Shown here: positions 1 through 64,000 of the stretch, piece after piece
How positions within the stretch are numbered: position 1 is the stretch's first letter
Layout: each line of letters starts with the position of its first letter
DNA from: Phaeobacter sp. QD34_24
GTDB lineage: Bacteria; Pseudomonadota; Alphaproteobacteria; Rhodobacterales; Rhodobacteraceae
Length of the DNA stretch: 64,000 nt
Assembly: GCF_028890115.1 (NCBI RefSeq)
Contig: NZ_JARCJD010000001.1
Location: 186,001 to 250,000 of the forward strand
Direction: 5' to 3'
Translations under genes and position numbers: made by a program
The notes under the pieces: model-generated
What the model was told of the DNA's origin: nothing
The model's input: only the letters and a program-made list of their open reading frames with translations
Database searches by the model: none

Positions 1-338
1 AACCCCGAAGCCTCGATCAACTGCATGACCGCCCGCAGGGCGCCATCGTCGCCCGCCGTCAGCGCGCCCTGCAGCACCGGCACCATAGGAAGGGTTGCCG
101 CATCGATGGCGCTAGGGTCGATTGAGGGCCGTGTCACGGCACCAGCCAGACAGATCTCCTGCACACCGGCCGATTTCAGCCGCTCCAGGAAGCTGCCGAA
201 CTGTTCCAGCCGGAAGGTGATTTCTGGATCCAGCGCATCGGGTTCGGAGCCTGCCATGGCACAGATCAGCGGACGCTCTGCCAGACGGTTGCAGAGTTCC
301 AGAGGCAGCGCCCCCTGCCCGGCAATCAATGCGATCAT
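1..338 (-). CDS. lpxI: UDP-2,3-diacylglucosamine pyrophosphatase LpxI (C-terminus cut by window edge)
   Basis: N-terminal 112 codons of an LpxI (DUF1009) protein; the rest lies beyond base 1. LpxI removes UMP from UDP-2,3-diacylglucosamine to give lipid X and replaces LpxH in alphaproteobacteria. The reading starts at the ATG at 338 (MIALIAGQGALPLEL), shows the glycine-rich N-terminal motif IAGQGALP and, near the cut, the family motif GDDGALRAVMQ. It begins 4 bases after the lpxA stop, so it is the downstream partner in the fabZ-lpxA-lpxI operon. Family assignment is firm; completeness cannot be judged. Confidence 0.88.
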   Translation of the reverse strand, partial: MIALIAGQGALPLELCNRLAERPLICAMAGSEPDALDPEITFRLEQFGSFLERLKSAGVQEICLAGAVTRPSIDPSAIDAATLPMVPVLQGALTAGDDGALRAVMQLIEASG

Positions 339-342
339 GGAC

Positions 343-1128
343 TTATCCTCCGGGCGTCAGGAAGGAACGGTCGCTTGCGCCGCTGATGAAGGTGATGATC
401 TCCTCCACATAGGCGCTGTCGGTTTCCTCGCCCAGCCGCCGGGCGCGTTCCTGAAAGGTGCCTTCCCCCTGGGCCAGCATCTGAAAGGCGGCCCGCAGCG
501 CGGTGATGTCAGAGCGCGCAACGCCCTTACGCTTGAGCCCGACCAGGTTCAGACCGTCCAGCTCGCCGCGCGGCGCCTGTACCAGACCGTAGGGAATGAC
601 GTCATTGGTCACCATGGTCACCGCGCCTATGATGGCGCCACGTCCGATCCGCACCCATTGATGGATGCCGGACAGACCGCCGATGATCACATCGTCCTCA
701 AGCACGCAATGCCCGGCCACGGCGGCCGAATTCACCACGATCACACGGTCCCCGACCTGCGCATCATGAGCGATGTGACAGCCCGCCATGAACAGCCCGT
801 CATCGCCGATGCGGGTCACACCGCCGCCGCCTTCGGTGCCGGCATTCACGGTGACATGTTCACGGATGCGGTTACGCTTCCCGATGACGGTGCGGCTTTT
901 CTCGCCCTTGAATTTCAGATCCTGCGGGATTTCTCCGATCACGGCGAAGGAAAACACGGTGGTGTCTTCACCGATCTCGGTATCCCCGGTGACCACCACA
1001 TGCGACTTCAGCACCACCCGGTCCGCAAGTGTCACACCCGCGCCAATGATGCAGAAGGGGCCGATCTCGCAGCCTTCGCCGATCTTGGCGCCCTCTTCGA
1101 TCACCGCGGAAGGATGGATCAGGCTCAT
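343..1128 (-). CDS. lpxA: Acyl-[ACP]-UDP-N-acetylglucosamine O-acyltransferase LpxA
   Basis: First step of lipid A synthesis in the cytoplasm: transfer of a 3-hydroxyacyl chain from ACP to UDP-GlcNAc. The 261-residue protein is made of hexapeptide repeats (left-handed beta helix) and carries the catalytic segment GCHIAHD with the expected base at about His121. Length matches E. coli LpxA (262). I chose the ATG at 1128 (MSLIHPSAV), which aligns with the family N-terminus. A TTG at 1137 would overlap fabZ and is less likely. The fabZ stop is 5 bases upstream, so translation is probably coupled. Confidence 0.96.
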   Translation of the reverse strand: MSLIHPSAVIEEGAKIGEGCEIGPFCIIGAGVTLADRVVLKSHVVVTGDTEIGEDTTVFSFAVIGEIPQDLKFKGEKSRTVIGKRNRIREHVTVNAGTEGGGGVTRIGDDGLFMAGCHIAHDAQVGDRVIVVNSAAVAGHCVLEDDVIIGGLSGIHQWVRIGRGAIIGAVTMVTNDVIPYGLVQAPRGELDGLNLVGLKRKGVARSDITALRAAFQMLAQGEGTFQERARRLGEETDSAYVEEIITFISGASDRSFLTPGG

Positions 1129-1133
1129 CTGGC

Positions 1134-1598
1134 TCAATCCTTTTGAATATCGACCATGGCGGAAAACTCTGCCTCAGCGGCAGTTTCCCCATCAACCGAG
1201 GCAATCCCCTTGAATTTGAAGATCTTGCCGCCCTTCTTGCCGCGCAGGGTTTCGACCTTCATTTCCAGCACGTCACCGGGCACCACCTTGCGACGGAATT
1301 TGCACTTGTCGATGTTCATGAAATAGATCAGCAGATCCGTATCCACCATATCCATGCCCACGCCCAGCATCACGCCGGCGGTCTGCGCCATGGCTTCGAC
1401 GATGGTCACGCCGGGCATGATCGGAGTACCGGGGAAATGCCCCTGGAAATGCGGCTCGTTCATGGTCACGTTCTTGATCCCGCGTGCCGACGCATAGCCG
1501 TCGATATCAACCACCTTATCCACCAGAAGGAACGGATAACGGTGCGGCAAGATCCGCTGGATCATGTGAATATCGGCACTTTTTAAATCGGCGGTCAT
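1134..1598 (-). CDS. fabZ: 3-hydroxyacyl-[ACP] dehydratase FabZ
   Basis: Hot-dog fold dehydratase of type II fatty acid synthesis, 154 residues. Visible motifs are the helix region [11 protein letters not shown] with catalytic His54 and the VEAMAQ segment with catalytic Glu68. It shares the 3-hydroxyacyl-ACP pool with LpxA and lies directly upstream of it, the common fabZ-lpxA arrangement. The gene upstream on this strand is the Skp/OmpH chaperone, 90 bases away. Confidence 0.97.
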
Positions 1599-1688
1599 GG
1601 CGGGTATCCCGTTGGTTTTCGTTTTGCGTCCCTATCAAGCCAGGTCCATCTGGGCAAGCATGCAGGACTGTTTGCGATGCGCTTGCGC

Positions 1689-2324
1689 TCAGGGGTCGGT
1701 AGTCTCGCGATCCATATCGCTGCCATCCCCCAGCACCGCATCGATCCGCGTGATCGCCAGTTCCGTCACATCCGCGGCTTCGGAACTCAGGAAGACCGAG
1801 GAATGATCCAGAATGGCGCCCGCGCCGCTATCGCGCATGATAGCTTGCAGGATGGGCAGCGAGGCGACAAAGAACTCCCGCCGGGCCGTTTCTCCCATCT
1901 GGTTGATCTTCTGCAGTTTTTGCACCTGAGTGCGGCGGGTTTCCTGAACCTTTTGATCAAAGGCATCGGCCAGGGCGCGGAACGCCTCCGGCTCCATCGA
2001 CGGCCTGCGCTCGGTGAGCTCCAACTCCTCGGCCCTGAGTTCGGCCTCCACCCGCCTGTTCTCGGCCGTGAGCACCGCGCCCTCTGCCTCCAGCTCGCGA
2101 TTGATGCGTTGCCCAAAGGCGCTTTCTGAGAACAGCCGGTCCGGCTGGATGGTGAGGATGCCACTGAGCGGCACACCGATGTCCAGATCCTGCCCCATGG
2201 TGATGCCCAGCATGCGATTGGCCGCTGTGCCTTGCGCCTGGGCCTGGCCCGCATCGAGGACCAACGCGCAAGCACTGATCGCAAGCGCAATGGCCGCCAC
2301 CCGGCGATAGCGCCCTTGGGACAT
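1689..2324 (-). CDS. skp: Periplasmic chaperone OmpH/Skp family
   Basis: 211 residues beginning at the ATG at 2324, with a clear Sec signal peptide (basic MSQGRYRR, hydrophobic stretch, AQAQ cleavage region). The mature part has a long charged helical region at about residues 75-150 typical of the Skp coiled-coil tentacles. Skp holds unfolded outer-membrane proteins in the periplasm for the BAM complex, which fits its place just downstream of bamA (70-base gap). The same frame stays open upstream into bamA, but that extension has no signal peptide at its start and is rejected. Confidence 0.87.
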   Translation of the reverse strand: MSQGRYRRVAAIALAISACALVLDAGQAQAQGTAANRMLGITMGQDLDIGVPLSGILTIQPDRLFSESAFGQRINRELEAEGAVLTAENRRVEAELRAEELELTERRPSMEPEAFRALADAFDQKVQETRRTQVQKLQKINQMGETARREFFVASLPILQAIMRDSGAGAILDHSSVFLSSEAADVTELAITRIDAVLGDGSDMDRETTDP

Positions 2325-2394
2325 AGCAAAGGGCGCCGACCTTTCGGCCAACGCCCAGGCACAGATCCGCCGGACTGTCACCCAGCCCAACAGA

Positions 2395-4800
2395 TCAGAA
2401 CCGTGCCTGCAGTGTGAGGTCGAAGCTCTGCTCTTCGTCAAAGTCTTCTTTCTTGATGGCATTGGAGAAATTGAACCGCAGCGGACCAAAGGCCGTGGTC
2501 CAAAGGATCGACAGGCCAACAACGTGACGCCAGGAGCCGTTCTGCCCCACGATGCTGCCCGCACTGGCCGCCGTATTCGAATCCTGCAGTCCCCAGAGGT
2601 TACCAACATCATAGAAGATCCCGCCACGCAGGCCGAGCTCCTCGGGAAGGCCAAGTGGGAATTCGGCATCGAACCGCGCCACCGCATAAAGGTTGCCGCC
2701 CAGGAAATCGTCATAGGTCCCGCCATCGGCGCGCGGCGATCTATCCCGAGGTCCGATCCCGCCCGGCTCAAAACCACGCATGATGCTGGGTGCCAGGACA
2801 AAGCGGTCAATCGAGCGGCTGTCGTCATTGCCCAGCCAGTTCAACGCCCCGGTCTCAAAAGTGGCCCGCAGGGTCACCTCTTCGTTCAGGATCTTCCTTT
2901 GCGCGACGATCTTGGCCGAGGTTCTGATGAACTCGCTGTCTCCCCCCAGCCCCGCGTAATCGATGCCGGTCTGGACCACGAACCCCTTGTTGGGATCAAG
3001 GCCGGTCAGTCGGCTGTCGTAGGTATAGGTAAAGCCGATCAGGCTCGTGCTCTTTTCGCCCTGGTTGATTTCGCTGCGCACCATCGGCCCGGCCACGGGA
3101 TAGGTGCCGCCGGTATAGGTCGCATCAGCCCGCCCGACCATTTCGCTTGCCGCCCATTCATAGCGCATCTGGAAGGAGGTGTTTTCATTGAGATTGAACG
3201 TCAGCGCCGGGCGGAAGAACTTGCGCGAGGTATCGTATTCGGCATAGCTCGAATCCGTCTCGGAGAGACCCAGATCCAGATCGAACTTGAGATCACGCCC
3301 CAGCAGGTGCGGCTCGGTGAAGCCAAGCACATATTCCTCGGATTCCTGTGCAGTGGCGATCGAGAAGGACAGGCGTTGACCGCGGCCGAGGAAGTTGTTT
3401 TCCGTCAGCCCGATGTTAACACCAAAGCCGTCATTGACCGAATAGGCGCCGCCCAGGCTCAATGAACCCGTCGGTTTTTCCTCGACGTTGACGTCCACAA
3501 TCACCTGGCTGTCCGAGCTGCCTTCGCGCACGTCCACATCGGTTTGCGCGAAGAAGCCCAGGGCCTTGATCCGTTCCGCCGATTCCCGGATTTCCCGAGG
3601 GTTGAACGGATCGCCTTCCACGGCGCGGAACATTTTCCGGATCACACGGTCCAGGGTCGTGGTGTTGCCTTCGATGTCGATCCGTTCGACAAAGACACGC
3701 GGACCGCGCACCAGGGCAAATTCGACGTCCAGCGTCAGGTCGCGGTCGTTGCGGGAAATCCGCGGCTCGACCCTGAGGAAATCCACCCCTTGGCGCGTTG
3801 CCAGGGTTTCCATCTTCTCGATCGCACGCTCCATATGCAACGGCGAATAGATCACCCCTGGCTTGATCTTGAGGACCGAGAAATACAGATCCGGATCCGC
3901 TTCGGCAATCTCGCTGGTGACCGTGATGTTCCCGAACCGGAACTGCTGGCCCTCGGTGATATCCACCACCAGATAGACAGCATCCCGTTCCTGGGTCACT
4001 TCGGCATTGGTGCTGTTGATGTTGAAATCCACATATCCACGGGACAGGTAGAAATCACGCAGCACCTGGCGGTCGAACTGAAGGCGGTCCTCAATCAATG
4101 TATCCTTGTTGATGAAGGTGCGCAGCAGCCCCGCCTGCTTGGTCTCGAGAACCCGACGCAGGCGGTGATCCGAATAGACCTTGTTGCCAACAAAGGAGAC
4201 CCGCTCCACCTCGATGGTATCGCCTTCTGTAATCTCGAATACCAGATCGACACGGTTGTCGCTGCGGCGGATGATCCGGGGCGTCACCCGAGAGGCCAGA
4301 CGACCCTGGGCGCCATAGGCGGCGGCGATCACTTCCGCATCGGCCTCTGCCTGAGCGGCACTGAAGACCCGACGCGGCGCGGACTCGATCAGCTCTTCCA
4401 GCTGCTCATCCTTGATCCGTCGGTTGCCCTCGAAACTGATCCGGCTGATGGTCGGGAATTCCGTGACCTTGATGACCAGGGTATTGCCGCGCGGCACCAG
4501 ATCCACCGACTCGAACACGCCGCTGGCCAGAATGCGCTGATAGGCATCGTTCAACTGCCCGGCGCTCACGGCCTTGCCGCGCTCCAGCCCGGCATAGGCC
4601 ACAATCGTGTCGGTTTGAATGCGCTGATTTCCCTCCACCTGGACGGCATTGAACCGATAGCTCTGAGCCGCAGCAAAGGTGGGTGTCAGGGCAAACCCGA
4701 CGGCAACAGCCAGAACGGCTGCAGAAACGCTTCTATACAGTATATTGGTGCGCTTTGTGCGCACACCGCAGGATGTGCCTGCGACTTTCCCCCGAACCAT
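2395..4800 (-). CDS. bamA: Outer membrane protein assembly factor BamA
   Basis: 801 residues, close to the family norm of about 800. There is a signal peptide ending near residue 45 (TFAAAQS), then five POTRA domains (about 50-390) beginning with the FNAVQVEGNQRI segment, then a 16-strand Omp85 beta barrel ending in the expected terminal phenylalanine (LTLQARF). It inserts barrel proteins into the outer membrane. It sits between rseP and skp, a conserved envelope order. Confidence 0.97.
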   Translation of the reverse strand: MVRGKVAGTSCGVRTKRTNILYRSVSAAVLAVAVGFALTPTFAAAQSYRFNAVQVEGNQRIQTDTIVAYAGLERGKAVSAGQLNDAYQRILASGVFESVDLVPRGNTLVIKVTEFPTISRISFEGNRRIKDEQLEELIESAPRRVFSAAQAEADAEVIAAAYGAQGRLASRVTPRIIRRSDNRVDLVFEITEGDTIEVERVSFVGNKVYSDHRLRRVLETKQAGLLRTFINKDTLIEDRLQFDRQVLRDFYLSRGYVDFNINSTNAEVTQERDAVYLVVDITEGQQFRFGNITVTSEIAEADPDLYFSVLKIKPGVIYSPLHMERAIEKMETLATRQGVDFLRVEPRISRNDRDLTLDVEFALVRGPRVFVERIDIEGNTTTLDRVIRKMFRAVEGDPFNPREIRESAERIKALGFFAQTDVDVREGSSDSQVIVDVNVEEKPTGSLSLGGAYSVNDGFGVNIGLTENNFLGRGQRLSFSIATAQESEEYVLGFTEPHLLGRDLKFDLDLGLSETDSSYAEYDTSRKFFRPALTFNLNENTSFQMRYEWAASEMVGRADATYTGGTYPVAGPMVRSEINQGEKSTSLIGFTYTYDSRLTGLDPNKGFVVQTGIDYAGLGGDSEFIRTSAKIVAQRKILNEEVTLRATFETGALNWLGNDDSRSIDRFVLAPSIMRGFEPGGIGPRDRSPRADGGTYDDFLGGNLYAVARFDAEFPLGLPEELGLRGGIFYDVGNLWGLQDSNTAASAGSIVGQNGSWRHVVGLSILWTTAFGPLRFNFSNAIKKEDFDEEQSFDLTLQARF

Positions 4801-5136
4801 CAGTCTTAACCCGATTTTTATAAGCAGCTTTCAATCGTGCGTATCGGGTTTGCAGGCCATTGTCAAAACGTAGAAAGCATCCTGAGGCGTGAACCGGCCA
4901 AAAGGTAAGGAAAGTCAGAGGTCATTCTGGCAAGCCCCACTTGCCATTGGCCGTGATACAGCCGGAAATGGAACACCGAGCCGGAATTGAAATGCCGAAC
5001 AGGCGGCTTCCTCACAGGGAGCCGAGCCAGGCTCCGACAGTCAGCGCCAGGAAGATCGCCACCACCGACAACAGTCGGTCCCAGTTCAACCGCATCAGAA
5101 GACCCAGACCATGGTCCATTGTCAGAATGCCGTGCA
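4801..5136. other. Intergenic stretch upstream of bamA
   Basis: 336 bases between the bamA start and the small ORF that precedes it. It is more AT-rich next to bamA and probably holds a bamA promoter on the minus strand, but I could not find a convincing -35/-10 pair. I see no RNA gene or repeat in it. Confidence 0.3.
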
Positions 5137-5137
5137 T
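5012..5137 (-). CDS. Possible small single-pass membrane protein
   Basis: A 41-codon frame starting at the ATG at 5137 (MHGILTMDHGLG), preceded by purine-rich AGGAGTGGAAAGGG. The C-terminal half is a plausible transmembrane helix (DRLLSVVAIFLALTVGAWLG). It lies between rseP and bamA on the same strand. The open frame extends up to 5212, but that part looks non-coding. I do not recognise a family; it could be a genuine small membrane protein or a chance frame. Confidence 0.4.
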   Translation of the reverse strand: MHGILTMDHGLGLLMRLNWDRLLSVVAIFLALTVGAWLGSL

Positions 5138-5214
5138 TGGGTTTCCCTTTCCACTCCTGTCAGCAGCGCTGACGTCCCGTATTGCGAAAGAGTTAACCCG
5201 GGAATGCGGCAACA

Positions 5215-5242
5215 GTTTGGCAGCGCCACAGCTCCGCCAAAC
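5215..5242 (-). terminator. Hairpin after rseP, possible weak terminator
   Basis: Inverted repeat GTTTGGC (5215-5221) and GCCAAAC (5236-5242), 15 bases after the rseP stop on the minus strand. There is no run of T after it, so it could be an attenuator or RNA-processing site as easily as a terminator. Confidence 0.35.
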
Positions 5243-5256
5243 CGATTAGCTAAAAC

Positions 5257-6606
5257 TTAACAGAAGATATCATTACCCAGGGCAAACAGCATCAGGGACA
5301 GAATCACAGCAATGCCAACCGTCATCAGGATCCGCATCACCGCATCGCTCGGCGGGCGCCCCGATACGGCCTCATAGGCGTAGAACACCAGATGACCGCC
5401 ATCCAGCGCAGGCACGGGAAACAGGTTCAGCAGCCCCACGGCGGTTGACAACACCGCGATGAAGCGGATGAAGCTCTCGGCGCCCTGGCTGGCCATCGCC
5501 CCCGAGGTTTCCGCAATGCCGATCGGTCCGGACAGGTTACAGGTGCTGATCGCCCCGGTGATCATATGGGTCAGACCCGAGATCGACATGTCGATCACCG
5601 ACCAGACCTGCGACACACCGGCCCCAAGGGACTCTGCCAGCCCGGCAACCTCGGTCGCCGGTTCAAAGGCCTGGCCGCCAACCACACCGATCCGCCAGCG
5701 GCTTGCAAAGCTGCCATCGGCCTGGGGTTCATCGGTACGGCGCGGTGCCAGCGTCAGTTCCAGCTGCTGGCCCGACCGCCACACATCAAGCGACAGCGCG
5801 CGACCATCGGCCTGCTCCACCGCAACCTTCAACTGGTCAAAGGAGAAAATCGGCGCATCATCCACTGCCGTGATCACATCCCCCGGTTCCAGCCCGGCAT
5901 CAGAGGCCGCACTGCGCGGCGCCACGGCCAGAACATGGGGCGGCGACAGGAACGGCCCCTCAACCGTCATGAGCTTGCCGTCGCGGCGCACCTCATAGGA
6001 CATCGGCTGCACGGCGGGTAGCTGTTCGCGGAAGGCGTTCCAGGACATGCTGGCGCTGTCGGAGGGGATTTCGACCCCTTCGATGGCGATCAGCTCGTCG
6101 CCTTCGCGCAGCCCGTTCTCAATCCCGGGCAGCTCTACCAGCTTCCCGATGGTCAGCGGATCGCGGACCGTTCCCGCAGTCATCGCCAGAGCCGAGAAGA
6201 TCACCACGGACATCACGAAATTGAACACTGGGCCCGCAGCGACAGTTCCGGCGCGCGCCCATAGCGGAGCCCCATGCATGGTCTGACGCAGGCGCGCGGG
6301 ATCCTCCGCCGCCGCGGCCATCGCGGCGGTGTCCTTCCCCGAAGCCGCATCCGCATCGCCCAGGAATTTCACGTAGCCCCCAAAGGGCAAGAGTGCGATC
6401 TGCCAGCGGGTACCGCGTTTGTCGACCCGGCTCCACAGCACCGGCCCGAAGCCAAGCGAGAAGACCTCCGCATGGATGCCCGACCAGCGGCCAACGATGT
6501 AGTGGCCGTATTCATGCACCGCCACGATCACCGACAGCGCCACCACGAAACTGGCCACAACATAGAGAAAGCCGCCAAACTGCGGGAGAAGTGATACGAT
6601 ATCCAA
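5257..6606 (-). CDS. rseP: RIP metalloprotease RseP (site-2 protease)
   Basis: 449-residue intramembrane zinc protease. HEYGH at residues 31-35 gives the metal ligands and catalytic Glu. A PDZ domain follows at about 195-290, and the C-terminal NLFPVPALDGGHL segment (Asp near 402) supplies the third ligand. In its family it cleaves anti-sigma factors in the inner membrane. The start is a TTG at 6606: no in-frame ATG is available nearby, and AAGGAA lies about 6 bases upstream. The gap to dxr is 9 bases, so the two are co-transcribed. Confidence 0.95.
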   Translation of the reverse strand: MDIVSLLPQFGGFLYVVASFVVALSVIVAVHEYGHYIVGRWSGIHAEVFSLGFGPVLWSRVDKRGTRWQIALLPFGGYVKFLGDADAASGKDTAAMAAAAEDPARLRQTMHGAPLWARAGTVAAGPVFNFVMSVVIFSALAMTAGTVRDPLTIGKLVELPGIENGLREGDELIAIEGVEIPSDSASMSWNAFREQLPAVQPMSYEVRRDGKLMTVEGPFLSPPHVLAVAPRSAASDAGLEPGDVITAVDDAPIFSFDQLKVAVEQADGRALSLDVWRSGQQLELTLAPRRTDEPQADGSFASRWRIGVVGGQAFEPATEVAGLAESLGAGVSQVWSVIDMSISGLTHMITGAISTCNLSGPIGIAETSGAMASQGAESFIRFIAVLSTAVGLLNLFPVPALDGGHLVFYAYEAVSGRPPSDAVMRILMTVGIAVILSLMLFALGNDIFC

Positions 6607-6615
6607 GGTCTTTCC

Positions 6616-7785
6616 TTATGTACGTTCTGCTGCGGCGCGCGTGGCCTCTTGACGGGCGAGATGGTCAACCTCGGTGACGTTATCAAGGGTCATTGCGGAT
6701 TCAATAAGGCCGTTTTGTGCCCCCAACCGCTCCAGAACCGTCTCGGTGATCTCGGCCATTTGCGTGAAACCGATCCGCCCCTCGATGAAGAGATCCAGCG
6801 CCCGTTCCTTGGCCCCGTTGAAGGCCGCTCCCATCAGCCCGCCGCGCTCCATCACCGCATAGGCCTGCGTCAAGGCCGGATAGCGGATCGGATCGGGGCT
6901 GCGAAACTCCAGCTGGCCGATCTCGGCCAGATCGAGACGCGCCACCGGCAGCTCCTTGCGGCTTGGCCAATTCAGTGCATAACCAATGGCATGGCGCATA
7001 TCCGGGGCGCCAAGATGGGCCATCAGCGCGCCATCGCGAAAGCCCACCAGCGCATGCACCAGAGATTGCGGATGCACCAGCACCTCGATCTGATCGGGGG
7101 TGACGCCGAAGAACTCCTTCACCTCGATCACCTCAAGCGCCTTGTTGAACATCGAGGCGCTGTCGATGGTGATCCTCTGCCCCATGTCCCAATTGGGATG
7201 CGATGAGGCCTCGGCCAGGGTCGCCTTCGCCAGTTCTTCCACCGGCCAGTCGCGAAAGGCGCCACCTGACGCGGTGATCACAATCCGTTCAACAGCCGAT
7301 GTCTCTTCCCCGACCAGCGCCTGGAAGATCGCCGAATGCTCGCTGTCCACGGGCAATAGCCGCGCGCCGTGTTTCAGCGCCGTGCGCATCAAGAGTTCCC
7401 CGGCGCAGACCAGCGATTCCTTGTTGGCCAGCGCCAGCGTCGCCCCCTGTTCCAGCGAGGTCAGCCCCGGCGCCAGCCCGGCCGCTCCGACAATCGCCGA
7501 CATCACCCAGTCTGCCGGGCGGGCCGCGGCCTCGATCAGCGCCGCCTCGCCTGCGGCGGCTTCGACTTCGCTGCCCTCAAGCGCCGTGCGCAGATCCTCC
7601 AAGCGATCCTCATAGGCGGTGACCGCCACATCGGCCTTCAGCGCAATGGCATCCCTGGCCAGTTGCGCGATATTGGCGCCCCCGGTCAGGGCCACAACAT
7701 CATAGTGGCGCAGATCGCGCCGGATAAGGTCAATGGTGTTCTGACCGATCGAGCCGGTGGCCCCGAAGATAGAGATTTTACGCAT
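6616..7785 (-). CDS. dxr: 1-deoxy-D-xylulose 5-phosphate reductoisomerase Dxr
   Basis: 389 residues. The NADPH-binding motif GATGSIGQ is at residues 8-15, with the substrate and metal segments VDSEHSAIFQ and TASGGAFRDWP. It catalyses the second step of the MEP isoprenoid pathway (DXP to MEP). It supplies isoprenoid precursor for the UppS product encoded upstream in the same cluster. It lies 17 bases after cdsA and 9 before rseP. Confidence 0.97.
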   Translation of the reverse strand: MRKISIFGATGSIGQNTIDLIRRDLRHYDVVALTGGANIAQLARDAIALKADVAVTAYEDRLEDLRTALEGSEVEAAAGEAALIEAAARPADWVMSAIVGAAGLAPGLTSLEQGATLALANKESLVCAGELLMRTALKHGARLLPVDSEHSAIFQALVGEETSAVERIVITASGGAFRDWPVEELAKATLAEASSHPNWDMGQRITIDSASMFNKALEVIEVKEFFGVTPDQIEVLVHPQSLVHALVGFRDGALMAHLGAPDMRHAIGYALNWPSRKELPVARLDLAEIGQLEFRSPDPIRYPALTQAYAVMERGGLMGAAFNGAKERALDLFIEGRIGFTQMAEITETVLERLGAQNGLIESAMTLDNVTEVDHLARQEATRAAAERT

Positions 7786-7802
7786 GGTCCTGCCCTACAA
7801 GG

Positions 7803-8579
7803 CTATCCCAGAAAAGTCACATAGATCAGGAAGGCCGCAGCCGCCCCGAGCATCCCGTCGAAACGGTCCAGCAAGCCGCCATGGCCGGGGATCAACGCGC
7901 TGGAATCTTTCACGCCGACCTGCCGCTTCAGGGCGCTTTCGGCAATGTCTCCGGCCTGACTGGCCATCGAGGTCGCAACCGACAGGAGCACCGCCACCAG
8001 CGGGGCCAATCCCAGCGACGCGGCAAACAACCCGCCGGTCACAGCCGCAGCCACCCAGCCCGCGGAACTGCCCGACCAGGTTTTCTTGGGGCTGACGCGC
8101 GGCCACAGTTTTGGCCCGCCGATGATCTTGCCCGCGAAGTAGCCGGCGATATCGGTCACCACCACCACACCGATCACCCACAGGATCCAGGCCAGTCCCA
8201 TTTCGTTGCGCAGCCACACAAAGGCAAACCCAGCACAGAGAACCCAGAGCGAGAACAGCCCGTATCGCACCCGCGCCGCAGCAGGCATCTGAAACAGCCC
8301 CGACAGGACCGGAGAGACCAACACCGGCCCGATCCAGACCGGTGGCAGCTGCGTCGCGACAAGCACCGCAACGGCCGACATGACACCCAATTGCATGGCC
8401 TGAGCGGGCTCATCGGGGCGCAGCATCCGAACCAACTCCCAGACCATCCCGCCAGAGGCCGCCGCGATCAGGACCGCAAACCAGATACCGCCCAACCAGA
8501 TCTCGACAGCGCCAACAACCAGCATGACGATGGCCGACAACAGGCGCGGCAACAGATCAGACCAGCGTCCCGCGCTCAT
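7803..8579 (-). CDS. cdsA: Phosphatidate cytidylyltransferase CdsA
   Basis: 258-residue polytopic inner-membrane enzyme making CDP-diacylglycerol from phosphatidate and CTP. The C-terminal family signature is present (ALKRQVGVKDSS...PGHGGLLDRFDG). The start is the ATG at 8579, which forms a 4-base ATGA overlap with the uppS stop. Upstream in-frame codons inside uppS are rejected because of this coupling. Confidence 0.95.
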   Translation of the reverse strand: MSAGRWSDLLPRLLSAIVMLVVGAVEIWLGGIWFAVLIAAASGGMVWELVRMLRPDEPAQAMQLGVMSAVAVLVATQLPPVWIGPVLVSPVLSGLFQMPAAARVRYGLFSLWVLCAGFAFVWLRNEMGLAWILWVIGVVVVTDIAGYFAGKIIGGPKLWPRVSPKKTWSGSSAGWVAAAVTGGLFAASLGLAPLVAVLLSVATSMASQAGDIAESALKRQVGVKDSSALIPGHGGLLDRFDGMLGAAAAFLIYVTFLG

Positions 8580-9334
8580 GTCTTCACCGCGCCAAACCGG
8601 CGATCCCGGGTTCCATACTGTCGGCACAACCGGCCCAGTTCCTCGGCTGTGAAATCGGGCCAGAGCGTGTCGATGAATTCATATTCCGCATAGGCAGACT
8701 GCCAGAGCAGAAAGTTGGAAATCCGTGCCTCGCCACTGGTGCGGATCACAAGATCGGGATCCGGCAGCACATGGGTATCGAGGTATTTCGGCAGGGTTTC
8801 CTCGTCCACATCATCGGGCGACAGCTTGCCCGCTGCCACATCCTGCGCCAGGCGCTTGGTGGCGCGGGCGACCTCGTCACGGCCGCCATAGTTCAGCGCG
8901 ATGGTCAGATGGGTGCCGTCATTCTGAGCCGTCTCGGTTTCCAGCTGATCCATCAGCTGGATCAGCTTGGCATCCAGACGCACCCGGTCCCCGATGAAGC
9001 GCACCCGCACATTCTTGGCGGCAAGGGCCTTCATCTCTTTTGAGATATAGCGGCGAAACAGGCTCATGAGGCCCGCGACCTCGACCTGGGTCCGTTTCCA
9101 GTTCTCGGTCGAAAAGGCGAATATCGTCAGATACTTGATCCCAAGGCTGGGGCAGCATTCGACGATTTCACGGACGCGTTTGGCCCCCGCGTGATGGCCA
9201 AACAGACGCGGACGCCCGCGCGACTGCGCCCAGCGACCATTGCCATCCATGATGATGGCGACATGGCGCGGGCCCTGATGTGCGCCCTGACCCAAAGCGC
9301 TCCCGTCGGGCGCCGTGTCCGTCTGTTCGGCCAT
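8576..9334 (-). CDS. uppS: Isoprenyl (undecaprenyl) diphosphate synthase UppS
   Basis: 252-residue cis-prenyltransferase. The N-terminal signature HVAIIMDGNGRWA contains the catalytic Asp30, and the FAFSTENW and later RTSGEARISNFLLWQ segments are present. It makes the C55 lipid carrier precursor for peptidoglycan and polysaccharide synthesis. It is translationally coupled to cdsA and 8 bases downstream of frr. Confidence 0.97.
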   Translation of the reverse strand: MAEQTDTAPDGSALGQGAHQGPRHVAIIMDGNGRWAQSRGRPRLFGHHAGAKRVREIVECCPSLGIKYLTIFAFSTENWKRTQVEVAGLMSLFRRYISKEMKALAAKNVRVRFIGDRVRLDAKLIQLMDQLETETAQNDGTHLTIALNYGGRDEVARATKRLAQDVAAGKLSPDDVDEETLPKYLDTHVLPDPDLVIRTSGEARISNFLLWQSAYAEYEFIDTLWPDFTAEELGRLCRQYGTRDRRFGAVKT

Positions 9335-9342
9335 GTCCTTGG

Positions 9343-9906
9343 TCAGACCTGCATGATTTCGGCTTGCTTCGTTTCCAGCGCGTCATCAACCGCCTTGATC
9401 ATCTTGTCGGTCAGATCCTGCACTTCGGTTTCCCAGAACTTCTGGTCGTCCTCGGACATGCCGTCTGCCTTGGCTTTCTTGATCTGGTCCATGCCATCGC
9501 GGCGCACGTTGCGCACCGACACGCGGGCATGTTCGGCGTATTGACCGGCGACCTTGCTCAGCTCGCGGCGGCGTTCCTCGTTCAGCTCGGGGATCGGCAG
9601 CATGATGATGGTGCCATTGAGCTGCGGGTTGATGCCAAGGCCGGATTCCCGGATCGCCTTTTCCACCTTGCCCACCAGCGACTTGTCCCAGACGTTGATG
9701 GTGACCATGCGCGGTTCCGGTACGTTGACGGTGCCCACCTGGTTGATCGGTGTCATCGAGCCATAGGCATCCACCATCACCGGCTCCAGCATCGAGGCGG
9801 AGCCACGCCCGGTGCGCAAGGAGGCAAATTCCGAGCGCAGGTTGGTCATGGCGCCATCCATACGGCGTTTCAGATCGTCGGTATCCAGTTCAAAATCATC
9901 AGACAT
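9343..9906 (-). CDS. frr: Ribosome recycling factor
   Basis: 187 residues, standard length, with the family features [20 protein letters not shown] and the C-terminal helical hairpin ending in [11 protein letters not shown] and EF-G split the post-termination ribosome. It lies directly upstream of uppS and 169 bases downstream of pyrH, with a terminator-like hairpin in that gap. Confidence 0.97.
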
Positions 9907-10016
9907 TCTGCTCTCTCCCCTGACTTGAGGCGGTCTTTACACCGCTCATAAGCGATTGGCGCAAGATTGTATAGCAATCTTGGCCCGAAACCGCCGATAG
10001 GTCTGCCCTGCAAAGG

Positions 10017-10045
10017 AAAAGCGCGCCCCCATGCAGGAGCGCGCC
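10017..10045 (-). terminator. Intrinsic terminator after pyrH
   Basis: On the minus strand, GCGCGCTCC pairs with GGGGCGCGC (9-bp stem including one U-G pair, short loop, 10021-10045) and is followed by TTTTCC. It lies 31 bases after the pyrH stop and before frr, suggesting that part of pyrH transcription ends here. Confidence 0.6.
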
Positions 10046-10075
10046 GACCATTCTACCAATCTCAACCGGTGCCGA

Positions 10076-10822
10076 TCAGCCCTGAACCTTGGTGTAGGTG
10101 CCCTCACCGGCAAGGATGCCGCGGAAGCCGCCCGGTTCGTCCAGCGAGAAGACGATGATCGGCAGGCTGTTGTCGCGCGCCAGCGCAATCGCCGAGGCAT
10201 CCATCACGCCCAGGCGATTGGCCAGCACATCGTCGTAGCTGACGGTGTCATAGCGTTTGGCATCCTCGAACTTGACCGGGTCCTTGTCATAGACACCATC
10301 CACCTTGGTACCCTTGAAGATCGCCTCGCAGCCCATCTCGTTGGCGCGCAGGGTCGCCGCCGTATCAGTGGTGAAATAGGGGTTGCCGGTGCCCGCGGCA
10401 AAGATGCAGACCCGTTTCTTTTCCAGGTGGCGCACGGCGCGGCGACGAATGTAGGGCTCGCAAACCTGGTCCATCGGAATGGCCGAGATCACCCGGGTAT
10501 AGACACCCAGGCCTTCGAGGGCTGCCTGCATGCCGAGGGCGTTCATCACGGTGGCGAGCATCCCCATGTAATCGGCGGTGGTGCGTTCCATGCCCTGGGC
10601 AGCACCGGACAGGCCGCGAAAGATATTGCCGCCGCCGATGACCATGCAGATCTCCACCCCCATGTCGTGGACCGACTTCACCTCCTGAGCGATGCGCTGA
10701 ACCGTGGGCGGGTGCAGACCGAACCCCTGATCCCCCATCAGGGCCTCTCCCGAGATCTTCAGCATGACACGTTTATAGGCCACGGCCGAAGGGGCGGCCG
10801 GTGTATCGTTTTCTAGGGGCAT
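10076..10822 (-). CDS. pyrH: UMP kinase PyrH
   Basis: 248-residue amino-acid-kinase-fold enzyme converting UMP to UDP. Visible are [11 protein letters not shown], the glycine loop [11 protein letters not shown], and the [17 protein letters not shown] and [13 protein letters not shown] segments. The ATG at 10822 has GGAG 7 bases upstream. It is divergent from miaA and heads the frr-uppS-cdsA-dxr-rseP series. Confidence 0.97.
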
Positions 10823-10953
10823 GTTGCGCTCCGGAATATGACGGGGTTAGTTTGCGGCGCAAAATGAAGCAAATCACCGGCAGGATCAATGCAGGCCAGG
10901 CGCCTTTTCTTCCCCGGAATACAACAAATCTTCAAGGCCGGGATCCGGGACGC

Positions 10954-11817
10954 ATGACAGAACTGACCATTGACCCCGACAAGCCGGTCCTGATCGCAGG
11001 CCCGACGGCCTCCGGCAAATCCGCCTTGGCGCTTGAAATCGCTGAAAAACAGGGCGGGGTTGTGGTGAATGCGGATGCCAGCCAGGTGTTCGATTGCTGG
11101 CGTATCATCACCGCGCGCCCCTCGGTAGAGGAAGAGGCCCGCGCGCCACACCGGCTTTATGGGCATGTGGCCTATGATCAGAGTTATTCCGCCGGTCATT
11201 GGCTGCGCGAGGTGCTGCCGCTGCTGAAAGGCCCGGAACGCCCCATTATCGTCGGCGGCACCGGGCTGTACTTTGCTGCCCTGACCGAAGGCATGGCCGA
11301 GATCCCGGCAACCCCGTCCGAGGTGCGCGCGCAAGGCGATTCCCTGTCTCTTGCAGCCCTGACAGGGGCCCTGGATCCGGCCACCGCAGCGCGGATCGAC
11401 CTCAACAATCGCGCACGGGTGCAGCGGGCCTGGGAGGTCCTGGTTGCAACCGGGCGTCCGCTTGCCGAATGGCAGGACGACACCCCGCCCCCGCCGCTGC
11501 CGCTCAGCGCCTGCACGGCCCTGGTGCTGAACAGTGACAAGGCCTGGCTGGAGGCGCGGATCCGGCGACGCTTCGACCTGATGATCGCCGAGGGCGCGCT
11601 GGACGAGGTGGAGGCCATGCGCGACCGCTATGATCCCGCGCTACCATCCTGCAAGGCCATCGGCGTTCCCGAGCTGATGGCCCATGTGGAGGGACAGATG
11701 TCGCTGGAGCAGGCCAAGGAGCAGGCTGCAATCGCCACACGCCGTTTCGCAAAAAGACAGCGCACCTGGTTCCGCGCCCGGATGTCCGGCTGGCAGGCCG
11801 TCACCCCCCAGGGCTGA
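10954..11817 (+). CDS. miaA: tRNA dimethylallyltransferase MiaA
   Basis: 287 residues. P-loop GPTASGKS is at residues 16-23, followed by DASQVFDCW and the family segments VGGTGLYF and [10 protein letters not shown], with the C-terminal [11 protein letters not shown]. It prenylates A37 of tRNAs reading UNN codons. I use the ATG at 10954 ([12 protein letters not shown]), which puts the P-loop at its usual distance. The frame is open upstream to 10801 but that part is intergenic to the divergent pyrH. Confidence 0.94.
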
Positions 11818-11958
11818 GCAACTTTTCTATTTTTCTTAACAAGGCGATAGGCTCAACCCGCAGCACTTCTGTCTTTATCGTGATTCTGTCGGCACTTGAA
11901 CGAATCGCAATCATGTTGGACAGTTGTGATCATAAAATTTTCAATAACTGGCACCTCA

Positions 11959-12780
11959 ATGCCCTTCGATCCCACACCATCCGAGGACCTCTGCGTTTCT
12001 CCGCTTGCGCGCCTTGCTATGGACGGCACATGGCAGACTGAATTGGCGCATGACCGCAAGGAACACGTGCTCATCTGGATCACGCGCGGTCAGGGACGCT
12101 GCCTGATGGACGGCCATCAACGCGGATTTGGCGCCCATAACGCTCTGTTTTTTCCGGCCGGTCACTTGTGGTCGGTTGAATTCGGGCGCCACTGTCTTGG
12201 CCAGGCGTTGATGGTTCCGGCAAACACTCCGGTCTCGATGCCCTCCGATCCCATGCATGTGAAGGTCAAGGAAGCCCGTGATCAGGCCCGCCTCAACAGT
12301 CTTCTAGAAGAAATCTCGGTAGAGCAGACCACGCATCCGGCACTCTGGCGGCGCGCCATGCAGGCGCAAACCGATCTGATCAGCATCCACCTGCGTCGCC
12401 AGCCCCCCTCGGGTCCGCTGCCGCCGCCGAAACTGAGCGCGGCACGGCGTCTGTCACAGGCCTATTGCAAACGTGTTGTCTCGTTTTTCGACGAGCCCAC
12501 CAATATGGCCGACCATGCTGCCGCGCTGCAGGTGACGCCGACCCATCTTACCCGTGTCTGCAAATCGGAAACCGGCAAGACTGCCGCCGCTTTGCTGACC
12601 GAACGCCAGTTGCACGCGGCCCGCACCCTTCTGATCTCAAGCGATCTGCCGATGCGAGACATCGCGGTGCAACTCGGCTTTGGCAGCGCCGCCTATTTCA
12701 CCCGCTTCATCACCCAGCACACCGGTGAGACTCCTAGCAAATTGCGCAAGGCGGCGCGGCTGGCCGACCTGCCCGGGTAG
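11959..12780 (+). CDS. AraC-family transcriptional regulator
   Basis: 273 residues from the ATG at 11959; a TTG at 11896 and a GTG at 11926 are in frame. The N-terminal half looks like a cupin-type ligand-sensing domain (HVLIWITRGQGRCLMDGHQ, FFPAGHLWSVEF). The C-terminal 100 residues hold two helix-turn-helix motifs (MADHAAALQVTPTHLTRV and MRDIAVQLGFGSAAYFTRF). It sits just upstream of, and in the same direction as, the dipeptide-type ABC transporter and is the obvious candidate regulator of it. Its ligand is unknown. Confidence 0.9.
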   Translation: MPFDPTPSEDLCVSPLARLAMDGTWQTELAHDRKEHVLIWITRGQGRCLMDGHQRGFGAHNALFFPAGHLWSVEFGRHCLGQALMVPANTPVSMPSDPMHVKVKEARDQARLNSLLEEISVEQTTHPALWRRAMQAQTDLISIHLRRQPPSGPLPPPKLSAARRLSQAYCKRVVSFFDEPTNMADHAAALQVTPTHLTRVCKSETGKTAAALLTERQLHAARTLLISSDLPMRDIAVQLGFGSAAYFTRFITQHTGETPSKLRKAARLADLPG

Positions 12781-13110
12781 CACATAGAATCAGCTTCAAC
12801 TCCCGCGCGCCAGCGCGTTATCCCGCCGCCGGATACGGGTTATGGATATGTGTTATCTCGCAATACTGGGCACTTCTGCCCAGTTCCGCCGGTGAGGATC
12901 ACGCCAAGATCGGAATGCGACGCCAAAAACGTCGCTTTTTGACCACATTCCGCCGAATCTGTGCATTGACCTGACAGGGGATATGATGCCGAATGGTTGC
13001 GTTAAACGGCGATATACATAGCTAAGCACCATTCCGGACGAAATTCCGGGCCCAATAATCGCCAACGCAAAGCAGGCTTAAGCCTCGACCGGTGCAATAG
13101 GGAGATCCGC
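12781..13110 (+). promoter_or_regulatory. Leader region of the dipeptide-type ABC operon
   Basis: 330 bases without a gene between the AraC regulator and the substrate-binding protein. It contains the inverted repeat ACTGGGC-acttct-GCCCAGT (12865-12884), which is 17/20 identical to a site at 31692-31711, and a terminator-like hairpin at 12917-12940. The operon promoter should lie after that hairpin; no clear -35/-10 pair was identified. Confidence 0.5.
12917..12940 (+). terminator. Intrinsic terminator after the AraC gene
   Basis: GCGACG (12917-12922) pairs with CGTCGC (12930-12935) around a CCAAAAA loop and is followed immediately by TTTTT (12936-12940). It would separate the regulator transcript from the transporter operon, although the stem is short. 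Confidence 0.55.
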
Positions 13111-14781
13111 ATGACTACCAAAACCACCACAGCAGCGCCGCTCCATTGGGCGGCCCAGATGCACGCTGAGGAAGTGAAATCCGGCAAGCTGGACCGGCGT
13201 GAGTTTCTGGCGCGTACCACGGCCCTGGGCGTCAGCGCCGCGGCGGCCTACGGTTTGATTGGCATGTCCAGCCCGGCCCGTGCCGACGGCCACGCGCAAA
13301 AGGGCGGTACCCTGCGCATGCAGATGGAAGTGCGGGCGCTGAAGGATCCGCGGACCTTTGACTGGACCCAGATTGCGACCTTCACCGCAGGCTGGCTGGA
13401 ATATCTGGTCGAGTACAACAGCGACGGCTCCTTCGGCCCGATGCTGCTGGAAAGCTGGAGCGCCAATGACGACGCCACCGAATACACGCTGAATGTGCGC
13501 AAGGGCGTCAAGTGGAACAACGGTGACGACTTCACCGCCGAGGACGTGGCGCGCAACATCACCGGCTGGTGCGACAAGAGCGTCGAAGGCAATTCGATGG
13601 CCGGTCGGATGGCTTCGTTGATCGACGCGGATACCGGCAAGGCCGCCGATGGCGCCATCACCGTGGTGGACAGCCATACGGTGCTGCTGAAGACCAACAC
13701 TCCGGACATCACCATCATTCCCGGCATGGCCGACTATCCAGCGGCGATCACCCACGCCAGCCACGATGCGGCCACCATGCTGGAGAACCCGATCGGCACC
13801 GGCTACATGCTGCCCGAAAGCATGGAAGTGGGCGTCAAGGGCGTCCTTGTGCGCAACGAAGGTCATGACTGGTGGGGTTATGCCGCAGGCAAGGGCGGCC
13901 ATCTGGACCGGATCGAATTCATCGACTACGGCACCGACCCGGCTGCCTTCCTGGCCGCCTTTGAGGCCGAAGAGATCGACATGAACTGGGAGTCGGTGGG
14001 CGAATACGTCGATATCTTCGACGGTCTCGGCCTGACCCGCTCGGAAATCCCCTCGGGCTTTACCATCGTGATCCGCCCCAACCAGCAGGCCGAAGTGAAC
14101 GGTATGAAGCCCTACGCGGACAAGCGTGTGCGTCAGGCGCTGGCCATGGCCGTGGACAACAGCGTCTGCCTGGAACTGGGCATGTCCGGCTACGGCATCC
14201 CCGCCGACAACTGCCACGTCGGTCCGATGCACCCCGAGCATGACCCAAGCGTCACCCGTATCCCGTTTGATCCGGCCAAGGCCAAGGCCCTGATGGATGA
14301 AGCGGGCATGGGCGATTACGAGCACGAGCTTCTGTCGATCGACGACGACTGGCGCCGTAACACCACCGATGCGGTGGCGGCCCAGCTGCGTGATGCCGGC
14401 ATCAACGTCAAGCGGACCATCCTGCCGGGTTCCACCTTCTGGAACGACTGGGCGAAATATCCGTTCTCCTCGACCAACTGGAACCACCGCCCCCTGGGCA
14501 CCCAGGTTCTGGCGCTGGCCTACCGCTCGGGCGAGGCCTGGAACGAAAGCGGCTTTGCCAATGCCGAGTTCGACGCGCTGCTGGCCGAGGCCAACTCGAT
14601 CGCCGACGCCGACAAGCGCCGCGCGGTGATGGGCAAGCTGCAGGCGATCATGATCGACGAGGGTGTCACCATCCAGCCCTACTGGCGCACGGCGATGCGT
14701 CACCACCGGGACAATCTGGTGGGTGTCGACAAGCACATCGCCGATCTGCCGCAGATCTACAAATGGGCGCTTAAGGCCTAA
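13111..14781 (+). CDS. ABC transporter substrate-binding protein, peptide/solute family 5
   Basis: 556-residue extracytoplasmic solute receptor (SBP_bac_5, DppA/OppA type). The N-terminus has a twin-arginine-like signal with an unusually long leader (Arg29-Arg30 in [15 protein letters not shown], hydrophobic core, cleavage near SPARADG). The mature part has typical family segments ([33 protein letters not shown]). It is the first gene of a complete four-gene importer. The substrate cannot be read from the sequence; di- or oligopeptides are the default for the family. A strong hairpin directly follows the stop. Confidence 0.92.
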
Positions 14782-14792
14782 GCCCCCTACCC

Positions 14793-14817
14793 GGGCCGCG
14801 CGAATGACGCGCGGCCC
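14793..14817 (+). other. Strong intercistronic RNA hairpin after the SBP gene
   Basis: Perfect 10-bp stem GGGCCGCGCG / CGCGCGGCCC with an AATGA loop, 12 bases after the SBP stop and without a following T-run. Such hairpins usually protect the upstream mRNA from 3' decay, allowing more receptor than permease to be made. It is not a good terminator. Confidence 0.6.
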
Positions 14818-14937
14818 GCTTCTGCTGGACGCATACCACCGCGACTTCCGGGCCACAGCCAATACCTGGGCGCAGCCGCGCCCCGCAAGCAAGCGCATGG
14901 CAACGTACCAGGCGCATAGCCACCAACGGGGGCATCC

Positions 14938-15984
14938 ATGGGACTGTTTATCCTCAGACGTGTCGGGGTCATGATCCTGACCGCTCTGTGTCTGACATTC
15001 GTCGTGTTCTTCATGACGAACCTCTATCCGAACCTAGAAAAACTGGCCAAGACCCAAGGCAATTTCCGCATGTCGGACGAGGCGGTCGCCAGCTGGCTGG
15101 AAAAGGGCGGCTACCTGCAATCCACGCCGAAGAAATACATGGAGTGGATCGGTGTTGCGCCCTCCTATCAGCATGTGGCCGAGGATGGCACCGTCACCGG
15201 GCGCTGCATCACACCGGGGATGGACCCGGCCGAAGCGCCGCGGTTTTGTGGCATCCTGCAAGGCTACTGGGGCTATTCCACCGTGTTCAAGGATGAGGTC
15301 AGCTCCATCGTCGCCACCCGCCTGTCGCTGACCGGCACCCTGATGTTCTGGGTGATGGTGGTCATGGTGCCGTCGGCGCTGATCCTCGGCGTTCTGGCCG
15401 GGATGAAAGAAGGATCTGCCACCGACCGGACCCTGTCGACCTTTGCCATCACCACGACCGCCACGCCCGAATATGTCTCGGGCGTCCTGTTCATCGCGAT
15501 CTTTTCATCCTCTGCCGTCGGCCTCAAATGGTTCAAGGGCACCGCGACCAGCGCCATGGAAAGCCCGAACATTGAAAACTTCCTGCTGCCGGTGCTGACC
15601 ATCGCCCTTTACGGCATGGGCTATATCGCGCGGATGACACGCGCCTCGATGACCGAGGTGATGACGGCGCAATACATCCGTACCGCGCGTCTTAAGGGTG
15701 TGAGCTTCCCGAACATTGTGATGAAACACGCCCTGCGCAACGCGCTGATCGCGCCCTTCACCGTGATCATGCTGCAGTTTCCCTGGCTTTTGAACGGCGT
15801 GGTGATCGTCGAGACCCTGTTCAACTACAAGGGCTTTGGCTGGACGCTGGTGCAGGCGGCGGGCAACAACGACATCGAACTCCTCCTGGGCGTGTCGGTC
15901 GTCTCCGTTCTCGTGGTGCTGATCACGCAGCTGATTTCAGACATCGGCTATGTGTACCTCAACCCGCGCATTCGCATTTCCTGA
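14938..15984 (+). CDS. ABC transporter permease, DppB type
   Basis: 348-residue inner-membrane permease. An N-terminal helix (LRRVGVMILTALCLTFVVFFM) precedes a long external loop (about 30-120, with two Cys), then the BPD_transp_1 region with about five further helices. The coupling EAA-like loop is TARLKGVSFPNIVMKHALRNALIAP-like. It pairs with the next permease to form the translocation pore. The stop is 15 bases before the next start. Confidence 0.92.
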   Translation: MGLFILRRVGVMILTALCLTFVVFFMTNLYPNLEKLAKTQGNFRMSDEAVASWLEKGGYLQSTPKKYMEWIGVAPSYQHVAEDGTVTGRCITPGMDPAEAPRFCGILQGYWGYSTVFKDEVSSIVATRLSLTGTLMFWVMVVMVPSALILGVLAGMKEGSATDRTLSTFAITTTATPEYVSGVLFIAIFSSSAVGLKWFKGTATSAMESPNIENFLLPVLTIALYGMGYIARMTRASMTEVMTAQYIRTARLKGVSFPNIVMKHALRNALIAPFTVIMLQFPWLLNGVVIVETLFNYKGFGWTLVQAAGNNDIELLLGVSVVSVLVVLITQLISDIGYVYLNPRIRIS

Positions 15985-15999
15985 AGACGGAGAAAGACA

Positions 16000-17436
16000 A
16001 TGGACCCCCTCAGCTGGACCGGATCGATCGCCTTTCTCAACCCGCTTCTGTTTGCGGCCTTGGGACTGCTGGCCATTTCGATCCTAATTTGGATCCTCAT
16101 CGGCGCCGTGACGCCAGAGGATCGCTCCATCACCAACGTCGGCGGCACGCTCAGCCTGTCGGCTGGCCCGCAAGGGCTGGCTGCCCTCGCCGTGCGCGTC
16201 ACCTTCCTGGCCTCGGCCGTTATCTTGCTGGCCTATATTGTGCTGGGCCTGTTCATGGGCACGGGTGCCGGCATCATCGGCGCGCTTGCGCAGCGGATGC
16301 TGCCGGTCTGGATCGCCTTGATCCTGCTCTTCACCCTCTCGATCAGTTTCAAACGCCGCCTTGGCCTTTATGGCAAACTGTTCGACAGCCCCATCGGCAT
16401 GATCGGCTTTGGCCTTGTCATGTTCTGGGTCTTCACCGGCATCTTCGGCGCCTTTGACATGATCATCACCCATGATCCCCTGGCGCAGGCTTCCGGCATG
16501 AAGAACAAGGCCCCCGGCACGCCGCTGCGCGGCGCCGAGGAAGGCGATTTCGCCTGGTATCTGTTGGGCGGGGATAACCTTGCCCGCGATGTCTTCAGCC
16601 GCATGGTCAAAGGCGCCTGGGAGGTGGTGAAGATCGCGCCGCTTGCGACAATCTTTGCCTTCATGGTGGGGATCACCCTTGGCCTGCCTGCGGGATACTA
16701 TGGCGGCAAACTTGATACCTTCCTGTCCTTCCTTGCCAACCTGATCCTCGCCTTCCCGGTAATCCTGTTGTTCTACCTGCTGGTGACGCCGGAAATCGTG
16801 GCGACCGGCCTGCCGCAGTATATGGCGGTGGTGCTCTTTGCCTTCCCGATGGTGTTCTTTGGCGTGCTGCTGAACGCCCGCTATCGGACCCAACCACAGA
16901 AGAACCTCATGATCCTGGCCGTGGTTCTGGTGCCGCTGTTCCTGATGTATATGTGCCTGATCAACGCGGCGGGCTCCAAGATCGACGTCTGGCCGCTTGA
17001 TTTCTTTGATGTTCCGGGCGGGATCCTTGTGGTCTTTGTCTCGGTGGTCTTTGTGAATTCCCCCACCGTGTTCCGCATCGTGCGGGGGCTGACCATGGAC
17101 ATCAAGACGCGCGATTACGTGGCCGCTGCGCAGACCCGCGGAGAGCGCCCCTGGTACATCATGCTTTGGGAGGTGCTGCCCAATGCGCGCGGGCCGCTGA
17201 TCGTCGATTTCTGCCTGCGCATCGGTTATACCACCATCCTGCTTGGAACCCTGGGCTTCTTCGGCCTTGGCCTGCCGCCCGAAAGCCCCGACTGGGGGTC
17301 GACCATCAACGAGGGGCGCAAGCTTCTGTCGGTCTACCTGCACCCGGCCCTGCCGCCCGCCATTGCGCTCTTGAGCCTCGTTCTGGGGCTGAACCTGCTG
17401 GCGGACGGGTTGCGTGAAGAAAGCCTGAGGGATTGA
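16000..17436 (+). CDS. ABC transporter permease, DppC type with extended N-terminus
   Basis: 478 residues, longer than the usual 280-300 for DppC. The first about 170 residues add several extra transmembrane helices before the conserved permease domain. The C-terminal domain has the EAA-type loop (YVAAAQTRGERPWYIMLWEVLPNA) and the GLGLPPESPDWGSTINEGR signature of this permease class. It forms the pore with the preceding gene product. The ATPase gene follows after 4 bases. Confidence 0.9.
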   Translation: MDPLSWTGSIAFLNPLLFAALGLLAISILIWILIGAVTPEDRSITNVGGTLSLSAGPQGLAALAVRVTFLASAVILLAYIVLGLFMGTGAGIIGALAQRMLPVWIALILLFTLSISFKRRLGLYGKLFDSPIGMIGFGLVMFWVFTGIFGAFDMIITHDPLAQASGMKNKAPGTPLRGAEEGDFAWYLLGGDNLARDVFSRMVKGAWEVVKIAPLATIFAFMVGITLGLPAGYYGGKLDTFLSFLANLILAFPVILLFYLLVTPEIVATGLPQYMAVVLFAFPMVFFGVLLNARYRTQPQKNLMILAVVLVPLFLMYMCLINAAGSKIDVWPLDFFDVPGGILVVFVSVVFVNSPTVFRIVRGLTMDIKTRDYVAAAQTRGERPWYIMLWEVLPNARGPLIVDFCLRIGYTTILLGTLGFFGLGLPPESPDWGSTINEGRKLLSVYLHPALPPAIALLSLVLGLNLLADGLREESLRD

Positions 17437-17440
17437 TGAC

Positions 17441-19528
17441 ATGAGCAAGCTTGAATACTCCGACGGCCCCATCCTGGAAATCGACCGCCTGTCGATCTCC
17501 TTCTTCACGCGGCTGCGCGAAATCCCTGCGGTGATGGATTTCTCCGTCTCCGTCATGCCCGGCGAGGCGGTCGGCCTTGTGGGCGAGTCTGGCTGCGGCA
17601 AATCCACCGTTGCCCTTGGGGTGATGCAGGATCTGGGCAAGAACGGCCGCATCGTGGGCGGGTCGATCAAGTTCAAGGGCCGCGATCTGGGCGAGATGAG
17701 CGTCGAGGAGTTGCGCGACATTCGCGGCAACGAGATCGCGATGATCTATCAGGAACCGATGGCCAGCCTCAACCCGGCGATGAAGATCGGCAAGCAGCTG
17801 ATGGAAGTGCCGATGATCCACGAGGGCGTCAGCGAGGATGAAGCCTACAAACGCGCCCTTGAGGTGGTCACCGACGTGCGCCTGCCCGATCCCGAGCGCA
17901 TGCTGAACAGCTACCCGCACCAGCTGTCGGGCGGCCAGCAGCAGCGGATCGTGATCGCCATGGCCTTGATGTCGAAACCGGCGCTGTTGATCCTGGATGA
18001 ACCCACCACCGCGCTGGATGTGACGGTAGAGGCCGCCGTGGTCGAACTGGTCAAGGATCTGGGCAAGAAATACGGCACCTCGATGCTGTTCATCAGCCAC
18101 AACCTGGGCCTGGTTCTGGAAACCTGCGACCGGCTTTGCGTGATGTATTCCGGCGAGGCGGTGGAGCGCGGCAGCATCGAGGATGTCTTCGACGAGATGC
18201 AGCACCCCTACACTCAGGCGCTGTTCCGCTCGATCCCGCTGCCGGGCGCCGATAAGAACGCGCGCCCGCTGGTGTCGATCCCCGGAAACTTCCCCCTGCC
18301 CCACGAACGACCCAAAGGATGTAATTTCGGCCCGCGCTGCGATTATTTCGAGGCCGGGCGCTGCGATGCAGGCGATATCGCCATGGCCGATGTGCCCGGC
18401 AATGATCGCCACGCCACCCGCTGCCTGAAGTTCCAGGAGATCGACTGGAATGCCCCAATCACAGTCGGGGAGCAGAAGGAAAAGACCGCCCCCGGCAAGG
18501 TGGTCCTGAAGATGGATCAGCTGAAGAAATACTACGAGGTGGCGGCCAACGCCCTTTTCGGGGGCGGCGCCAGGAAGGTGGTGAAGGCCAACGAGACCCT
18601 GTCGTTCGAGGCCCGCGAATCCGAAACCCTCGCCATCGTGGGGGAGTCTGGCTGCGGCAAATCCACCTTTGCCAAGGTTCTGATGGGGCTCGAAACAGCA
18701 ACGGATGGTGAAATCCTGCTGGATGGGCAGAACATCGAACAGACCCCCATCGAGGCGCGCGACACCAAGACCATTTCCGATGTGCAGATGGTGTTCCAGA
18801 ACCCCTTTGACACGCTGAACCCCTCGATGACCGTGGGGCGACAGATCACCCGTGCGCTGGAGATTTTCGGGATCGGTGACAGCGACGCCGAGCGCAAGAA
18901 CCGCATGCTGGAGCTTCTGGACCTGGTGAAACTGCCGCGCGCCTTTGCCGACCGGATGCCACGGCAACTGTCGGGCGGGCAGAAACAGCGCGTCGGGATC
19001 GCCCGTGCATTCGCGGGTGGGGCACGCATCGTGGTGGCGGATGAGCCCGTCTCGGCCTTGGATGTCTCGGTACAGGCGGCGGTGACGGATCTGCTGATGG
19101 AGATCCAGCGAAACGAGAAGACGACACTCTTGTTCATCAGCCACGATCTGTCCATCGTGCGCTACCTCTCCGACCGGGTGATGGTGATGTACCTGGGCCA
19201 TGTGGTGGAACTCGGCGACACCGATCAGGTCTTCTCGCCGCCCTATCACCCCTACACAGAGGCTCTGCTCAGCGCGGTGCCCATCGCTGATACCTCGGTC
19301 GAGAAGGAGCATATCGTCCTGGAAGGGGACATCCCCTCCGCGATGAACCCGCCGCCGGGCTGCCCGTTCCAGACACGCTGCCGCTGGAAGTCCGAAGTGC
19401 CGGGGGGCCTATGCGAACGCGAGGTGCCGCCGGTCCGCCACCTGCAGGCCGGGCATCAGATCAAATGTCACCTCGGCGATGAAGTGCTGGAGCGGATGAC
19501 CCCCGTGATCAAGATCGCCGCCGAGTGA
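17441..19528 (+). CDS. Fused dual ATP-binding protein of dipeptide-type ABC transporter (DppD-DppF)
   Basis: 695 residues carrying two complete ABC ATPase domains. The first has Walker A GESGCGKS at 48-55, signature LSGGQQQR and Walker B LLILDEPT. The second has Walker A near residues 402-409, LSGGQKQR and IVVADEPV. Each is followed by the oligopeptide-transporter C-terminal Cys motif (GCNFGPRC; GCPFQTRC). It energises import through the two permeases. Fusion of the two ATPases is common in this family. A strong terminator follows. Confidence 0.94.
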   Translation: MSKLEYSDGPILEIDRLSISFFTRLREIPAVMDFSVSVMPGEAVGLVGESGCGKSTVALGVMQDLGKNGRIVGGSIKFKGRDLGEMSVEELRDIRGNEIAMIYQEPMASLNPAMKIGKQLMEVPMIHEGVSEDEAYKRALEVVTDVRLPDPERMLNSYPHQLSGGQQQRIVIAMALMSKPALLILDEPTTALDVTVEAAVVELVKDLGKKYGTSMLFISHNLGLVLETCDRLCVMYSGEAVERGSIEDVFDEMQHPYTQALFRSIPLPGADKNARPLVSIPGNFPLPHERPKGCNFGPRCDYFEAGRCDAGDIAMADVPGNDRHATRCLKFQEIDWNAPITVGEQKEKTAPGKVVLKMDQLKKYYEVAANALFGGGARKVVKANETLSFEARESETLAIVGESGCGKSTFAKVLMGLETATDGEILLDGQNIEQTPIEARDTKTISDVQMVFQNPFDTLNPSMTVGRQITRALEIFGIGDSDAERKNRMLELLDLVKLPRAFADRMPRQLSGGQKQRVGIARAFAGGARIVVADEPVSALDVSVQAAVTDLLMEIQRNEKTTLLFISHDLSIVRYLSDRVMVMYLGHVVELGDTDQVFSPPYHPYTEALLSAVPIADTSVEKEHIVLEGDIPSAMNPPPGCPFQTRCRWKSEVPGGLCEREVPPVRHLQAGHQIKCHLGDEVLERMTPVIKIAAE

Positions 19529-19554
19529 CCCCGGCAATGAACGAGTGAACGAAT

Positions 19555-19590
19555 AACGGGCCAGCACGACCCCCGCGTTGGCCCGTTTTC
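19555..19590 (+). terminator. Bidirectional intrinsic terminator
   Basis: AACGGGCCA (19555-19563) pairs with TGGCCCGTT (19579-19587), followed by TTC on the plus strand. It lies between the convergent ABC operon and the peroxidase gene and can probably serve both. Confidence 0.75.
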
Positions 19591-19615
19591 TGGTGTCTCT
19601 GCCCCCGGTGGGCCT

Positions 19616-20824
19616 CTATGGCTCCAGGTAGACCTCGTAACGCTGGTCTGTCAGCGCCTTCAGAAAGGCCACAAGCGCATCGATACGGCGATCATCCAGC
19701 GCCGGACCATGGGTCAGTTCTTTGGTGGACAGGGTCTCTGCCAACGGGATCTCCCCCCAGGGCTGACCGGTTTCGGGATTGATCTGGGCGGCGTCGGATC
19801 TGCTGTTGTAGCGGTTGTAGAAGACAACCACCGTGCGCAGATCCTGAAACACCCCATTGTGCATATAGGGGCCGGTCACCGCCACATTGCGCAAGGTCGG
19901 CGTCTTGAACTTGCCGCGCGCAGCGGGGTCAGACACCGCCGGGTTGGCAAACAGCCCCTCGTCGATGGTGCCGGGCGGCACACCGTTCTCAGCACGTCCC
20001 AGAATGTTTTCCGGCACCCCGATGTTGTGGTAGCTGTAATCGGTGAAGGTCTCTTTGGGATCAATCGCGCTGCGCCTCAGTTGATGGCACTGGTTGCAGT
20101 TGGTGAATTGCGCGGAAAAGAACAGCAGCCGTCCCAGCTCTTCCTCTTTGGTCAGCTCCAATTCGCCGCGCAGGAAGCGATCATAGCGGCTGTCAAAAGG
20201 CGCAAACACGGGGCTGCGTTCGAAGGTGGCAATGGCCTCGGTCATGGCGCGATAGCCCGCCTGCGGATCATCCAGCACCCCTGCCCCGAAATGCGCGTCA
20301 AAACCCGCGACATAATCCGGGTTTTCGGCCAAGCGCGCAACGGCTTCCGCCGCGTCCTTCAACCCCATCTCAATCGGATTGAGCGGCGGACCCGCAGCCT
20401 GTTCCGCAAGCCCGGCCGCGCGCCCGTCCCAGAACATGCCGCCCACCCAGGCGCCATCCTCTCTCTGGTGAAACGGCGGAGTAAATGCCGCGTAGCTCGC
20501 TGTGGGCGCACTGCGATCGCCCAGCGATTGCCCATCATCCCCCAGAGAAAAGGCCCCATCCGCGAACCGGCGCGGATCGGTAAACGCATAGTCCGGGTCA
20601 TGGCAGCTTGCGCAGGATTGGCTGCGATTGGCCGAGAGGTTGGGATCGTGAAACAGCGCCTCCCCCAAGGCCTCGAGCGTCGCAAATCCGGTCTTGGGCA
20701 GATCATCAGACCAGGACATCTGTACGCCAAGGAGCAGAACCCCAAGCGACAGGGCAACGCCCCCTACGGCCCGATTTCGTAACGGCTGCTGCGGCATGGT
20801 CTGAACTTTCGATTCTTGCGTCAT
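19616..20824 (-). CDS. Di-haem cytochrome c peroxidase / MauG family protein
   Basis: 402 residues with an N-terminal signal (hydrophobic stretch about 20-37) and two c-type haem sites, CASCH at 71-75 and CNQCH at 243-247, the pattern of the bacterial CCP/MauG family. It would act in the periplasm, reducing hydrogen peroxide with electrons from small cytochromes or oxidising a protein partner. The mauG operon is not present, so a peroxidase is the simpler call. It is a single gene convergent with the ABC operon. Confidence 0.88.
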   Translation of the reverse strand: MTQESKVQTMPQQPLRNRAVGGVALSLGVLLLGVQMSWSDDLPKTGFATLEALGEALFHDPNLSANRSQSCASCHDPDYAFTDPRRFADGAFSLGDDGQSLGDRSAPTASYAAFTPPFHQREDGAWVGGMFWDGRAAGLAEQAAGPPLNPIEMGLKDAAEAVARLAENPDYVAGFDAHFGAGVLDDPQAGYRAMTEAIATFERSPVFAPFDSRYDRFLRGELELTKEEELGRLLFFSAQFTNCNQCHQLRRSAIDPKETFTDYSYHNIGVPENILGRAENGVPPGTIDEGLFANPAVSDPAARGKFKTPTLRNVAVTGPYMHNGVFQDLRTVVVFYNRYNSRSDAAQINPETGQPWGEIPLAETLSTKELTHGPALDDRRIDALVAFLKALTDQRYEVYLEP

Positions 20825-20921
20825 GGGCTGGAGGATCCAGCAAACCCATAGGTCAAACCTTGATCAAACGCAATTTCTGACCATTCCACTCAGCCAAATG
20901 CGACCAGCCGCCGGATCCCCC

Positions 20922-21296
20922 TTAGCTGAGCAACAGAACCACGATCATCAACAGGTTCATGGAGGCAAATTGCATCAGTCGCGGGTGGCTCTGGCTGCGG
21001 CAGGCGGCATAAAGCGCCAGACCAACCGAGACCACCAGTCCGCCCAGCGACAGCGTTCCAAGGATCAGCCCCGGCGTGCCGCTCTCAGGGCCCCAGGGCG
21101 ACTGCTGCGAGGCCATGCCCAGCAGGCCGAACCCGATCAGGATGCCCAGGATCGCCCCGGCCAAAGTGCTCAGCACGCTGCGCGGTCGCAGGCGGTTCTC
21201 CGCACCCAGCACACTGTCTACGATCTCACGCGTCGGCACCGCGGAAGGTTTCCATTCGATCCGGTCGAGACGATCTTCAAAGCTATGTGCACGCAT
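20922..21296 (-). CDS. Small membrane protein of unknown function
   Basis: 124 residues from the ATG at 21296, which has AGGAGGG 7-8 bases upstream and therefore sets the start; the frame is open to 21356. It has a soluble charged N-terminus (about 1-38, RAHSFEDRLDRIEWKP) and then three hydrophobic segments (about 42-62, 77-97, 106-124) ending at the C-terminus. I do not recognise a named family. It is a monocistronic gene between the peroxidase and the lytic transglycosylase. Confidence 0.72.
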   Translation of the reverse strand: MRAHSFEDRLDRIEWKPSAVPTREIVDSVLGAENRLRPRSVLSTLAGAILGILIGFGLLGMASQQSPWGPESGTPGLILGTLSLGGLVVSVGLALYAACRSQSHPRLMQFASMNLLMIVVLLLS

Positions 21297-21459
21297 CCTA
21301 TGCCCTCCTGAAACTGCCCGCTTTCTGAGAGTCAATTCAGGCAACTTCGTGGCCAAGAATCGAAGTTAACGCGGCATTTACTATTTTTAACACTCCGTGA
21401 ACCTGCCGCCCACGCGTGGCCACCACAGCGCTTCCGCTCAGGTCCAATCTGGCGGGAAA

Positions 21460-22170
21460 TCAGCCGCCCCAGATGTTTCTCACATAACTTTGGGTTTCAC
21501 TGTATGGGGGCACGCCGCCGTGTTTCTGAACCGCTTCCGGCCCGGCATTATAGGCCGCCAGCGCCAGCCGCCAGGACCCGAACTTGCGGAACTGGCGCGC
21601 CAGATACCGCGCACCACCATCCAGATTTTCCGCTGGAACGGTCGGATCCACCCCCAGGGTTTTGGCGGTCTGCGGCATCAACTGTGCCAGCCCCAGGGCC
21701 CCCTTGTGGGATTCTGCCTCCGGGTCCCAGTTGCTTTCCTGTTGCACCAGGCGCAGGAACAGCCCTTCCGGTACCCCATGCTTGCGCGCGGCTGCACGGG
21801 CCATGGGCAGGAATTCACCCCGGTATTTACCGGTATAGAGCAGCTTTCCGGCCGCCTCGTCGCCGTAAGAGGTTGGCGGTTTCAGTCGCGACGAATACTC
21901 ATACTGTTTCGCCGCACGGCTATCCAGAACCCGGGTATGGGCGGCAAAAAGACTGCGCTGGTTCTTGGTGGAGAACATATCCGCCCGGGCCGCCTGCCCG
22001 AAAAGAAGACAAAAGGCGAAAGAGGCCGCGACCATCGCCGCAGAAACGCCCATCGAAACACCGGCCGTGGTTCGGGGCATGAAAGAGGGGATCGACCGGG
22101 GGGCTTTGAGTGCCCGACACTGTGATACCTGTCCGGGTGATACCTGTCCGGTCGCGTTCAGCTTTGGCAT
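21460..22170 (-). CDS. Lytic transglycosylase (SLT domain)
   Basis: 236 residues. The SLT fold occupies about residues 115-230 with catalytic Glu145 (VQQESNWDP), [13 protein letters not shown] and AAYNAGP. It cleaves peptidoglycan with formation of 1,6-anhydro ends. The signal-like hydrophobic stretch (about 38-60 in this numbering) ends in QAARADMF. The ATG at 22170 has GAGGAG about 7 bases upstream, but gives 30 extra residues before the signal. The ATG at 22080 would give a tidy signal peptide but has no ribosome site. A 15-bp tandem duplication lies between the two candidates. Confidence 0.88.
22122..22151. repeat. 15-bp perfect tandem duplication
   Basis: GTGATACCTGTCCGG occurs twice in direct succession at 22122-22136 and 22137-22151. 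It is either in the 5' leader or in the N-terminal extension of the lytic transglycosylase (giving [10 protein letters not shown]), depending on the true start. Confidence 0.85.
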
Positions 22171-22430
22171 AAACACTCCTCAGCCTCAATTTATACAAAA
22201 CATGCTCTTTATGCGCCGGACTATAGCCAATTTGCCGGGAATTGGAACCATCTGGCTGTGATCGGCAGATCTGCGCCCGGCAGGACCGATGAGAGGCCAG
22301 CAATTGATATGCCACAGATCCGCACCGACGCCTGCCAGAAGGTTGCTTTCATCGCGGCTTGGGGGCCTGTAGGGTGACGCCAACGCGCCGCCGGGTCAGA
22401 TTCGCTCTGGCTCGGCCCCGGCGCCTATCG

Positions 22431-22452
22431 GATAAGAACACAGATAAGAACA
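22431..22452 (+). repeat. Direct repeat GATAAGAACA upstream of ssb
   Basis: GATAAGAACA at 22431-22440 and 22443-22452, 12-base period, ending 13 bases before the ssb ATG. GAAC repeats recall the alphaproteobacterial LexA box (GAAC-N7-GAAC), but the spacing here is N8. Confidence 0.5.
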
Positions 22453-22465
22453 AGGACAGGACCAA

Positions 22466-22978
22466 ATGGCCGGCTCAGTCAACAAAGTCATCCTCATCGG
22501 CAACCTGGGCCGCGACCCCGAAGTGCGGACCTTTCAGAACGGCGGCAAGGTGTGCAACCTGCGCATCGCCACCTCGGAAACCTGGAAGGACCGCAACACC
22601 GGCGAGCGCCGTGAGCGTACCGAATGGCACAGCGTCGCCGTCTTCAACGAAGGTCTGGTGCGGGTCTGCGAACAGTACCTGCGCAAAGGCTCCAAGGTCT
22701 ATATCGAAGGCCAGCTGCAGACCCGTAAATGGCAGGATCAGAACGGCCAGGACCGCTATTCCACCGAGGTCGTCCTGCAGGGCTTTGGCTCGACCCTGAC
22801 CATGCTGGATGGCCGCGGTGAAGGCGGTGGCCAGGGTGGCGGCGGCTATGGTGGCGGTGGCTACGACAGTGGCTCGCAGGGGGGCGGTTACGACAGCGGC
22901 CCACAGGGCGGCGGTGGCTTCGGCGGCGGCCAGGGTGGCCCCTCCCACAATATCGACGACGACGAGATCCCGTTCTGA
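22466..22978 (+). CDS. ssb: Single-stranded DNA-binding protein
   Basis: 170 residues: an OB-fold at 1-115 ([41 protein letters not shown]), a Gly-rich flexible linker (about 118-158) with repeated YDSG units, and the acidic tip DDDEIPF that binds replication and repair partners. It coats ssDNA during replication, repair and recombination. It is divergent from the lytic transglycosylase. Confidence 0.97.
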
Positions 22979-23011
22979 TCTCCCCTTCCCCTCTGTTGAG
23001 GAATTGATCCC

Positions 23012-24091
23012 ATGACATGGTCCTTCACCCTAGGTCGCCTGCTAGGTTCCGAGGTGAGGGTCCATGTCACCTTCTTCCTGCTTCTGGCCTGGATCGGCAT
23101 CTCCGCCTATCAAGAGCAGGGCCTGCCCGGCGCAATCGAGAACACCGCCTTCGTGCTGGCGCTCTTTGCCTGCGTGCTGGCGCATGAATTCGGACACGCG
23201 CTGATGGCGCGCCGCTATGGCATTGCCACCCCGGACATCACCCTTCTGCCCATCGGCGGCCTCGCCCGGCTGGAGCGGATGCCCACGAACCCCTGGCATG
23301 AAATCGCGGTGGCCTTTGCAGGCCCTGCGGTCAATATCGCGATCTGGGCCATTCTGGTGGTGATCGGCGCAGGTCAGTGGACGCTGGAAAGCCTGACCGA
23401 TCCGGCGCAGGCCTTCACCATCTGGAATTTCCTTGGTCGCCTTGCGGCGGTGAACCTGATCCTGGCGATCTTCAACCTGATCCCTGCCTTTCCGATGGAT
23501 GGCGGGCGGGTGCTGCGCGCAGCGCTCTGCCTTGGCATGGACCGGGTGAAGGCCACCCGCGTCGCCTCCATCGCCGGGCAGATCTGCGCCATTGGCCTGG
23601 CCTATCTCGGCCTCACCTCTGGCAATCCGGTGCTGGTGCTGGTGGCCGGGTTCGTCTTCATTGCCGCCAATGCGGAAAACCAGGACGTGGCCATGCGCGC
23701 CGTCTCGCGCCAGTTTCTGGCCCGCGATGCGATGATCACCAGATTCGAAGCACTTGCGCCCGAAGACACGCTGGAAACCGCGTCAAACGCCGTGATCCGC
23801 ACCACCCAGCATGAATTTCCGGTTCTGGACCCCGCTGGTCACCCCTTGGGGTTCGTGACCCGCAGCGATCTGTTCTCGGCCCTGGCCACGGACAGGCCGC
23901 GCATGCAGCAGGTCTCGCTGATCATGCAGACCGACATCCCAGCCGTCCCGCTGACCGCAGGTCTGGAGACCGTGCTGGATGCCCTACATCACGGGGCCCC
24001 CGCGGTGAAGGTCGTCACAAAATCCGGCACTCTTGCGGGCTACATCACGGCCGAAAACATCGGCGAGCTGATGGTGGTCAAGGGCCGCTGA
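23012..24091 (+). CDS. Site-2 protease family (M50) metalloprotease with CBS pair
   Basis: 359 residues. Metal-binding HEFGH is at 58-62 in a membrane segment and the second motif NLIPAFPMDGGRVLRA at about 153-168. A C-terminal pair of CBS domains lies at about 240-355. This architecture belongs to the SpoIVFB-like S2P group, in which CBS domains bind adenine nucleotides and gate proteolysis. The substrate is unknown. It follows ssb by 33 bases and is convergent with aroB. It is distinct from rseP, which has a PDZ domain instead. Confidence 0.9.
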   Translation: MTWSFTLGRLLGSEVRVHVTFFLLLAWIGISAYQEQGLPGAIENTAFVLALFACVLAHEFGHALMARRYGIATPDITLLPIGGLARLERMPTNPWHEIAVAFAGPAVNIAIWAILVVIGAGQWTLESLTDPAQAFTIWNFLGRLAAVNLILAIFNLIPAFPMDGGRVLRAALCLGMDRVKATRVASIAGQICAIGLAYLGLTSGNPVLVLVAGFVFIAANAENQDVAMRAVSRQFLARDAMITRFEALAPEDTLETASNAVIRTTQHEFPVLDPAGHPLGFVTRSDLFSALATDRPRMQQVSLIMQTDIPAVPLTAGLETVLDALHHGAPAVKVVTKSGTLAGYITAENIGELMVVKGR

Positions 24092-24112
24092 CGGCCCCGG
24101 CCACGTGAACCT

Positions 24113-25237
24113 TCAGGCAGGGACAGCGCGCAGAGCCAGGGCATCTTCCAGGACAGACAAGACCGCCTCACGCGGGACATCCGATGTCACGAAAGCCGAG
24201 CCGATCCCGCGCGCCAGGATGAACTTGATCTTGCCATCGACCACCTTCTTGTCCTGCCCCATCAGGTCCAACAGCGCCTCTGCCCCCGGCAGATCGCCCG
24301 GAATATCGGCCAGATCCGCCTTCATGCCCATCGCCTTCAGATGCGCGCGCACCCGGCTTGGGTCTTCTTGGCTGCACAGGCCCAGACGCGAGGACAGTTC
24401 GAACGCCAGCGCACAGCCGATCGCCACGCCTTCTCCATGCAGCAGCCGATCGGAATAGCCCGTCGCCGCCTCGAATGCGTGGCAGAAGGTATGCCCCAGG
24501 TTAAGCAGCGCGCGATCCCCCTGTTCGGTCTCGTCCCGCTCCACAATATCAGCCTTCATCTGCACCGAGCGCGCCACCGCTTCGACCCGCGCGGCCATGT
24601 CACCGGCAGCCAGGGCCGGACCCTGCTGTTCCAGCCAGTCGAAGAATTCCGCATCACCCAGAAGCCCGTATTTCACCACCTCGCCGTAGCCGGCCAGGAA
24701 ATCGCGGGCGGTGAGCGTGCCCAGAACCTCGGTATCGGCCAAGACCAGCGAGGGCTGGTGAAAGGCGCCGATCAGGTTCTTGCCCTGGGGCGCATTGATG
24801 CCGGTCTTACCGCCGACGGAGCTGTCCACCTGGGCCAGAAGCGATGTCGGGATCTGCACAAACCGCACCCCGCGCCGCAGCACGGCAGCCGCGAAACCGG
24901 CCAGGTCGCCCACCACACCGCCGCCAAAGGCCACAACGACATCCGAGCGCTCTACGCGTTTTTCCAGCAGCCACTCGACCGCACGGGTGAACTGCGGCCA
25001 GGCCTTGGTGCTTTCGCCCGGCGGCAGCGCCAGGGCGTCCATTTCGATGCCTTCCGCGGCCAGGCCCGCGCGCAGGGTATCAAGGTGCAATGCCGCGACG
25101 GTCTCATCGGTCAGGACCGCCACCCGGGGACGTTTGAGCAGAGGTTTGATCCGCTGTCCCGCCTGCTGCAACAGGCCGGGACCGATCACCACATCATAGG
25201 CGCGATCCCCCAAGGGCACATGTACCACGCGTTCCAT
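24113..25237 (-). CDS. aroB: 3-dehydroquinate synthase AroB
   Basis: 374 residues. NAD-binding and metal features of the family are visible (FGGGVVGDLAGFAA, QIPTSLLAQVDSSVGGKTGIN, LNLGHTFCHAFE, HGEGVAIG). Second step of the shikimate pathway, DAHP to 3-dehydroquinate. The ATG at 25237 overlaps the aroK stop as TGATG, so I prefer it to the GTG at 25246. It forms an aroK-aroB operon. Confidence 0.96.
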   Translation of the reverse strand: MERVVHVPLGDRAYDVVIGPGLLQQAGQRIKPLLKRPRVAVLTDETVAALHLDTLRAGLAAEGIEMDALALPPGESTKAWPQFTRAVEWLLEKRVERSDVVVAFGGGVVGDLAGFAAAVLRRGVRFVQIPTSLLAQVDSSVGGKTGINAPQGKNLIGAFHQPSLVLADTEVLGTLTARDFLAGYGEVVKYGLLGDAEFFDWLEQQGPALAAGDMAARVEAVARSVQMKADIVERDETEQGDRALLNLGHTFCHAFEAATGYSDRLLHGEGVAIGCALAFELSSRLGLCSQEDPSRVRAHLKAMGMKADLADIPGDLPGAEALLDLMGQDKKVVDGKIKFILARGIGSAFVTSDVPREAVLSVLEDALALRAVPA

Positions 25238-25827
25238 CACTTCCACTCCAATACATCCGGTCGCTCCCTCAGGGCGTTCAGCACCCGATCGACCATCTCT
25301 TCAATCGAGGCCTTGCCATCGGATTTCACCGTCAGGTCGGCCTTGGCATAAAACGGCACCCGCGCCTCGTACAGGTCGCGCAGCGTTGCCTTGGGATCCT
25401 TGGTGCGCAGCAGCGGCCGCGTGTCGCGATGGCGCACCCGGTTCCACAGCACCTCCAGATCCGCCTGAAGCCAGACCGAGGCGCCCCGTTGCGAAATCAG
25501 CCTGCGGTTCTCTTCCGCCAGAAAGGCACCACCGCCCGTGGACAGGATCCCGCGTTCCTCCTCCAGAAGGCGCGCAATCACCTGGCGCTCCTTCTGGCGA
25601 AAGAACGGCTCACCGTCGCGGGCGAAAATCTCGGGGATAGACATATTGGCGGCGGCTTCGATCTCGTGATCACTGTCGAGAAACGGAACCCCCAGACGCG
25701 CGGCCAGGGCCCGCCCAACGGCGGTCTTGCCGGCACCCATCATGCCCACCATCACGACGGTCTTGTTGAGGCGCCCCGGAGCGGGCGCGACCGTCGCTGT
25801 CTCTTCTGTTTGCTCTTTTTCGCTCAT
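25237..25827 (-). CDS. aroK: Shikimate kinase AroK
   Basis: 196 residues. P-loop GMMGAGKT is at 28-35, with substrate-binding DSDHEIE and GGGAFL segments. It phosphorylates shikimate at O3 using ATP. It is translationally coupled to aroB and divergent from the 49-codon membrane protein gene. Confidence 0.95.
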   Translation of the reverse strand: MSEKEQTEETATVAPAPGRLNKTVVMVGMMGAGKTAVGRALAARLGVPFLDSDHEIEAAANMSIPEIFARDGEPFFRQKERQVIARLLEEERGILSTGGGAFLAEENRRLISQRGASVWLQADLEVLWNRVRHRDTRPLLRTKDPKATLRDLYEARVPFYAKADLTVKSDGKASIEEMVDRVLNALRERPDVLEWK

Positions 25828-25908
25828 TCTTCCGTGAATGACGTGATATTATCAAAAAGGCCATATATAACTTGAGCAAAACACAAAGAAGCAGGCAACA
25901 GGGACGCT

Positions 25909-26058
25909 ATGGCGCGCTTGATCAAATATCTGTTCTACATCGTCATCCTCGCCGCGATCGGTCTGGTGGCATATGCCTATGTCGGCCCATGGTTCGGCGC
26001 CGATTTCAGCGCCCCGACCGAGGAGATTCGCAAGCCGGTGGTGCTGCATGCCGATTAG
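25909..26058 (+). CDS. 49-residue single-pass membrane protein
   Basis: A short frame, MARLIKYLFYIVILAAIGLV at its N-terminus, then an aromatic-rich turn (AYAYVGPWFGADF) and a short polar tail ending VVLHAD. It has one transmembrane helix with a positive N-terminus, so the tail is probably periplasmic. Its stop codon overlaps the start of the next gene by 11 bases (ATG at 26048 within it), which argues that it is translated and coupled. Its function is unknown; it may be a small partner of the exported protein that follows. Confidence 0.68.
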   Translation: MARLIKYLFYIVILAAIGLVAYAYVGPWFGADFSAPTEEIRKPVVLHAD

Positions 26059-27598
26059 GCAGCACCTCTTGCTGACTGGGGCTGCCTGCCTGGGTCTCCT
26101 TGCAGGCGTGGCCCGGGCCGAAGAACCTTTGACCGTGATCGATTGGCTGGGCCAGCCCGACACCCAGGCCATCCCCGAGACCGTGCTGCTGGAACCGCCG
26201 GTGGCAGGCAGTGCCGCTCAGCCGGAAATCGCCGTGGCCCCGCTTGAGGCCCTGCTGCCGCCCATCGGGCTGGTGGCCCCCTCTGCCACCGGCCTGCCGG
26301 TCGATCTGTGGCGCGGCAGCGACCCGCACGAAATTGCCCACCTGATCGACCAGGTTCCGGTGCGCAACAGCCCCGCCATGCAATCACTGCTGTTTACGCT
26401 GCTGCTGTCCGAAAGCCGACCCGTGCCCGGCGGCGATGACGCCATTTTGCTGGCGCGCCTTGACCGGCTCATGGATCTTGGTGCGATTGACCCCGCCCAG
26501 GCCCTGGCAGAGCAGGCCGGGCCGACGGAAAACCCGTCGCGATTTGCCCGCTGGTTCGATGCAACACTGCTGAGCGGAGATGAGGATCGCGCCTGCGCTG
26601 CCCTGACCGCCAGCCCCTATCTTGCGCCCGACTACGGCGCCCGCGTGTTCTGCGCTGCACGACGCGGGGATTGGCCAACCGCCGCCCTGATGCTGGAATC
26701 CGCCCATGCGCTGGAGCTGTTGCCAGCCGAGCGCCTTGCGGTGCTGGACCGGTTTCTGAATCCGGACATCTTTGAAGGGGCGCCGCTCCTGCCCGCGCCC
26801 GCCGCCCCGGATCCGCTGACCTTCCGGCTGTTCGAAGCCATCGGGGAACGGCTTCCAACGGCACCGCTTGCGCGCGTCTTTGCCGCTGCGGACCTGCGGG
26901 ATATCGCCGGCTGGAAGGCGCAGCTGGAAGCGGCAGAACGCCTGACCCGGATCGGTGCCTTGAACCCCAACCAGTTGCTGGGCCTTTTCACCGCCCGTAG
27001 ACCTGCCGCTTCGGGCGGGATTTGGGACCGGGTCCGTGCCTTGCAGGAGTTCGAGACCGCCCTGCGGGGCGGCAATGGCCAGCCGCCCGCCACTGGCACC
27101 GCGCTGAGCAAGGCTCTAGAGGCGGCCTGGACCGCGGCAAGACACTCTCGGACCGAGGTCGCCTTTGCCGATCTCTTTGCCGCCGACCTGTCCCGCACCC
27201 GCCTGCAAGGCCCTGCGGCGGAACGGGCCTGGCACATAAGACTGCTTGCGCCCAGCTATGAGCTGGCCGCCCGCACGCCCCCGTCCGACAGCGCCGAGAA
27301 CCGGTTTCTTGCGGCACTTGCCCAGGGGCGCCCCGATCAGGAGCAGGCCCCGTCGGACCTGGCCCGTGCAATCGCGGCCGGATTTCAGGAGCAGGCCATT
27401 GCGCCCCTGTCGCTGCGCCACCATTTGGATGCCGGTCATCTGGGCGAGGCGATCCTTCGCAGCATGATCCTCTTTGCCCATGGGGCCGAGGGCAATCTTG
27501 GCGATCTGACCGCCGCGCTGATCTCCTTTCGCACCCTGGGGCTTGAAGACAGCGCGCGCCGGGCCGCCTTGCAGTTGATGCTGCTGGAGCGGCACTGA
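26048..27598 (+). CDS. Exported protein of unknown function
   Basis: 516 residues from the ATG at 26048, starting MPIRQHLLLTGAACLGLLAG with a Sec signal peptide cleaved near ARAEE. The mature part is Ala/Leu-rich and largely helical, like a TPR/Sel1-type solenoid, without a catalytic motif I can name. It is coupled to the 49-residue gene upstream and to xerD downstream (xerD ATG 1 base after its stop). Probably periplasmic. Confidence 0.8.
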   Translation: MPIRQHLLLTGAACLGLLAGVARAEEPLTVIDWLGQPDTQAIPETVLLEPPVAGSAAQPEIAVAPLEALLPPIGLVAPSATGLPVDLWRGSDPHEIAHLIDQVPVRNSPAMQSLLFTLLLSESRPVPGGDDAILLARLDRLMDLGAIDPAQALAEQAGPTENPSRFARWFDATLLSGDEDRACAALTASPYLAPDYGARVFCAARRGDWPTAALMLESAHALELLPAERLAVLDRFLNPDIFEGAPLLPAPAAPDPLTFRLFEAIGERLPTAPLARVFAAADLRDIAGWKAQLEAAERLTRIGALNPNQLLGLFTARRPAASGGIWDRVRALQEFETALRGGNGQPPATGTALSKALEAAWTAARHSRTEVAFADLFAADLSRTRLQGPAAERAWHIRLLAPSYELAARTPPSDSAENRFLAALAQGRPDQEQAPSDLARAIAAGFQEQAIAPLSLRHHLDAGHLGEAILRSMILFAHGAEGNLGDLTAALISFRTLGLEDSARRAALQLMLLERH

Positions 27599-27599
27599 C

Positions 27600-28559
27600 A
27601 TGCCTGCCCCGCCGGATGACCTGACCTGGATCGCCACGTTTCTGGATGCGCAGGCGGCGGATCTGGGGGCCGCGCGCAATACGCTGTTGGCCTATGGGCG
27701 CGACCTGAAGGACCTGGCCGCGTGGATGCAGCGGCGCGACACCGGCTTTGCCAGCCTGACCCAGGAGCAGGTCGAATCCTACCTGGTGACCTGTGACGCC
27801 GAAGGCCTGTCCCGCGCCACCCGCGCCCGCCGCCTGTCGGCGATCCGCCAGATCTTCCGCTTCGCCTTCGAGGAGGGCTGGCGCGACGACAACCCGGCCA
27901 TCCAGATCAAGGGGCCCGGTCGCAGCAAGGCGCTGCCGAAGACGCTGGAGGTCATCGAAGTCGACCGCCTGCTGGATGCGGCGCGCCAGACCGGCCGCAC
28001 GCCAGCGGATCGCTTGCGCAACACCTGCCTGATGGAGCTGCTCTATGCCACCGGCATGCGGGTGAGCGAGCTGGTCTCGCTGCCGGTCTCTGCCGCCCGT
28101 GGCGATCCCCGCATGCTTTTGGTGCTTGGCAAGGGCGGCAAGGAGCGCATGGTGCCGCTGTCGCCCCCGGCGCGCGATGCGCTGGCCGCCTGGCTGAAGG
28201 CACGCGACGCCGCAGAAGATGACGCCGAAGCCAAGGGCCACAGCCCGTCGCGCTTCCTGTTCCCCTCCCGCAGCAAGGCAGGCCACCTGACCCGGCACCG
28301 GTTCTACCTGCTGATCAAGGAGTTGGCCGTCACCGGCGGCGTGGCACCCGACAAGGTGACCCCTCACACGCTGCGCCATGCCTTTGCCACGCACCTGTTG
28401 GCCAATGGTGCCGACCTGCGCGCCATACAGGCGCTTCTGGGACATGCGGATATCGCAACCACCGAGATCTATACCCATGTGCTGGATGCCCGGCTCCGCG
28501 AATTGGTCCTGGATCATCACCCCCTTGCACGAAGCCCGGTCGGCCTGGATCAGGACTAG
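27600..28559 (+). CDS. xerD: Tyrosine recombinase XerD
   Basis: 319 residues. The N-terminal SAM-like DNA-binding domain is at 1-100 and the catalytic domain at about 110-305. The full set of active-site residues is present: Arg154 (TGMRVSE), Lys178 (GKGGKER), His256 and Arg259 (HTLRHAFATHLL), His282 (GHADI), Tyr291 (IYTHV). It resolves chromosome dimers at dif with XerC and FtsK. An integrase of a mobile element is possible, but length, sequence and a non-mobile neighbourhood favour XerD. Confidence 0.92.
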   Translation: MPAPPDDLTWIATFLDAQAADLGAARNTLLAYGRDLKDLAAWMQRRDTGFASLTQEQVESYLVTCDAEGLSRATRARRLSAIRQIFRFAFEEGWRDDNPAIQIKGPGRSKALPKTLEVIEVDRLLDAARQTGRTPADRLRNTCLMELLYATGMRVSELVSLPVSAARGDPRMLLVLGKGGKERMVPLSPPARDALAAWLKARDAAEDDAEAKGHSPSRFLFPSRSKAGHLTRHRFYLLIKELAVTGGVAPDKVTPHTLRHAFATHLLANGADLRAIQALLGHADIATTEIYTHVLDARLRELVLDHHPLARSPVGLDQD

Positions 28560-28654
28560 TGCAGGGTCCCGACCGCAACTGGCGCCCCGCCCCCTTGAAC
28601 GAAACCGGTCGGCACCCCATAACCGAAACGACACTTAGATAAACGGAACCTGAC

Positions 28655-29965
28655 ATGGAAACCGATCCCTTCACGCTGGACAGTGCCTTCTGGTTCACCG
28701 CCGGCTCCATCGTACTGCTGCTGGTCCTGTCCGGGTTCTTCTCCGGCTCCGAAACGGCGCTGACTGCAGCCTCGCGCGGGAAGCTGCGCAGCCAGGCCGA
28801 CAAGGGATCCCACGGCGCGCAGCGTGCGCTGGCCGTCACCGAAGACAACGAGCGGCTGATCGGCTCGGTGCTCTTGGGCAACAACCTGGTGAACATTCTG
28901 GCGACCTCTCTCGCCACGGCGCTGTTCACCCGTGCCCTTGGCGAAAGCGGCGTGGCGCTGGCGACATTGGTCATGACGCTTCTGGTGCTGGTCTTTGCCG
29001 AGGTTCTGCCCAAGACCTATGCCATTTCCAACGCCGAAAAAGCCGCCTCTGCCGTGGCCCCTGTGATTGGCGTTCTGGTGACGGTGCTTGCCCCCGTCGT
29101 GGGTGCGGTGCGCCTATTGGTGCGCGGTGTGCTGCGTATCTTTGGCGTGCGCATCGACCCCAACAGCCACATCATGGCCGTGCGTGAAGAGATCGCCGGT
29201 GCCCTGCACCTTGGCCATTCTGAAGGGGTGGTGGAAAAGGAAGACCGGGACCGGATCCTGGGCGCGCTGGATCTGTCGGACCGTTTTGTCGAAGAGATCA
29301 TGCTGCATCGCTCCAACATCGAGATGATCGATGCCAATACCGACCCGCAAGCCATCCTGGAGCAATGCCTGACCTCGCCCCATACCCGCCTGCCCGTCTT
29401 CAAGGACGAGCAGGAAAACATCATCGGTGTGGTTCATGCCAAGGATCTGTTGCGCACCATGTATGCTCAGATCGGTGGGCCGGACGGCGATGCGGCGGCC
29501 TTGCGCGATTTCCAGATCACCTCGGTGGCCAAGCCGCCCTATTTCGTGCCGGAAACCACCACATTGGACGAGCAGATGCGGCAGTTCCTGCGCATGCGCA
29601 GCCATTTTGCCCTGGTGGTCGACGAATACGGCGCCCTGCAGGGGCTGATCACGCTTGAGGATATCCTGGAAGAGATCGTCGGCGAGATCACCGATGAATT
29701 CGACCCGGCCGAGCAATCCCCCGCCAAGAAGACCCAGGACGGTCATTTCCTGGTCGATGGCGCCACCACCATCCGCGACCTCAACCGGGCAACGGACTGG
29801 AACCTGCCCGACGAGGAGGCCAACACCATCGCGGGCCTGGTGATCCACGAGGCGCAGATGATCCCGACCGTGGGCCAGGTCTTCTCCTTCCACGGTTTCC
29901 GCTTTGAGGTCACGGCACGCGAAGGCAACCGGCTTACCGGTCTCAAGATCCGGCCGCTGGCATGA
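28655..29965 (+). CDS. HlyC/CorC family (CNNM) transporter
   Basis: 436 residues: N-terminal DUF21/CNNM membrane domain (about 1-195, with the GFFSGSETALTAASRGKL motif), a pair of CBS domains (about 210-335) and a C-terminal CorC_HlyC domain (about 350-436). Such proteins are linked to magnesium/cobalt export or homeostasis. It lies 95 bases after xerD and is probably transcribed with the following MFS gene. Confidence 0.92.
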   Translation: METDPFTLDSAFWFTAGSIVLLLVLSGFFSGSETALTAASRGKLRSQADKGSHGAQRALAVTEDNERLIGSVLLGNNLVNILATSLATALFTRALGESGVALATLVMTLLVLVFAEVLPKTYAISNAEKAASAVAPVIGVLVTVLAPVVGAVRLLVRGVLRIFGVRIDPNSHIMAVREEIAGALHLGHSEGVVEKEDRDRILGALDLSDRFVEEIMLHRSNIEMIDANTDPQAILEQCLTSPHTRLPVFKDEQENIIGVVHAKDLLRTMYAQIGGPDGDAAALRDFQITSVAKPPYFVPETTTLDEQMRQFLRMRSHFALVVDEYGALQGLITLEDILEEIVGEITDEFDPAEQSPAKKTQDGHFLVDGATTIRDLNRATDWNLPDEEANTIAGLVIHEAQMIPTVGQVFSFHGFRFEVTAREGNRLTGLKIRPLA

Positions 29966-30011
29966 ACCGGGGCGTAGACGGACATCAGAGCGGCGAGAGG
30001 ACAGTGAACGG

Positions 30012-31634
30012 ATGACCCGCGCCTGGCGATGGATCGACAGCATTGTGGTGGATCTGTCCCGGCAGATGCGCTGGTCCTTCCTGCCGCCGCTCCTGATCTA
30101 TTTCGCCTATGGCGCGCAGGGCATCACCTCGGTCGCGGGGGCCTTTTACGTCAAGGAATACCTGGACCTGCCTGCTGCTTTCCTGGCGGGGCTTGGGTTC
30201 TGGGTGGGGATCCCTTGGGCGCTGAAGATGCCGATCGGCCATCTCGTCGATCTGATCTGGCGATGGAAATACCTGCTGATCCTGCTGGGAGCTGCACTGA
30301 TGGCGCTCAGCTATGCCATCATTGTCGCCCTTCTGACCCTGCCGCAGATGATGCAGGCGCTGATGCCGGTCAATGCCTGGTATGTGACCGCAATCATCCT
30401 GGCGCCCTGCGGCTTCGTACTGCAGGACGTGGTCGCCGATGCCATGTCGGTCGAGGCCGTCCCGCACCGGGATCGCAGCGGCGCCGAGCTGCCCGCGGAA
30501 GAGACCCGCGCGCTCCATACCACCATGCAGACCCTGGGTCGCATGGCCCTGATCGGCGGATCCAGCGCGGCGGCGGCCTTCAACGTGCTGCTGTTTGATG
30601 GTGCCGAGGCGCTGCCCCAGGCCGACAAAGGCGCGCTTTATGCCCATGTCTACATGCTGGCGCTGCTGGTCCCGGTCTTGTCACTCTCGGGCGTGGCGCT
30701 GGCCCTTGTGCAGCGATTGCGCCGAACAAGGGCGTTGCGCCGTGAAGGATTGGCACAGGCTGAGATCCGCCAGCGGCTGGACCCGCCGCGGGATCCGGTG
30801 GAGGTGAACTGGTGGTATTTCATCGGTGGCGGTGCCTTCGTGGCCTTGTCGCTCAGTGTCGGGCTCAGTGATCTTGCCTACGGGCAAGAGGTGATCTTTG
30901 CCGGATCCATGGCCATCGTGCTTGTGCTGATGCGGCAGTTGATTGCCGTGCTGACACCGGCGCAGGCGCGCGCGCTGATCGGCACCGCCATCATCATCTT
31001 CGTCTACCGCGCCAAACCCCTGAGCGGCCCCGGCACCGGCTGGTTCGAGATCGACGTCCTGGGCTTCGATCCGCAGTTCTTTTCGGTGCTGTCGCTGATC
31101 GCCTCGCTGCTGACGCTCGTGGGCATGATCGTGCTGCGCCCAATGATGGCCAACAACTCGATCACCTGGATCGTGATCTTCCTGACCATCAGCGAAGCCA
31201 TCCTCAGCCTGCCCAATCTGGCGCTTTACTACGGGGTACACGAATGGACCGCAGCGATGACGAATGGTGTCGTCGATGCCCGTTTTATCGCCCTGGTGGA
31301 CACGGCCGTGGAATCGCCGCTGGGGCAGGTTTCCATGATCCCGATGCTGGCCTGGATCGCGCGCAACGCGCCTTCGGGCCTGAAGGCGACCTTCTTTGCG
31401 GTGATGGCCTCCTTCACCAATCTGGCGCTTTCGGCCTCCAGCCTGGGGACCAAATATCTCAACCAGATCTTCGTGGTGACGCGCGAGGTGAAGGACGCCA
31501 GCGGTACAGTCACCACCGGAGCCGATTACAGCCAGCTGGGGCCGCTCCTGATCACCGTCACGGTGCTGACGCTGGTGATGCCACTGCTGGCAATCGTGAT
31601 CGTTCAGAACAGCCGCTTCCGCACCGAAGACTGA
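30012..31634 (+). CDS. MFS carrier resembling folate-biopterin (BT1) transporters
   Basis: 540-residue polytopic membrane protein with about 12 helices, starting at the ATG at 30012 preceded by GAGAGGA. The pattern resembles the BT1/FBT family: an N-terminal YGAQGITSVAGAFYVKEYL helix, a GIPWALKMPIGHLVDL loop, an acidic helix LQDVVADAMSVEA and a late helix with RNAPSGLKATFFAVMASFTNL. BT1 carriers import folates or pterins; substrate here is not proven. A terminator follows 27 bases after the stop. Confidence 0.72.
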   Translation: MTRAWRWIDSIVVDLSRQMRWSFLPPLLIYFAYGAQGITSVAGAFYVKEYLDLPAAFLAGLGFWVGIPWALKMPIGHLVDLIWRWKYLLILLGAALMALSYAIIVALLTLPQMMQALMPVNAWYVTAIILAPCGFVLQDVVADAMSVEAVPHRDRSGAELPAEETRALHTTMQTLGRMALIGGSSAAAAFNVLLFDGAEALPQADKGALYAHVYMLALLVPVLSLSGVALALVQRLRRTRALRREGLAQAEIRQRLDPPRDPVEVNWWYFIGGGAFVALSLSVGLSDLAYGQEVIFAGSMAIVLVLMRQLIAVLTPAQARALIGTAIIIFVYRAKPLSGPGTGWFEIDVLGFDPQFFSVLSLIASLLTLVGMIVLRPMMANNSITWIVIFLTISEAILSLPNLALYYGVHEWTAAMTNGVVDARFIALVDTAVESPLGQVSMIPMLAWIARNAPSGLKATFFAVMASFTNLALSASSLGTKYLNQIFVVTREVKDASGTVTTGADYSQLGPLLITVTVLTLVMPLLAIVIVQNSRFRTED

Positions 31635-31660
31635 TCGCCCACTGCGCATGCGACCTGTCC

Positions 31661-31681
31661 GCGACATGGGGTGTCGCTTTT
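31661..31681 (+). terminator. Intrinsic terminator after the BT1-like gene
   Basis: GCGACA (31661-31666) and TGTCGC (31672-31677) around TGGGG, followed by TTTT. It ends the corC-MFS transcript before the flavoenzyme gene. Confidence 0.7.
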
Positions 31682-31691
31682 CCACTGGATT

Positions 31692-31711
31692 ACTGTGCAC
31701 TTCTGTCCAGA
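31692..31711 (+). promoter_or_regulatory. Candidate regulator site upstream of the DMGDH-like gene
   Basis: ACTGTGC-acttct-GTCCAGA, a partial inverted repeat 34 bases before the flavoenzyme ATG. It matches the perfect palindrome at 12865-12884 in 17 of 20 positions, so the two genes may share a regulator. It could be chance. Confidence 0.35.
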
Positions 31712-31745
31712 ATGGGGTCAAAGCGAAATGCCAGGGAGCAATGTC

Positions 31746-34163
31746 ATGCAAACCACAACCCGTGTCGCGGTCATCGGCGGCGGCGTCGTCGGCTGTTCGG
31801 TCCTCTACCACCTGACCAAGCTGGGGTGGTCCGATGTCATGCTGATCGAACGGTCCGAGCTGACCTCGGGCTCTACCTGGCATGCGGCGGGCGGCTTTCA
31901 CACGCTCAACGGCGACACCAATATGGCGGCGCTGCAGGGCTATACGATCAAGCTCTACCGCGAGTTGGAAGAGATCACCGGCATGTCCTGCGGGCTGCAC
32001 CATGTGGGCGGCATCACCCTGGCCGACAACCAGGAACGTTTCGACATGCTGAAAGCCGAGCGGGCCAAGCATCGCTTCATGGGGCTGGAAACCGATATCA
32101 TCGGCCCCGAAGAGGTGAAGAAACTGTCGGAAATCACCAATACCGACGGTATCCTGGGCGCGCTTTATGATCCTCTGGACGGTCACCTTGATCCTTCGGG
32201 CACCACCCACGCCTATGCCAAGGCCGCGCGCATGGGCGGCGCCAGTATCGAAACCCATTGCAAGGTCATCGAGACCAACCAGCGCCCCGATGGCACCTGG
32301 GATGTGGTCACCGAGAAGGGCACCATCCACGCCGAACATGTGGTCAACGCAGGTGGGCTTTGGGCGCGCGAGGTGGGCGCCATGGCCGGGGTCTACTTCC
32401 CGCTGCACCCGATGGAGCACCAGTATATCGTCACCGACGAGGTGCCGGAAATCGCCGCCATCATCGATGCGGGCGGCGAACACCCACACGTGATGGATCC
32501 CGCCGGCGAAAGCTACCTGCGCCAGGAAGGTCGCGGCCTCTGCATCGGGTTCTACGAACAGCCCTGCAAACCCTGGGCGGTGGATGGCACGCCCTGGACA
32601 TTCGGCCACGAGCTGCTGCCGGATGATTTCGACAAGATCGAGGACAGTATCGCCTTTGCCTATCGCCGCTTCCCCGCGCTGGAGCGCGCCGGGGTGAAAT
32701 CGGTGATCCACGGCCCCTTCACCTTTGCCCCGGATGGCAACCCCTTGGTCGGACCGGTGCCGGGCATGCGCAACTACTGGTCGGCTTGTGCTGTGATGGC
32801 AGGCTTCAGCCAGGGCGGCGGCGTCGGCTTGATGCTGGCGCAATGGATGGTCGAAGGCGAATGCGAGCGCGACACCTTCGCCATGGACTGCGCCCGTTTC
32901 GGCGACTGGATCACGCCGGGTTATACCCGCCCCAAGGTGGTGGAGAACTACCAGACGCGCTTCTCGGTCTCCTACCCGAACGAGGAGCTGCCGGCCGCGC
33001 GCCCCTTCCGCACCACACCGATGTACGACATTTTTGACGGGATGGGCGCGGTCTGGGGCCAGCAATACGGAATGGAAGTGGTGAACTACTTCGCTGAAGG
33101 GGATGAGCCGCGCTACGAGACCCCCTCCTTCCGCCGCTCCAACGCATTCGACGCCACAGCGCGCGAAGTAAAGGCTGTGCGCGAGGCGGTTGGCATCAAC
33201 GAGGTGCATAATTTCGGGAAATACCGCGTCACCGGCCCCAATGCCCGCGCATGGCTGGATCGGATCATGGCAGGCCGTGTACCGCAACCCGGGCGCATCA
33301 GCCTGACACCGATGCTGTCCCACAAGGGGCGCCTGATCGGAGATTTCACCATCTCCTGCCTCAGCGAGGAGAGCTACCAGTTGACCGCCTCTTATGGGGC
33401 GCAGGCCTATCACATGCGCTGGTTCCAGCAGAACGCAGAGGATGGCGTCACGGTCGAGAATATCTCGGACAGGGTGAACGGCTTCCAGATCGCAGGTCCG
33501 AAGGCGCGCGAGGTGCTGCAGGCCTGCACCCGGCAGGATATCTCGGACATGAAGTTCCTGGACGTGCGGCCGATGACCGTCGGCATGGCCGACTGCATCG
33601 TGCAGCGGGTCAGCTACACCGGCGATCTGGGTTACGAGATCTACTGCGACCTGCCCAGCCAGCGCGCGCTGTGGAACGTGCTGTGGGAGGCGGGTCAGCC
33701 CCATGGCATGAAACCCTTCGGCATGCGGGCGATGATGTCGCTGCGGCTCGACAAGTTCTTCGGCGCCTGGCTCAGGGAGTTCTCCCCCGATTACACCGCT
33801 GCCGAGACCGGCCTGGATCGCTTCATCTCCTTCAAGAAGGACGCGGATTTCATTGGTCGTGCCGCTGCCGAGGCAGAACGGGATGCTGGCCCGTCCCGCA
33901 GGCTCTGCGCCTTTGAGGTCGACGCCGATGATGCCGATGTCACCGCCTATGAGCCGATCTGGCTGGATGGCACTGTGGTCGGCTTCTGCACCTCGGGCGG
34001 CTATTCGCACCATGCGCGGAAATCCATCGCGCAAGGGTTTCTGCCCACCGGCAGGGTGGCAGAGGATCTGGAGGTCGAGATCGAGATCCTCGGCAAGATG
34101 CACAAGGCCCGGCTGATCACCACGCCCCTGTTCGACGCGGATGGCGCCCGCATGCGCGGCTAG
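31746..34163 (+). CDS. FAD-dependent oxidoreductase with GcvT domain (dimethylglycine/sarcosine dehydrogenase-like)
   Basis: 805 residues. The N-terminal DAO-type FAD domain has the dinucleotide fold VIGGGVVGCSVLYHL and the SGSTWHAAG segment, whose His is the usual covalent FAD anchor. A FAO_M segment (about 370-425) follows, then a GcvT aminomethyltransferase domain and its C-terminal part (about 430-800). The family oxidatively demethylates dimethylglycine, sarcosine or related N-methyl compounds and passes the one-carbon unit to tetrahydrofolate. Exact substrate is not determinable. The ATG at 31746 follows GGGAGCA. Monocistronic after a terminator. Confidence 0.88.
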   Translation: MQTTTRVAVIGGGVVGCSVLYHLTKLGWSDVMLIERSELTSGSTWHAAGGFHTLNGDTNMAALQGYTIKLYRELEEITGMSCGLHHVGGITLADNQERFDMLKAERAKHRFMGLETDIIGPEEVKKLSEITNTDGILGALYDPLDGHLDPSGTTHAYAKAARMGGASIETHCKVIETNQRPDGTWDVVTEKGTIHAEHVVNAGGLWAREVGAMAGVYFPLHPMEHQYIVTDEVPEIAAIIDAGGEHPHVMDPAGESYLRQEGRGLCIGFYEQPCKPWAVDGTPWTFGHELLPDDFDKIEDSIAFAYRRFPALERAGVKSVIHGPFTFAPDGNPLVGPVPGMRNYWSACAVMAGFSQGGGVGLMLAQWMVEGECERDTFAMDCARFGDWITPGYTRPKVVENYQTRFSVSYPNEELPAARPFRTTPMYDIFDGMGAVWGQQYGMEVVNYFAEGDEPRYETPSFRRSNAFDATAREVKAVREAVGINEVHNFGKYRVTGPNARAWLDRIMAGRVPQPGRISLTPMLSHKGRLIGDFTISCLSEESYQLTASYGAQAYHMRWFQQNAEDGVTVENISDRVNGFQIAGPKAREVLQACTRQDISDMKFLDVRPMTVGMADCIVQRVSYTGDLGYEIYCDLPSQRALWNVLWEAGQPHGMKPFGMRAMMSLRLDKFFGAWLREFSPDYTAAETGLDRFISFKKDADFIGRAAAEAERDAGPSRRLCAFEVDADDADVTAYEPIWLDGTVVGFCTSGGYSHHARKSIAQGFLPTGRVAEDLEVEIEILGKMHKARLITTPLFDADGARMRG

Positions 34164-34295
34164 TCCCTTGAACCGGATGTCCCCGCCAAACCTGCAGGGG
34201 CATCGCCTGCGGCGAAAAAACGCTGGCCTTGGCCCGGTCCTTCGCCCAAGATCCCGCCAGATGGTGAACACCTGCCATCTGACGGGGAAAGATCC

Positions 34296-34880
34296 ATGTC
34301 ACATATCGCGATCCTGCTGCTGGCAGCCGGTGCCTCGTCCCGCATGGGCGGGCGCGACAAGCTGACCGAAGAGGTTGATGGCCAGCCGCTCTTGTCCCTG
34401 ATGTGCCGCCGCGGGGCACTGACCGGGTTGCCGGTCTATGTCACGGTGCCAAGTGATGCGCATCCCCGCACCGGCCTGACTGGCACGGCGACCACGGTGC
34501 CGGTGCCCGACGCCGATGAAGGCATGGCCGCCTCCATCCGGCGTGGCATCGCCGCGCTGCCCGCGGGCACCGAAGGCGTGATGATCCTGCCTGCCGACAT
34601 GCCCGAGGTGGAAACCCAGGATCTGATGCATGTGGCGGCACATTTTCACGGCGGGGACGGCCCGATTCTGCGGGCCACATCCGAGGACGGTCAGGCAGGT
34701 CACCCGGTGCTGTTTCCAAAGCGCTGCTTTGCCGACCTTTGCGAGATTTCAGGCGATCAAGGGGCGCGCCCGCTGTTAAAACGGGACAAGGTGCAATATG
34801 TCTCCCTGCCCGCGCGCCATGCGATCACCGATCTCGACACGCCCGAAGCCTGGGCCGCCTGGCGCGCCGCACGCGGCTGA
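34296..34880 (+). CDS. MobA-like NTP transferase (molybdenum cofactor cytidylyltransferase type)
   Basis: 194 residues. The NTP-binding motif LLAAGASSRMGGRDKL is at 8-23, then the metal-binding ILPADMPEV and the DGQAGHPVLFPKRCF segment typical of MocA-type enzymes that load CMP or GMP onto molybdopterin. No molybdoenzyme gene is adjacent. A short inverted repeat (CAGATGG/CCATCTG, 34258-34281) lies just before the start. It is convergent with the acyl-CoA synthetase gene. Confidence 0.85.
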   Translation: MSHIAILLLAAGASSRMGGRDKLTEEVDGQPLLSLMCRRGALTGLPVYVTVPSDAHPRTGLTGTATTVPVPDADEGMAASIRRGIAALPAGTEGVMILPADMPEVETQDLMHVAAHFHGGDGPILRATSEDGQAGHPVLFPKRCFADLCEISGDQGARPLLKRDKVQYVSLPARHAITDLDTPEAWAAWRAARG

Positions 34881-34923
34881 GCCTGCCCGGGCAAGGCCCC
34901 ATCCGCAGAAAGGCAAACAGCCG

Positions 34924-36672
34924 CTATCCAAGCATGTCGATCATTCTGGCCCGCATCACAAACTTCTGTGGTTTACCTGTGATGGTCATTGGCAGCTCAT
35001 CCACGATCCGGATGTGCCGCGGTATCTTGAAATGCGCGATCTGGCCCTGCAACACCGCACGCAGCTCCTCTTCGCTCAGATCCATGCCCGGCTTTGCGAT
35101 CGCCCAGGCGCAGACTTCCTCGCCGAACCTCTCGTCGGGGATGCCAAAGACCTGGACATCGCTGACACCGGGGTGTCGCATCAGGTATTCCTCGATCTCG
35201 CGCGGGTAGATGTTTTCGCCGCCCCGGATAATCATGTCCTTGACCCGCCCGACAATGGAGCAGAATCCGTCCTGATCGAACACCGCAAGATCTCCGGTAT
35301 GCATCCATCCATCCACGATGCTCTCGGCGGTTTTCTCCGGATCCTCCCAATAGCCCTTCATGACCGAATAGCCACGGGTGCACAGCTCACCCTGTGTCCC
35401 GACCGGCACGACATGTCCGTCCGCGCCGATGATCTTCACTTCAAGATGCGGGTGAACCCGGCCAACCGTTTCACAGCGTTTGCCGGTGGGATCATCCACG
35501 AAGCTCTGGAAGGACACCGGCGAGGTTTCCGTCATCCCGTAGCAGATGGTGACCTCCTTCATGTTCATCTGTGTATTGACGCGCTGCATGACCTCTACCG
35601 GACAGGGGGCGCCCGCCATGATGCCGGTGCGCAGGTTGGAAAGATCGCGCGGGCTGTCTTCAAGGTTTTCCAGCATCGCCACAAACATGGTCGGCACCCC
35701 GTAAACAGCGGTGCAGCGCTCCTTGGCCAGCACATCAAGCGTCTGGGCCGCATCGAAGCCTTCGCCGGGAAAGACCATGGCCGCCCCCTTGCTGACCGCG
35801 CCCAGCACCCCCATCACCATGCCGAAACAGTGATAGAGCGGCACCGGGATTGCCAACCGGTCCGTCTCGCTCAGGTTGATACGGTCCGTCACAAAGCGGG
35901 CATTGTTGACGATGTTGTAATGAGACAGCGTTGCGCCCTTGGGCATCCCCGTCGTGCCGGAGGTGAACTGGATATTGATGGCGTCATCGGGGTCGAGGGT
36001 CCTGTCGATCTCGGAAATCCGCAGTTGCTGGGCCGGGCCACCAAGTTTCCTGAGCTCGGCAAAGGAATAGGCACCGGGGCCGGGGTGATCATCCATCAGG
36101 ATGACACTGCGCAAATGGCGCAGTCTTGCAGACTGAAGGCGCCCCGGCTCGCATGAGTCCAGTTCCGGGGCCAGTTGCCGGATCATGCCTGCGTAATCGG
36201 AGCTCTTGAAGGACTTGGCCGCGATCACAGCCCTGCAGGCGACCTTGTTCAATGCGTATTCCAGCTCGCCCAGCCGGTACGCCGGGTTGATGTTGACCAG
36301 CACAAGCCCGACGCGTGCGGTGGCAAACTGGGTGAGCACCCATTCGAACCGGTTGGGCGACCAGATCCCGACGCGATCCCCCTTTTCCAGGCCAAGCGCC
36401 AACAACCCGGAGGCCAGCTCGTCCACGGCGCGGTCCAGATCATAATAGCTCAGCCGAAGGTCCTGTTCGGGAAAAATCGCAGCCTCCCTCGGGCCAAATC
36501 GCGACACCGCTTCGCGCAACAGCTGCGGTATGGTGATATAGGCCAATGACGGCTGTAACGGTCCCTGGACATAGGACTGGCCGTCTTGCGGGGCGGTCGT
36601 GCCGACCAAGGTTTCGGTCCTGAAATCCCAATCGGATATGCGCGCCGCCTGGCTTTCACTCAGGATTGACAT
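34924..36672 (-). CDS. AMP-dependent acyl-CoA synthetase
   Basis: 582-residue ANL-superfamily ligase close to the ACSF2 medium-chain group. The P-loop-like motif FTSGTTGMPKGATLSH, the YGMTETSP adenylate segment, the TGDLAVFDQDGF hinge and the C-terminal Lys of ITGKPQKF are all present. It forms acyl-CoA from a carboxylic acid, ATP and CoA. The start has GGGAGGA 6 bases upstream. It is the last gene of the flotillin-amide-transporter operon, 12 bases after the ATPase-amidase stop, so the acid released by that amidase is a plausible substrate. Confidence 0.92.
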   Translation of the reverse strand: MSILSESQAARISDWDFRTETLVGTTAPQDGQSYVQGPLQPSLAYITIPQLLREAVSRFGPREAAIFPEQDLRLSYYDLDRAVDELASGLLALGLEKGDRVGIWSPNRFEWVLTQFATARVGLVLVNINPAYRLGELEYALNKVACRAVIAAKSFKSSDYAGMIRQLAPELDSCEPGRLQSARLRHLRSVILMDDHPGPGAYSFAELRKLGGPAQQLRISEIDRTLDPDDAINIQFTSGTTGMPKGATLSHYNIVNNARFVTDRINLSETDRLAIPVPLYHCFGMVMGVLGAVSKGAAMVFPGEGFDAAQTLDVLAKERCTAVYGVPTMFVAMLENLEDSPRDLSNLRTGIMAGAPCPVEVMQRVNTQMNMKEVTICYGMTETSPVSFQSFVDDPTGKRCETVGRVHPHLEVKIIGADGHVVPVGTQGELCTRGYSVMKGYWEDPEKTAESIVDGWMHTGDLAVFDQDGFCSIVGRVKDMIIRGGENIYPREIEEYLMRHPGVSDVQVFGIPDERFGEEVCAWAIAKPGMDLSEEELRAVLQGQIAHFKIPRHIRIVDELPMTITGKPQKFVMRARMIDMLG

Positions 36673-36684
36673 GTCGATCCTCCC

Positions 36685-39042
36685 TTACATGTTTCGCCAA
36701 TCGCCCGATTGTTCGAATGCATCCGCCGCCTGGTAGATCTTCATCTCGCCATAGTGTGGTCCGACCAGCATCATGCCGATGGGCAGCCCTTCGCTCAGCC
36801 CGCAGGGGATGCTCATGGCAGGCAGGCCGCCGTTGAAGGGCGCGGTGTTGGGAACCATTTCAAAGGCCCGCTGCACATAGAGGCTGAGCGAACAATCGGC
36901 CGGCGGATGGGGTTGCGGCTTGATCGGCAGGGTCGGCATCAGCAGGAGATCGTACCGCTTGAGCGCCGCCATGTAGCGTTCGTTGCACAGCCGCATGATG
37001 TTCTGGGCCTTGCCATAGAAGCGACCCCGGTACTGCCGTTGAAAATGCTCTCCCACGAACATGCAGGCCTTCAGCGAATGGCTCAACTCATCCGCGCGCC
37101 CCTGCCATTGCGCCATGTGATCGGTCATCGAGGGCAGGAACAGCCCCTTGTAGTTGGTGCCGGTGGAATTGCCCCACATCATGCCGTCCTGAAGCCCCTC
37201 TAGCGTGATCGCGGTCCAGGCATCCATGGCCGTGTGATGCTCGGGGATGGACACTTCCTCGACACGCGCACCCAGCTCCCGGAACCGCTCGGCGGCCTGC
37301 ATGACCTTGGTATCCACGTCGAATTCCGAATTCTCGTGGGCAAATCCTTCCTCGAGAATGCCGATGCGCAGCCCTTGCACACCGCGCCCGAGCGCCTCGG
37401 TATAGCTGTAGACGGTGGGCTTGCACTGGCGCGGATCCAGACCATCCGCACCGGCCAGAACCTCCAAGAGCAAGGCATTGTCGGCCACGGTGTTAGTCAC
37501 GGGGCCAAGGTGATCGATGGTCTGTTCGATCGGCATCGCGCCCGTGTATGGCACAAGCCCATGCGTGGGTTTCATCCCGTAGACACCGCAATTCGAAGCC
37601 GGGATGCGGATCGAGCCGCCCTGATCCCCGGCGATGGCCATATCGACCTCTCCGGCGGCCACCAAGGCAGCCGAGCCCCCCGAGGAGCCGCCCGCCATAT
37701 ATCCCCGCTTCCAGGGGTTGTGGATCTGCCCCTTGGCATTTGTATGCGATCCCCCCGACAGGCAGAAGTTTTCACAATGCGCCTTGCCGACAATGACCGC
37801 CCCGGCATCCAACATGCGCGTCACGATGGTGGCGTCGATCTCTGGCGTGTAGCCTTCCATGATGGACGAGCCATTCATCATCGGCACGCCGGCCAGGCAG
37901 ATGGTATCCTTCAGCGCGATGCGTTTGCCGCGCAGCTTACCATCCGGCGCGCCGCGCACTTCGGTTTTGACATACCAGGCGTTCAGAGGATTTTCGGTCT
38001 GGTTCGGGAAATGACCGGGACTGCGCGGGTAGCGCACCTCAGGGAGGTAGTCCGGCATCGCGTCCAAGCGATCATAGGCCTGCATGTAGGGTTCGATGAT
38101 CTCGCGGTATTCTTCCAGATCCTCATCCGAAAGGCTCATCCCGAACCGGCTGGCCATATCGCGCATCTGCGCCAGTGTCGGTCGTTTTATTGTCATGTTC
38201 GTCACCACGCTTGCGGCAGCCGGTTCAATCGCGGGCATTGCCTGGGGTTTCAATTGGATATGTGAGGCGGCGGAGTCGGTCCGGGGGCGGTTGCCGTGAC
38301 CACGGGTTGATCGGGCCGCTCCGAAACCAAGAAACTGATCAACTTTGGCCTGGTCGGAAAGATCCGCCTTGCTCAACTCTCCGGTGATGCGGCCCCGTTC
38401 AAGGACAAGCACCCGGTCCGAAAGGTCTGAAATGAAGTCGAAATTCTGCTCGACCAGCAGGATCGAAAGCCCGCGGTTTTGGCGCAGGGTAAGCAGTGTT
38501 TCGCCCATTTCCTCGATGATCGAGGGCTGGATGCCTTCGGTCGGCTCATCCAACAGCAGGAAATCCGGATCTCCCATCAGGCAGCGGGCCAGCGCCAACA
38601 ATTGCTGCTCCCCACCAGAAAGCGCGCCGCCTTCGCGGTCCATGAGCGGGCGCAGGCGCGGAAAATCCGACAGCACGCTTTCCATGACATCGTGCTCGGA
38701 GGCTCCGGCGTACTCGTGCCAGGCGAAGCGCAGATTGTCGCGCACGGACAACTGCGGGAAGATGCCCCTGCCCTGCGGCACATAGCCCAGACCAAGCCCG
38801 GCTCGCTCGAAGAGAGGCATGCCGGTGATGTCACTCGCGTGAAACCTGATCGTGCCGGACCCGGCGGGCAGGAACCCCATCAAGGTCTTCAACAGCGTGG
38901 TTTTCCCCATGCCATTATGGCCGAGGATCCCGACGACTTCATTTACGGCAACAGCGAATTCGATCCCGTGCAGGATCGGCACCTTTCCGTATCCGCCTGA
39001 GAGGCCTTTGACGGCAAGAATTTCGGGTTCGTCGTCGCGCAT
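36685..39042 (-). CDS. LivF/UrtE-type ABC ATPase fused to an amidase-signature amidase
   Basis: 785 residues in one uninterrupted frame. Residues 1-240 are a branched-chain/urea-type ATPase: Walker A GHNGMGKTT (41-49), signature LSGGEQQ, Walker B LLLDEPTEG, switch His replaced by Gln in LLVEQNFDF as usual for LivF. A linker at about 241-283 is rich in Pro/Ala/Ser. Residues 284-785 are an amidase-signature enzyme with its Ser-cisSer-Lys triad (Lys378 in ALKDTI; Ser453 in GGSSGGS; Ser477 in GGSIRIPAS). The start at 39042 is 1 base after the preceding ATPase stop. An in-frame ATG at 38196 could also release a separate amidase. Confidence 0.93.
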   Translation of the reverse strand: MRDDEPEILAVKGLSGGYGKVPILHGIEFAVAVNEVVGILGHNGMGKTTLLKTLMGFLPAGSGTIRFHASDITGMPLFERAGLGLGYVPQGRGIFPQLSVRDNLRFAWHEYAGASEHDVMESVLSDFPRLRPLMDREGGALSGGEQQLLALARCLMGDPDFLLLDEPTEGIQPSIIEEMGETLLTLRQNRGLSILLVEQNFDFISDLSDRVLVLERGRITGELSKADLSDQAKVDQFLGFGAARSTRGHGNRPRTDSAASHIQLKPQAMPAIEPAAASVVTNMTIKRPTLAQMRDMASRFGMSLSDEDLEEYREIIEPYMQAYDRLDAMPDYLPEVRYPRSPGHFPNQTENPLNAWYVKTEVRGAPDGKLRGKRIALKDTICLAGVPMMNGSSIMEGYTPEIDATIVTRMLDAGAVIVGKAHCENFCLSGGSHTNAKGQIHNPWKRGYMAGGSSGGSAALVAAGEVDMAIAGDQGGSIRIPASNCGVYGMKPTHGLVPYTGAMPIEQTIDHLGPVTNTVADNALLLEVLAGADGLDPRQCKPTVYSYTEALGRGVQGLRIGILEEGFAHENSEFDVDTKVMQAAERFRELGARVEEVSIPEHHTAMDAWTAITLEGLQDGMMWGNSTGTNYKGLFLPSMTDHMAQWQGRADELSHSLKACMFVGEHFQRQYRGRFYGKAQNIMRLCNERYMAALKRYDLLLMPTLPIKPQPHPPADCSLSLYVQRAFEMVPNTAPFNGGLPAMSIPCGLSEGLPIGMMLVGPHYGEMKIYQAADAFEQSGDWRNM

Positions 39043-39043
39043 C

Positions 39044-39760
39044 TCAGGCCTTCTTTCCAAGATAGACGTTGCGCACCATTGGGTCGGACATGACCCGGTC
39101 CACATGATCTTCCATCAACACTTCTCCCTGGTGGAAAACCGTCACCACCTCGGCAATGGAGCGAATAAACTGCATGTCATGCTCGACGATGATGATCGCG
39201 GCGGTCTTGTTCAGTTCGTGAATGATCGCGGTCATGCGCTCCACGTCTTCGGCGCTCATGCCGGCCGCGGGTTCGTCCAGCAACACCAGCCAGGGATCCC
39301 CGACGGCAACCAGACCCAGCTCGACACGCTGGCGTTCGCCATGCGCCAGCCGCCCCAAATCGTCGCGGGCGATCGCCCCCAGGGCCAGGCGTTCGATGAT
39401 CTCCTGCGTCTTGCGGTTGGCCTCCTGTGGCTCATGAAACCGCCGGGCTGCCAGCCAGATGTTTTCAAAGACGCTCAGACTGTCCATGACGTTGGGTGTC
39501 TGGGTCTTGATGCCGACACCCAGGGAGGCAATCTGATGCGGCATCCAGTGCGTGGTCTCGACCCCACGCATGTAGACCTCGCCTTCGGTTGGCGTCTGCA
39601 ACCCCGTCACGCATTTGAAGAAGGTGGATTTGCCCGCCCCATTCGGGCCGATCAGGCAGCGCAGCTCGCGGGCGCGGAGTTTGAAGTCGACGTTATTGGC
39701 CGCGACCACACCGCCAAAGCGCATTGTCAGTCCCTGGGTTTCAAGAACAAGTTCAGCCAT
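39044..39760 (-). CDS. ABC transporter ATP-binding protein, LivG/UrtD type
   Basis: 238 residues from the ATG at 39760, which lies inside the end of the permease gene (8-base overlap). Walker A GPNGAGKST, signature LAHGERQRVELG (a degenerate LSGG as in urea/amide transporters), Walker B WLVLLDEPAAGM and the switch His in IIVEHDM are visible. It powers import together with the ATPase half of the fused downstream protein. Confidence 0.94.
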   Translation of the reverse strand: MAELVLETQGLTMRFGGVVAANNVDFKLRARELRCLIGPNGAGKSTFFKCVTGLQTPTEGEVYMRGVETTHWMPHQIASLGVGIKTQTPNVMDSLSVFENIWLAARRFHEPQEANRKTQEIIERLALGAIARDDLGRLAHGERQRVELGLVAVGDPWLVLLDEPAAGMSAEDVERMTAIIHELNKTAAIIIVEHDMQFIRSIAEVVTVFHQGEVLMEDHVDRVMSDPMVRNVYLGKKA

Positions 39761-40790
39761 TGCGATGCTCCCGGTTTCGCATGCGCCGTTGCTGGTGAAT
39801 GCGCCCCAGGGGTCGGCGGCCAAAGCTCACCTTCCAGAGGTCCGCCAGCGCCGGAACGACGCCTTTGGGCAGGAAGAGCACGAACAGCACCAGGATCAGC
39901 CCAGTGATCAGCGTGTTGTCCACCACGGCCTGCTGCCCCAGAAGGAACTTCAGATAGGCCAGACCGGCGGCTCCCAGAACCGGACCCAGCCGCGTTCCCA
40001 GACCGCCGACGATACACCAGATGATGATCTCGGCCGATTGGCCCAGGGAAAACAGGTTCGGCGTGACAATCTCTGCCCAATTCGCAAACAGCGCGCCGGC
40101 CAACCCGGCGATGGCAGCGCCGGTGGCAAACAGCAGGGTTTTCCGGGCGCGCACGTCATAGCCCATCAGCGACATGCGGGTTTCGTTTTCCCGGATGCCG
40201 ACCGCGATGCGGCCAAAGCTGGATCTCAGCAAGGCCGTCACCAGGAAGAAGACCAGCCCCAACAGAACAGCGCAGACATAGAAATAGCTGTCACCCCAGA
40301 TGTAGGCATCGGGGTCTCCGGGGACGTTCAGGGTCTGGAAACCGGGGATGCCGTTGAACCCGCCCAGCCGCGCGGTTCCGATCACATACTGCGGCCCGGC
40401 GGTGGAGTTGATGAACTTGAACAGGATCAGGGTCACAACCAGGGTGATGACCCCGAGGTAGACATCATTCAGCCGCCCGTAGAACATCATGGCGCCCAGA
40501 AGCGCTGCAAAGAGGCCCGGGACCAGGACCGCCAGGATCATCGGGACCGTGCTTTCGCCCAGGTTGATCGCGGCAATGGCGTAAGTATATGCGCCGAGGC
40601 CAAAAAACGCCGCTTGCCCGAAACAGAGGATACCACCGAAGCCCCAGATCAGGCCAAGGCTCAGGCCCAGCATCCCGTAGACGATCAGAACCGTCAGCGT
40701 GTAGGTGCCGATCAGCAGCGGCATCACCCAGATCAGCACAGCCGTGACCAGGATGATCTTGACGGCGTCTTGTGAGAGGCTTCCCTGCAT
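39753..40790 (-). CDS. ABC transporter permease, LivM/UrtC type
   Basis: 345-residue permease with about 9-10 helices and the LivM-type region GIRENETRMSLMGYDVRARKT that contacts the ATPases. Its ATG overlaps the LivH stop by one base (TGATG). It forms the pore with LivH for an amide, urea or amino-acid-like solute. Confidence 0.94.
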   Translation of the reverse strand: MQGSLSQDAVKIILVTAVLIWVMPLLIGTYTLTVLIVYGMLGLSLGLIWGFGGILCFGQAAFFGLGAYTYAIAAINLGESTVPMILAVLVPGLFAALLGAMMFYGRLNDVYLGVITLVVTLILFKFINSTAGPQYVIGTARLGGFNGIPGFQTLNVPGDPDAYIWGDSYFYVCAVLLGLVFFLVTALLRSSFGRIAVGIRENETRMSLMGYDVRARKTLLFATGAAIAGLAGALFANWAEIVTPNLFSLGQSAEIIIWCIVGGLGTRLGPVLGAAGLAYLKFLLGQQAVVDNTLITGLILVLFVLFLPKGVVPALADLWKVSFGRRPLGRIHQQRRMRNREHRNG

Positions 40791-41656
40791 CAGAGCTTCC
40801 CCTTGAAGAACTTGCCGGTGATGCCCTGCGGCAGAAGACGCAGCAGAACGACAGCCGCAACCAACAAGGCGACTTCACCGATGACCGGCGAGACAGCGAA
40901 GGTGAAAAACTGGTTCACCACGCCGAAGAAACCGGCGCTGGAAAAGAGACCGGCAATCAGCGACGGCCCGCCCGCGATCACCGTGATGAAGGCCTTGGCG
41001 ATATAGGCGCCACCCGATGTCGGCACGAGGCCAACCAGCGGGGCCAGCACGGCCCCCGCCATCCCGGACAGCGCCGAACCGAAAAAGAAGGTCGCCATGT
41101 AGATACGGTCGGGGCTGTAGCCCAGGGCCGCCGCCATGTCGGCCCGCTGCATGGCGCCGCGCGCGATCAACCCCGCGCGTGTTGTCTTCAGGATCAATAG
41201 CATCCCGACCAGCAACAGCACCGCGACCACGATGATGAAGAAATTATAGCCGTTGATCTGATAGTTGCCGATGGCGAACCCGGGGATCGGTGTTGAAATC
41301 CCGGTTGTCGTATTGCCAAAGATCATCGTGGCCAGGCCGATGAAGAACAGGCTCAACCCCCAGGTCGCCAGCATCGTATCGACCAAGCGTCCGTAGAGAT
41401 GCCGGATCACCAGCCGCTCGACCGCGAGCCCGATCAGCCCCACGACGATTGGCGCGATCACCAGCATCGCCAGAAAGATGTTCACACCAAGGTTTACGGC
41501 GGTGATGGTCGCATACCCGCCCATCATCATGAACTCGCCGTGGGCAAGATTGATCACTTTCATCATGCCGAACACGACCGCAAGGCCCGCGCTGACAAGG
41601 ATCAAGGAGGCAACCGCGTAGAGCATTTCGACAAGAATGACGACGGACAAATCCAT
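40790..41656 (-). CDS. ABC transporter permease, LivH/UrtB type
   Basis: 288-residue permease with the family segments MMKVINLAHGEFMMMGGY and the C-terminal FITVIAGGPSLIAGLFSSAGFF. It is the second gene of the transport set, 83 bases after the substrate-binding protein, from which it is separated by a GC-rich hairpin. Confidence 0.94.
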   Translation of the reverse strand: MDLSVVILVEMLYAVASLILVSAGLAVVFGMMKVINLAHGEFMMMGGYATITAVNLGVNIFLAMLVIAPIVVGLIGLAVERLVIRHLYGRLVDTMLATWGLSLFFIGLATMIFGNTTTGISTPIPGFAIGNYQINGYNFFIIVVAVLLLVGMLLILKTTRAGLIARGAMQRADMAAALGYSPDRIYMATFFFGSALSGMAGAVLAPLVGLVPTSGGAYIAKAFITVIAGGPSLIAGLFSSAGFFGVVNQFFTFAVSPVIGEVALLVAAVVLLRLLPQGITGKFFKGKL

Positions 41657-41698
41657 TGGCGCGAGATTCCGTTGAAAAGAGAGATCTATGGGATGGTT

Positions 41699-41722
41699 GC
41701 GCGGGGCAAGAACACCCCGCGC
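41699..41722 (-). other. Intercistronic RNA hairpin after the amide-type SBP gene
   Basis: GCGCGGGG (41699-41706) and CCCCGCGC (41715-41722), 8-bp perfect stem with an 8-base loop, 17 bases after the SBP stop on the minus strand. No T-run follows. Its position matches the hairpin after the other SBP gene at 14793-14817. Confidence 0.55.
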
Positions 41723-41739
41723 GCGATCTGAGGACGCGA

Positions 41740-42960
41740 TCAGATCTCGATTTCGTACTGCGTGTTGTCGCCCGGATTGGCAGCAAGATCGCAGACAGCC
41801 TGGGTATCGACCGGCTGGCGCTGGGGCAGCGTTTCGATCACCTTCATACCCTGGTTTACGAATTCCATGATATGGACATCCAGAACCGCGTGGTGCGTTT
41901 TGGGATCAACCGTGACCTTGCCGGCCGGACCCTCGATCGACAGGCCGGATTCCAGTGCGGCAATCAACGCGTCACGATCCAGGGACCCCGCCTGGCGCAC
42001 CGCTTCCGCCCAGGTCAGCACGCCCTGATAGTTGGACACGGCGATTTCATGGATCAGGTTGCTATCGCCATAGGCTGCAGCCCAGCGTTCCTTGAAGGCG
42101 GTGTTGGCGGGGGTATCGAGCTCCTGGCTGTAGTTGTAGGCGACCATGATGCCGTTGCCCTCTTCCGGGGTCAGAACTTTATGTTCGTTGCCCACGCCGA
42201 GGGTGGTGGAGGCCAGCGGGATCTTGTCCTTCATGCCCGCCGCCGCCCATTGGCGGAAGAAGCTGAGATGCGCACCACCCACCAGCGGCGCGATCACCAG
42301 ATCGGGGCCAACCGATTGGATCTTGGCGATGGTCGAGCCAAAGTCGCTGACGTCCAGCGGGAAGAAATCGACGCCCACGGTTTCACCGCCATTGTCGGCC
42401 ACGAATTTCTGAATCCAGCGCGCGGTGATCTGCCCGTAGTTATAATCGGCGGCGAGGATGTAGACCTTCTTGCCCGACTTGCCCATGGCATAGGGCACCA
42501 GCGCTTCGACCTGCTGGGCCGGGGTCACACCGTTGATGAAGATGTTGCGGTCACAGACACCGCCCTCGTAAAGGACGTTGTAGAAATAGGGTGTTTTTGT
42601 CTTGCGCATCGTCTGGCGAATGGCCTCGCGAGACGCGGACAGGATGCCGCCATGCACCACATCCACCTTGTCCTGGCGGGTCAATTGCTGGGCATATTGC
42701 GAATAGAGCGCCATATCTGATTGCGTGTCATAGGCGGCGATCTCGACCTGCTTGCCCAGCAGGCCTCCGGCTGCGTTGATTTCATCAACAGCCAGGCGCA
42801 TGGCCATATCCATCGGCTTGCCATAGGCATCGAAGATGCCGGATGTATCGAGGATCGAGCCCAGCTTGATGGTATCGGCGGCAAGGCTGACGCGCGGCAG
42901 CGTAGAGGCACCAGCAAGGGCTGCTGTACCGGCTAAAAAGGTGCGGCGGTTCAATGACAT
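41740..42960 (-). CDS. ABC transporter substrate-binding protein, urea/short-chain amide type
   Basis: 406 residues. A twin-arginine-type signal (NRRTFLAGTAALAG, cleavage near SLAAD) precedes a Periplasmic_binding_5/UrtA-AmiC fold. The ligand-site region FYNVLYEGGVCDRNIFINGVTPAQQ is clearly related to the same region of the AmiC-like protein encoded at 44742-45854. It delivers solute to LivHM. Amide or urea-like substrates are inferred from the family and the amidase fusion. Confidence 0.92.
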   Translation of the reverse strand: MSLNRRTFLAGTAALAGASTLPRVSLAADTIKLGSILDTSGIFDAYGKPMDMAMRLAVDEINAAGGLLGKQVEIAAYDTQSDMALYSQYAQQLTRQDKVDVVHGGILSASREAIRQTMRKTKTPYFYNVLYEGGVCDRNIFINGVTPAQQVEALVPYAMGKSGKKVYILAADYNYGQITARWIQKFVADNGGETVGVDFFPLDVSDFGSTIAKIQSVGPDLVIAPLVGGAHLSFFRQWAAAGMKDKIPLASTTLGVGNEHKVLTPEEGNGIMVAYNYSQELDTPANTAFKERWAAAYGDSNLIHEIAVSNYQGVLTWAEAVRQAGSLDRDALIAALESGLSIEGPAGKVTVDPKTHHAVLDVHIMEFVNQGMKVIETLPQRQPVDTQAVCDLAANPGDNTQYEIEI

Positions 42961-43011
42961 ATCAATTTCCTTCCTGTTGTCGTTCCGGTTGGGGGCTGGA
43001 CGGTTTTTCCG

Positions 43012-44622
43012 TCACTTTTCGGTTTTTGGTTTGTCTTTGATCCGGTTGGCGTAATCAGCGGTGCGCCCGGCCAGATTGGCATCGAAATCAAGCCCGATCT
43101 CCTCGCCCATCTGTTTCATCGCGGGCAGACGGACGGCCATGCCAAGGATCTGCTCCATGGCCGAGCCAAAGGCGCCATCAACCCCTTCACCCGTGCCAGC
43201 GCCACCTCCGACGCCTGAAATCTGGTTGATCCGGATCGAGTCGATCTTTTCGACCGGCTTCATCATCTGCGTCATGATTTCAGGCAGCCGGTCCAGCTTG
43301 CGCTCTTCCAGGCGCATCCGGATGACAGCCTCACCCAGCGTGTTTTCAGCCTGGTTCAGCGCAACGCGGCCTGCGGCCTCTGCCTCCATCCGGGCGCGTT
43401 CCACTTCGCTGGCCTTGGTTTTCACGGCTGCATCGGCCTTGGCCTTTTCCAGAAGCGTCTCGACATCGCGCCGGACCTTGGCGCCCTCCAATTCCAGCTC
43501 CTTTTCCTGGTTCAGGCGGGCGATCTCACGTTGCCGTTCGGCAATGGCACGTTCTTTCTGGGCCTGCACGCTTTCGGCGGCTAGGATGACCTTGGCCTTG
43601 GCGGTTTCTTCCTCGGCGCGCGCCTCGGCTTCCTGGGCGCGTTTCCTCGCGATCAGGATATCATTCTCGATCTTCTCTTCTTCGAGCGTCCGGATGGCTG
43701 TCATCTCGGCTTTGCGCAGGGCCTCGTCGGTTTCTACCTGCGTTGCCTTCATGCGTTTTTCGTTCTCGATGCGCGTGGTTTCGCTGGCGAGCCTGGCTTC
43801 ATCGCGCGCCCTGGCCTCGCGGGATTTCGCATCCGCTTCGAGTTTCGCGAGATGCTCCTGCTGTGCGATTTCTGCCTCGCGCTCGGCGCGCTGCAGTTCC
43901 AGCTGCCGCTGATGCTGCGCCAGGTGGCTTTCGCGCACCGCGACCTCGGCTTCTGTTTCGATGCGGATACGCTCCTTGCGCTGCTCGGCGACCAATTCCG
44001 CCAGTTGCCGCATGCCCTGCGCGTTGAAGGCATTGTTCTCGTTCCACTGGCCAAGATCGCTCTGATCCACTGCAATCAGCGACGCCGACACCAGCGTGAG
44101 ACCCAGTTTCTGAGCCTGCGCTTCGATGGCCTCGGCCACATCGGCGGAGAAGCCGGAGCGGTCCAGGTGAATCTCTTCCAAGGTGCGAATGGCCGCTGCA
44201 CGCTGGATGGCATCCACAAGCGAACCGGCAAAAACATCCCGGACCGTTTCGCCGCCTCGGGCGATGCGTGCGCCCAACGCCTGCGCCGCCGTTGCAATGC
44301 CTTCCTCTGTCGGGGCAACGCGCAGCTCGAACTCGAACTGCACATCAGCGCGCATCTTGTCCCGTGTCAGCACCGCATCGCGCCCTACGCGGCTGATGCT
44401 GAAACTCAGCGCCCCCATGGAGACTTTCTGAACCTGATGCAGGATTGGCAGAGACAGGCAGCCCCCGTCGGTGATGATCCGGCGGCGCCCGAAACCGGTG
44501 CGCACCAGCGCAGTGTCCAGGGTCGCCTTTGCGTAGTATCTTTGCAGAAACCAGATCGCGATCAGCGCAACAACAACCAGCAGAACCAGCAGGATAACCC
44601 AAGCCAAGGCATTTCTCCCCAT
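43012..44622 (-). CDS. Flotillin/SPFH-domain membrane protein
   Basis: 536 residues from the ATG at 44622; an in-frame ATG at 44658 would add 12 residues. A single N-terminal transmembrane helix (ALAWVILLVLLVVVALIAIWF) precedes an SPFH domain (about 30-200) and a very long charged coiled coil (about 200-415, many EAE/ERE repeats), then a Gly-rich tail. Flotillins scaffold membrane microdomains and assemble partner complexes. It is the first gene of the operon that continues through the ABC transporter (51-base gap). Confidence 0.9.
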   Translation of the reverse strand: MGRNALAWVILLVLLVVVALIAIWFLQRYYAKATLDTALVRTGFGRRRIITDGGCLSLPILHQVQKVSMGALSFSISRVGRDAVLTRDKMRADVQFEFELRVAPTEEGIATAAQALGARIARGGETVRDVFAGSLVDAIQRAAAIRTLEEIHLDRSGFSADVAEAIEAQAQKLGLTLVSASLIAVDQSDLGQWNENNAFNAQGMRQLAELVAEQRKERIRIETEAEVAVRESHLAQHQRQLELQRAEREAEIAQQEHLAKLEADAKSREARARDEARLASETTRIENEKRMKATQVETDEALRKAEMTAIRTLEEEKIENDILIARKRAQEAEARAEEETAKAKVILAAESVQAQKERAIAERQREIARLNQEKELELEGAKVRRDVETLLEKAKADAAVKTKASEVERARMEAEAAGRVALNQAENTLGEAVIRMRLEERKLDRLPEIMTQMMKPVEKIDSIRINQISGVGGGAGTGEGVDGAFGSAMEQILGMAVRLPAMKQMGEEIGLDFDANLAGRTADYANRIKDKPKTEK

Positions 44623-44678
44623 TTGACCGATCGTCAGGCCCGCTGGCCCGCAATCCATTCGTTGGTCAAAGCGTGGGA

Positions 44679-44720
44679 GATTTTATTTTCCAATTCAAGT
44701 AAAAAATTGAATTGGAAAAT
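44679..44720 (-). promoter_or_regulatory. Operator-like inverted repeat upstream of the flotillin operon
   Basis: ATTTTCCAATTCAA (44685-44698) and TTGAATTGGAAAAT (44707-44720) form a perfect 14-bp inverted repeat with an 8-base AT spacer. Read on the minus strand, the 20 bases 44698-44679 match 19 of 20 with 45922-45903 beside the marR start. Likely operator of the MarR protein. It lies 57 bases upstream of the ATG at 44622. Confidence 0.72.
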
Positions 44721-44741
44721 ATCCCTCATCAAGCCTCTGTT

Positions 44742-45854
44742 TTAAATCTCTTTTATAACCTCAAACCGCAGGCCATCCGCGCGTGCAAGATAGATAGGCG
44801 CCCGGTCGCTTGCGTTGGATGACAGCAGTTTCCGGCCACTGCGGTACACCACAGGCAGGGCATCCGACACCGTATGATCGCGCCAGATCTTGGCATGTCC
44901 TTCCATCAGACCGGCCAGGAAATGCACCCCTTCGTATGTGGACTGTCCCAAGGCATTCAACACCGGTGCCTGGTCCCCGTGCACGCGGTAGTATTTCTCC
45001 TTGAAGGCCTGGTTGGCCTCTGTCGGCAGGGTGCCAAAGTAGGACGACGCGGCGAACAACCGCTTGCTGTTCTTTGCCCCGCATCCCAACAGGCCATTTT
45101 CTTCGATGGCACAGGACAGGCGCACCATTCGGTCGTGCAGTTTTGCATTGCCAAAGGCCCGGTTGAAGGCAACGGCGTCCTGCCCCACCAGAGAGATAAG
45201 CACCGCTTCGGCACCGGAGTTCGAGATCTCCTCGACAAACCGGCTCATGCTGGTCAGGCCAAAGGGCAGGTATTTCTCATAGGCCAAGCCCACTGACATC
45301 TCCTGCAGCTTGGTCTTGGCATAGTTGTGCGAGGTCCGGGGCCAGACATAATCGTTGCCGATCAAAGCCCAGCTGCGCGGTCGATAGGCGTTTTGGATAT
45401 ATTCGATCGACGGGCCGAGCTGTTCTTCGGGTGTTTCACCGATCGCGAACAACCCCTCTGTCCGCTCGCCCCCCTCATAGAGCGGCGTATAGATATAGGG
45501 GATGCGTTGACGGACAACCTTGCTGAGCCGTTGGCGAATGGCGCTGATATGCATGCCGACGATGGCATCGATCGAATTGGTCTCGATCAGGTCGTTCACC
45601 GTCTCCTCGATCGAAATGCTCGCCTCCATGGCGGCATCTATCATGATCAGCTGCACCTTGCGGCCATCAATGCCATTTGCCCGGTTCAGCTCTTCGACCG
45701 CCACTTGCGCACTTGAGATGCAGGAGGGCGCCCATAGACCCGCAGCCCCGCATAGGGGAATGAGAAGGGCAACGCGAAAGATCCCCTTGCCGCGCAAGAT
45801 CGGATCATCGCGCAGCTCCTCAAGTTCGGTTGGAACACGTGGTAAGGTCGTCAA
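44742..45854 (-). CDS. AmiC-like amide receptor without signal peptide
   Basis: About 370 residues of a type I periplasmic-binding fold resembling AmiC, the cytoplasmic amide sensor of the Pseudomonas amidase operon (VAVEELNRANGIDGR, YIYTPLYEGGE, LIGNDYVWPRTSHNYAK). No signal peptide is visible, so I infer a cytosolic sensor. No in-frame ATG is usable. A TTG at 45854 has GGGAAGGG 10 bases upstream and is my choice. The longer frame from a TTG at 45917 would start inside the operator repeat. No AmiR-type antiterminator is nearby; a MarR gene is divergent instead. Confidence 0.82.
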   Translation of the reverse strand: MTTLPRVPTELEELRDDPILRGKGIFRVALLIPLCGAAGLWAPSCISSAQVAVEELNRANGIDGRKVQLIMIDAAMEASISIEETVNDLIETNSIDAIVGMHISAIRQRLSKVVRQRIPYIYTPLYEGGERTEGLFAIGETPEEQLGPSIEYIQNAYRPRSWALIGNDYVWPRTSHNYAKTKLQEMSVGLAYEKYLPFGLTSMSRFVEEISNSGAEAVLISLVGQDAVAFNRAFGNAKLHDRMVRLSCAIEENGLLGCGAKNSKRLFAASSYFGTLPTEANQAFKEKYYRVHGDQAPVLNALGQSTYEGVHFLAGLMEGHAKIWRDHTVSDALPVVYRSGRKLLSSNASDRAPIYLARADGLRFEVIKEI

Positions 45855-45902
45855 AGTCGTTCGGCCCTTCCCAGCCGGATCGGGAACCGCTACATACCAA
45901 TT

Positions 45903-45922
45903 GATTTTATTTTCCAAGTCAA
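45903..45922 (-). promoter_or_regulatory. Operator-like site between the AmiC-like gene and marR
   Basis: On the minus strand it reads TTGACTTGGAAAATAAAATC, one base different from the site upstream of the flotillin operon. It lies 33 bases before the marR ATG and about 50 upstream of the receptor start, so one bound regulator could control both directions. Confidence 0.68.
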
Positions 45923-45954
45923 ATAAATTCCAAACGTTACAAGCAGGTGCCCCG

Positions 45955-46380
45955 ATGGAAACGAGTCAAAACCCAATCCAGGACTATCTGTCTTATGCTC
46001 TGGCCGCAGCCCATCGAAAGGTGGCCGCGTCGTTGAACTCGCGCCTGAAGCAACACGGCATTCAGATCGAAGCATGGCGGATACTTGAAACCTTGGAAGC
46101 GGGCCAGCGGCTGACCATGGGGCAGCTTGCCGAGGTGGTGCTGATGAACCCACCGACCCTGACCAAGCTGGTGGACCGGATGGTTTCGGACGGCCTGGTA
46201 CACCGGCAAGTGGCACAGGCTGACCATCGCCAGATCAATGTCCTGCCTACGGCCCTTGGCAAGAAGCGGATGCTTCAGATCCGGCAGGAAGTGAAAGAGC
46301 AAGATGCCGAATTCCAGTCCTTGCTCGGCAAGGACGAGGCCGACAAGCTGATTGAACTGCTGCGCGGCGTCAGTCAGTAG
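45955..46380 (+). CDS. MarR-family transcriptional regulator
   Basis: 141 residues (start METSQNPIQDYL) with a winged helix-turn-helix: TMGQLAEVVLMNPPTLTKLVDRM recognition region followed by the wing VAQADHRQINVLPTALGKKR. MarR dimers bind palindromes and are released by small ligands. It is divergent from the AmiC-like gene, and both nearby operator-like repeats make it the likely local regulator of the amide system. Confidence 0.9.
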   Translation: METSQNPIQDYLSYALAAAHRKVAASLNSRLKQHGIQIEAWRILETLEAGQRLTMGQLAEVVLMNPPTLTKLVDRMVSDGLVHRQVAQADHRQINVLPTALGKKRMLQIRQEVKEQDAEFQSLLGKDEADKLIELLRGVSQ

Positions 46381-46564
46381 CGCGCTCGCGGCAAGATCAA
46401 CTCCCGAGGAACCAAGCGCCCCTGTCGCGGCGGCTTGCGTTCTGCCATGGCCCCACAGGCGCCTGTCCATCGCCCGACACTTGGCCATTGAGGGCATTGG
46501 CGCCGGGTATGGCACCGCAGCTTTCAGGCCAATCCGGACCTCTGGGTTTCAGCACCAACTGATC

Positions 46565-46593
46565 AAAAAAGAGCAGGGCCATGACAGCCCTGC
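46565..46593 (-). terminator. Intrinsic terminator after the RTX/Hint gene
   Basis: On the minus strand GCAGGGC / GCCCTGC (7-bp stem, loop TGTCATG) is followed by TC and TTTTTT (46570-46565). It is 74 bases after the stop of the RTX gene. Confidence 0.75.
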
Positions 46594-46666
46594 CCCTCCC
46601 ATGTGCCGATGTCCTGCACCGCGCGGTCTACCTGTCGTTCCTCCCCAGGCGACAGGCGAAACCGGG

Positions 46667-49600
46667 TCAGTGTACCAGCAGACGGGCTTCGTGTTTCTTC
46701 AGCGACCGGCGCGCCGAGGTATAGGCCTCGCGGCCTTCCTCTGTCTGCAGCTCCGGGAACAGTTCGAACACCTCGTTGCGCTGCTCCAGATCCAGGCCGC
46801 GCAGGGTCAGATCGCCCGGCTGGAAGCTTTCGGTCCAGGCGCCATCGGAGAGCACCACCTCGTGCTGATCGAACATGAAGTGAATGTAGGTCACCGCAGT
46901 GGTTTCCACCACATCCACCCCGTCCAGACCGGTCAGGTGCTTGGCGGCAACCAGGACTTCGCGATCCTCGAAGTAGAAGGCTGTCTTGTCATTTGCGACC
47001 AGAACCCGGTGATTGGGGCTGACCATCATGTCGCGCTCGGGCAGACCGTTGCCAAGAGCACCCTGGCGGATCAGCACCGGCTGCAGATGCGCAGCACCCT
47101 TCAGCTCTGCGGGGCTGAGGCTGCGGGTGCCGACCCAGCGGATCTCCTGGATGCCGTTGTCGCGGGTGATCACGCGGTCTCCGGCCTGCAGCTCTTCCAC
47201 CTTACGCTCCCCATGCGGAGTGGCGATCAGGGTGCCCGGCGTGAAGCAGGGGATGATCCGCTCGATCTCGCTGTAGGTCATGGAGCCGACGACCGCGTCC
47301 GAGCTGTCCAGCAGGTTGATGGTGCCGGAGTAGCTGTTGCCATCCGCATCCAGGGTGCGCGAGGCGATCTCGAAGTTCACGCCGGTCAGGTCCAGCGTGT
47401 CATAGTCGTCGCCGGTCGAGCCGCCATCGACCACGTCGCCATCGGTGCCACCAATAAAGTAGTCACGATCGGCATCACCGCTGAGGGTGTCGGCGCCGTG
47501 GCCGCCAGTGATCATGTCGTTGCCGACGCCACCGGTCACCTCATCGTCATCGATGCCGGCATCGATGGTGTCATCGCCTTCGCCACCGGAGATGACATCG
47601 TCATCGTCCTGGCCGTAGATCACATCGTTGCCCGCACCACCTTCGATGGTATCCATGCCATTGGTGGGATCGGGATCCACCGGGCGGCCATCGGCGCCAT
47701 CGTCCATGATGTTCAAACCATCGGGGAAGACCGGGTCCAATCCGCCATAGATGGTATCATCGCCCGCGCCGCCCATCAGGCTGTCGGAGCCTTCGCCACC
47801 GGTGATCAGATCGTTGTCGTCACCACCATCGACGGTGTCGTCGTCGATACCTGCGTCGATCACATCGTCGCCACCATCGCCCGAGATCATGTCGGCATCA
47901 TCGCCTGTGGTGATGGTGTCATTGCCCGCGCCACCCACAACGGTATCCATGTCGTCGGTCGGGTCGGCGTCCGCCGGGATCGGAGGGATCGAGGGTGTGG
48001 TGCCCGTGTAGCCGGGGAAACCGCGGTCGGGCAGCGGCGTCGGCTCATTGCCCGAGGTATCAATGACATCATCGCCATCCCCGCCATCGACGCTGTCGGA
48101 GCCATCGCCACCGGTCAGGCTGTCATCACCGCCATTGCCGATGATCACATCGTCACCGTCGCCGCCGTCGATGGTGTCATCGCCGGGCACGATCGGAGCG
48201 GCCGGGTCGGTCGCGTCGAAATAGACGTCCGACACATCGATGCCGCTGTTGTTGGGTCCGGGCTGGCTGTGTTCGATCACGATCTGCGAGACCGGCCCCG
48301 GAATGGTGACCAGCAGGGAATGGTCGGCATTGTCATTGCTGGCATAGGTGCCGGGCACCGACACATCCGCCGTATCGTCGCCAGCCACCGCATCTGTGTC
48401 GGACATGGTCAACGCCGGGCCACCCGCCAGGTTGACCACAACCGGGTTGCCGCTGGCGTCATAGGCGGTGATCTGTACCGAACTATTGCCGTCGATATCG
48501 TTGACGCGGAAGGAGACATTGCCGACAGAGTCAGAGAAATCCAGCTGATAGGTCGCCGCATTGCCGTCACCGTTCATGACGGAGGACAGGCCGCTGTTCG
48601 GATCCGCCGGGCTGCCGCCGGTATCGATATTGCCGACGAACTGCGTGGCGTTGCCGAATTCGGTTTCCACGCCTGAGCTTTGCGATTGAACGGAGAAATC
48701 GACCGTGACCGAACCGGTATCCTGGCTGAAGCCGCCGGTCAGATCATCGTCGGGATCGACCGCGCCGCCATCATCGGGATCCGGCGCCAGATCCCACTGG
48801 AACACCTCGCGGCTGCTGCTGCCAGCACCCGGCGCATCGGTATCGCCTTCGATCACATCGTCACCGACTCCGCCATTCAGAACATCCGCACCCGATCCGC
48901 CATGAACCGTGTCATCTCCGACACCGGCCTCGACCGTGTCATCTCCGGCACCGGCATTGACCAGATCATCATCGGGACCGACCGTGGGGTCGATGGCGTC
49001 GCCCGCATCGATCATGTCGCCCTCGGGATCGCCTGTGTAGGCGGCATCGATCAGATCATCCGTGGCAGCACCTTCGACAATGCCATCAAGGCCCGAAACG
49101 ATCACGTCCTCGTCCAGAACCGCCACATAGTCGATGATCCCATCGAAGGACTGCGCCCCGTCCCCGGCAGCGCCGATGGAGAAGCTGTCCTCTCCGGCGC
49201 CGGCGACATCCAGCGTCATACCGGCCACATCATCCCCTGCGGTGGCGACGGTCCCTTGGGTGGTGTTCTCGACCACCATGGTCTGCCCTCCGTCGGTCCA
49301 GGCGTATTTCACGGTCAGGATATCACCGGAGGTGAAGAAACCCGGATCCGTGGACAAGAGCACCGACGAGCCCCCATCCGCATGCACCACCTCGATCGCA
49401 CCGTCCGATGTGGTGCGGATTTCGAAGTTTTCGCCATCGGCGTCGCCCGGTGTTTCAAGCCCGCGGCTCACCACGGTCTGCGAGCCGGAAGCCGGAACGT
49501 CATTGGGGCGGAACGTGGTGATGATCGTGCCTTCGGTCAGATCGAAGGGATCATCCTGGCTGCCATCGACGGTGAACTGGGTATCCGAGCCGTTGCCGAC

Positions 49601-49753
49601 CATCCAGCCACCGGCATAGCCGGTTGTGGGCGAGCCCGCCCCATCCTGGGCAATGCCGTCGCCCAGACCGGTATCGTCTTCGGTATACCCGTCACGGAAA
49701 TCCCACAGCCCAATCAGATTGGCCGAATAAGGGTTGTCGAAATTCTTAGCCAT
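46667..49753 (-). CDS. Large RTX calcium-binding protein with LamG-like and Hint domains
   Basis: 1028 residues from the ATG at 49753 (AAGGAG 7 bases upstream). The N-terminal about 200 residues look like a concanavalin/LamG sheet domain. The middle carries many glycine/aspartate nonapeptides (GGxGxDxUx), including two similar units of about 70 residues arranged in tandem (each starting near MDT and GGAGND). The C-terminus is a Hint_2 domain starting at Cys836 (CFTPGTLIATPHG). No signal peptide, so type I secretion is expected; no T1SS genes are adjacent. Function (adhesin or matrix protein) is inferred. Confidence 0.88.
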   Translation of the reverse strand: MAKNFDNPYSANLIGLWDFRDGYTEDDTGLGDGIAQDGAGSPTTGYAGGWMVGNGSDTQFTVDGSQDDPFDLTEGTIITTFRPNDVPASGSQTVVSRGLETPGDADGENFEIRTTSDGAIEVVHADGGSSVLLSTDPGFFTSGDILTVKYAWTDGGQTMVVENTTQGTVATAGDDVAGMTLDVAGAGEDSFSIGAAGDGAQSFDGIIDYVAVLDEDVIVSGLDGIVEGAATDDLIDAAYTGDPEGDMIDAGDAIDPTVGPDDDLVNAGAGDDTVEAGVGDDTVHGGSGADVLNGGVGDDVIEGDTDAPGAGSSSREVFQWDLAPDPDDGGAVDPDDDLTGGFSQDTGSVTVDFSVQSQSSGVETEFGNATQFVGNIDTGGSPADPNSGLSSVMNGDGNAATYQLDFSDSVGNVSFRVNDIDGNSSVQITAYDASGNPVVVNLAGGPALTMSDTDAVAGDDTADVSVPGTYASNDNADHSLLVTIPGPVSQIVIEHSQPGPNNSGIDVSDVYFDATDPAAPIVPGDDTIDGGDGDDVIIGNGGDDSLTGGDGSDSVDGGDGDDVIDTSGNEPTPLPDRGFPGYTGTTPSIPPIPADADPTDDMDTVVGGAGNDTITTGDDADMISGDGGDDVIDAGIDDDTVDGGDDNDLITGGEGSDSLMGGAGDDTIYGGLDPVFPDGLNIMDDGADGRPVDPDPTNGMDTIEGGAGNDVIYGQDDDDVISGGEGDDTIDAGIDDDEVTGGVGNDMITGGHGADTLSGDADRDYFIGGTDGDVVDGGSTGDDYDTLDLTGVNFEIASRTLDADGNSYSGTINLLDSSDAVVGSMTYSEIERIIPCFTPGTLIATPHGERKVEELQAGDRVITRDNGIQEIRWVGTRSLSPAELKGAAHLQPVLIRQGALGNGLPERDMMVSPNHRVLVANDKTAFYFEDREVLVAAKHLTGLDGVDVVETTAVTYIHFMFDQHEVVLSDGAWTESFQPGDLTLRGLDLEQRNEVFELFPELQTEEGREAYTSARRSLKKHEARLLVH

Positions 49754-50565
49754 CACAGTCTCCTTATCGGCGCATCTATTCGCCTGATACCCCATGCGCT
49801 GCAAAGGCGCCGAACCTCTTCGGCGAAACAGCGCGCAAGGCGTTAAATCCAGCCAATATCAGGGAGCTCGGCGCGCAACCGTTCACAGGGCGCGCGTCCA
49901 CGACCTGCACAGGCGCCTGCGGTCGCGGTGTCCGGTTTCACAACCTTCGACACCAATCACGATCCAACAGGACACAACCGCCAAACAGCAGCGTTCGCAG
50001 CGAACAGCGCCTCCACCAATTACTGGCATACGCAGCAACAGCCCCCCCAAATGGGCATCTTCAAACTACTGCAGCCCCCGAGGCGGACAAAAGAAAAATT
50101 TGAACGAAACTTTACCGGATCGCCGCGACAGCCCGGAAGAAGGCCTGCACCGGACCAAATGCGCGGTTCAGATTGTTTCCAGGGCGATTTATACATTTTG
50201 CAACAATCGGTTGCCCTGCTGCACATTGGGCAGATATGCGCCGTTTTGGCAGAAAAACAGCGCCAACTCACCCCGATCAGGTGGTTCTTTGTTTCCACCT
50301 GGATATCAATTGACGGCCTGGGAAACCCATACAATCAACCAAATCGATCACCCTGCAATATGACGCAGGACCGCATTATCGGCGACAATGAAAGAGCAAT
50401 ATCCGTACCGTCTCTGATTTGGAACACATAAACCGAAAAACCGACCCGAATCACGGGCCCTTTTCATCCGGTTGGTGGTGCATTTCGCGCCAAAGCAGGG
50501 ATCCCACTTGCGGATTATCCCTGCAGATCACGACCCAAGCAACGTTCATTCGGCAGGCTTCAAGC
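49754..50565. other. 812-bp gene-free region upstream of the RTX gene
   Basis: The longest non-coding gap in the window. From about 50000 to 50450 it is clearly more AT-rich than its surroundings. Two open frames on the plus strand (49794-50363, 49928-50431) overlap each other, have no recognisable domain and no convincing ribosome site, so I do not call them. It probably holds the promoter and regulatory region of the RTX gene; I saw no RNA gene. Confidence 0.5.
50495..50524 (-). terminator. Possible terminator after mscS
   Basis: GCAGGGAT (50495-50502) and ATCCCTGC (50517-50524), perfect 8-bp stem with a 14-base loop, 42 bases after the mscS stop on the minus strand. Only TTT follows, so it is weak. 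Confidence 0.42.
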
Positions 50566-53016
50566 CTACTTGTCGGTCTCACCTTCAGCCGAGTCGACAT
50601 CGTCGAGATCCGGGCGTTCCGGGAGTTCGGAGAGTTCGGGGTGTACCGGAGGCTGCTGGCTGTCTTCCCGGTCCTCAGCCTCCTGTGCCGCAGGAACAAG
50701 CGCCTCGGGATTGCGAATCCAGATGTCGCGCTGCGCAAAGGGAATTTCGATACCTGCTTCCTCGAACCTGCGGGCAATCTCATAGTTCATGTCGGATTTG
50801 ACAGACAGCACCCAGTTCACGTCGCGCAGGATCGCCCGGATTTCAAAATCCAGGCTGTCGGCGCCAAACCCCTGGAAGATCACCTTTGGCTCCGGATTCA
50901 ACAGGACCATGGGATGTGCCTCGGCGACCTGCAACAGGATCGCTTCCACCTGGCGCGGATCGGTACCGTAGGCCACCCCGACCGGCACGATCACCCGGCC
51001 GACCGTATTGCCACGGGTATAGTTGGTCACCGTCCCGCTGATCAGGTCGGAGTTGGGAACAATCACATCGGTGCGGTCGAAGGTCTCGATCCGGGTCGCG
51101 CGGACAGAGATGTCGCGCACATAACCCATCAGCCCGCCAACCTCGATCCAATCCCCCTTGGAGATCGGCCGTTCAATCAACAGGATGATACCCGAGACAA
51201 AATTGGAAACGATGGTCTGCAGGCCAAAGCCGATCCCGACCGACAGCGCACCGGCAACAATCGCCAAGGAGGACAGATCGAAGCCGGCGGTCGAAATTGC
51301 AACCACCGCCGCAAGGAAGATCCCCACATAGCCAAGCCCCGAAACAATGGCATTCTGCCCACCCGGATCAATATTGGTCTTGGGCAGGAGCGAATTGCGC
51401 AGGCTGCCCTGCACGATCCGCGTCACCGTGTACCCAATGGCAAAGACTACTGCAAAGCTGAGAAAAGCTGTCGGAGAGATCCGCGTGTCACCAATGCTGA
51501 AGCCGACAAGGAACCGCGACCACAGTTCGGTCAGATCGGCAACCCGGGCGCCCCAGATCAAGGCCAGCAAAGGCAGCACCAGGACAATCAGCCCAAAGCC
51601 GACCATGACCGTGAACAGTGACTCCTGAGCCGCCTGCTCCTGGCCGCTGAGCCAGCCATAGGTATCCCCCAGGAACCGCTGCAGCACCAGCGTGGTGGCC
51701 AATACGGCAAGCGTCGCGATCGTGGGATAGACCAGCCCTTCAGCCGCGCTGAGATAGCCTGCCGAAGCCAGAAGCGGGGACAGAATGGCAATCGCATAGG
51801 CGCCCTTTTGCAGAAGGGCAACGATCTTGCTACCACCGGCACCGACCGTGTCCTCGACCTCGGACCTGGATGCCTCCCGCGATGCGATGGTCAGCCGCAA
51901 CAGCCGCACCAGCAGCAGGGACGCCGCCAAGATCAGCGGAAAGGCCAGAACCGCCTCGGCTTCAGGTGACATCCGCTCTATCTGTTCCAGCCGCCCCAGC
52001 GCGTCCTGCAACACCAGGACCAGCGCCATAAGGTCGACCATCAACCGGGCCTGCTTGCGGCGATTGTCGGCCACCGGCAGAAGATCCGGCCGACCGCGAG
52101 GGACGAACAATTGCTCTCCCAGCCAGCGGAACGACAGGATCAGCAGCGCCCAAAGCGGCACATAGCTGCCAAGCAGAGTGCCGCGCAGTCCGAGGATCCC
52201 CGCCAGCCCCACGGCCTTGGTCAGCAATAGTATCCCCACAAAAGGCAAAATCACCTGCAGCAGCGAAACCACAAAGCTCCACACCCCTGTGCCCATACCG
52301 CCAAATTCACGCAGGTAGTCCCCCGCCGCACGGGCCCAGGGACGCCCGCGCATCAGCAGCAAGGCGGAGAGGATCACGAGCGCCAGAATGGCGGGCAGAC
52401 TGTCATTGATCCGCTCGCGCGTGGTGTCGTGCACGATCTGGACAACTGTCTCCTGCCAAAGCGCCGTGCCAATGCTCACCAGGACCGATACAGCGCCGGG
52501 CCAGTGCTCGGGGTTCAGGGGGGATGCCCCACGCTCCAGCAGCCGCTCGGTGCGCCGCTCGCGCACGATCTTGTCGATTTCCGCGATCAAGCCATCGGCG
52601 CGGCGATAAGCTTCCTCGGCCACCACGCGCGGCACCTGCAAGGCGCTCAATTGCTGCGTCAGGCTGGCCCGCAACGCGGCGATGTCCTGGGCTTCGCCCT
52701 CCCCTTCAGTCGGCGCCGGTCCGAGCGCCTCCAGCTGCCCTTTCAGGGTACGGATACGGTCAGCGTTTTCACTGCCTGCGGTCAGAAAGCCTTGCCGATA
52801 GCCCGCCAATTCGCTGCGCAGCTGTTCCAGCGCCGCGCTGGAGGCCCGATTGGTATCGATCACCTCTTCGGCCCGGCTGGCTGTCTTCTGCCAAGCGTCG
52901 ATCGTTTCGGCATATCCGGCTGGGATCTGCGCAAAAAGCGGCAGGGCCAGGGCGATCAGCAGCGCCAGCCCATAGAGCCACAGCCGAAAAAGGGAACCCG
53001 CCCGCGCCATTCCCAT
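50566..53016 (-). CDS. Large MscS-family mechanosensitive channel
   Basis: 816 residues. A signal-like first helix, then a periplasmic coiled-coil region with DUF3772-like features (about 30-160), about ten transmembrane helices, and the MscS core near residues 590-780 with the pore helix AIVAGALSVGIGFGLQTIVSN and the beta domain ERPISKGDWIEVGGLMGYVRDI. The tail is acidic. Large MscK-type channels respond to membrane tension. The ATG overlaps the cysK stop as TGATG, so the channel is made in the trg-cysK operon. Confidence 0.9.
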   Translation of the reverse strand: MGMARAGSLFRLWLYGLALLIALALPLFAQIPAGYAETIDAWQKTASRAEEVIDTNRASSAALEQLRSELAGYRQGFLTAGSENADRIRTLKGQLEALGPAPTEGEGEAQDIAALRASLTQQLSALQVPRVVAEEAYRRADGLIAEIDKIVRERRTERLLERGASPLNPEHWPGAVSVLVSIGTALWQETVVQIVHDTTRERINDSLPAILALVILSALLLMRGRPWARAAGDYLREFGGMGTGVWSFVVSLLQVILPFVGILLLTKAVGLAGILGLRGTLLGSYVPLWALLILSFRWLGEQLFVPRGRPDLLPVADNRRKQARLMVDLMALVLVLQDALGRLEQIERMSPEAEAVLAFPLILAASLLLVRLLRLTIASREASRSEVEDTVGAGGSKIVALLQKGAYAIAILSPLLASAGYLSAAEGLVYPTIATLAVLATTLVLQRFLGDTYGWLSGQEQAAQESLFTVMVGFGLIVLVLPLLALIWGARVADLTELWSRFLVGFSIGDTRISPTAFLSFAVVFAIGYTVTRIVQGSLRNSLLPKTNIDPGGQNAIVSGLGYVGIFLAAVVAISTAGFDLSSLAIVAGALSVGIGFGLQTIVSNFVSGIILLIERPISKGDWIEVGGLMGYVRDISVRATRIETFDRTDVIVPNSDLISGTVTNYTRGNTVGRVIVPVGVAYGTDPRQVEAILLQVAEAHPMVLLNPEPKVIFQGFGADSLDFEIRAILRDVNWVLSVKSDMNYEIARRFEEAGIEIPFAQRDIWIRNPEALVPAAQEAEDREDSQQPPVHPELSELPERPDLDDVDSAEGETDK

Positions 53017-54050
53017 CAAACGTCTTCGAAGACGCCCGGGATCGAGGCCGGCGCATGGGTCATCCAATCCGGCACCGGCAGGCTCTTTTCACGCAGGAAA
53101 TCGGGGTTGAACAGTTTCGACTGATAGCGGGTGCCATAGTCGCACAGCACCGTCACGATGGTCTTGCCCGGCCCCATGTCCTTGGCCATGCGCACCGCAC
53201 CGGCGATATTGATCGCCGAGGATCCGCCCAGCACCAGCCCTTCATTATGGAGAAGGTCAAAGACAAACGGCAGCGCCTCTTCATCGGGGACCTGGTAGTT
53301 GAAATCGGGGGTAAAGCCTTCCAGGTTCTTGGTGATGCGCACCTGTCCGATTCCTTCGGCGATGGAAGAGCCTTCCATGGCGATCTCGCCGGTGGTGTAA
53401 TAGCTGTAAAGCCCCGCCCCCATGGGATCGGCAAGGCCGATCTTCACGCCCTTGGGCTGCAACGCCTCTGCCACACCCGCAAGGGTACCGCCCGATCCCA
53501 CCGCACAGATGAAGCCATCCACCTTGCCGTCGGACTGTGTCCAGATCTCGGGGCCGGTGGTTTCCACATGGGCCTGACGGTTGGCAACATTATCGAACTG
53601 GTTGGCCCAGATCGCGCCGTTGGGTTCCGTCTTTGCCAGTTCCTTGGCCAAACGTTCCGAGTAACGCACGAAGTTGTTGGGGTTGCGATAGGGCGCTGCG
53701 GGCACCTGCACCAGTTGCGCACCGGCGAGGCGCAGCATGTCCTTTTTCTCTTCCGACTGGGTTTCGGGAATGACGATCACCGTCTTGAACCCCATCGAAG
53801 CCCCGACCAGCGCCAGGCCAATCCCGGTATTGCCGGCGGTGCCTTCCACGATGGTGCCGCCCGGCTTCAGATCCCCGCGCGCAATGGCGTCGCGGATGAT
53901 GTAAAGGGCGGCGCGGTCCTTCACCGACTGGCCGGGGTTCATGAACTCCGCCTTGCCGAGGATTTCACAGCCGGTTTCCTCGCTGACGCGGTTGAGCCGG
54001 ATCAGAGGCGTATGGCCGATGGCATCGGCCAGGTCACGTGCAATGCGCAT
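53016..54050 (-). CDS. cysK: Cysteine synthase (CysK family)
   Basis: 344-residue PLP enzyme. PLP Lys44 lies in PGQSVKDRAA, followed by the phosphate and substrate loops EGTAGNTGIGLA and VGSGGTLAGVAEA. It makes cysteine from O-acetylserine and sulfide. The ATG at 54050 has AAAGGGA upstream. Together with trgA and trgB it reproduces the trgAB-cysK locus linked to tellurite resistance in Rhodobacter sphaeroides. Confidence 0.9.
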   Translation of the reverse strand: MRIARDLADAIGHTPLIRLNRVSEETGCEILGKAEFMNPGQSVKDRAALYIIRDAIARGDLKPGGTIVEGTAGNTGIGLALVGASMGFKTVIVIPETQSEEKKDMLRLAGAQLVQVPAAPYRNPNNFVRYSERLAKELAKTEPNGAIWANQFDNVANRQAHVETTGPEIWTQSDGKVDGFICAVGSGGTLAGVAEALQPKGVKIGLADPMGAGLYSYYTTGEIAMEGSSIAEGIGQVRITKNLEGFTPDFNYQVPDEEALPFVFDLLHNEGLVLGGSSAINIAGAVRMAKDMGPGKTIVTVLCDYGTRYQSKLFNPDFLREKSLPVPDWMTHAPASIPGVFEDV

Positions 54051-54122
54051 GGTATCCCTTTCAGTCGTTCCCAAAAGACTTAGACAAGCCCCTGCCCGAT
54101 CACAAGGTGTGAAGCGCCAGGC

Positions 54123-55256
54123 TCACGCCCCCTGGCCGTCTCGTGAACGAAGTCTCTCCCGGTGCCGGGCCAGCCACAGCGCCGCTGTCACCAAAGGCAT
54201 GTCTTGATAGATACAGTTGTCCACCCCATCCATCAATTCCCGGAACGAAATGACTTTACTGCGGATGTCCTCGTTTTCGCTGTCCAGACCGCCGCCGCCC
54301 TGCACGGCACGCAAATCCGCGAGCCCCACGAAGAGATGCAGAAACTCACCCGATGAACCGCTGGAAGAGTAGACCTCCCCCACCGGCTCCAGACGGGTGA
54401 CCTGAAGCCCGGCCTCTTCCTGTGCTTCCCGCAGGGCCGCCTGCTCCGGCGTTTCCCCGGGATCGATCAGACCGGCCACCGGTTCCCACATCCAGGGGCG
54501 TTTTTCACCGGCGATGAAGGTCGCGGCGCGGAACTGTTCGATCAACAGCACCTCGTCACGCACCGGATCGTAAGGCAGCACCACCGTGGCCCGGCCCACC
54601 AGGGCAACGCCGCGATTGATCACCGGGCTGAAACTGCCATCATAGCGACGGAATTGCAGATCCATCTCCTCCATCGCAAAAAAGTTCACATAGGCGCGCT
54701 TGTGCGCGTGCACACGCACGTCCTGCGACAGATCATGCTCCGGATCCTCGGAGCGCGCCTGCGCCGCCAACCAGGAAGAGGCCCGTCGAAACATCGCAGG
54801 ATAGATCCTGGCGATCTCCTCCTGCGTCTTTCGCCCCTGGTAGGCCATCATCTCTTCCGCGGCGCGCAGCGATGTGGCTGCCCAGTCGCGCTCCCAGTCC
54901 TCAAGCTCCCATGGGCCATCTGTCGGCAACTGCCCCGGTATCGGGAAATAGACCTGGGCCTCAATCGTCTCGCCGTGGTGCAGGTGCACCGCAACCGTTT
55001 TCACCGTGTAGCCAAAGCCGCCCTCGTAGAAATGCAGCGCCTCCAGATCCGCCTGCGACAGGCCCCGCAGGACGATCCCTTCCGCACTCTGGCCCAGGCA
55101 GCTCTCGATCACCGGATAGGGTTGCCCCGCCACCCGGCGCACGCAATGGTCGGCCAGCGTCGCCCCTTCCCCGCCGAGGCGATCCACCGGTCTTTGCAGC
55201 ACGAGGGCCAGGAGCGGCGCATGGCGCAGCGTTCCATAGAAGAAGAAGTCGGCCAT
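54123..55256 (-). CDS. trgB: TrgB-like fusion of gamma-glutamylcyclotransferase-like and Nudix domains
   Basis: 377 residues with two domains. The N-terminal GGCT/AIG2-like domain (about 1-115) has the YGTLR motif at 7-11. The C-terminal Nudix hydrolase (about 190-360) has a complete box at 262-284 (GLIDPGETP...REAQEEAG). The Nudix part resembles ADP-ribose pyrophosphatases. TrgB is named for a tellurite-resistance locus; the biochemical link remains unclear. It lies between trgA and cysK. Confidence 0.85.
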   Translation of the reverse strand: MADFFFYGTLRHAPLLALVLQRPVDRLGGEGATLADHCVRRVAGQPYPVIESCLGQSAEGIVLRGLSQADLEALHFYEGGFGYTVKTVAVHLHHGETIEAQVYFPIPGQLPTDGPWELEDWERDWAATSLRAAEEMMAYQGRKTQEEIARIYPAMFRRASSWLAAQARSEDPEHDLSQDVRVHAHKRAYVNFFAMEEMDLQFRRYDGSFSPVINRGVALVGRATVVLPYDPVRDEVLLIEQFRAATFIAGEKRPWMWEPVAGLIDPGETPEQAALREAQEEAGLQVTRLEPVGEVYSSSGSSGEFLHLFVGLADLRAVQGGGGLDSENEDIRSKVISFRELMDGVDNCIYQDMPLVTAALWLARHRERLRSRDGQGA

Positions 55257-55311
55257 CCGGCAGGTTCCTTTCGGCTTGGGCTAAGGATTGGGGCTGGAAT
55301 TGTGATTGAGT

Positions 55312-55758
55312 TCAGCGCCAGCGGTTGTGGGCATTTTCCGTGGCGAGACCCGCCAGAACCCCACCGATCACCAGCGCCGCCAGCACATGCGGCACAGCCA
55401 TCACAAAGAAGTAGTCCAGCGCAATCGTGAAAATCGCGCTCAGCGCCTCGAACGGGCCATCGTAGCGGTGCCGCATCGCCAGGCGGAACATCTCCCACAC
55501 CCCTTGGGCGAAAAGCCCCCAGAACACCATCACCGCCATCCCCGTCACACCGTTGTTGATCGCAGGCACCAAACCATGTCCGGCGCGCCGTCCCATCAAG
55601 ACCCAGCCCGTCACAACCCCGATCGCCATGTTCACATGGGTGAAATAGCCAAAATCGGTGCCCTCCGGCATCAAGGGCATGATCATGCCCGACACCACAA
55701 AGGCAAGCAGCGCCATCGACAGGGCTGCGATCAGTCTGGCTCCATTGGGCATTGGCAT
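55312..55758 (-). CDS. trgA: TrgA family membrane protein
   Basis: 148 residues, four hydrophobic helices (about 8-28, 38-56, 68-88, 108-140), start preceded by GGGGAG. The sequence and its place before trgB and cysK match TrgA of the Rhodobacter tellurite-resistance locus. The molecular function is unknown. Confidence 0.82.
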   Translation of the reverse strand: MPMPNGARLIAALSMALLAFVVSGMIMPLMPEGTDFGYFTHVNMAIGVVTGWVLMGRRAGHGLVPAINNGVTGMAVMVFWGLFAQGVWEMFRLAMRHRYDGPFEALSAIFTIALDYFFVMAVPHVLAALVIGGVLAGLATENAHNRWR

Positions 55759-55888
55759 TCACTCCCCTGGTTTTGGCGGATCCGGGTTCAGCCGCACTGT
55801 CCCGTTTTCCGGCCAGGGGTACAAGAGCTGCGTAGAAAGTTCATTGTTTTGTCACGGGGGGTAACCTGAGGTTTTGCCACGAGGACCG

Positions 55889-57313
55889 CTACCTGCCCTC
55901 GCGATGCGCCCCATAGGCCGCCAATGCCCGCTCTCGCCCTGCCTTGAGATCGATCAAGGGCCGGGCGCGCGGCTGATCGGGCGAGAGTTTCCAGCTGCGT
56001 GGCGCCGCATCGAAGAAACCGAGCGCGCTTTGCGGCGGCGTGCTTTGGCCTTCGGCGATCCAGCGGCGGATATAGCGGCGGTCGGCGTCGAACTTGTCGA
56101 TCTGCCCCTCGGGATTATAGATGCGGAAGAACGGAGCCGCATCCGGCCCCGACCCTGCGGTCCATTGCCAGCCCATGGCATTTGCCGCCGGATCCCAATC
56201 CACCAGACAGTCGGCGAACCACTCCATGCCGAGCTTCCAATGCACCATCAGGTGCTTGGTCAGAAAACTGGCGACGATCATCCGCGGGCGGTTGTGCATC
56301 TTGCCGGTCACATAAAGTTCGCGCATGGCGGCATCTACGAAATCATATCCCGTCTGGCCACGCTTCCAGGCCTCCACATCCGGGGTGGTCTCCTGGCTCC
56401 AGCCGAAACTGTTCCATTCGGGGCGCCAGTTCTCACTCAGGATATGGGGCGTGTGATACATCAGGTGATAGGCAAATTCGCGCCAGACCAGTTCCTTCAG
56501 GAAGTGCTCGGTACCCTTGCCGCCCTGCGCCATCGCAGCCTGTCCCAGATGCCACATCCGATGCGGGCTGATTTCGCCCCAGGCAAGGTTTTCAGACAGG
56601 CCCGAGGTCGCATCCAGCGCCGGGAAATCGCGCAGATCCTTGTAGCGGTCCACCGCGTTGCTCAGGAAGGCCTCCAATCGCTCCAGAGCCGCGGATTCGC
56701 CTATGCGGCAATGGGCCCGCACCACCGCCGCGCCGCGCCGCATGGCTGCCCCCATCTGAAAGCTGTCCAATGCGTCGTTGTTCGGCCAGGTGTCCGGCGC
56801 CGGTATCTTGCCCGGCTCCGGCAGCAGGGCATCCGGCTCACGGCTCCGCACCGCCTTCCAGAAGGGCGTATAGACCCGGAACATGCCGCCCGCCTTGGTC
56901 TCCACCGTCCAGGGCTCAAACAACAGCCGCCCGCCAAAGGATATTGCCGCGACACCCGCGGAATTCAGGGTCTCCTTGATTTCGGTATCCCGCGCGATGG
57001 CCTGAGGATCATAAAGGCGCGACCAATAGACCTGCCCGGCCCCGGTTTCAGCGATAAGCTCCTGCAGCGCCTCCAAGGCATCGCCGCGCCGAAAGGTCAG
57101 GCGGCTGCCCCGGCTTTCCAGCGTCCTGGCGAAATGTTCCAGCCCCAGCCCAAGCCGGAACTTGGGCGCGGCCCCAAGTGCCGCTTCCTGGTCATCCAGA
57201 ATATAGACCGGGATCACCGGAGCCTGCCCCGCTACGGCTGCGGTCAGGGCGGGATTATCTGCCAGACGCAGATCGCGGCGAATCCACCAGATCACCGGAG
57301 TTTGGCTGTTCAT
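55889..57313 (-). CDS. phrB: Deoxyribodipyrimidine photolyase
   Basis: 474 residues. The N-terminal alpha/beta antenna domain begins VIWWIRRDLRLADNPAL. The C-terminal FAD domain contains the WSQETTPDVEAWKRGQTGYDFVDAAMREL and TGKMHNRPRMIVASFL regions that shape the CPD-binding pocket. It repairs UV-induced pyrimidine dimers using blue light, as expected for a surface-water bacterium. Not in an obvious operon. Confidence 0.94.
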   Translation of the reverse strand: MNSQTPVIWWIRRDLRLADNPALTAAVAGQAPVIPVYILDDQEAALGAAPKFRLGLGLEHFARTLESRGSRLTFRRGDALEALQELIAETGAGQVYWSRLYDPQAIARDTEIKETLNSAGVAAISFGGRLLFEPWTVETKAGGMFRVYTPFWKAVRSREPDALLPEPGKIPAPDTWPNNDALDSFQMGAAMRRGAAVVRAHCRIGESAALERLEAFLSNAVDRYKDLRDFPALDATSGLSENLAWGEISPHRMWHLGQAAMAQGGKGTEHFLKELVWREFAYHLMYHTPHILSENWRPEWNSFGWSQETTPDVEAWKRGQTGYDFVDAAMRELYVTGKMHNRPRMIVASFLTKHLMVHWKLGMEWFADCLVDWDPAANAMGWQWTAGSGPDAAPFFRIYNPEGQIDKFDADRRYIRRWIAEGQSTPPQSALGFFDAAPRSWKLSPDQPRARPLIDLKAGRERALAAYGAHREGR

Positions 57314-57340
57314 ATACGTGGGCCTTCGTGCTGAGAAACG

Positions 57341-58564
57341 CTACAGCACGCGATCTAGAGCCTCGATCAGCCGGGTCACCTCATTTTTGCTGGTGTAATG
57401 CGTGAAACTCATCCGCAGGACACCCTGATCGGGGTTTACACCCATCGCCTCCAGCGCGCGGACCGCGTAGAAATCGCCGCCCCCCGCCATGATGCCATGG
57501 GCGGCCAGATCCTTTGCCACCTCTTCGCCGGGGCGGTTGATGGCGACGGCCACGGTGGGCGCGCGCCGGGCCGCATCCGAGGGGCCAATCAGGCGCAGAT
57601 CATTGCGATCCTTCACCGCGTCCAGCAGCGGCTGCAACAGCTCCACCTCATGCGCCCGCATCAGGTCATGCACAAATGCGCCGCGGGCAACGGCCCCTTC
57701 CGAAGGGCCGCCATGATGATCACAGAGCGCATCGATGTAATCGGCCATGCCCGCACTCGCCGCCACCTGGGCATGATCCGGCCCGGCAGGGGTGAAGCGT
57801 TTATATAGAACACCGCCGTTGAAATAGTGCCCCTGGTTGGGCAGCAATTCCCCCAGGGCGCGGCGGATCACCATCACACCCTGATGGGGCCCGTAGGTCT
57901 TATAGGCGGAAAAGAGATAGATATCCGGCCCCAGCTCATCGACGTTGGGCAACCCATGCGGCGCATATGACACGCCATCGACGCAGACAAAGGCCCCCGC
58001 CGCATGGCACAGCGCGGTGATCTCGGTCACCGGGTTGATCTCTCCCACCACGTTGGAGCAATGGGGAAAGCAGACAAGCCGGACGTTTTCATCCAGCAGA
58101 TCTTCCAGAGCGCTTGGATCCAGATGCCCGCTCAAAGGGTCGATCTTCCATTCCCGGATCTCGATCCCCTCTTCGGCCAGGCGGCGCCAGGGGCCGCTGT
58201 TGGCCTCGTGATCCTGGTTGGTGACAATGATTGCCTCACCCGGGGACAGAAACTGGCGGAAGGCCTGCGCCAGCACATAGGTGTTCTGGGTGGTGGAGGG
58301 ACCGAAGCTGACTTCATCCGTCTGCACGCCCAGGATCGCCGCCAGGCGCTGGCGCGCCTCGTCCATTTCGGTCCCGGCCAGAGTCGAGGCCTCATAGGGG
58401 GCATAGGGCTGCACCTTGCGCTGGGTATAGAACCGGGTCAGCCGGTCGATCACCGGCTTGCAGGTGTAAGAGCCACCGGCATTCTCGAAAAAGGCCTGCC
58501 CCTCCAAAGAAGGTTCGGAAAAGGCAGGGAACTGCCCACGCACAAAATCGATATCCAAAGCCAT
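57341..58564 (-). CDS. Class V aminotransferase (cysteine-desulfurase-like)
   Basis: 407 residues from the ATG at 58564 (GGGGGG upstream). PLP-type fold with the Schiff-base Lys in LFSAYKTYGPHQG and the upstream phosphate-contact segment FGPSTTQNTY. It lacks the long Cys-containing loop hallmark that I would need to call IscS or SufS. It lies downstream of the acuI terminator, so it is probably separate from the DMSP genes. Confidence 0.85.
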   Translation of the reverse strand: MALDIDFVRGQFPAFSEPSLEGQAFFENAGGSYTCKPVIDRLTRFYTQRKVQPYAPYEASTLAGTEMDEARQRLAAILGVQTDEVSFGPSTTQNTYVLAQAFRQFLSPGEAIIVTNQDHEANSGPWRRLAEEGIEIREWKIDPLSGHLDPSALEDLLDENVRLVCFPHCSNVVGEINPVTEITALCHAAGAFVCVDGVSYAPHGLPNVDELGPDIYLFSAYKTYGPHQGVMVIRRALGELLPNQGHYFNGGVLYKRFTPAGPDHAQVAASAGMADYIDALCDHHGGPSEGAVARGAFVHDLMRAHEVELLQPLLDAVKDRNDLRLIGPSDAARRAPTVAVAINRPGEEVAKDLAAHGIMAGGGDFYAVRALEAMGVNPDQGVLRMSFTHYTSKNEVTRLIEALDRVL

Positions 58565-58652
58565 CTTTGCCCCCCACATTATCGGTCACAAAAGGGATGC
58601 AGGTCTTCCCCGTGAAGGTCAAGCACAGCCGTGCAGAACCCTACCAGAATGG

Positions 58653-58681
58653 AAAACACGCGGCGCATAGGCCGCGTGTTT
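58653..58681 (-). terminator. Intrinsic terminator after acuI
   Basis: AACACGCGGC (58655-58664) pairs with GCCGCGTGTT (58671-58680). On the minus strand TTTT follows (58656-58653). It is 27 bases after the acuI stop and ends the dmdA-acuI transcript. Confidence 0.8.
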
Positions 58682-58707
58682 GATCACATCCCGCATTGGA
58701 TGCCTTA

Positions 58708-59700
58708 TCAGCCGTTCACATCCACAACCACACGGCCCTGGACCTGACCTTTCAGGATATCGGCCCCCAGTTGCGGCAGATCCTTCAGGGTTGCCGGGCG
58801 GATCATCGCCTCCAGCTTGTCCATCGGCAGGTCGGATGCGATCCGCTGCCAGGCGCGCAGGCGGTTGTCATAGGGTTGCATCACGGAATCAATGCCCAGG
58901 AGGTTCACCCCCCGCAGCAGGAAAGGCACCACCGTTGCAGGCAGGTTGGCACCGCCAGCCAGCCCCACAGCAGCAACCGAGGCTCCGTATTTCATCTGAC
59001 CCAGCACCCGCGCCAGCATGGGACCACCCACCGCATCGATGCAGCCCGCCCAGGTTTCGCTTTCCAGCGGCCGCTTGACCGTCTCGTTGATCTCTTCACG
59101 CGCAACGATCTGTGTCGCGCCAAGGCCGCGCAGGTAGTCCTCGGTCTCGGGGCGTCCGGTGACGGCGGCCACCTCATAACCCAGATGCGCCAGGATCGCG
59201 GTCGCGACCGAGCCGACCCCCCCCGCAGCACCGGTCACCAGAACCGGGCCGTGGTGTTTCTCCATCCCGTGGTCCTCCAGCGCCATCACCGCCAGCATCG
59301 CGGTGAAGCCGGCCGTGCCCACGGCCATGGCCTGCCGGGTATCCAGCCCCTCGGGCAGCGGCACCAGCCAGTCCGCGCGCACACGGGCCTTCTGGGAATA
59401 GCCACCCCAATGGGCCTCGCCCACCCGCCAACCGGTCAGCACCACCTTGTCACCGGGCTTGTAGCGATCATCGGAAGAAGCCTCGACCGTACCGGCGAAA
59501 TCGATGCCCGGAACATGAGGATACTTGCGCACCAGCCCGCCGCCGGGACCGATGCAGAGCCCGTCCTTGTAGTTCACGGTGGAGTATTCCACCGCCACCG
59601 TCACCTCGGCCTCGGGCAGATCGTCAAGCCCGATCTGTTCGACCGCGGCGGATGTCTTGCCGCTCTCTTCGTCCTTGTTCACCACCAATGCATTGAACAT
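58708..59700 (-). CDS. acuI: Acrylyl-CoA reductase AcuI (NADPH)
   Basis: 330-residue medium-chain dehydrogenase/reductase without the structural zinc Cys set. The NADPH fold shows VLVTGAAGGVGSVATAIL, and the N-terminus is MFNALVVNKDEESG as in roseobacter AcuI. It reduces acryloyl-CoA to propionyl-CoA and so detoxifies acrylate from DMSP breakdown. GGGGAG is 6 bases before the ATG at 59700 but touches the ATG at 59706, so 59700 is the start. It follows dmdA by 17 bases. Confidence 0.93.
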   Translation of the reverse strand: MFNALVVNKDEESGKTSAAVEQIGLDDLPEAEVTVAVEYSTVNYKDGLCIGPGGGLVRKYPHVPGIDFAGTVEASSDDRYKPGDKVVLTGWRVGEAHWGGYSQKARVRADWLVPLPEGLDTRQAMAVGTAGFTAMLAVMALEDHGMEKHHGPVLVTGAAGGVGSVATAILAHLGYEVAAVTGRPETEDYLRGLGATQIVAREEINETVKRPLESETWAGCIDAVGGPMLARVLGQMKYGASVAAVGLAGGANLPATVVPFLLRGVNLLGIDSVMQPYDNRLRAWQRIASDLPMDKLEAMIRPATLKDLPQLGADILKGQVQGRVVVDVNG

Positions 59701-59717
59701 GCCCATCTCCCCTTTCG

Positions 59718-60821
59718 CTAAATCCAGAATGTCTCGCGCACGCTGGCCGCGCGCATGCCGTCCGGCGTTTCCACTTCAAGCCGGGTGCCCTCATCCCAAT
59801 GAGTCATGCGCACCATGCCGATGGCCACATTGGTCTGAAAATCCGGCGACCAGGCTGCCGAGGTCACCCGCCCGACCCGGCGCCCGCCGGAATAGACCGG
59901 CCAGATCTGATCACAGGGCGGCACCGCATCGCCATGGATCGAGATCGCGCGGATCTGCTGGACCGGCCCTTCCTTGGCCACCCGCAACAGCGCATCGCGA
60001 CCGATACAGCCGATAGCCGTATGGGTATTGCAGAACCGACCGAGCCCGCATTCATGGGGCGTGTTGTCATCGGTCATGTCGTTACCATAGCTGAGCAGAC
60101 CACCCTCGATCCGCTCGATCAGATTGGGGCAGCCGGCGCGCACCTCCAGATCTTCGCCCGCCTCGAACAGCTTGCGCCACAGCGGCATGCCGAATTCGCT
60201 GCCCTCCACGTAGATCTCGAAACCACCCTGCTTGGAATAGCCCGAGCGCGCAATCACCAAGTCATGGCCCTGGAACTGGTAGACGCCAAAGCGGAAGAAC
60301 CGGATGTTGCGGATGCTTTCGCCAAAGACCCGCACCATCAGTTCCTCGGCCTTTGGCCCCTGTACCGCAAGTGGCGACACATCCGGCTCATCCACCAGCA
60401 CATCCAGGCGCCAGCCATTGGCGATACCCTTGACCCAGTAGAGAAGATCGCTGTCGGCGATGGAAATCCACCAGCGGTCATCCGCAAGCTTGACCGCGAC
60501 GGGGTCGTTCAGCATGCCGCCCGTTTCATCCACGATCGGCACATAGTAGCACTGGCCTGCCGTCATGCCGCGCAGATCGCGCGGGGTCAGCATTTGCATC
60601 AGCCGCCCGGCGTCAGGCCCGCGCAGTTCCACCTGACGTTCACAGGCCACATCCCAGACCTGCACGTGGCGTTTCAGGTGATGGTAATCGGCCTCCACGC
60701 TTTCGAAAACCGTGGGCAGCAGCATGTGGTTATAGACCGTGTAGCCTTTGACCCCGGCAGCCTCCACACCTTCGGAAAAGGGTGTGCGCCGCAGACGACG
60801 GGATGGTGAGATCAGAGCCAT
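59718..60821 (-). CDS. dmdA: Dimethylsulfoniopropionate demethylase DmdA
   Basis: 367-residue GcvT-fold enzyme moving a methyl group from DMSP to tetrahydrofolate, giving methylmercaptopropionate. The sequence matches roseobacter clade DmdA rather than glycine-cleavage GcvT (start MALISPSRRLRRTPF, VWDVACERQVELRG, YSKQGGFEIYVEG). GGGAGGA lies 7 bases before the ATG. Pairing with acuI and a divergent GntR gene supports the call. The later genes dmdBCD are not in the window. Confidence 0.95.
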   Translation of the reverse strand: MALISPSRRLRRTPFSEGVEAAGVKGYTVYNHMLLPTVFESVEADYHHLKRHVQVWDVACERQVELRGPDAGRLMQMLTPRDLRGMTAGQCYYVPIVDETGGMLNDPVAVKLADDRWWISIADSDLLYWVKGIANGWRLDVLVDEPDVSPLAVQGPKAEELMVRVFGESIRNIRFFRFGVYQFQGHDLVIARSGYSKQGGFEIYVEGSEFGMPLWRKLFEAGEDLEVRAGCPNLIERIEGGLLSYGNDMTDDNTPHECGLGRFCNTHTAIGCIGRDALLRVAKEGPVQQIRAISIHGDAVPPCDQIWPVYSGGRRVGRVTSAAWSPDFQTNVAIGMVRMTHWDEGTRLEVETPDGMRAASVRETFWI

Positions 60822-60895
60822 TGCAAATCCTCCCAGGCAATGGTGAGCCTCTGCCCCAGGGGCGGCAGAGCGCGACTCAGGACTTGAACTTTAAA

Positions 60896-60919
60896 TGTCA
60901 GACTTTTAAATGTCTGACA
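60896..60919. promoter_or_regulatory. Paired GntR-type operator between dmdA and its divergent regulator
   Basis: TGTCAGAC (60896-60903) and GTCTGACA (60912-60919) are a perfect inverted repeat with an 8-base spacer. The second half, TGTCTGACA (60911-60919), is itself palindromic and fits the FadR-subfamily pattern TNGTNNNACNA. The half-sites are 15 bases apart, near the middle of the 173-bp divergent promoter region. Confidence 0.7.
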
Positions 60920-60994
60920 AATAATTTCTGCACCCTGCCTCCGTCATACCTGCGGGTACGGCGGTAGGCTCAGCAAACCGCAGCGGATCCGCCG

Positions 60995-61732
60995 ATGAAG
61001 ATCGACCCCAAAAGCACAGATGACCTCTCCGTTCAGATCGCCGAGGCCATCAAGGATGCCATCATGAGCGGTGCCCTGATCGTGGATGAGCGGCTGCCGT
61101 CCGAGGCCGAGCTGGCCGATCATTTCGCGGTGTCCCGCCCGACGGTACGCGAAGCCTTGAAACGGCTGGCGGCACAGGCGTTGATCCGCACCCAGCGCGG
61201 CGCGGCCGGCGGCGCCTTTGTCAACCGGCTGAGTTTCGAGGATGCCCACGCCCAGCAGATCACGACCTCGACGCTGCTATTGTCGATGAATGCGGTCAGT
61301 TTCGACACCGCCTGCGAAGCGCGATTTGCGCTGGAGCGCGCCTGCGCCCCGCTTTCGGCGCTGCGGCGTACCCCGGATCACCTGGCGGCCATGCGCGCCG
61401 AAATCCTACGCCAATCCCAGCCGGGGCTGACGGATGAGACCTTTTGCGCCTCGGATGTGGCCTTTCACCGTGCCCTGGTGGATGGCGCGGACAATCCGGT
61501 GCTGTCCTATCATCTTGCCGGTGCAGTCGAGGCGATGCAGCCCCTGATGAACATGATCACCTTCACCGCACGGGATCGCGCCCGCATCATCGCCCTGCAT
61601 CAGGGCATCGCAGATGCCATCGAAGGCGGTGATGGAGACGCGGCCAACAGGATCCTGACAGAGCTGGAAGACGAAACCCGCAAGCTGGCCCGCGACGTCT
61701 TTGCCGCCCGCATGCCTGCGCAAGCGGTGTGA
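60995..61732 (+). CDS. GntR-family (FadR/FCD) regulator, probable dmdA regulator
   Basis: 245 residues: N-terminal winged helix-turn-helix (RLPSEAELADHFAVSRPTVR) and a C-terminal FCD ligand domain (about 90-235, with Asp/His residues such as SDVAFHRALV and ALHQGIADAI that usually bind a metal). It is divergent from dmdA with paired operator-like sites between. A GntR gene is also known next to dmdA in Ruegeria pomeroyi. Ligand unknown; DMSP or acrylate derivatives are the guess. Confidence 0.9.
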   Translation: MKIDPKSTDDLSVQIAEAIKDAIMSGALIVDERLPSEAELADHFAVSRPTVREALKRLAAQALIRTQRGAAGGAFVNRLSFEDAHAQQITTSTLLLSMNAVSFDTACEARFALERACAPLSALRRTPDHLAAMRAEILRQSQPGLTDETFCASDVAFHRALVDGADNPVLSYHLAGAVEAMQPLMNMITFTARDRARIIALHQGIADAIEGGDGDAANRILTELEDETRKLARDVFAARMPAQAV

Positions 61733-61844
61733 CACCGGCCCCTTGCGTCTCCCCCTTGATCCCGCCCTTCTGATCAAGAAACCGGCCTCCGGAAAACCTG
61801 TGCCCGGGCTACGGTTGCCCCTTTTATTCCGCCCCGCCTGATCC

Positions 61845-61850
61845 TATATT
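61845..61850 (+). promoter_or_regulatory. Candidate -10 box of the tmRNA promoter
   Basis: TATATT with a weak T-rich -35-like segment 17 bases upstream. It would start transcription near 61857, just before the acceptor piece of the tmRNA. Confidence 0.45.
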
Positions 61851-61865
61851 CGTTCTGTCTCCTCG

Positions 61866-62210
61866 TGGGACTATGGACATAAACGCGCTCGTAATAAGCG
61901 GATCGGACCCGGGGGCGGTACCCGGCGGCTCCACCATAAACCTTCTGGCAGTCTCCTTCGTTTGGGGAGCGCTTTCAGAACCGGGGGGCCGAAATAGGAT
62001 CGACGAACGTCTAAAGGGGTTAGCTTTGTCTCGGCTGTCTGCCACCGTTACCGGCGAAAACAGTACAATTGCAAACGACAATCGTGCTCCGGTTGCTCTG
62101 GCTGCGTAAGCAGTTCGAGTCGAACCGACTTTAAGTCCTTATGCCTAGCCGCGTAAGGCGGGGTTCGCAGGTACCTGGCAACAGAAACCTGCACTTTACC
62201 TCTTCCGTGA
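61866..62210 (+). ncRNA. ssrA: Circularly permuted two-piece tmRNA
   Basis: Acceptor piece first: T-arm stem CCGGG/CCCGG (61909-61913, 61921-61925), acceptor strand CGGCTCC and encoded ACCA ending at 61936. A spacer is then removed, and the coding piece begins at GGGGCCG (61985), which pairs perfectly with CGGCTCC. The tag frame is at 62071-62109: ANDNRAPVALAA and stop. Hairpins after the tag belong to the pseudoknot region. It rescues stalled ribosomes. The outer ends are approximate. A plus-strand open frame at 61873-62109 is an artefact of this RNA. Confidence 0.93.
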
Positions 62211-62226
62211 TCCTGTTCGCTATTGC

Positions 62227-62257
62227 CGGTGTCACCCATCTATTCGGTGTCACCCAT
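62227..62257. repeat. 13-bp direct repeats downstream of the tmRNA
   Basis: CGGTGTCACCCAT occurs at 62227-62239 and 62245-62257 (18-base period), each preceded by TATT. They lie just after the tmRNA 3' region. The remaining 160 bases before the next gene hold a 7-bp hairpin (GCTCTCC/GGAGAGC, 62284-62305) without a T-run and nothing else I can name. Confidence 0.6.
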
Positions 62258-62417
62258 TGCCTTGATCAAACCCGCTTGGGCTGGCTCTCCTCCCTTTTGG
62301 AGAGCGCTTGCCGGAAACATATGAGCAGATGCCCGCTCACTGTTTTGAGGGAACGTATCTCGTTGAGATTTTATTCAGATTTTGCGCCGATCCTCCTTCA
62401 CAACACGGAGACATGAC

Positions 62418-62852
62418 ATGAGCAACATCGACGTTTTGCGCAACTGGTACACCGAGGTCTGGGAAAAGGGGAACCTGGACGTGATTGGCGACTATTTTGC
62501 GCCCGATACAATCGCCAACGGCGTTGTTCCGGAGATGCAGATGGGGACCGACGACTTTCGCGATCTGGTCATGGCCTTTCAGGCGCATGTCGGCAAGTTC
62601 AAGGTCTTCCTGCCAAAGATCGTCGAAGATGGAGACTGGCTGTCCGCCATCGTGATCGTGCGCACCACCCGGGCCGACACCGGCGCCCCGATTGAGGTGA
62701 CAGGCCAGGTCATGACGCGTTTTGAAAACGGCAAGATTGTCGAGGCATACAATCACTTCGACTATATCTCACTGCTGGAGCAGATGGGCATGCTGCCGAC
62801 GGATACCATGCCCATCTGCATGACCGGGCAACGCCTGGACTGGCAGCAGTAA
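62418..62852 (+). CDS. SnoaL-like (NTF2-fold) protein, copy 1
   Basis: 144 residues starting MSNIDVLRNWYTEVW, GGAG upstream. NTF2/SnoaL-type alpha+beta cone fold with the characteristic first helix and the RFENGKIVEAYNHFDY strand. Such proteins include polyketide cyclases and small isomerases, but most have no known reaction. The C-terminal motif MPICMTGQRLDW recurs in the next gene, marking the two as paralogues. Confidence 0.82.
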   Translation: MSNIDVLRNWYTEVWEKGNLDVIGDYFAPDTIANGVVPEMQMGTDDFRDLVMAFQAHVGKFKVFLPKIVEDGDWLSAIVIVRTTRADTGAPIEVTGQVMTRFENGKIVEAYNHFDYISLLEQMGMLPTDTMPICMTGQRLDWQQ

Positions 62853-63088
62853 GGCGCAAGCCAGCCGCTGGGGCATCTTCTGCGTCGGCGTTTTCTACCC
62901 TGGCTCTATCCCGGCGATTTCTGCACAGGCCACTGTCGGCCTGCGCACAGCCCTGCTGCATCGGCCCTATCTAATTGATTTTCAGTCACAAAAATTGCCA
63001 ATAAAATCACCCCTCCCCCCATCGACACCGGTATTGGCAAAGAGTATCAGGTTGAACCTTCAACTATGACTGATCGAGATACTCCTTC

Positions 63089-63538
63089 ATGACGACCCCT
63101 CCCAGCCGCAACCTGGAGATTGTGAAACACTGGTTTCACGAGCTTTGGGAAGAAGCCGACACAGCCGCCATTCAGGCACTGGCACAGTCCGGCACCAAGA
63201 TGCACGGACCAATTTCCGACTTGGGCACGCCTCATAGCGACTACGGAGAAGTGGTCCGGGCGCTGAACAACCTGCTGCAGAACATCGTCTTCGAGTATGC
63301 CAACCCGATTGAACAGGGGGAGTGGATTGCCTTTCAATTGATCGTCAATGCCGACTCCGTTGCAACCGGTCAGAGCCTCCGCTTTTCGGGGCACATCAGC
63401 GCGCGGGTGACAGATGGCCAGGTTGCGGAGATCTTCTCCACCATGGACTACATGACCATGTTCGAGAAGCTTGGTCAGCTTCCGGAGGAATCGCTGCCGA
63501 TCTGCCTGACCGGGGAAAGGCTCATCTGGGCGAAATAG
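63089..63538 (+). CDS. SnoaL-like (NTF2-fold) protein, copy 2
   Basis: 149 residues starting MTTPPSRNLEIVKHWFHELW. It shares with copy 1 the N-terminal helix, the DY-x(2)-x-x-x-E-x-x-G-x-LP stretch and the closing PIC-x-TG-x-RL-x-W motif, with overall modest similarity, so the pair is an old tandem duplication. Its catalytic role is unknown. A hairpin without T-run (GGGATCGG/CCGATCCC, 63538-63559) directly follows the stop. Confidence 0.8.
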   Translation: MTTPPSRNLEIVKHWFHELWEEADTAAIQALAQSGTKMHGPISDLGTPHSDYGEVVRALNNLLQNIVFEYANPIEQGEWIAFQLIVNADSVATGQSLRFSGHISARVTDGQVAEIFSTMDYMTMFEKLGQLPEESLPICLTGERLIWAK

Positions 63539-63641
63539 GGATCGGGCGCCGCCGATCCCGGCACAAGATTTCACTGTCTCCCACCCCCGGCTTGGCCTAT
63601 AGCCCTTGGCGGATCAGGTCAAAACAGCACCGGAGAGCGAC

Positions 63642-64000
63642 GTGACCAGAGGCATCAAGGAGCAAGGCCCGGGTTTTCCCGAGCTGTTTCGCGTTTTCCT
63701 GCGCATCGGCCTGATGAGCTTTGGCGGCCCCGCCGCGCAGATTGCCCTGATGCATCGCGAACTGGTGGAACAACGTCCCTGGCTCAGCGATACGGAGTTC
63801 CTGCGAGGACTGTCCTTTTGCATGCTGCTGCCCGGTCCCGAGGCCATGCAGCTGTGCACCTATACCGGCTGGCGGCTACGCGGTGTCGCCGGGGGGATCC
63901 TCGCCGGATTGCTGTTCGTCCTGCCCGGAGCCCTGGTCATTGCCCTGTTGACCTGGCTCTATGCCGCCTATGGCACGCTGCCGACCGTTCAGGCCGCATT
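63642..64000 (+). CDS. chrA: Chromate transporter family protein ChrA (C-terminus cut by window edge)
   Basis: The first 119 codons of a CHR-family transporter, from a GTG at 63642 with GGAG upstream. Typical opening FRVFLRIGLMSFGGPAAQIA, then the GLSFCMLLPGPEAMQLCTYTGW motif, with helices continuing to the window end. The family exports chromate, possibly with sulfate exchange; some members have other roles. The rest of the gene is outside the window. Confidence 0.88.
   Translation, partial: MTRGIKEQGPGFPELFRVFLRIGLMSFGGPAAQIALMHRELVEQRPWLSDTEFLRGLSFCMLLPGPEAMQLCTYTGWRLRGVAGGILAGLLFVLPGALVIALLTWLYAAYGTLPTVQAA

Follow-up and report, generated by a model that had tools for sequence, protein, structure and literature searches.

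A conserved fusion of a UrtE-like importer ATPase to an amidase, with a probable second start for the enzyme, in a putative amide uptake operon of Phaeobacter

An importer and the enzyme that processes its cargo are as a rule two different proteins, and whether bacteria link uptake to the first step of metabolism is difficult to test. A locus in Phaeobacter sp. QD34_24 (NZ_JARCJD010000001.1, positions 186,001 to 250,000; these 64,000 nucleotides are the window to which all coordinates refer) raises the question of what becomes of that separation when both functions are encoded in one gene. Reading on the minus strand from an ATG at 39042 to a stop ending at 36685, a single frame joins an ABC transporter ATPase to an amidase. 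The first-pass annotation had described one frame of 785 codons with these two domains and about 43 residues between them, and the Pfam and NCBIfam matches and the alignment agree with it:

36685..39042, minus strand: fusion of a UrtE-type ABC ATPase and a PRK07235-type amidase, 785 codons (785 aa) in one frame
38323..39042, minus strand: ABC ATPase half, residues 1-240 (Pfam, NCBIfam, alignment, predicted model)
38197..38322, minus strand: predicted disordered linker rich in Ala, Pro, Ser and Thr, residues 241-282, or 43 residues when counted from 240 (alignment, disorder prediction)
38202..38206, minus strand: internal Shine-Dalgarno element GGTGA, 5 nt upstream of the internal ATG (sequence, conservation)
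36685..38196, minus strand: amidase half of the fusion and frame of a predicted free amidase from the internal ATG, 503 aa (start of the PRK07235 match, start-codon conservation)

By Pfam, ABC_tran matches residues 24-168 of the fusion (100.8 bits) and Amidase residues 361-767 (300 bits). The NCBIfam amidase model PRK07235 aligns from position 1 to 505 of its 506 with residues 283-784, beginning exactly at the internal Met283 and scoring 760 bits against a curated cut-off of 545, so by sequence this half is a complete, full-length PRK07235 amidase, predicted to hydrolyse amides. Its Ser-cisSer-Lys triad lines up with that of the nearest solved relative, the amidase of Rhodococcus sp. N-771 (PDB ID: 3A1K), to which it aligns over nearly its whole length. 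The ATPase half carries Walker A, the signature LSGGEQQ and Walker B, with VEQN in place of the switch histidine. All three motifs, as well as Lys378, Ser453 and Ser477 (96, 171 and 195 in amidase numbering), are invariant in 27 aligned sequences, as expected from the earlier claim that both halves keep their catalytic motifs. The name LivF that had been given to the ATPase half does not hold, though its assignment to the ABC ATPases does: it scores 254.3 bits against the UrtE model TIGR03410 and 141.7 bits against the LivF model NF008626, below the equivalog cut-offs of both (285.8 and 441). We thus reject both LivF and a true urea transporter, and judging from these scores UrtE-like is the better name, short of a UrtE equivalog. 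Public annotation calls the fused product 'amidase' alone, which hides the ATPase half. In a predicted structure the ATPase half is good (pLDDT mostly above 80), the linker is disordered over residues 240-282, and the amidase half is poor, probably owing to a shallow alignment.

Across 92 fused loci the linkers range from 39 to 92 residues in 32 different lengths, are rich in Ala, Pro, Thr, Ser and Gly, and contain no stop. Here the linker opens with a conserved GAARSTRG; the conserved stretch as a whole, FLGFGAARxTRG, directly follows the ATPase domain (residues 237-248, about 38299-38334 on the minus strand). UrtE proteins encoded separately from the amidase end at FLGF, without the GAARxTRG extension of the fused proteins. 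The first-pass annotation had taken the fusion to imply channelling of the imported solute; a linker so long and, by prediction, disordered would speak for loose tethering, with proximity and metabolic trapping, more than for a channel that is sealed.

Two complete domains in one frame are a common pattern of artefacts, and one might ask whether an assembly error or a decayed read-through has joined two genes. No result among our analyses of this locus supports such an origin, which we regard as vanishingly improbable. The two halves share one frame in each of the 80 homologues that a collection of 84,980 species genomes returned, and also in complete plasmids, whose annotation treats the frame as one CDS; this independent recurrence rules against an assembly error, and a frame kept across linkers of such varied length rules against a recent or decaying read-through, a possibility that the first-pass annotation had likewise discounted. 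It had also made its reading depend on homologues not always being two genes, and fused homologues proved widespread, the split ones belonging to neighbouring lineages. Overall the fused frame is seen in 118 related loci records (some of which are duplicates of one place), in Rhodobacterales, Rhizobiales, Sneathiella and others, and in 14 of 391 genomes drawn from the order. The family is widespread among marine and soil bacteria, and these comparisons support the view that the importer ATPase and the amidase are truly fused and that selection has kept them so.

Does the gene make one product or two? The possible second start noted earlier at 38196 is correctly placed, and comparison of the loci supports it strongly. 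A start codon occupies this position in 91 of the 92 fused loci (ATG in 90; one has ATC), and it is kept although the linker just upstream is nearly free to vary. Over 55 non-redundant loci the mean Shine-Dalgarno energy is -6.9 kcal/mol, with a sharp maximum at initiation-type spacing. The 1748 other ATGs in frame give -3.2, and the true starts of well-sampled neighbouring genes lie between -4.5 and -9.3. Not one of 300 synonymous shuffles matched this strength, and no comparable excess was found at the seven other offsets tested in the same way. Among single bases, those at -10, -9, -7 and -6 are conspicuous, and at codon -4 the third base is G in 49 of 55 loci while the first two bases take 12 forms. 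The element itself (GGTGA, GGAGG or GAGG) persists across loci with very different encoded peptides, and is weak in about one locus in six. Local mRNA folding is weaker than synonymous re-codings would lead one to expect (-5.5 versus -9.0 kcal/mol), and only at this site. With a conserved start codon and a conserved ribosome-binding site lying within the frame, the ATG at 38196 is very nearly certain to be a genuine start. Since codon choice maintains the element even as the peptide drifts, selection on initiation is the best explanation, and under such selection the gene should make both the fused protein and a free amidase.

The fusion belongs to a minus-strand operon in the order AmiC-like protein, flotillin, UrtA, UrtB, UrtC, UrtD, ATPase-amidase fusion and acyl-CoA ligase:

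45940..46380, plus strand: MarR-family regulator, divergent at the operon head, start approximate
44742..45917, minus strand: AmiC-like binding protein (Pfam, NCBIfam)
43012..44658, minus strand: flotillin with SPFH and Flot domains (Pfam)
41740..42960, minus strand: UrtA/AmiC-type substrate-binding protein with a signal sequence (Pfam, NCBIfam)
40790..41656, minus strand: UrtB-type permease (Pfam, NCBIfam)
39753..40790, minus strand: UrtC-type permease (Pfam, NCBIfam)
39044..39766, minus strand: UrtD-type ABC ATPase, the partner nucleotide-binding domain (Pfam, NCBIfam)
34924..36672, minus strand: AMP-binding acyl-CoA ligase, directly downstream of the fusion (Pfam, NCBIfam)

A single nucleotide separates the UrtD stop from the ATG of the fusion. 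The UrtABCD subunits all score under the urea-transporter equivalog cut-offs (UrtA, for example, 244 against 492.75), and the transporter reaches no cut-off for urea or for branched-chain amino acids. The flotillin matches PF15975 (98.9 bits) and PF01145 (32.1 bits), both over cut-off. The AmiC-like gene, found at the same operon position in nearly all fused operons, possibly encodes a cytoplasmic amide sensor; it adjoins the MarR gene, which is likewise divergent at this point in many homologous operons, and an ANTAR regulator is absent. An Rfam scan of the operon gave no matches. Elsewhere in the window, ARAGORN places a tmRNA at 61844-62200 on the plus strand (asterisk flag; tag ANDNRAPVALAA), probably of the permuted two-piece type of Alphaproteobacteria.

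About 27 sister operons have urtE and the amidase as separate genes, in most cases 3 to 372 nt apart. These split alphaproteobacterial UrtABCDE-amidase operons (for example in Tistrella, Aureimonas, Shinella and Paracoccus plasmids) share gene order and homologous parts with the fused ones, the amidase gene adjoining urtE and an AmiC-like protein often being present, but flotillin and AMP-ligase are absent from the stretch examined, and in some an ANTAR (AmiR-like) regulator is present in their stead. In Paracoccus and Thioclava, split operons have both the AmiC-like protein and ANTAR. Some split relatives have a nitrile hydratase gene beside them. In the Phaeobacter genome itself a nitrile hydratase alpha subunit is encoded away from the operon (L210; contig C12:29696-30238), and this enzyme could be a source of amide.

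The fused proteins fall into a single group in the amidase tree, adjoining the split operons, and a careful version favours fusion from the split state with modest support (80/52, 82% of bootstrap trees); the tree of the ABC half gives a single fused/split division, its outgroups being too distant and long-branched to set the direction. As urtE and the amidase are separate neighbours in the sister operons, the simplest history would be that two adjacent genes fused once, long ago. Counting loci records with enough flank, some of which represent the same place twice, flotillin is present upstream in all 89 fused records and in none of 27 split operons, and the ligase downstream in 113 of 115 fused records (the two exceptions being one place) and again in none of 27. 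Given a single origin of the fused form, this association amounts to one co-gain that was retained, rather than to repeated evidence.

The split operons also bear on other ways of reading the gene. They have a ribosome-binding site at the point equivalent to the internal one, so the element predates the fusion, and in the fused gene it sits exactly at the domain boundary; one could thus suppose that the fusion is the sole product and that the element is left over from the time when the amidase had its own gene, or that it makes ribosomes pause and so helps the ATPase to fold ahead of amidase synthesis. We consider this rather unlikely. The surrounding linker is saturated with change, yet the Shine-Dalgarno bases persist where the peptide reads XVT, TEAR, LREAY or IQEAIY, and pausing would need neither a start codon at the correct spacing, as is seen in 91 of 92 loci, nor the lowered mRNA structure at the start. 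Conversely, the working products might be the importer and the free amidase, with the joined frames a tolerated by-product of lost termination that has no tethering role. Operons that have these genes split evidently function unfused, and the internal start would maintain a supply of free amidase, but the frame has been kept across at least 32 linker lengths with no stop, and the GAARxTRG that follows the ATPase is conserved in fused proteins and missing from split UrtE C-termini; incidental joining is accordingly an unlikely account.

A further alternative grants the tether a purpose other than trapping the solute. Accessory C-terminal domains regulate the ATPases of ABC importers such as MalK or MetN, and the amidase, occupying the same C-terminal position, could act as a gate through which bound product or substrate regulates the ATPase. 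Catalytic residues complete in every aligned homologue would be needless for pure regulation, however, and the long, disordered linker also speaks against a gate, which we find distinctly improbable.

The reading that we prefer, at a probability of roughly 60%, is an amide importer with a tethered amidase, in which hydrolysis traps the imported solute, a free amidase is made as well, and flotillin clusters the complexes. UrtABCD and the UrtE-amidase would form an amide-type ABC importer that bears a hydrolase of its own at the cytoplasmic side of the membrane. Because UrtE is one of two nucleotide-binding domains, each importer would carry one flexibly tethered amidase, near the exit. Imported amide would be converted to acid and ammonia on arrival, stopping back-leak of a membrane-permeable amide, and the acid would then be activated by the downstream acyl-CoA ligase. 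That amides are the substrates is suggested by the amidase, the AmiC-like proteins, the nitrile hydratase near split relatives and the amide/urea importers of this type that are already known (PMC10781810); the ligase further implies an acid worth activating with CoA, and hence an amide probably larger than formamide or acetamide. From the conserved internal ribosome-binding site the same mRNA would also yield the free 503-aa amidase. The amidase of Rhodococcus N-771 reportedly dimerises via its N-terminal domain. In that case the single copy tethered to each importer would require a partner, and the free product could be that partner; probably the two pair, or else the free form adds bulk activity. 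The flotillin, conserved alongside, probably gathers the complexes into membrane clusters.

More tentatively, and we would sooner doubt than assert it, these parts might make up a self-assembling import-and-hydrolyse unit: a motor-hydrolase and a free, dimer-completing hydrolase, gathered by flotillin and passing their product to the acyl-CoA ligase. Were this true, the operon would encode a membrane-bound amide-assimilation unit. With the covalent joining, relatives that have separate genes and a second start that a handful of synonymous substitutions could switch off, direct tests of coupling, trapping and subunit pairing become feasible, and the fused system is a candidate for a nutrient importer with its own flotillin.

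Several known systems resemble parts of this arrangement. The function of a nutrient ABC permease depends on flotillin in the IsdF-FloA pair of Staphylococcus aureus (PMC10147376), where the dependence is experimental; here the corresponding link is the gene association alone. For the internal start, the proven precedent is SctQ/YscQ of type III secretion, in which one gene and frame give a full-length protein and, by initiation within the frame, a C-terminal product, the short form assembling with the full-length one and being needed for assembly (PMC4295842). SctQ/YscQ is unrelated to the fusion, and its short product differs from the one predicted here, which would be a complete enzyme. The Rhodococcus sp. 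N-771 amidase (PDB ID: 3A1K) shares the Lys-Ser-Ser triad and the N-terminal domain but is stand-alone, whereas here the amidase is preceded by a transporter ATPase. A further such system is FmdCABDEF of Methylophilus methylotrophus, which takes up short-chain amides and urea (PMC10781810): like the fused operon it clusters binding-protein-dependent amide/urea uptake with an amide hydrolase, though its hydrolase is a separate formamidase with no fusion described, and the likeness drawn here is one of published description. In the open-access literature we found no published description of a UrtE-amidase fusion with an internal start, and our searches of it on FmdDEF with amidase, on Roseobacter amide transport and on transporter-enzyme fusions turned up no such arrangement either. 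The transporter-hydrolase operon is thus of a known kind, and what appears new is the conserved fusion, its probable dual product and the company of a flotillin.
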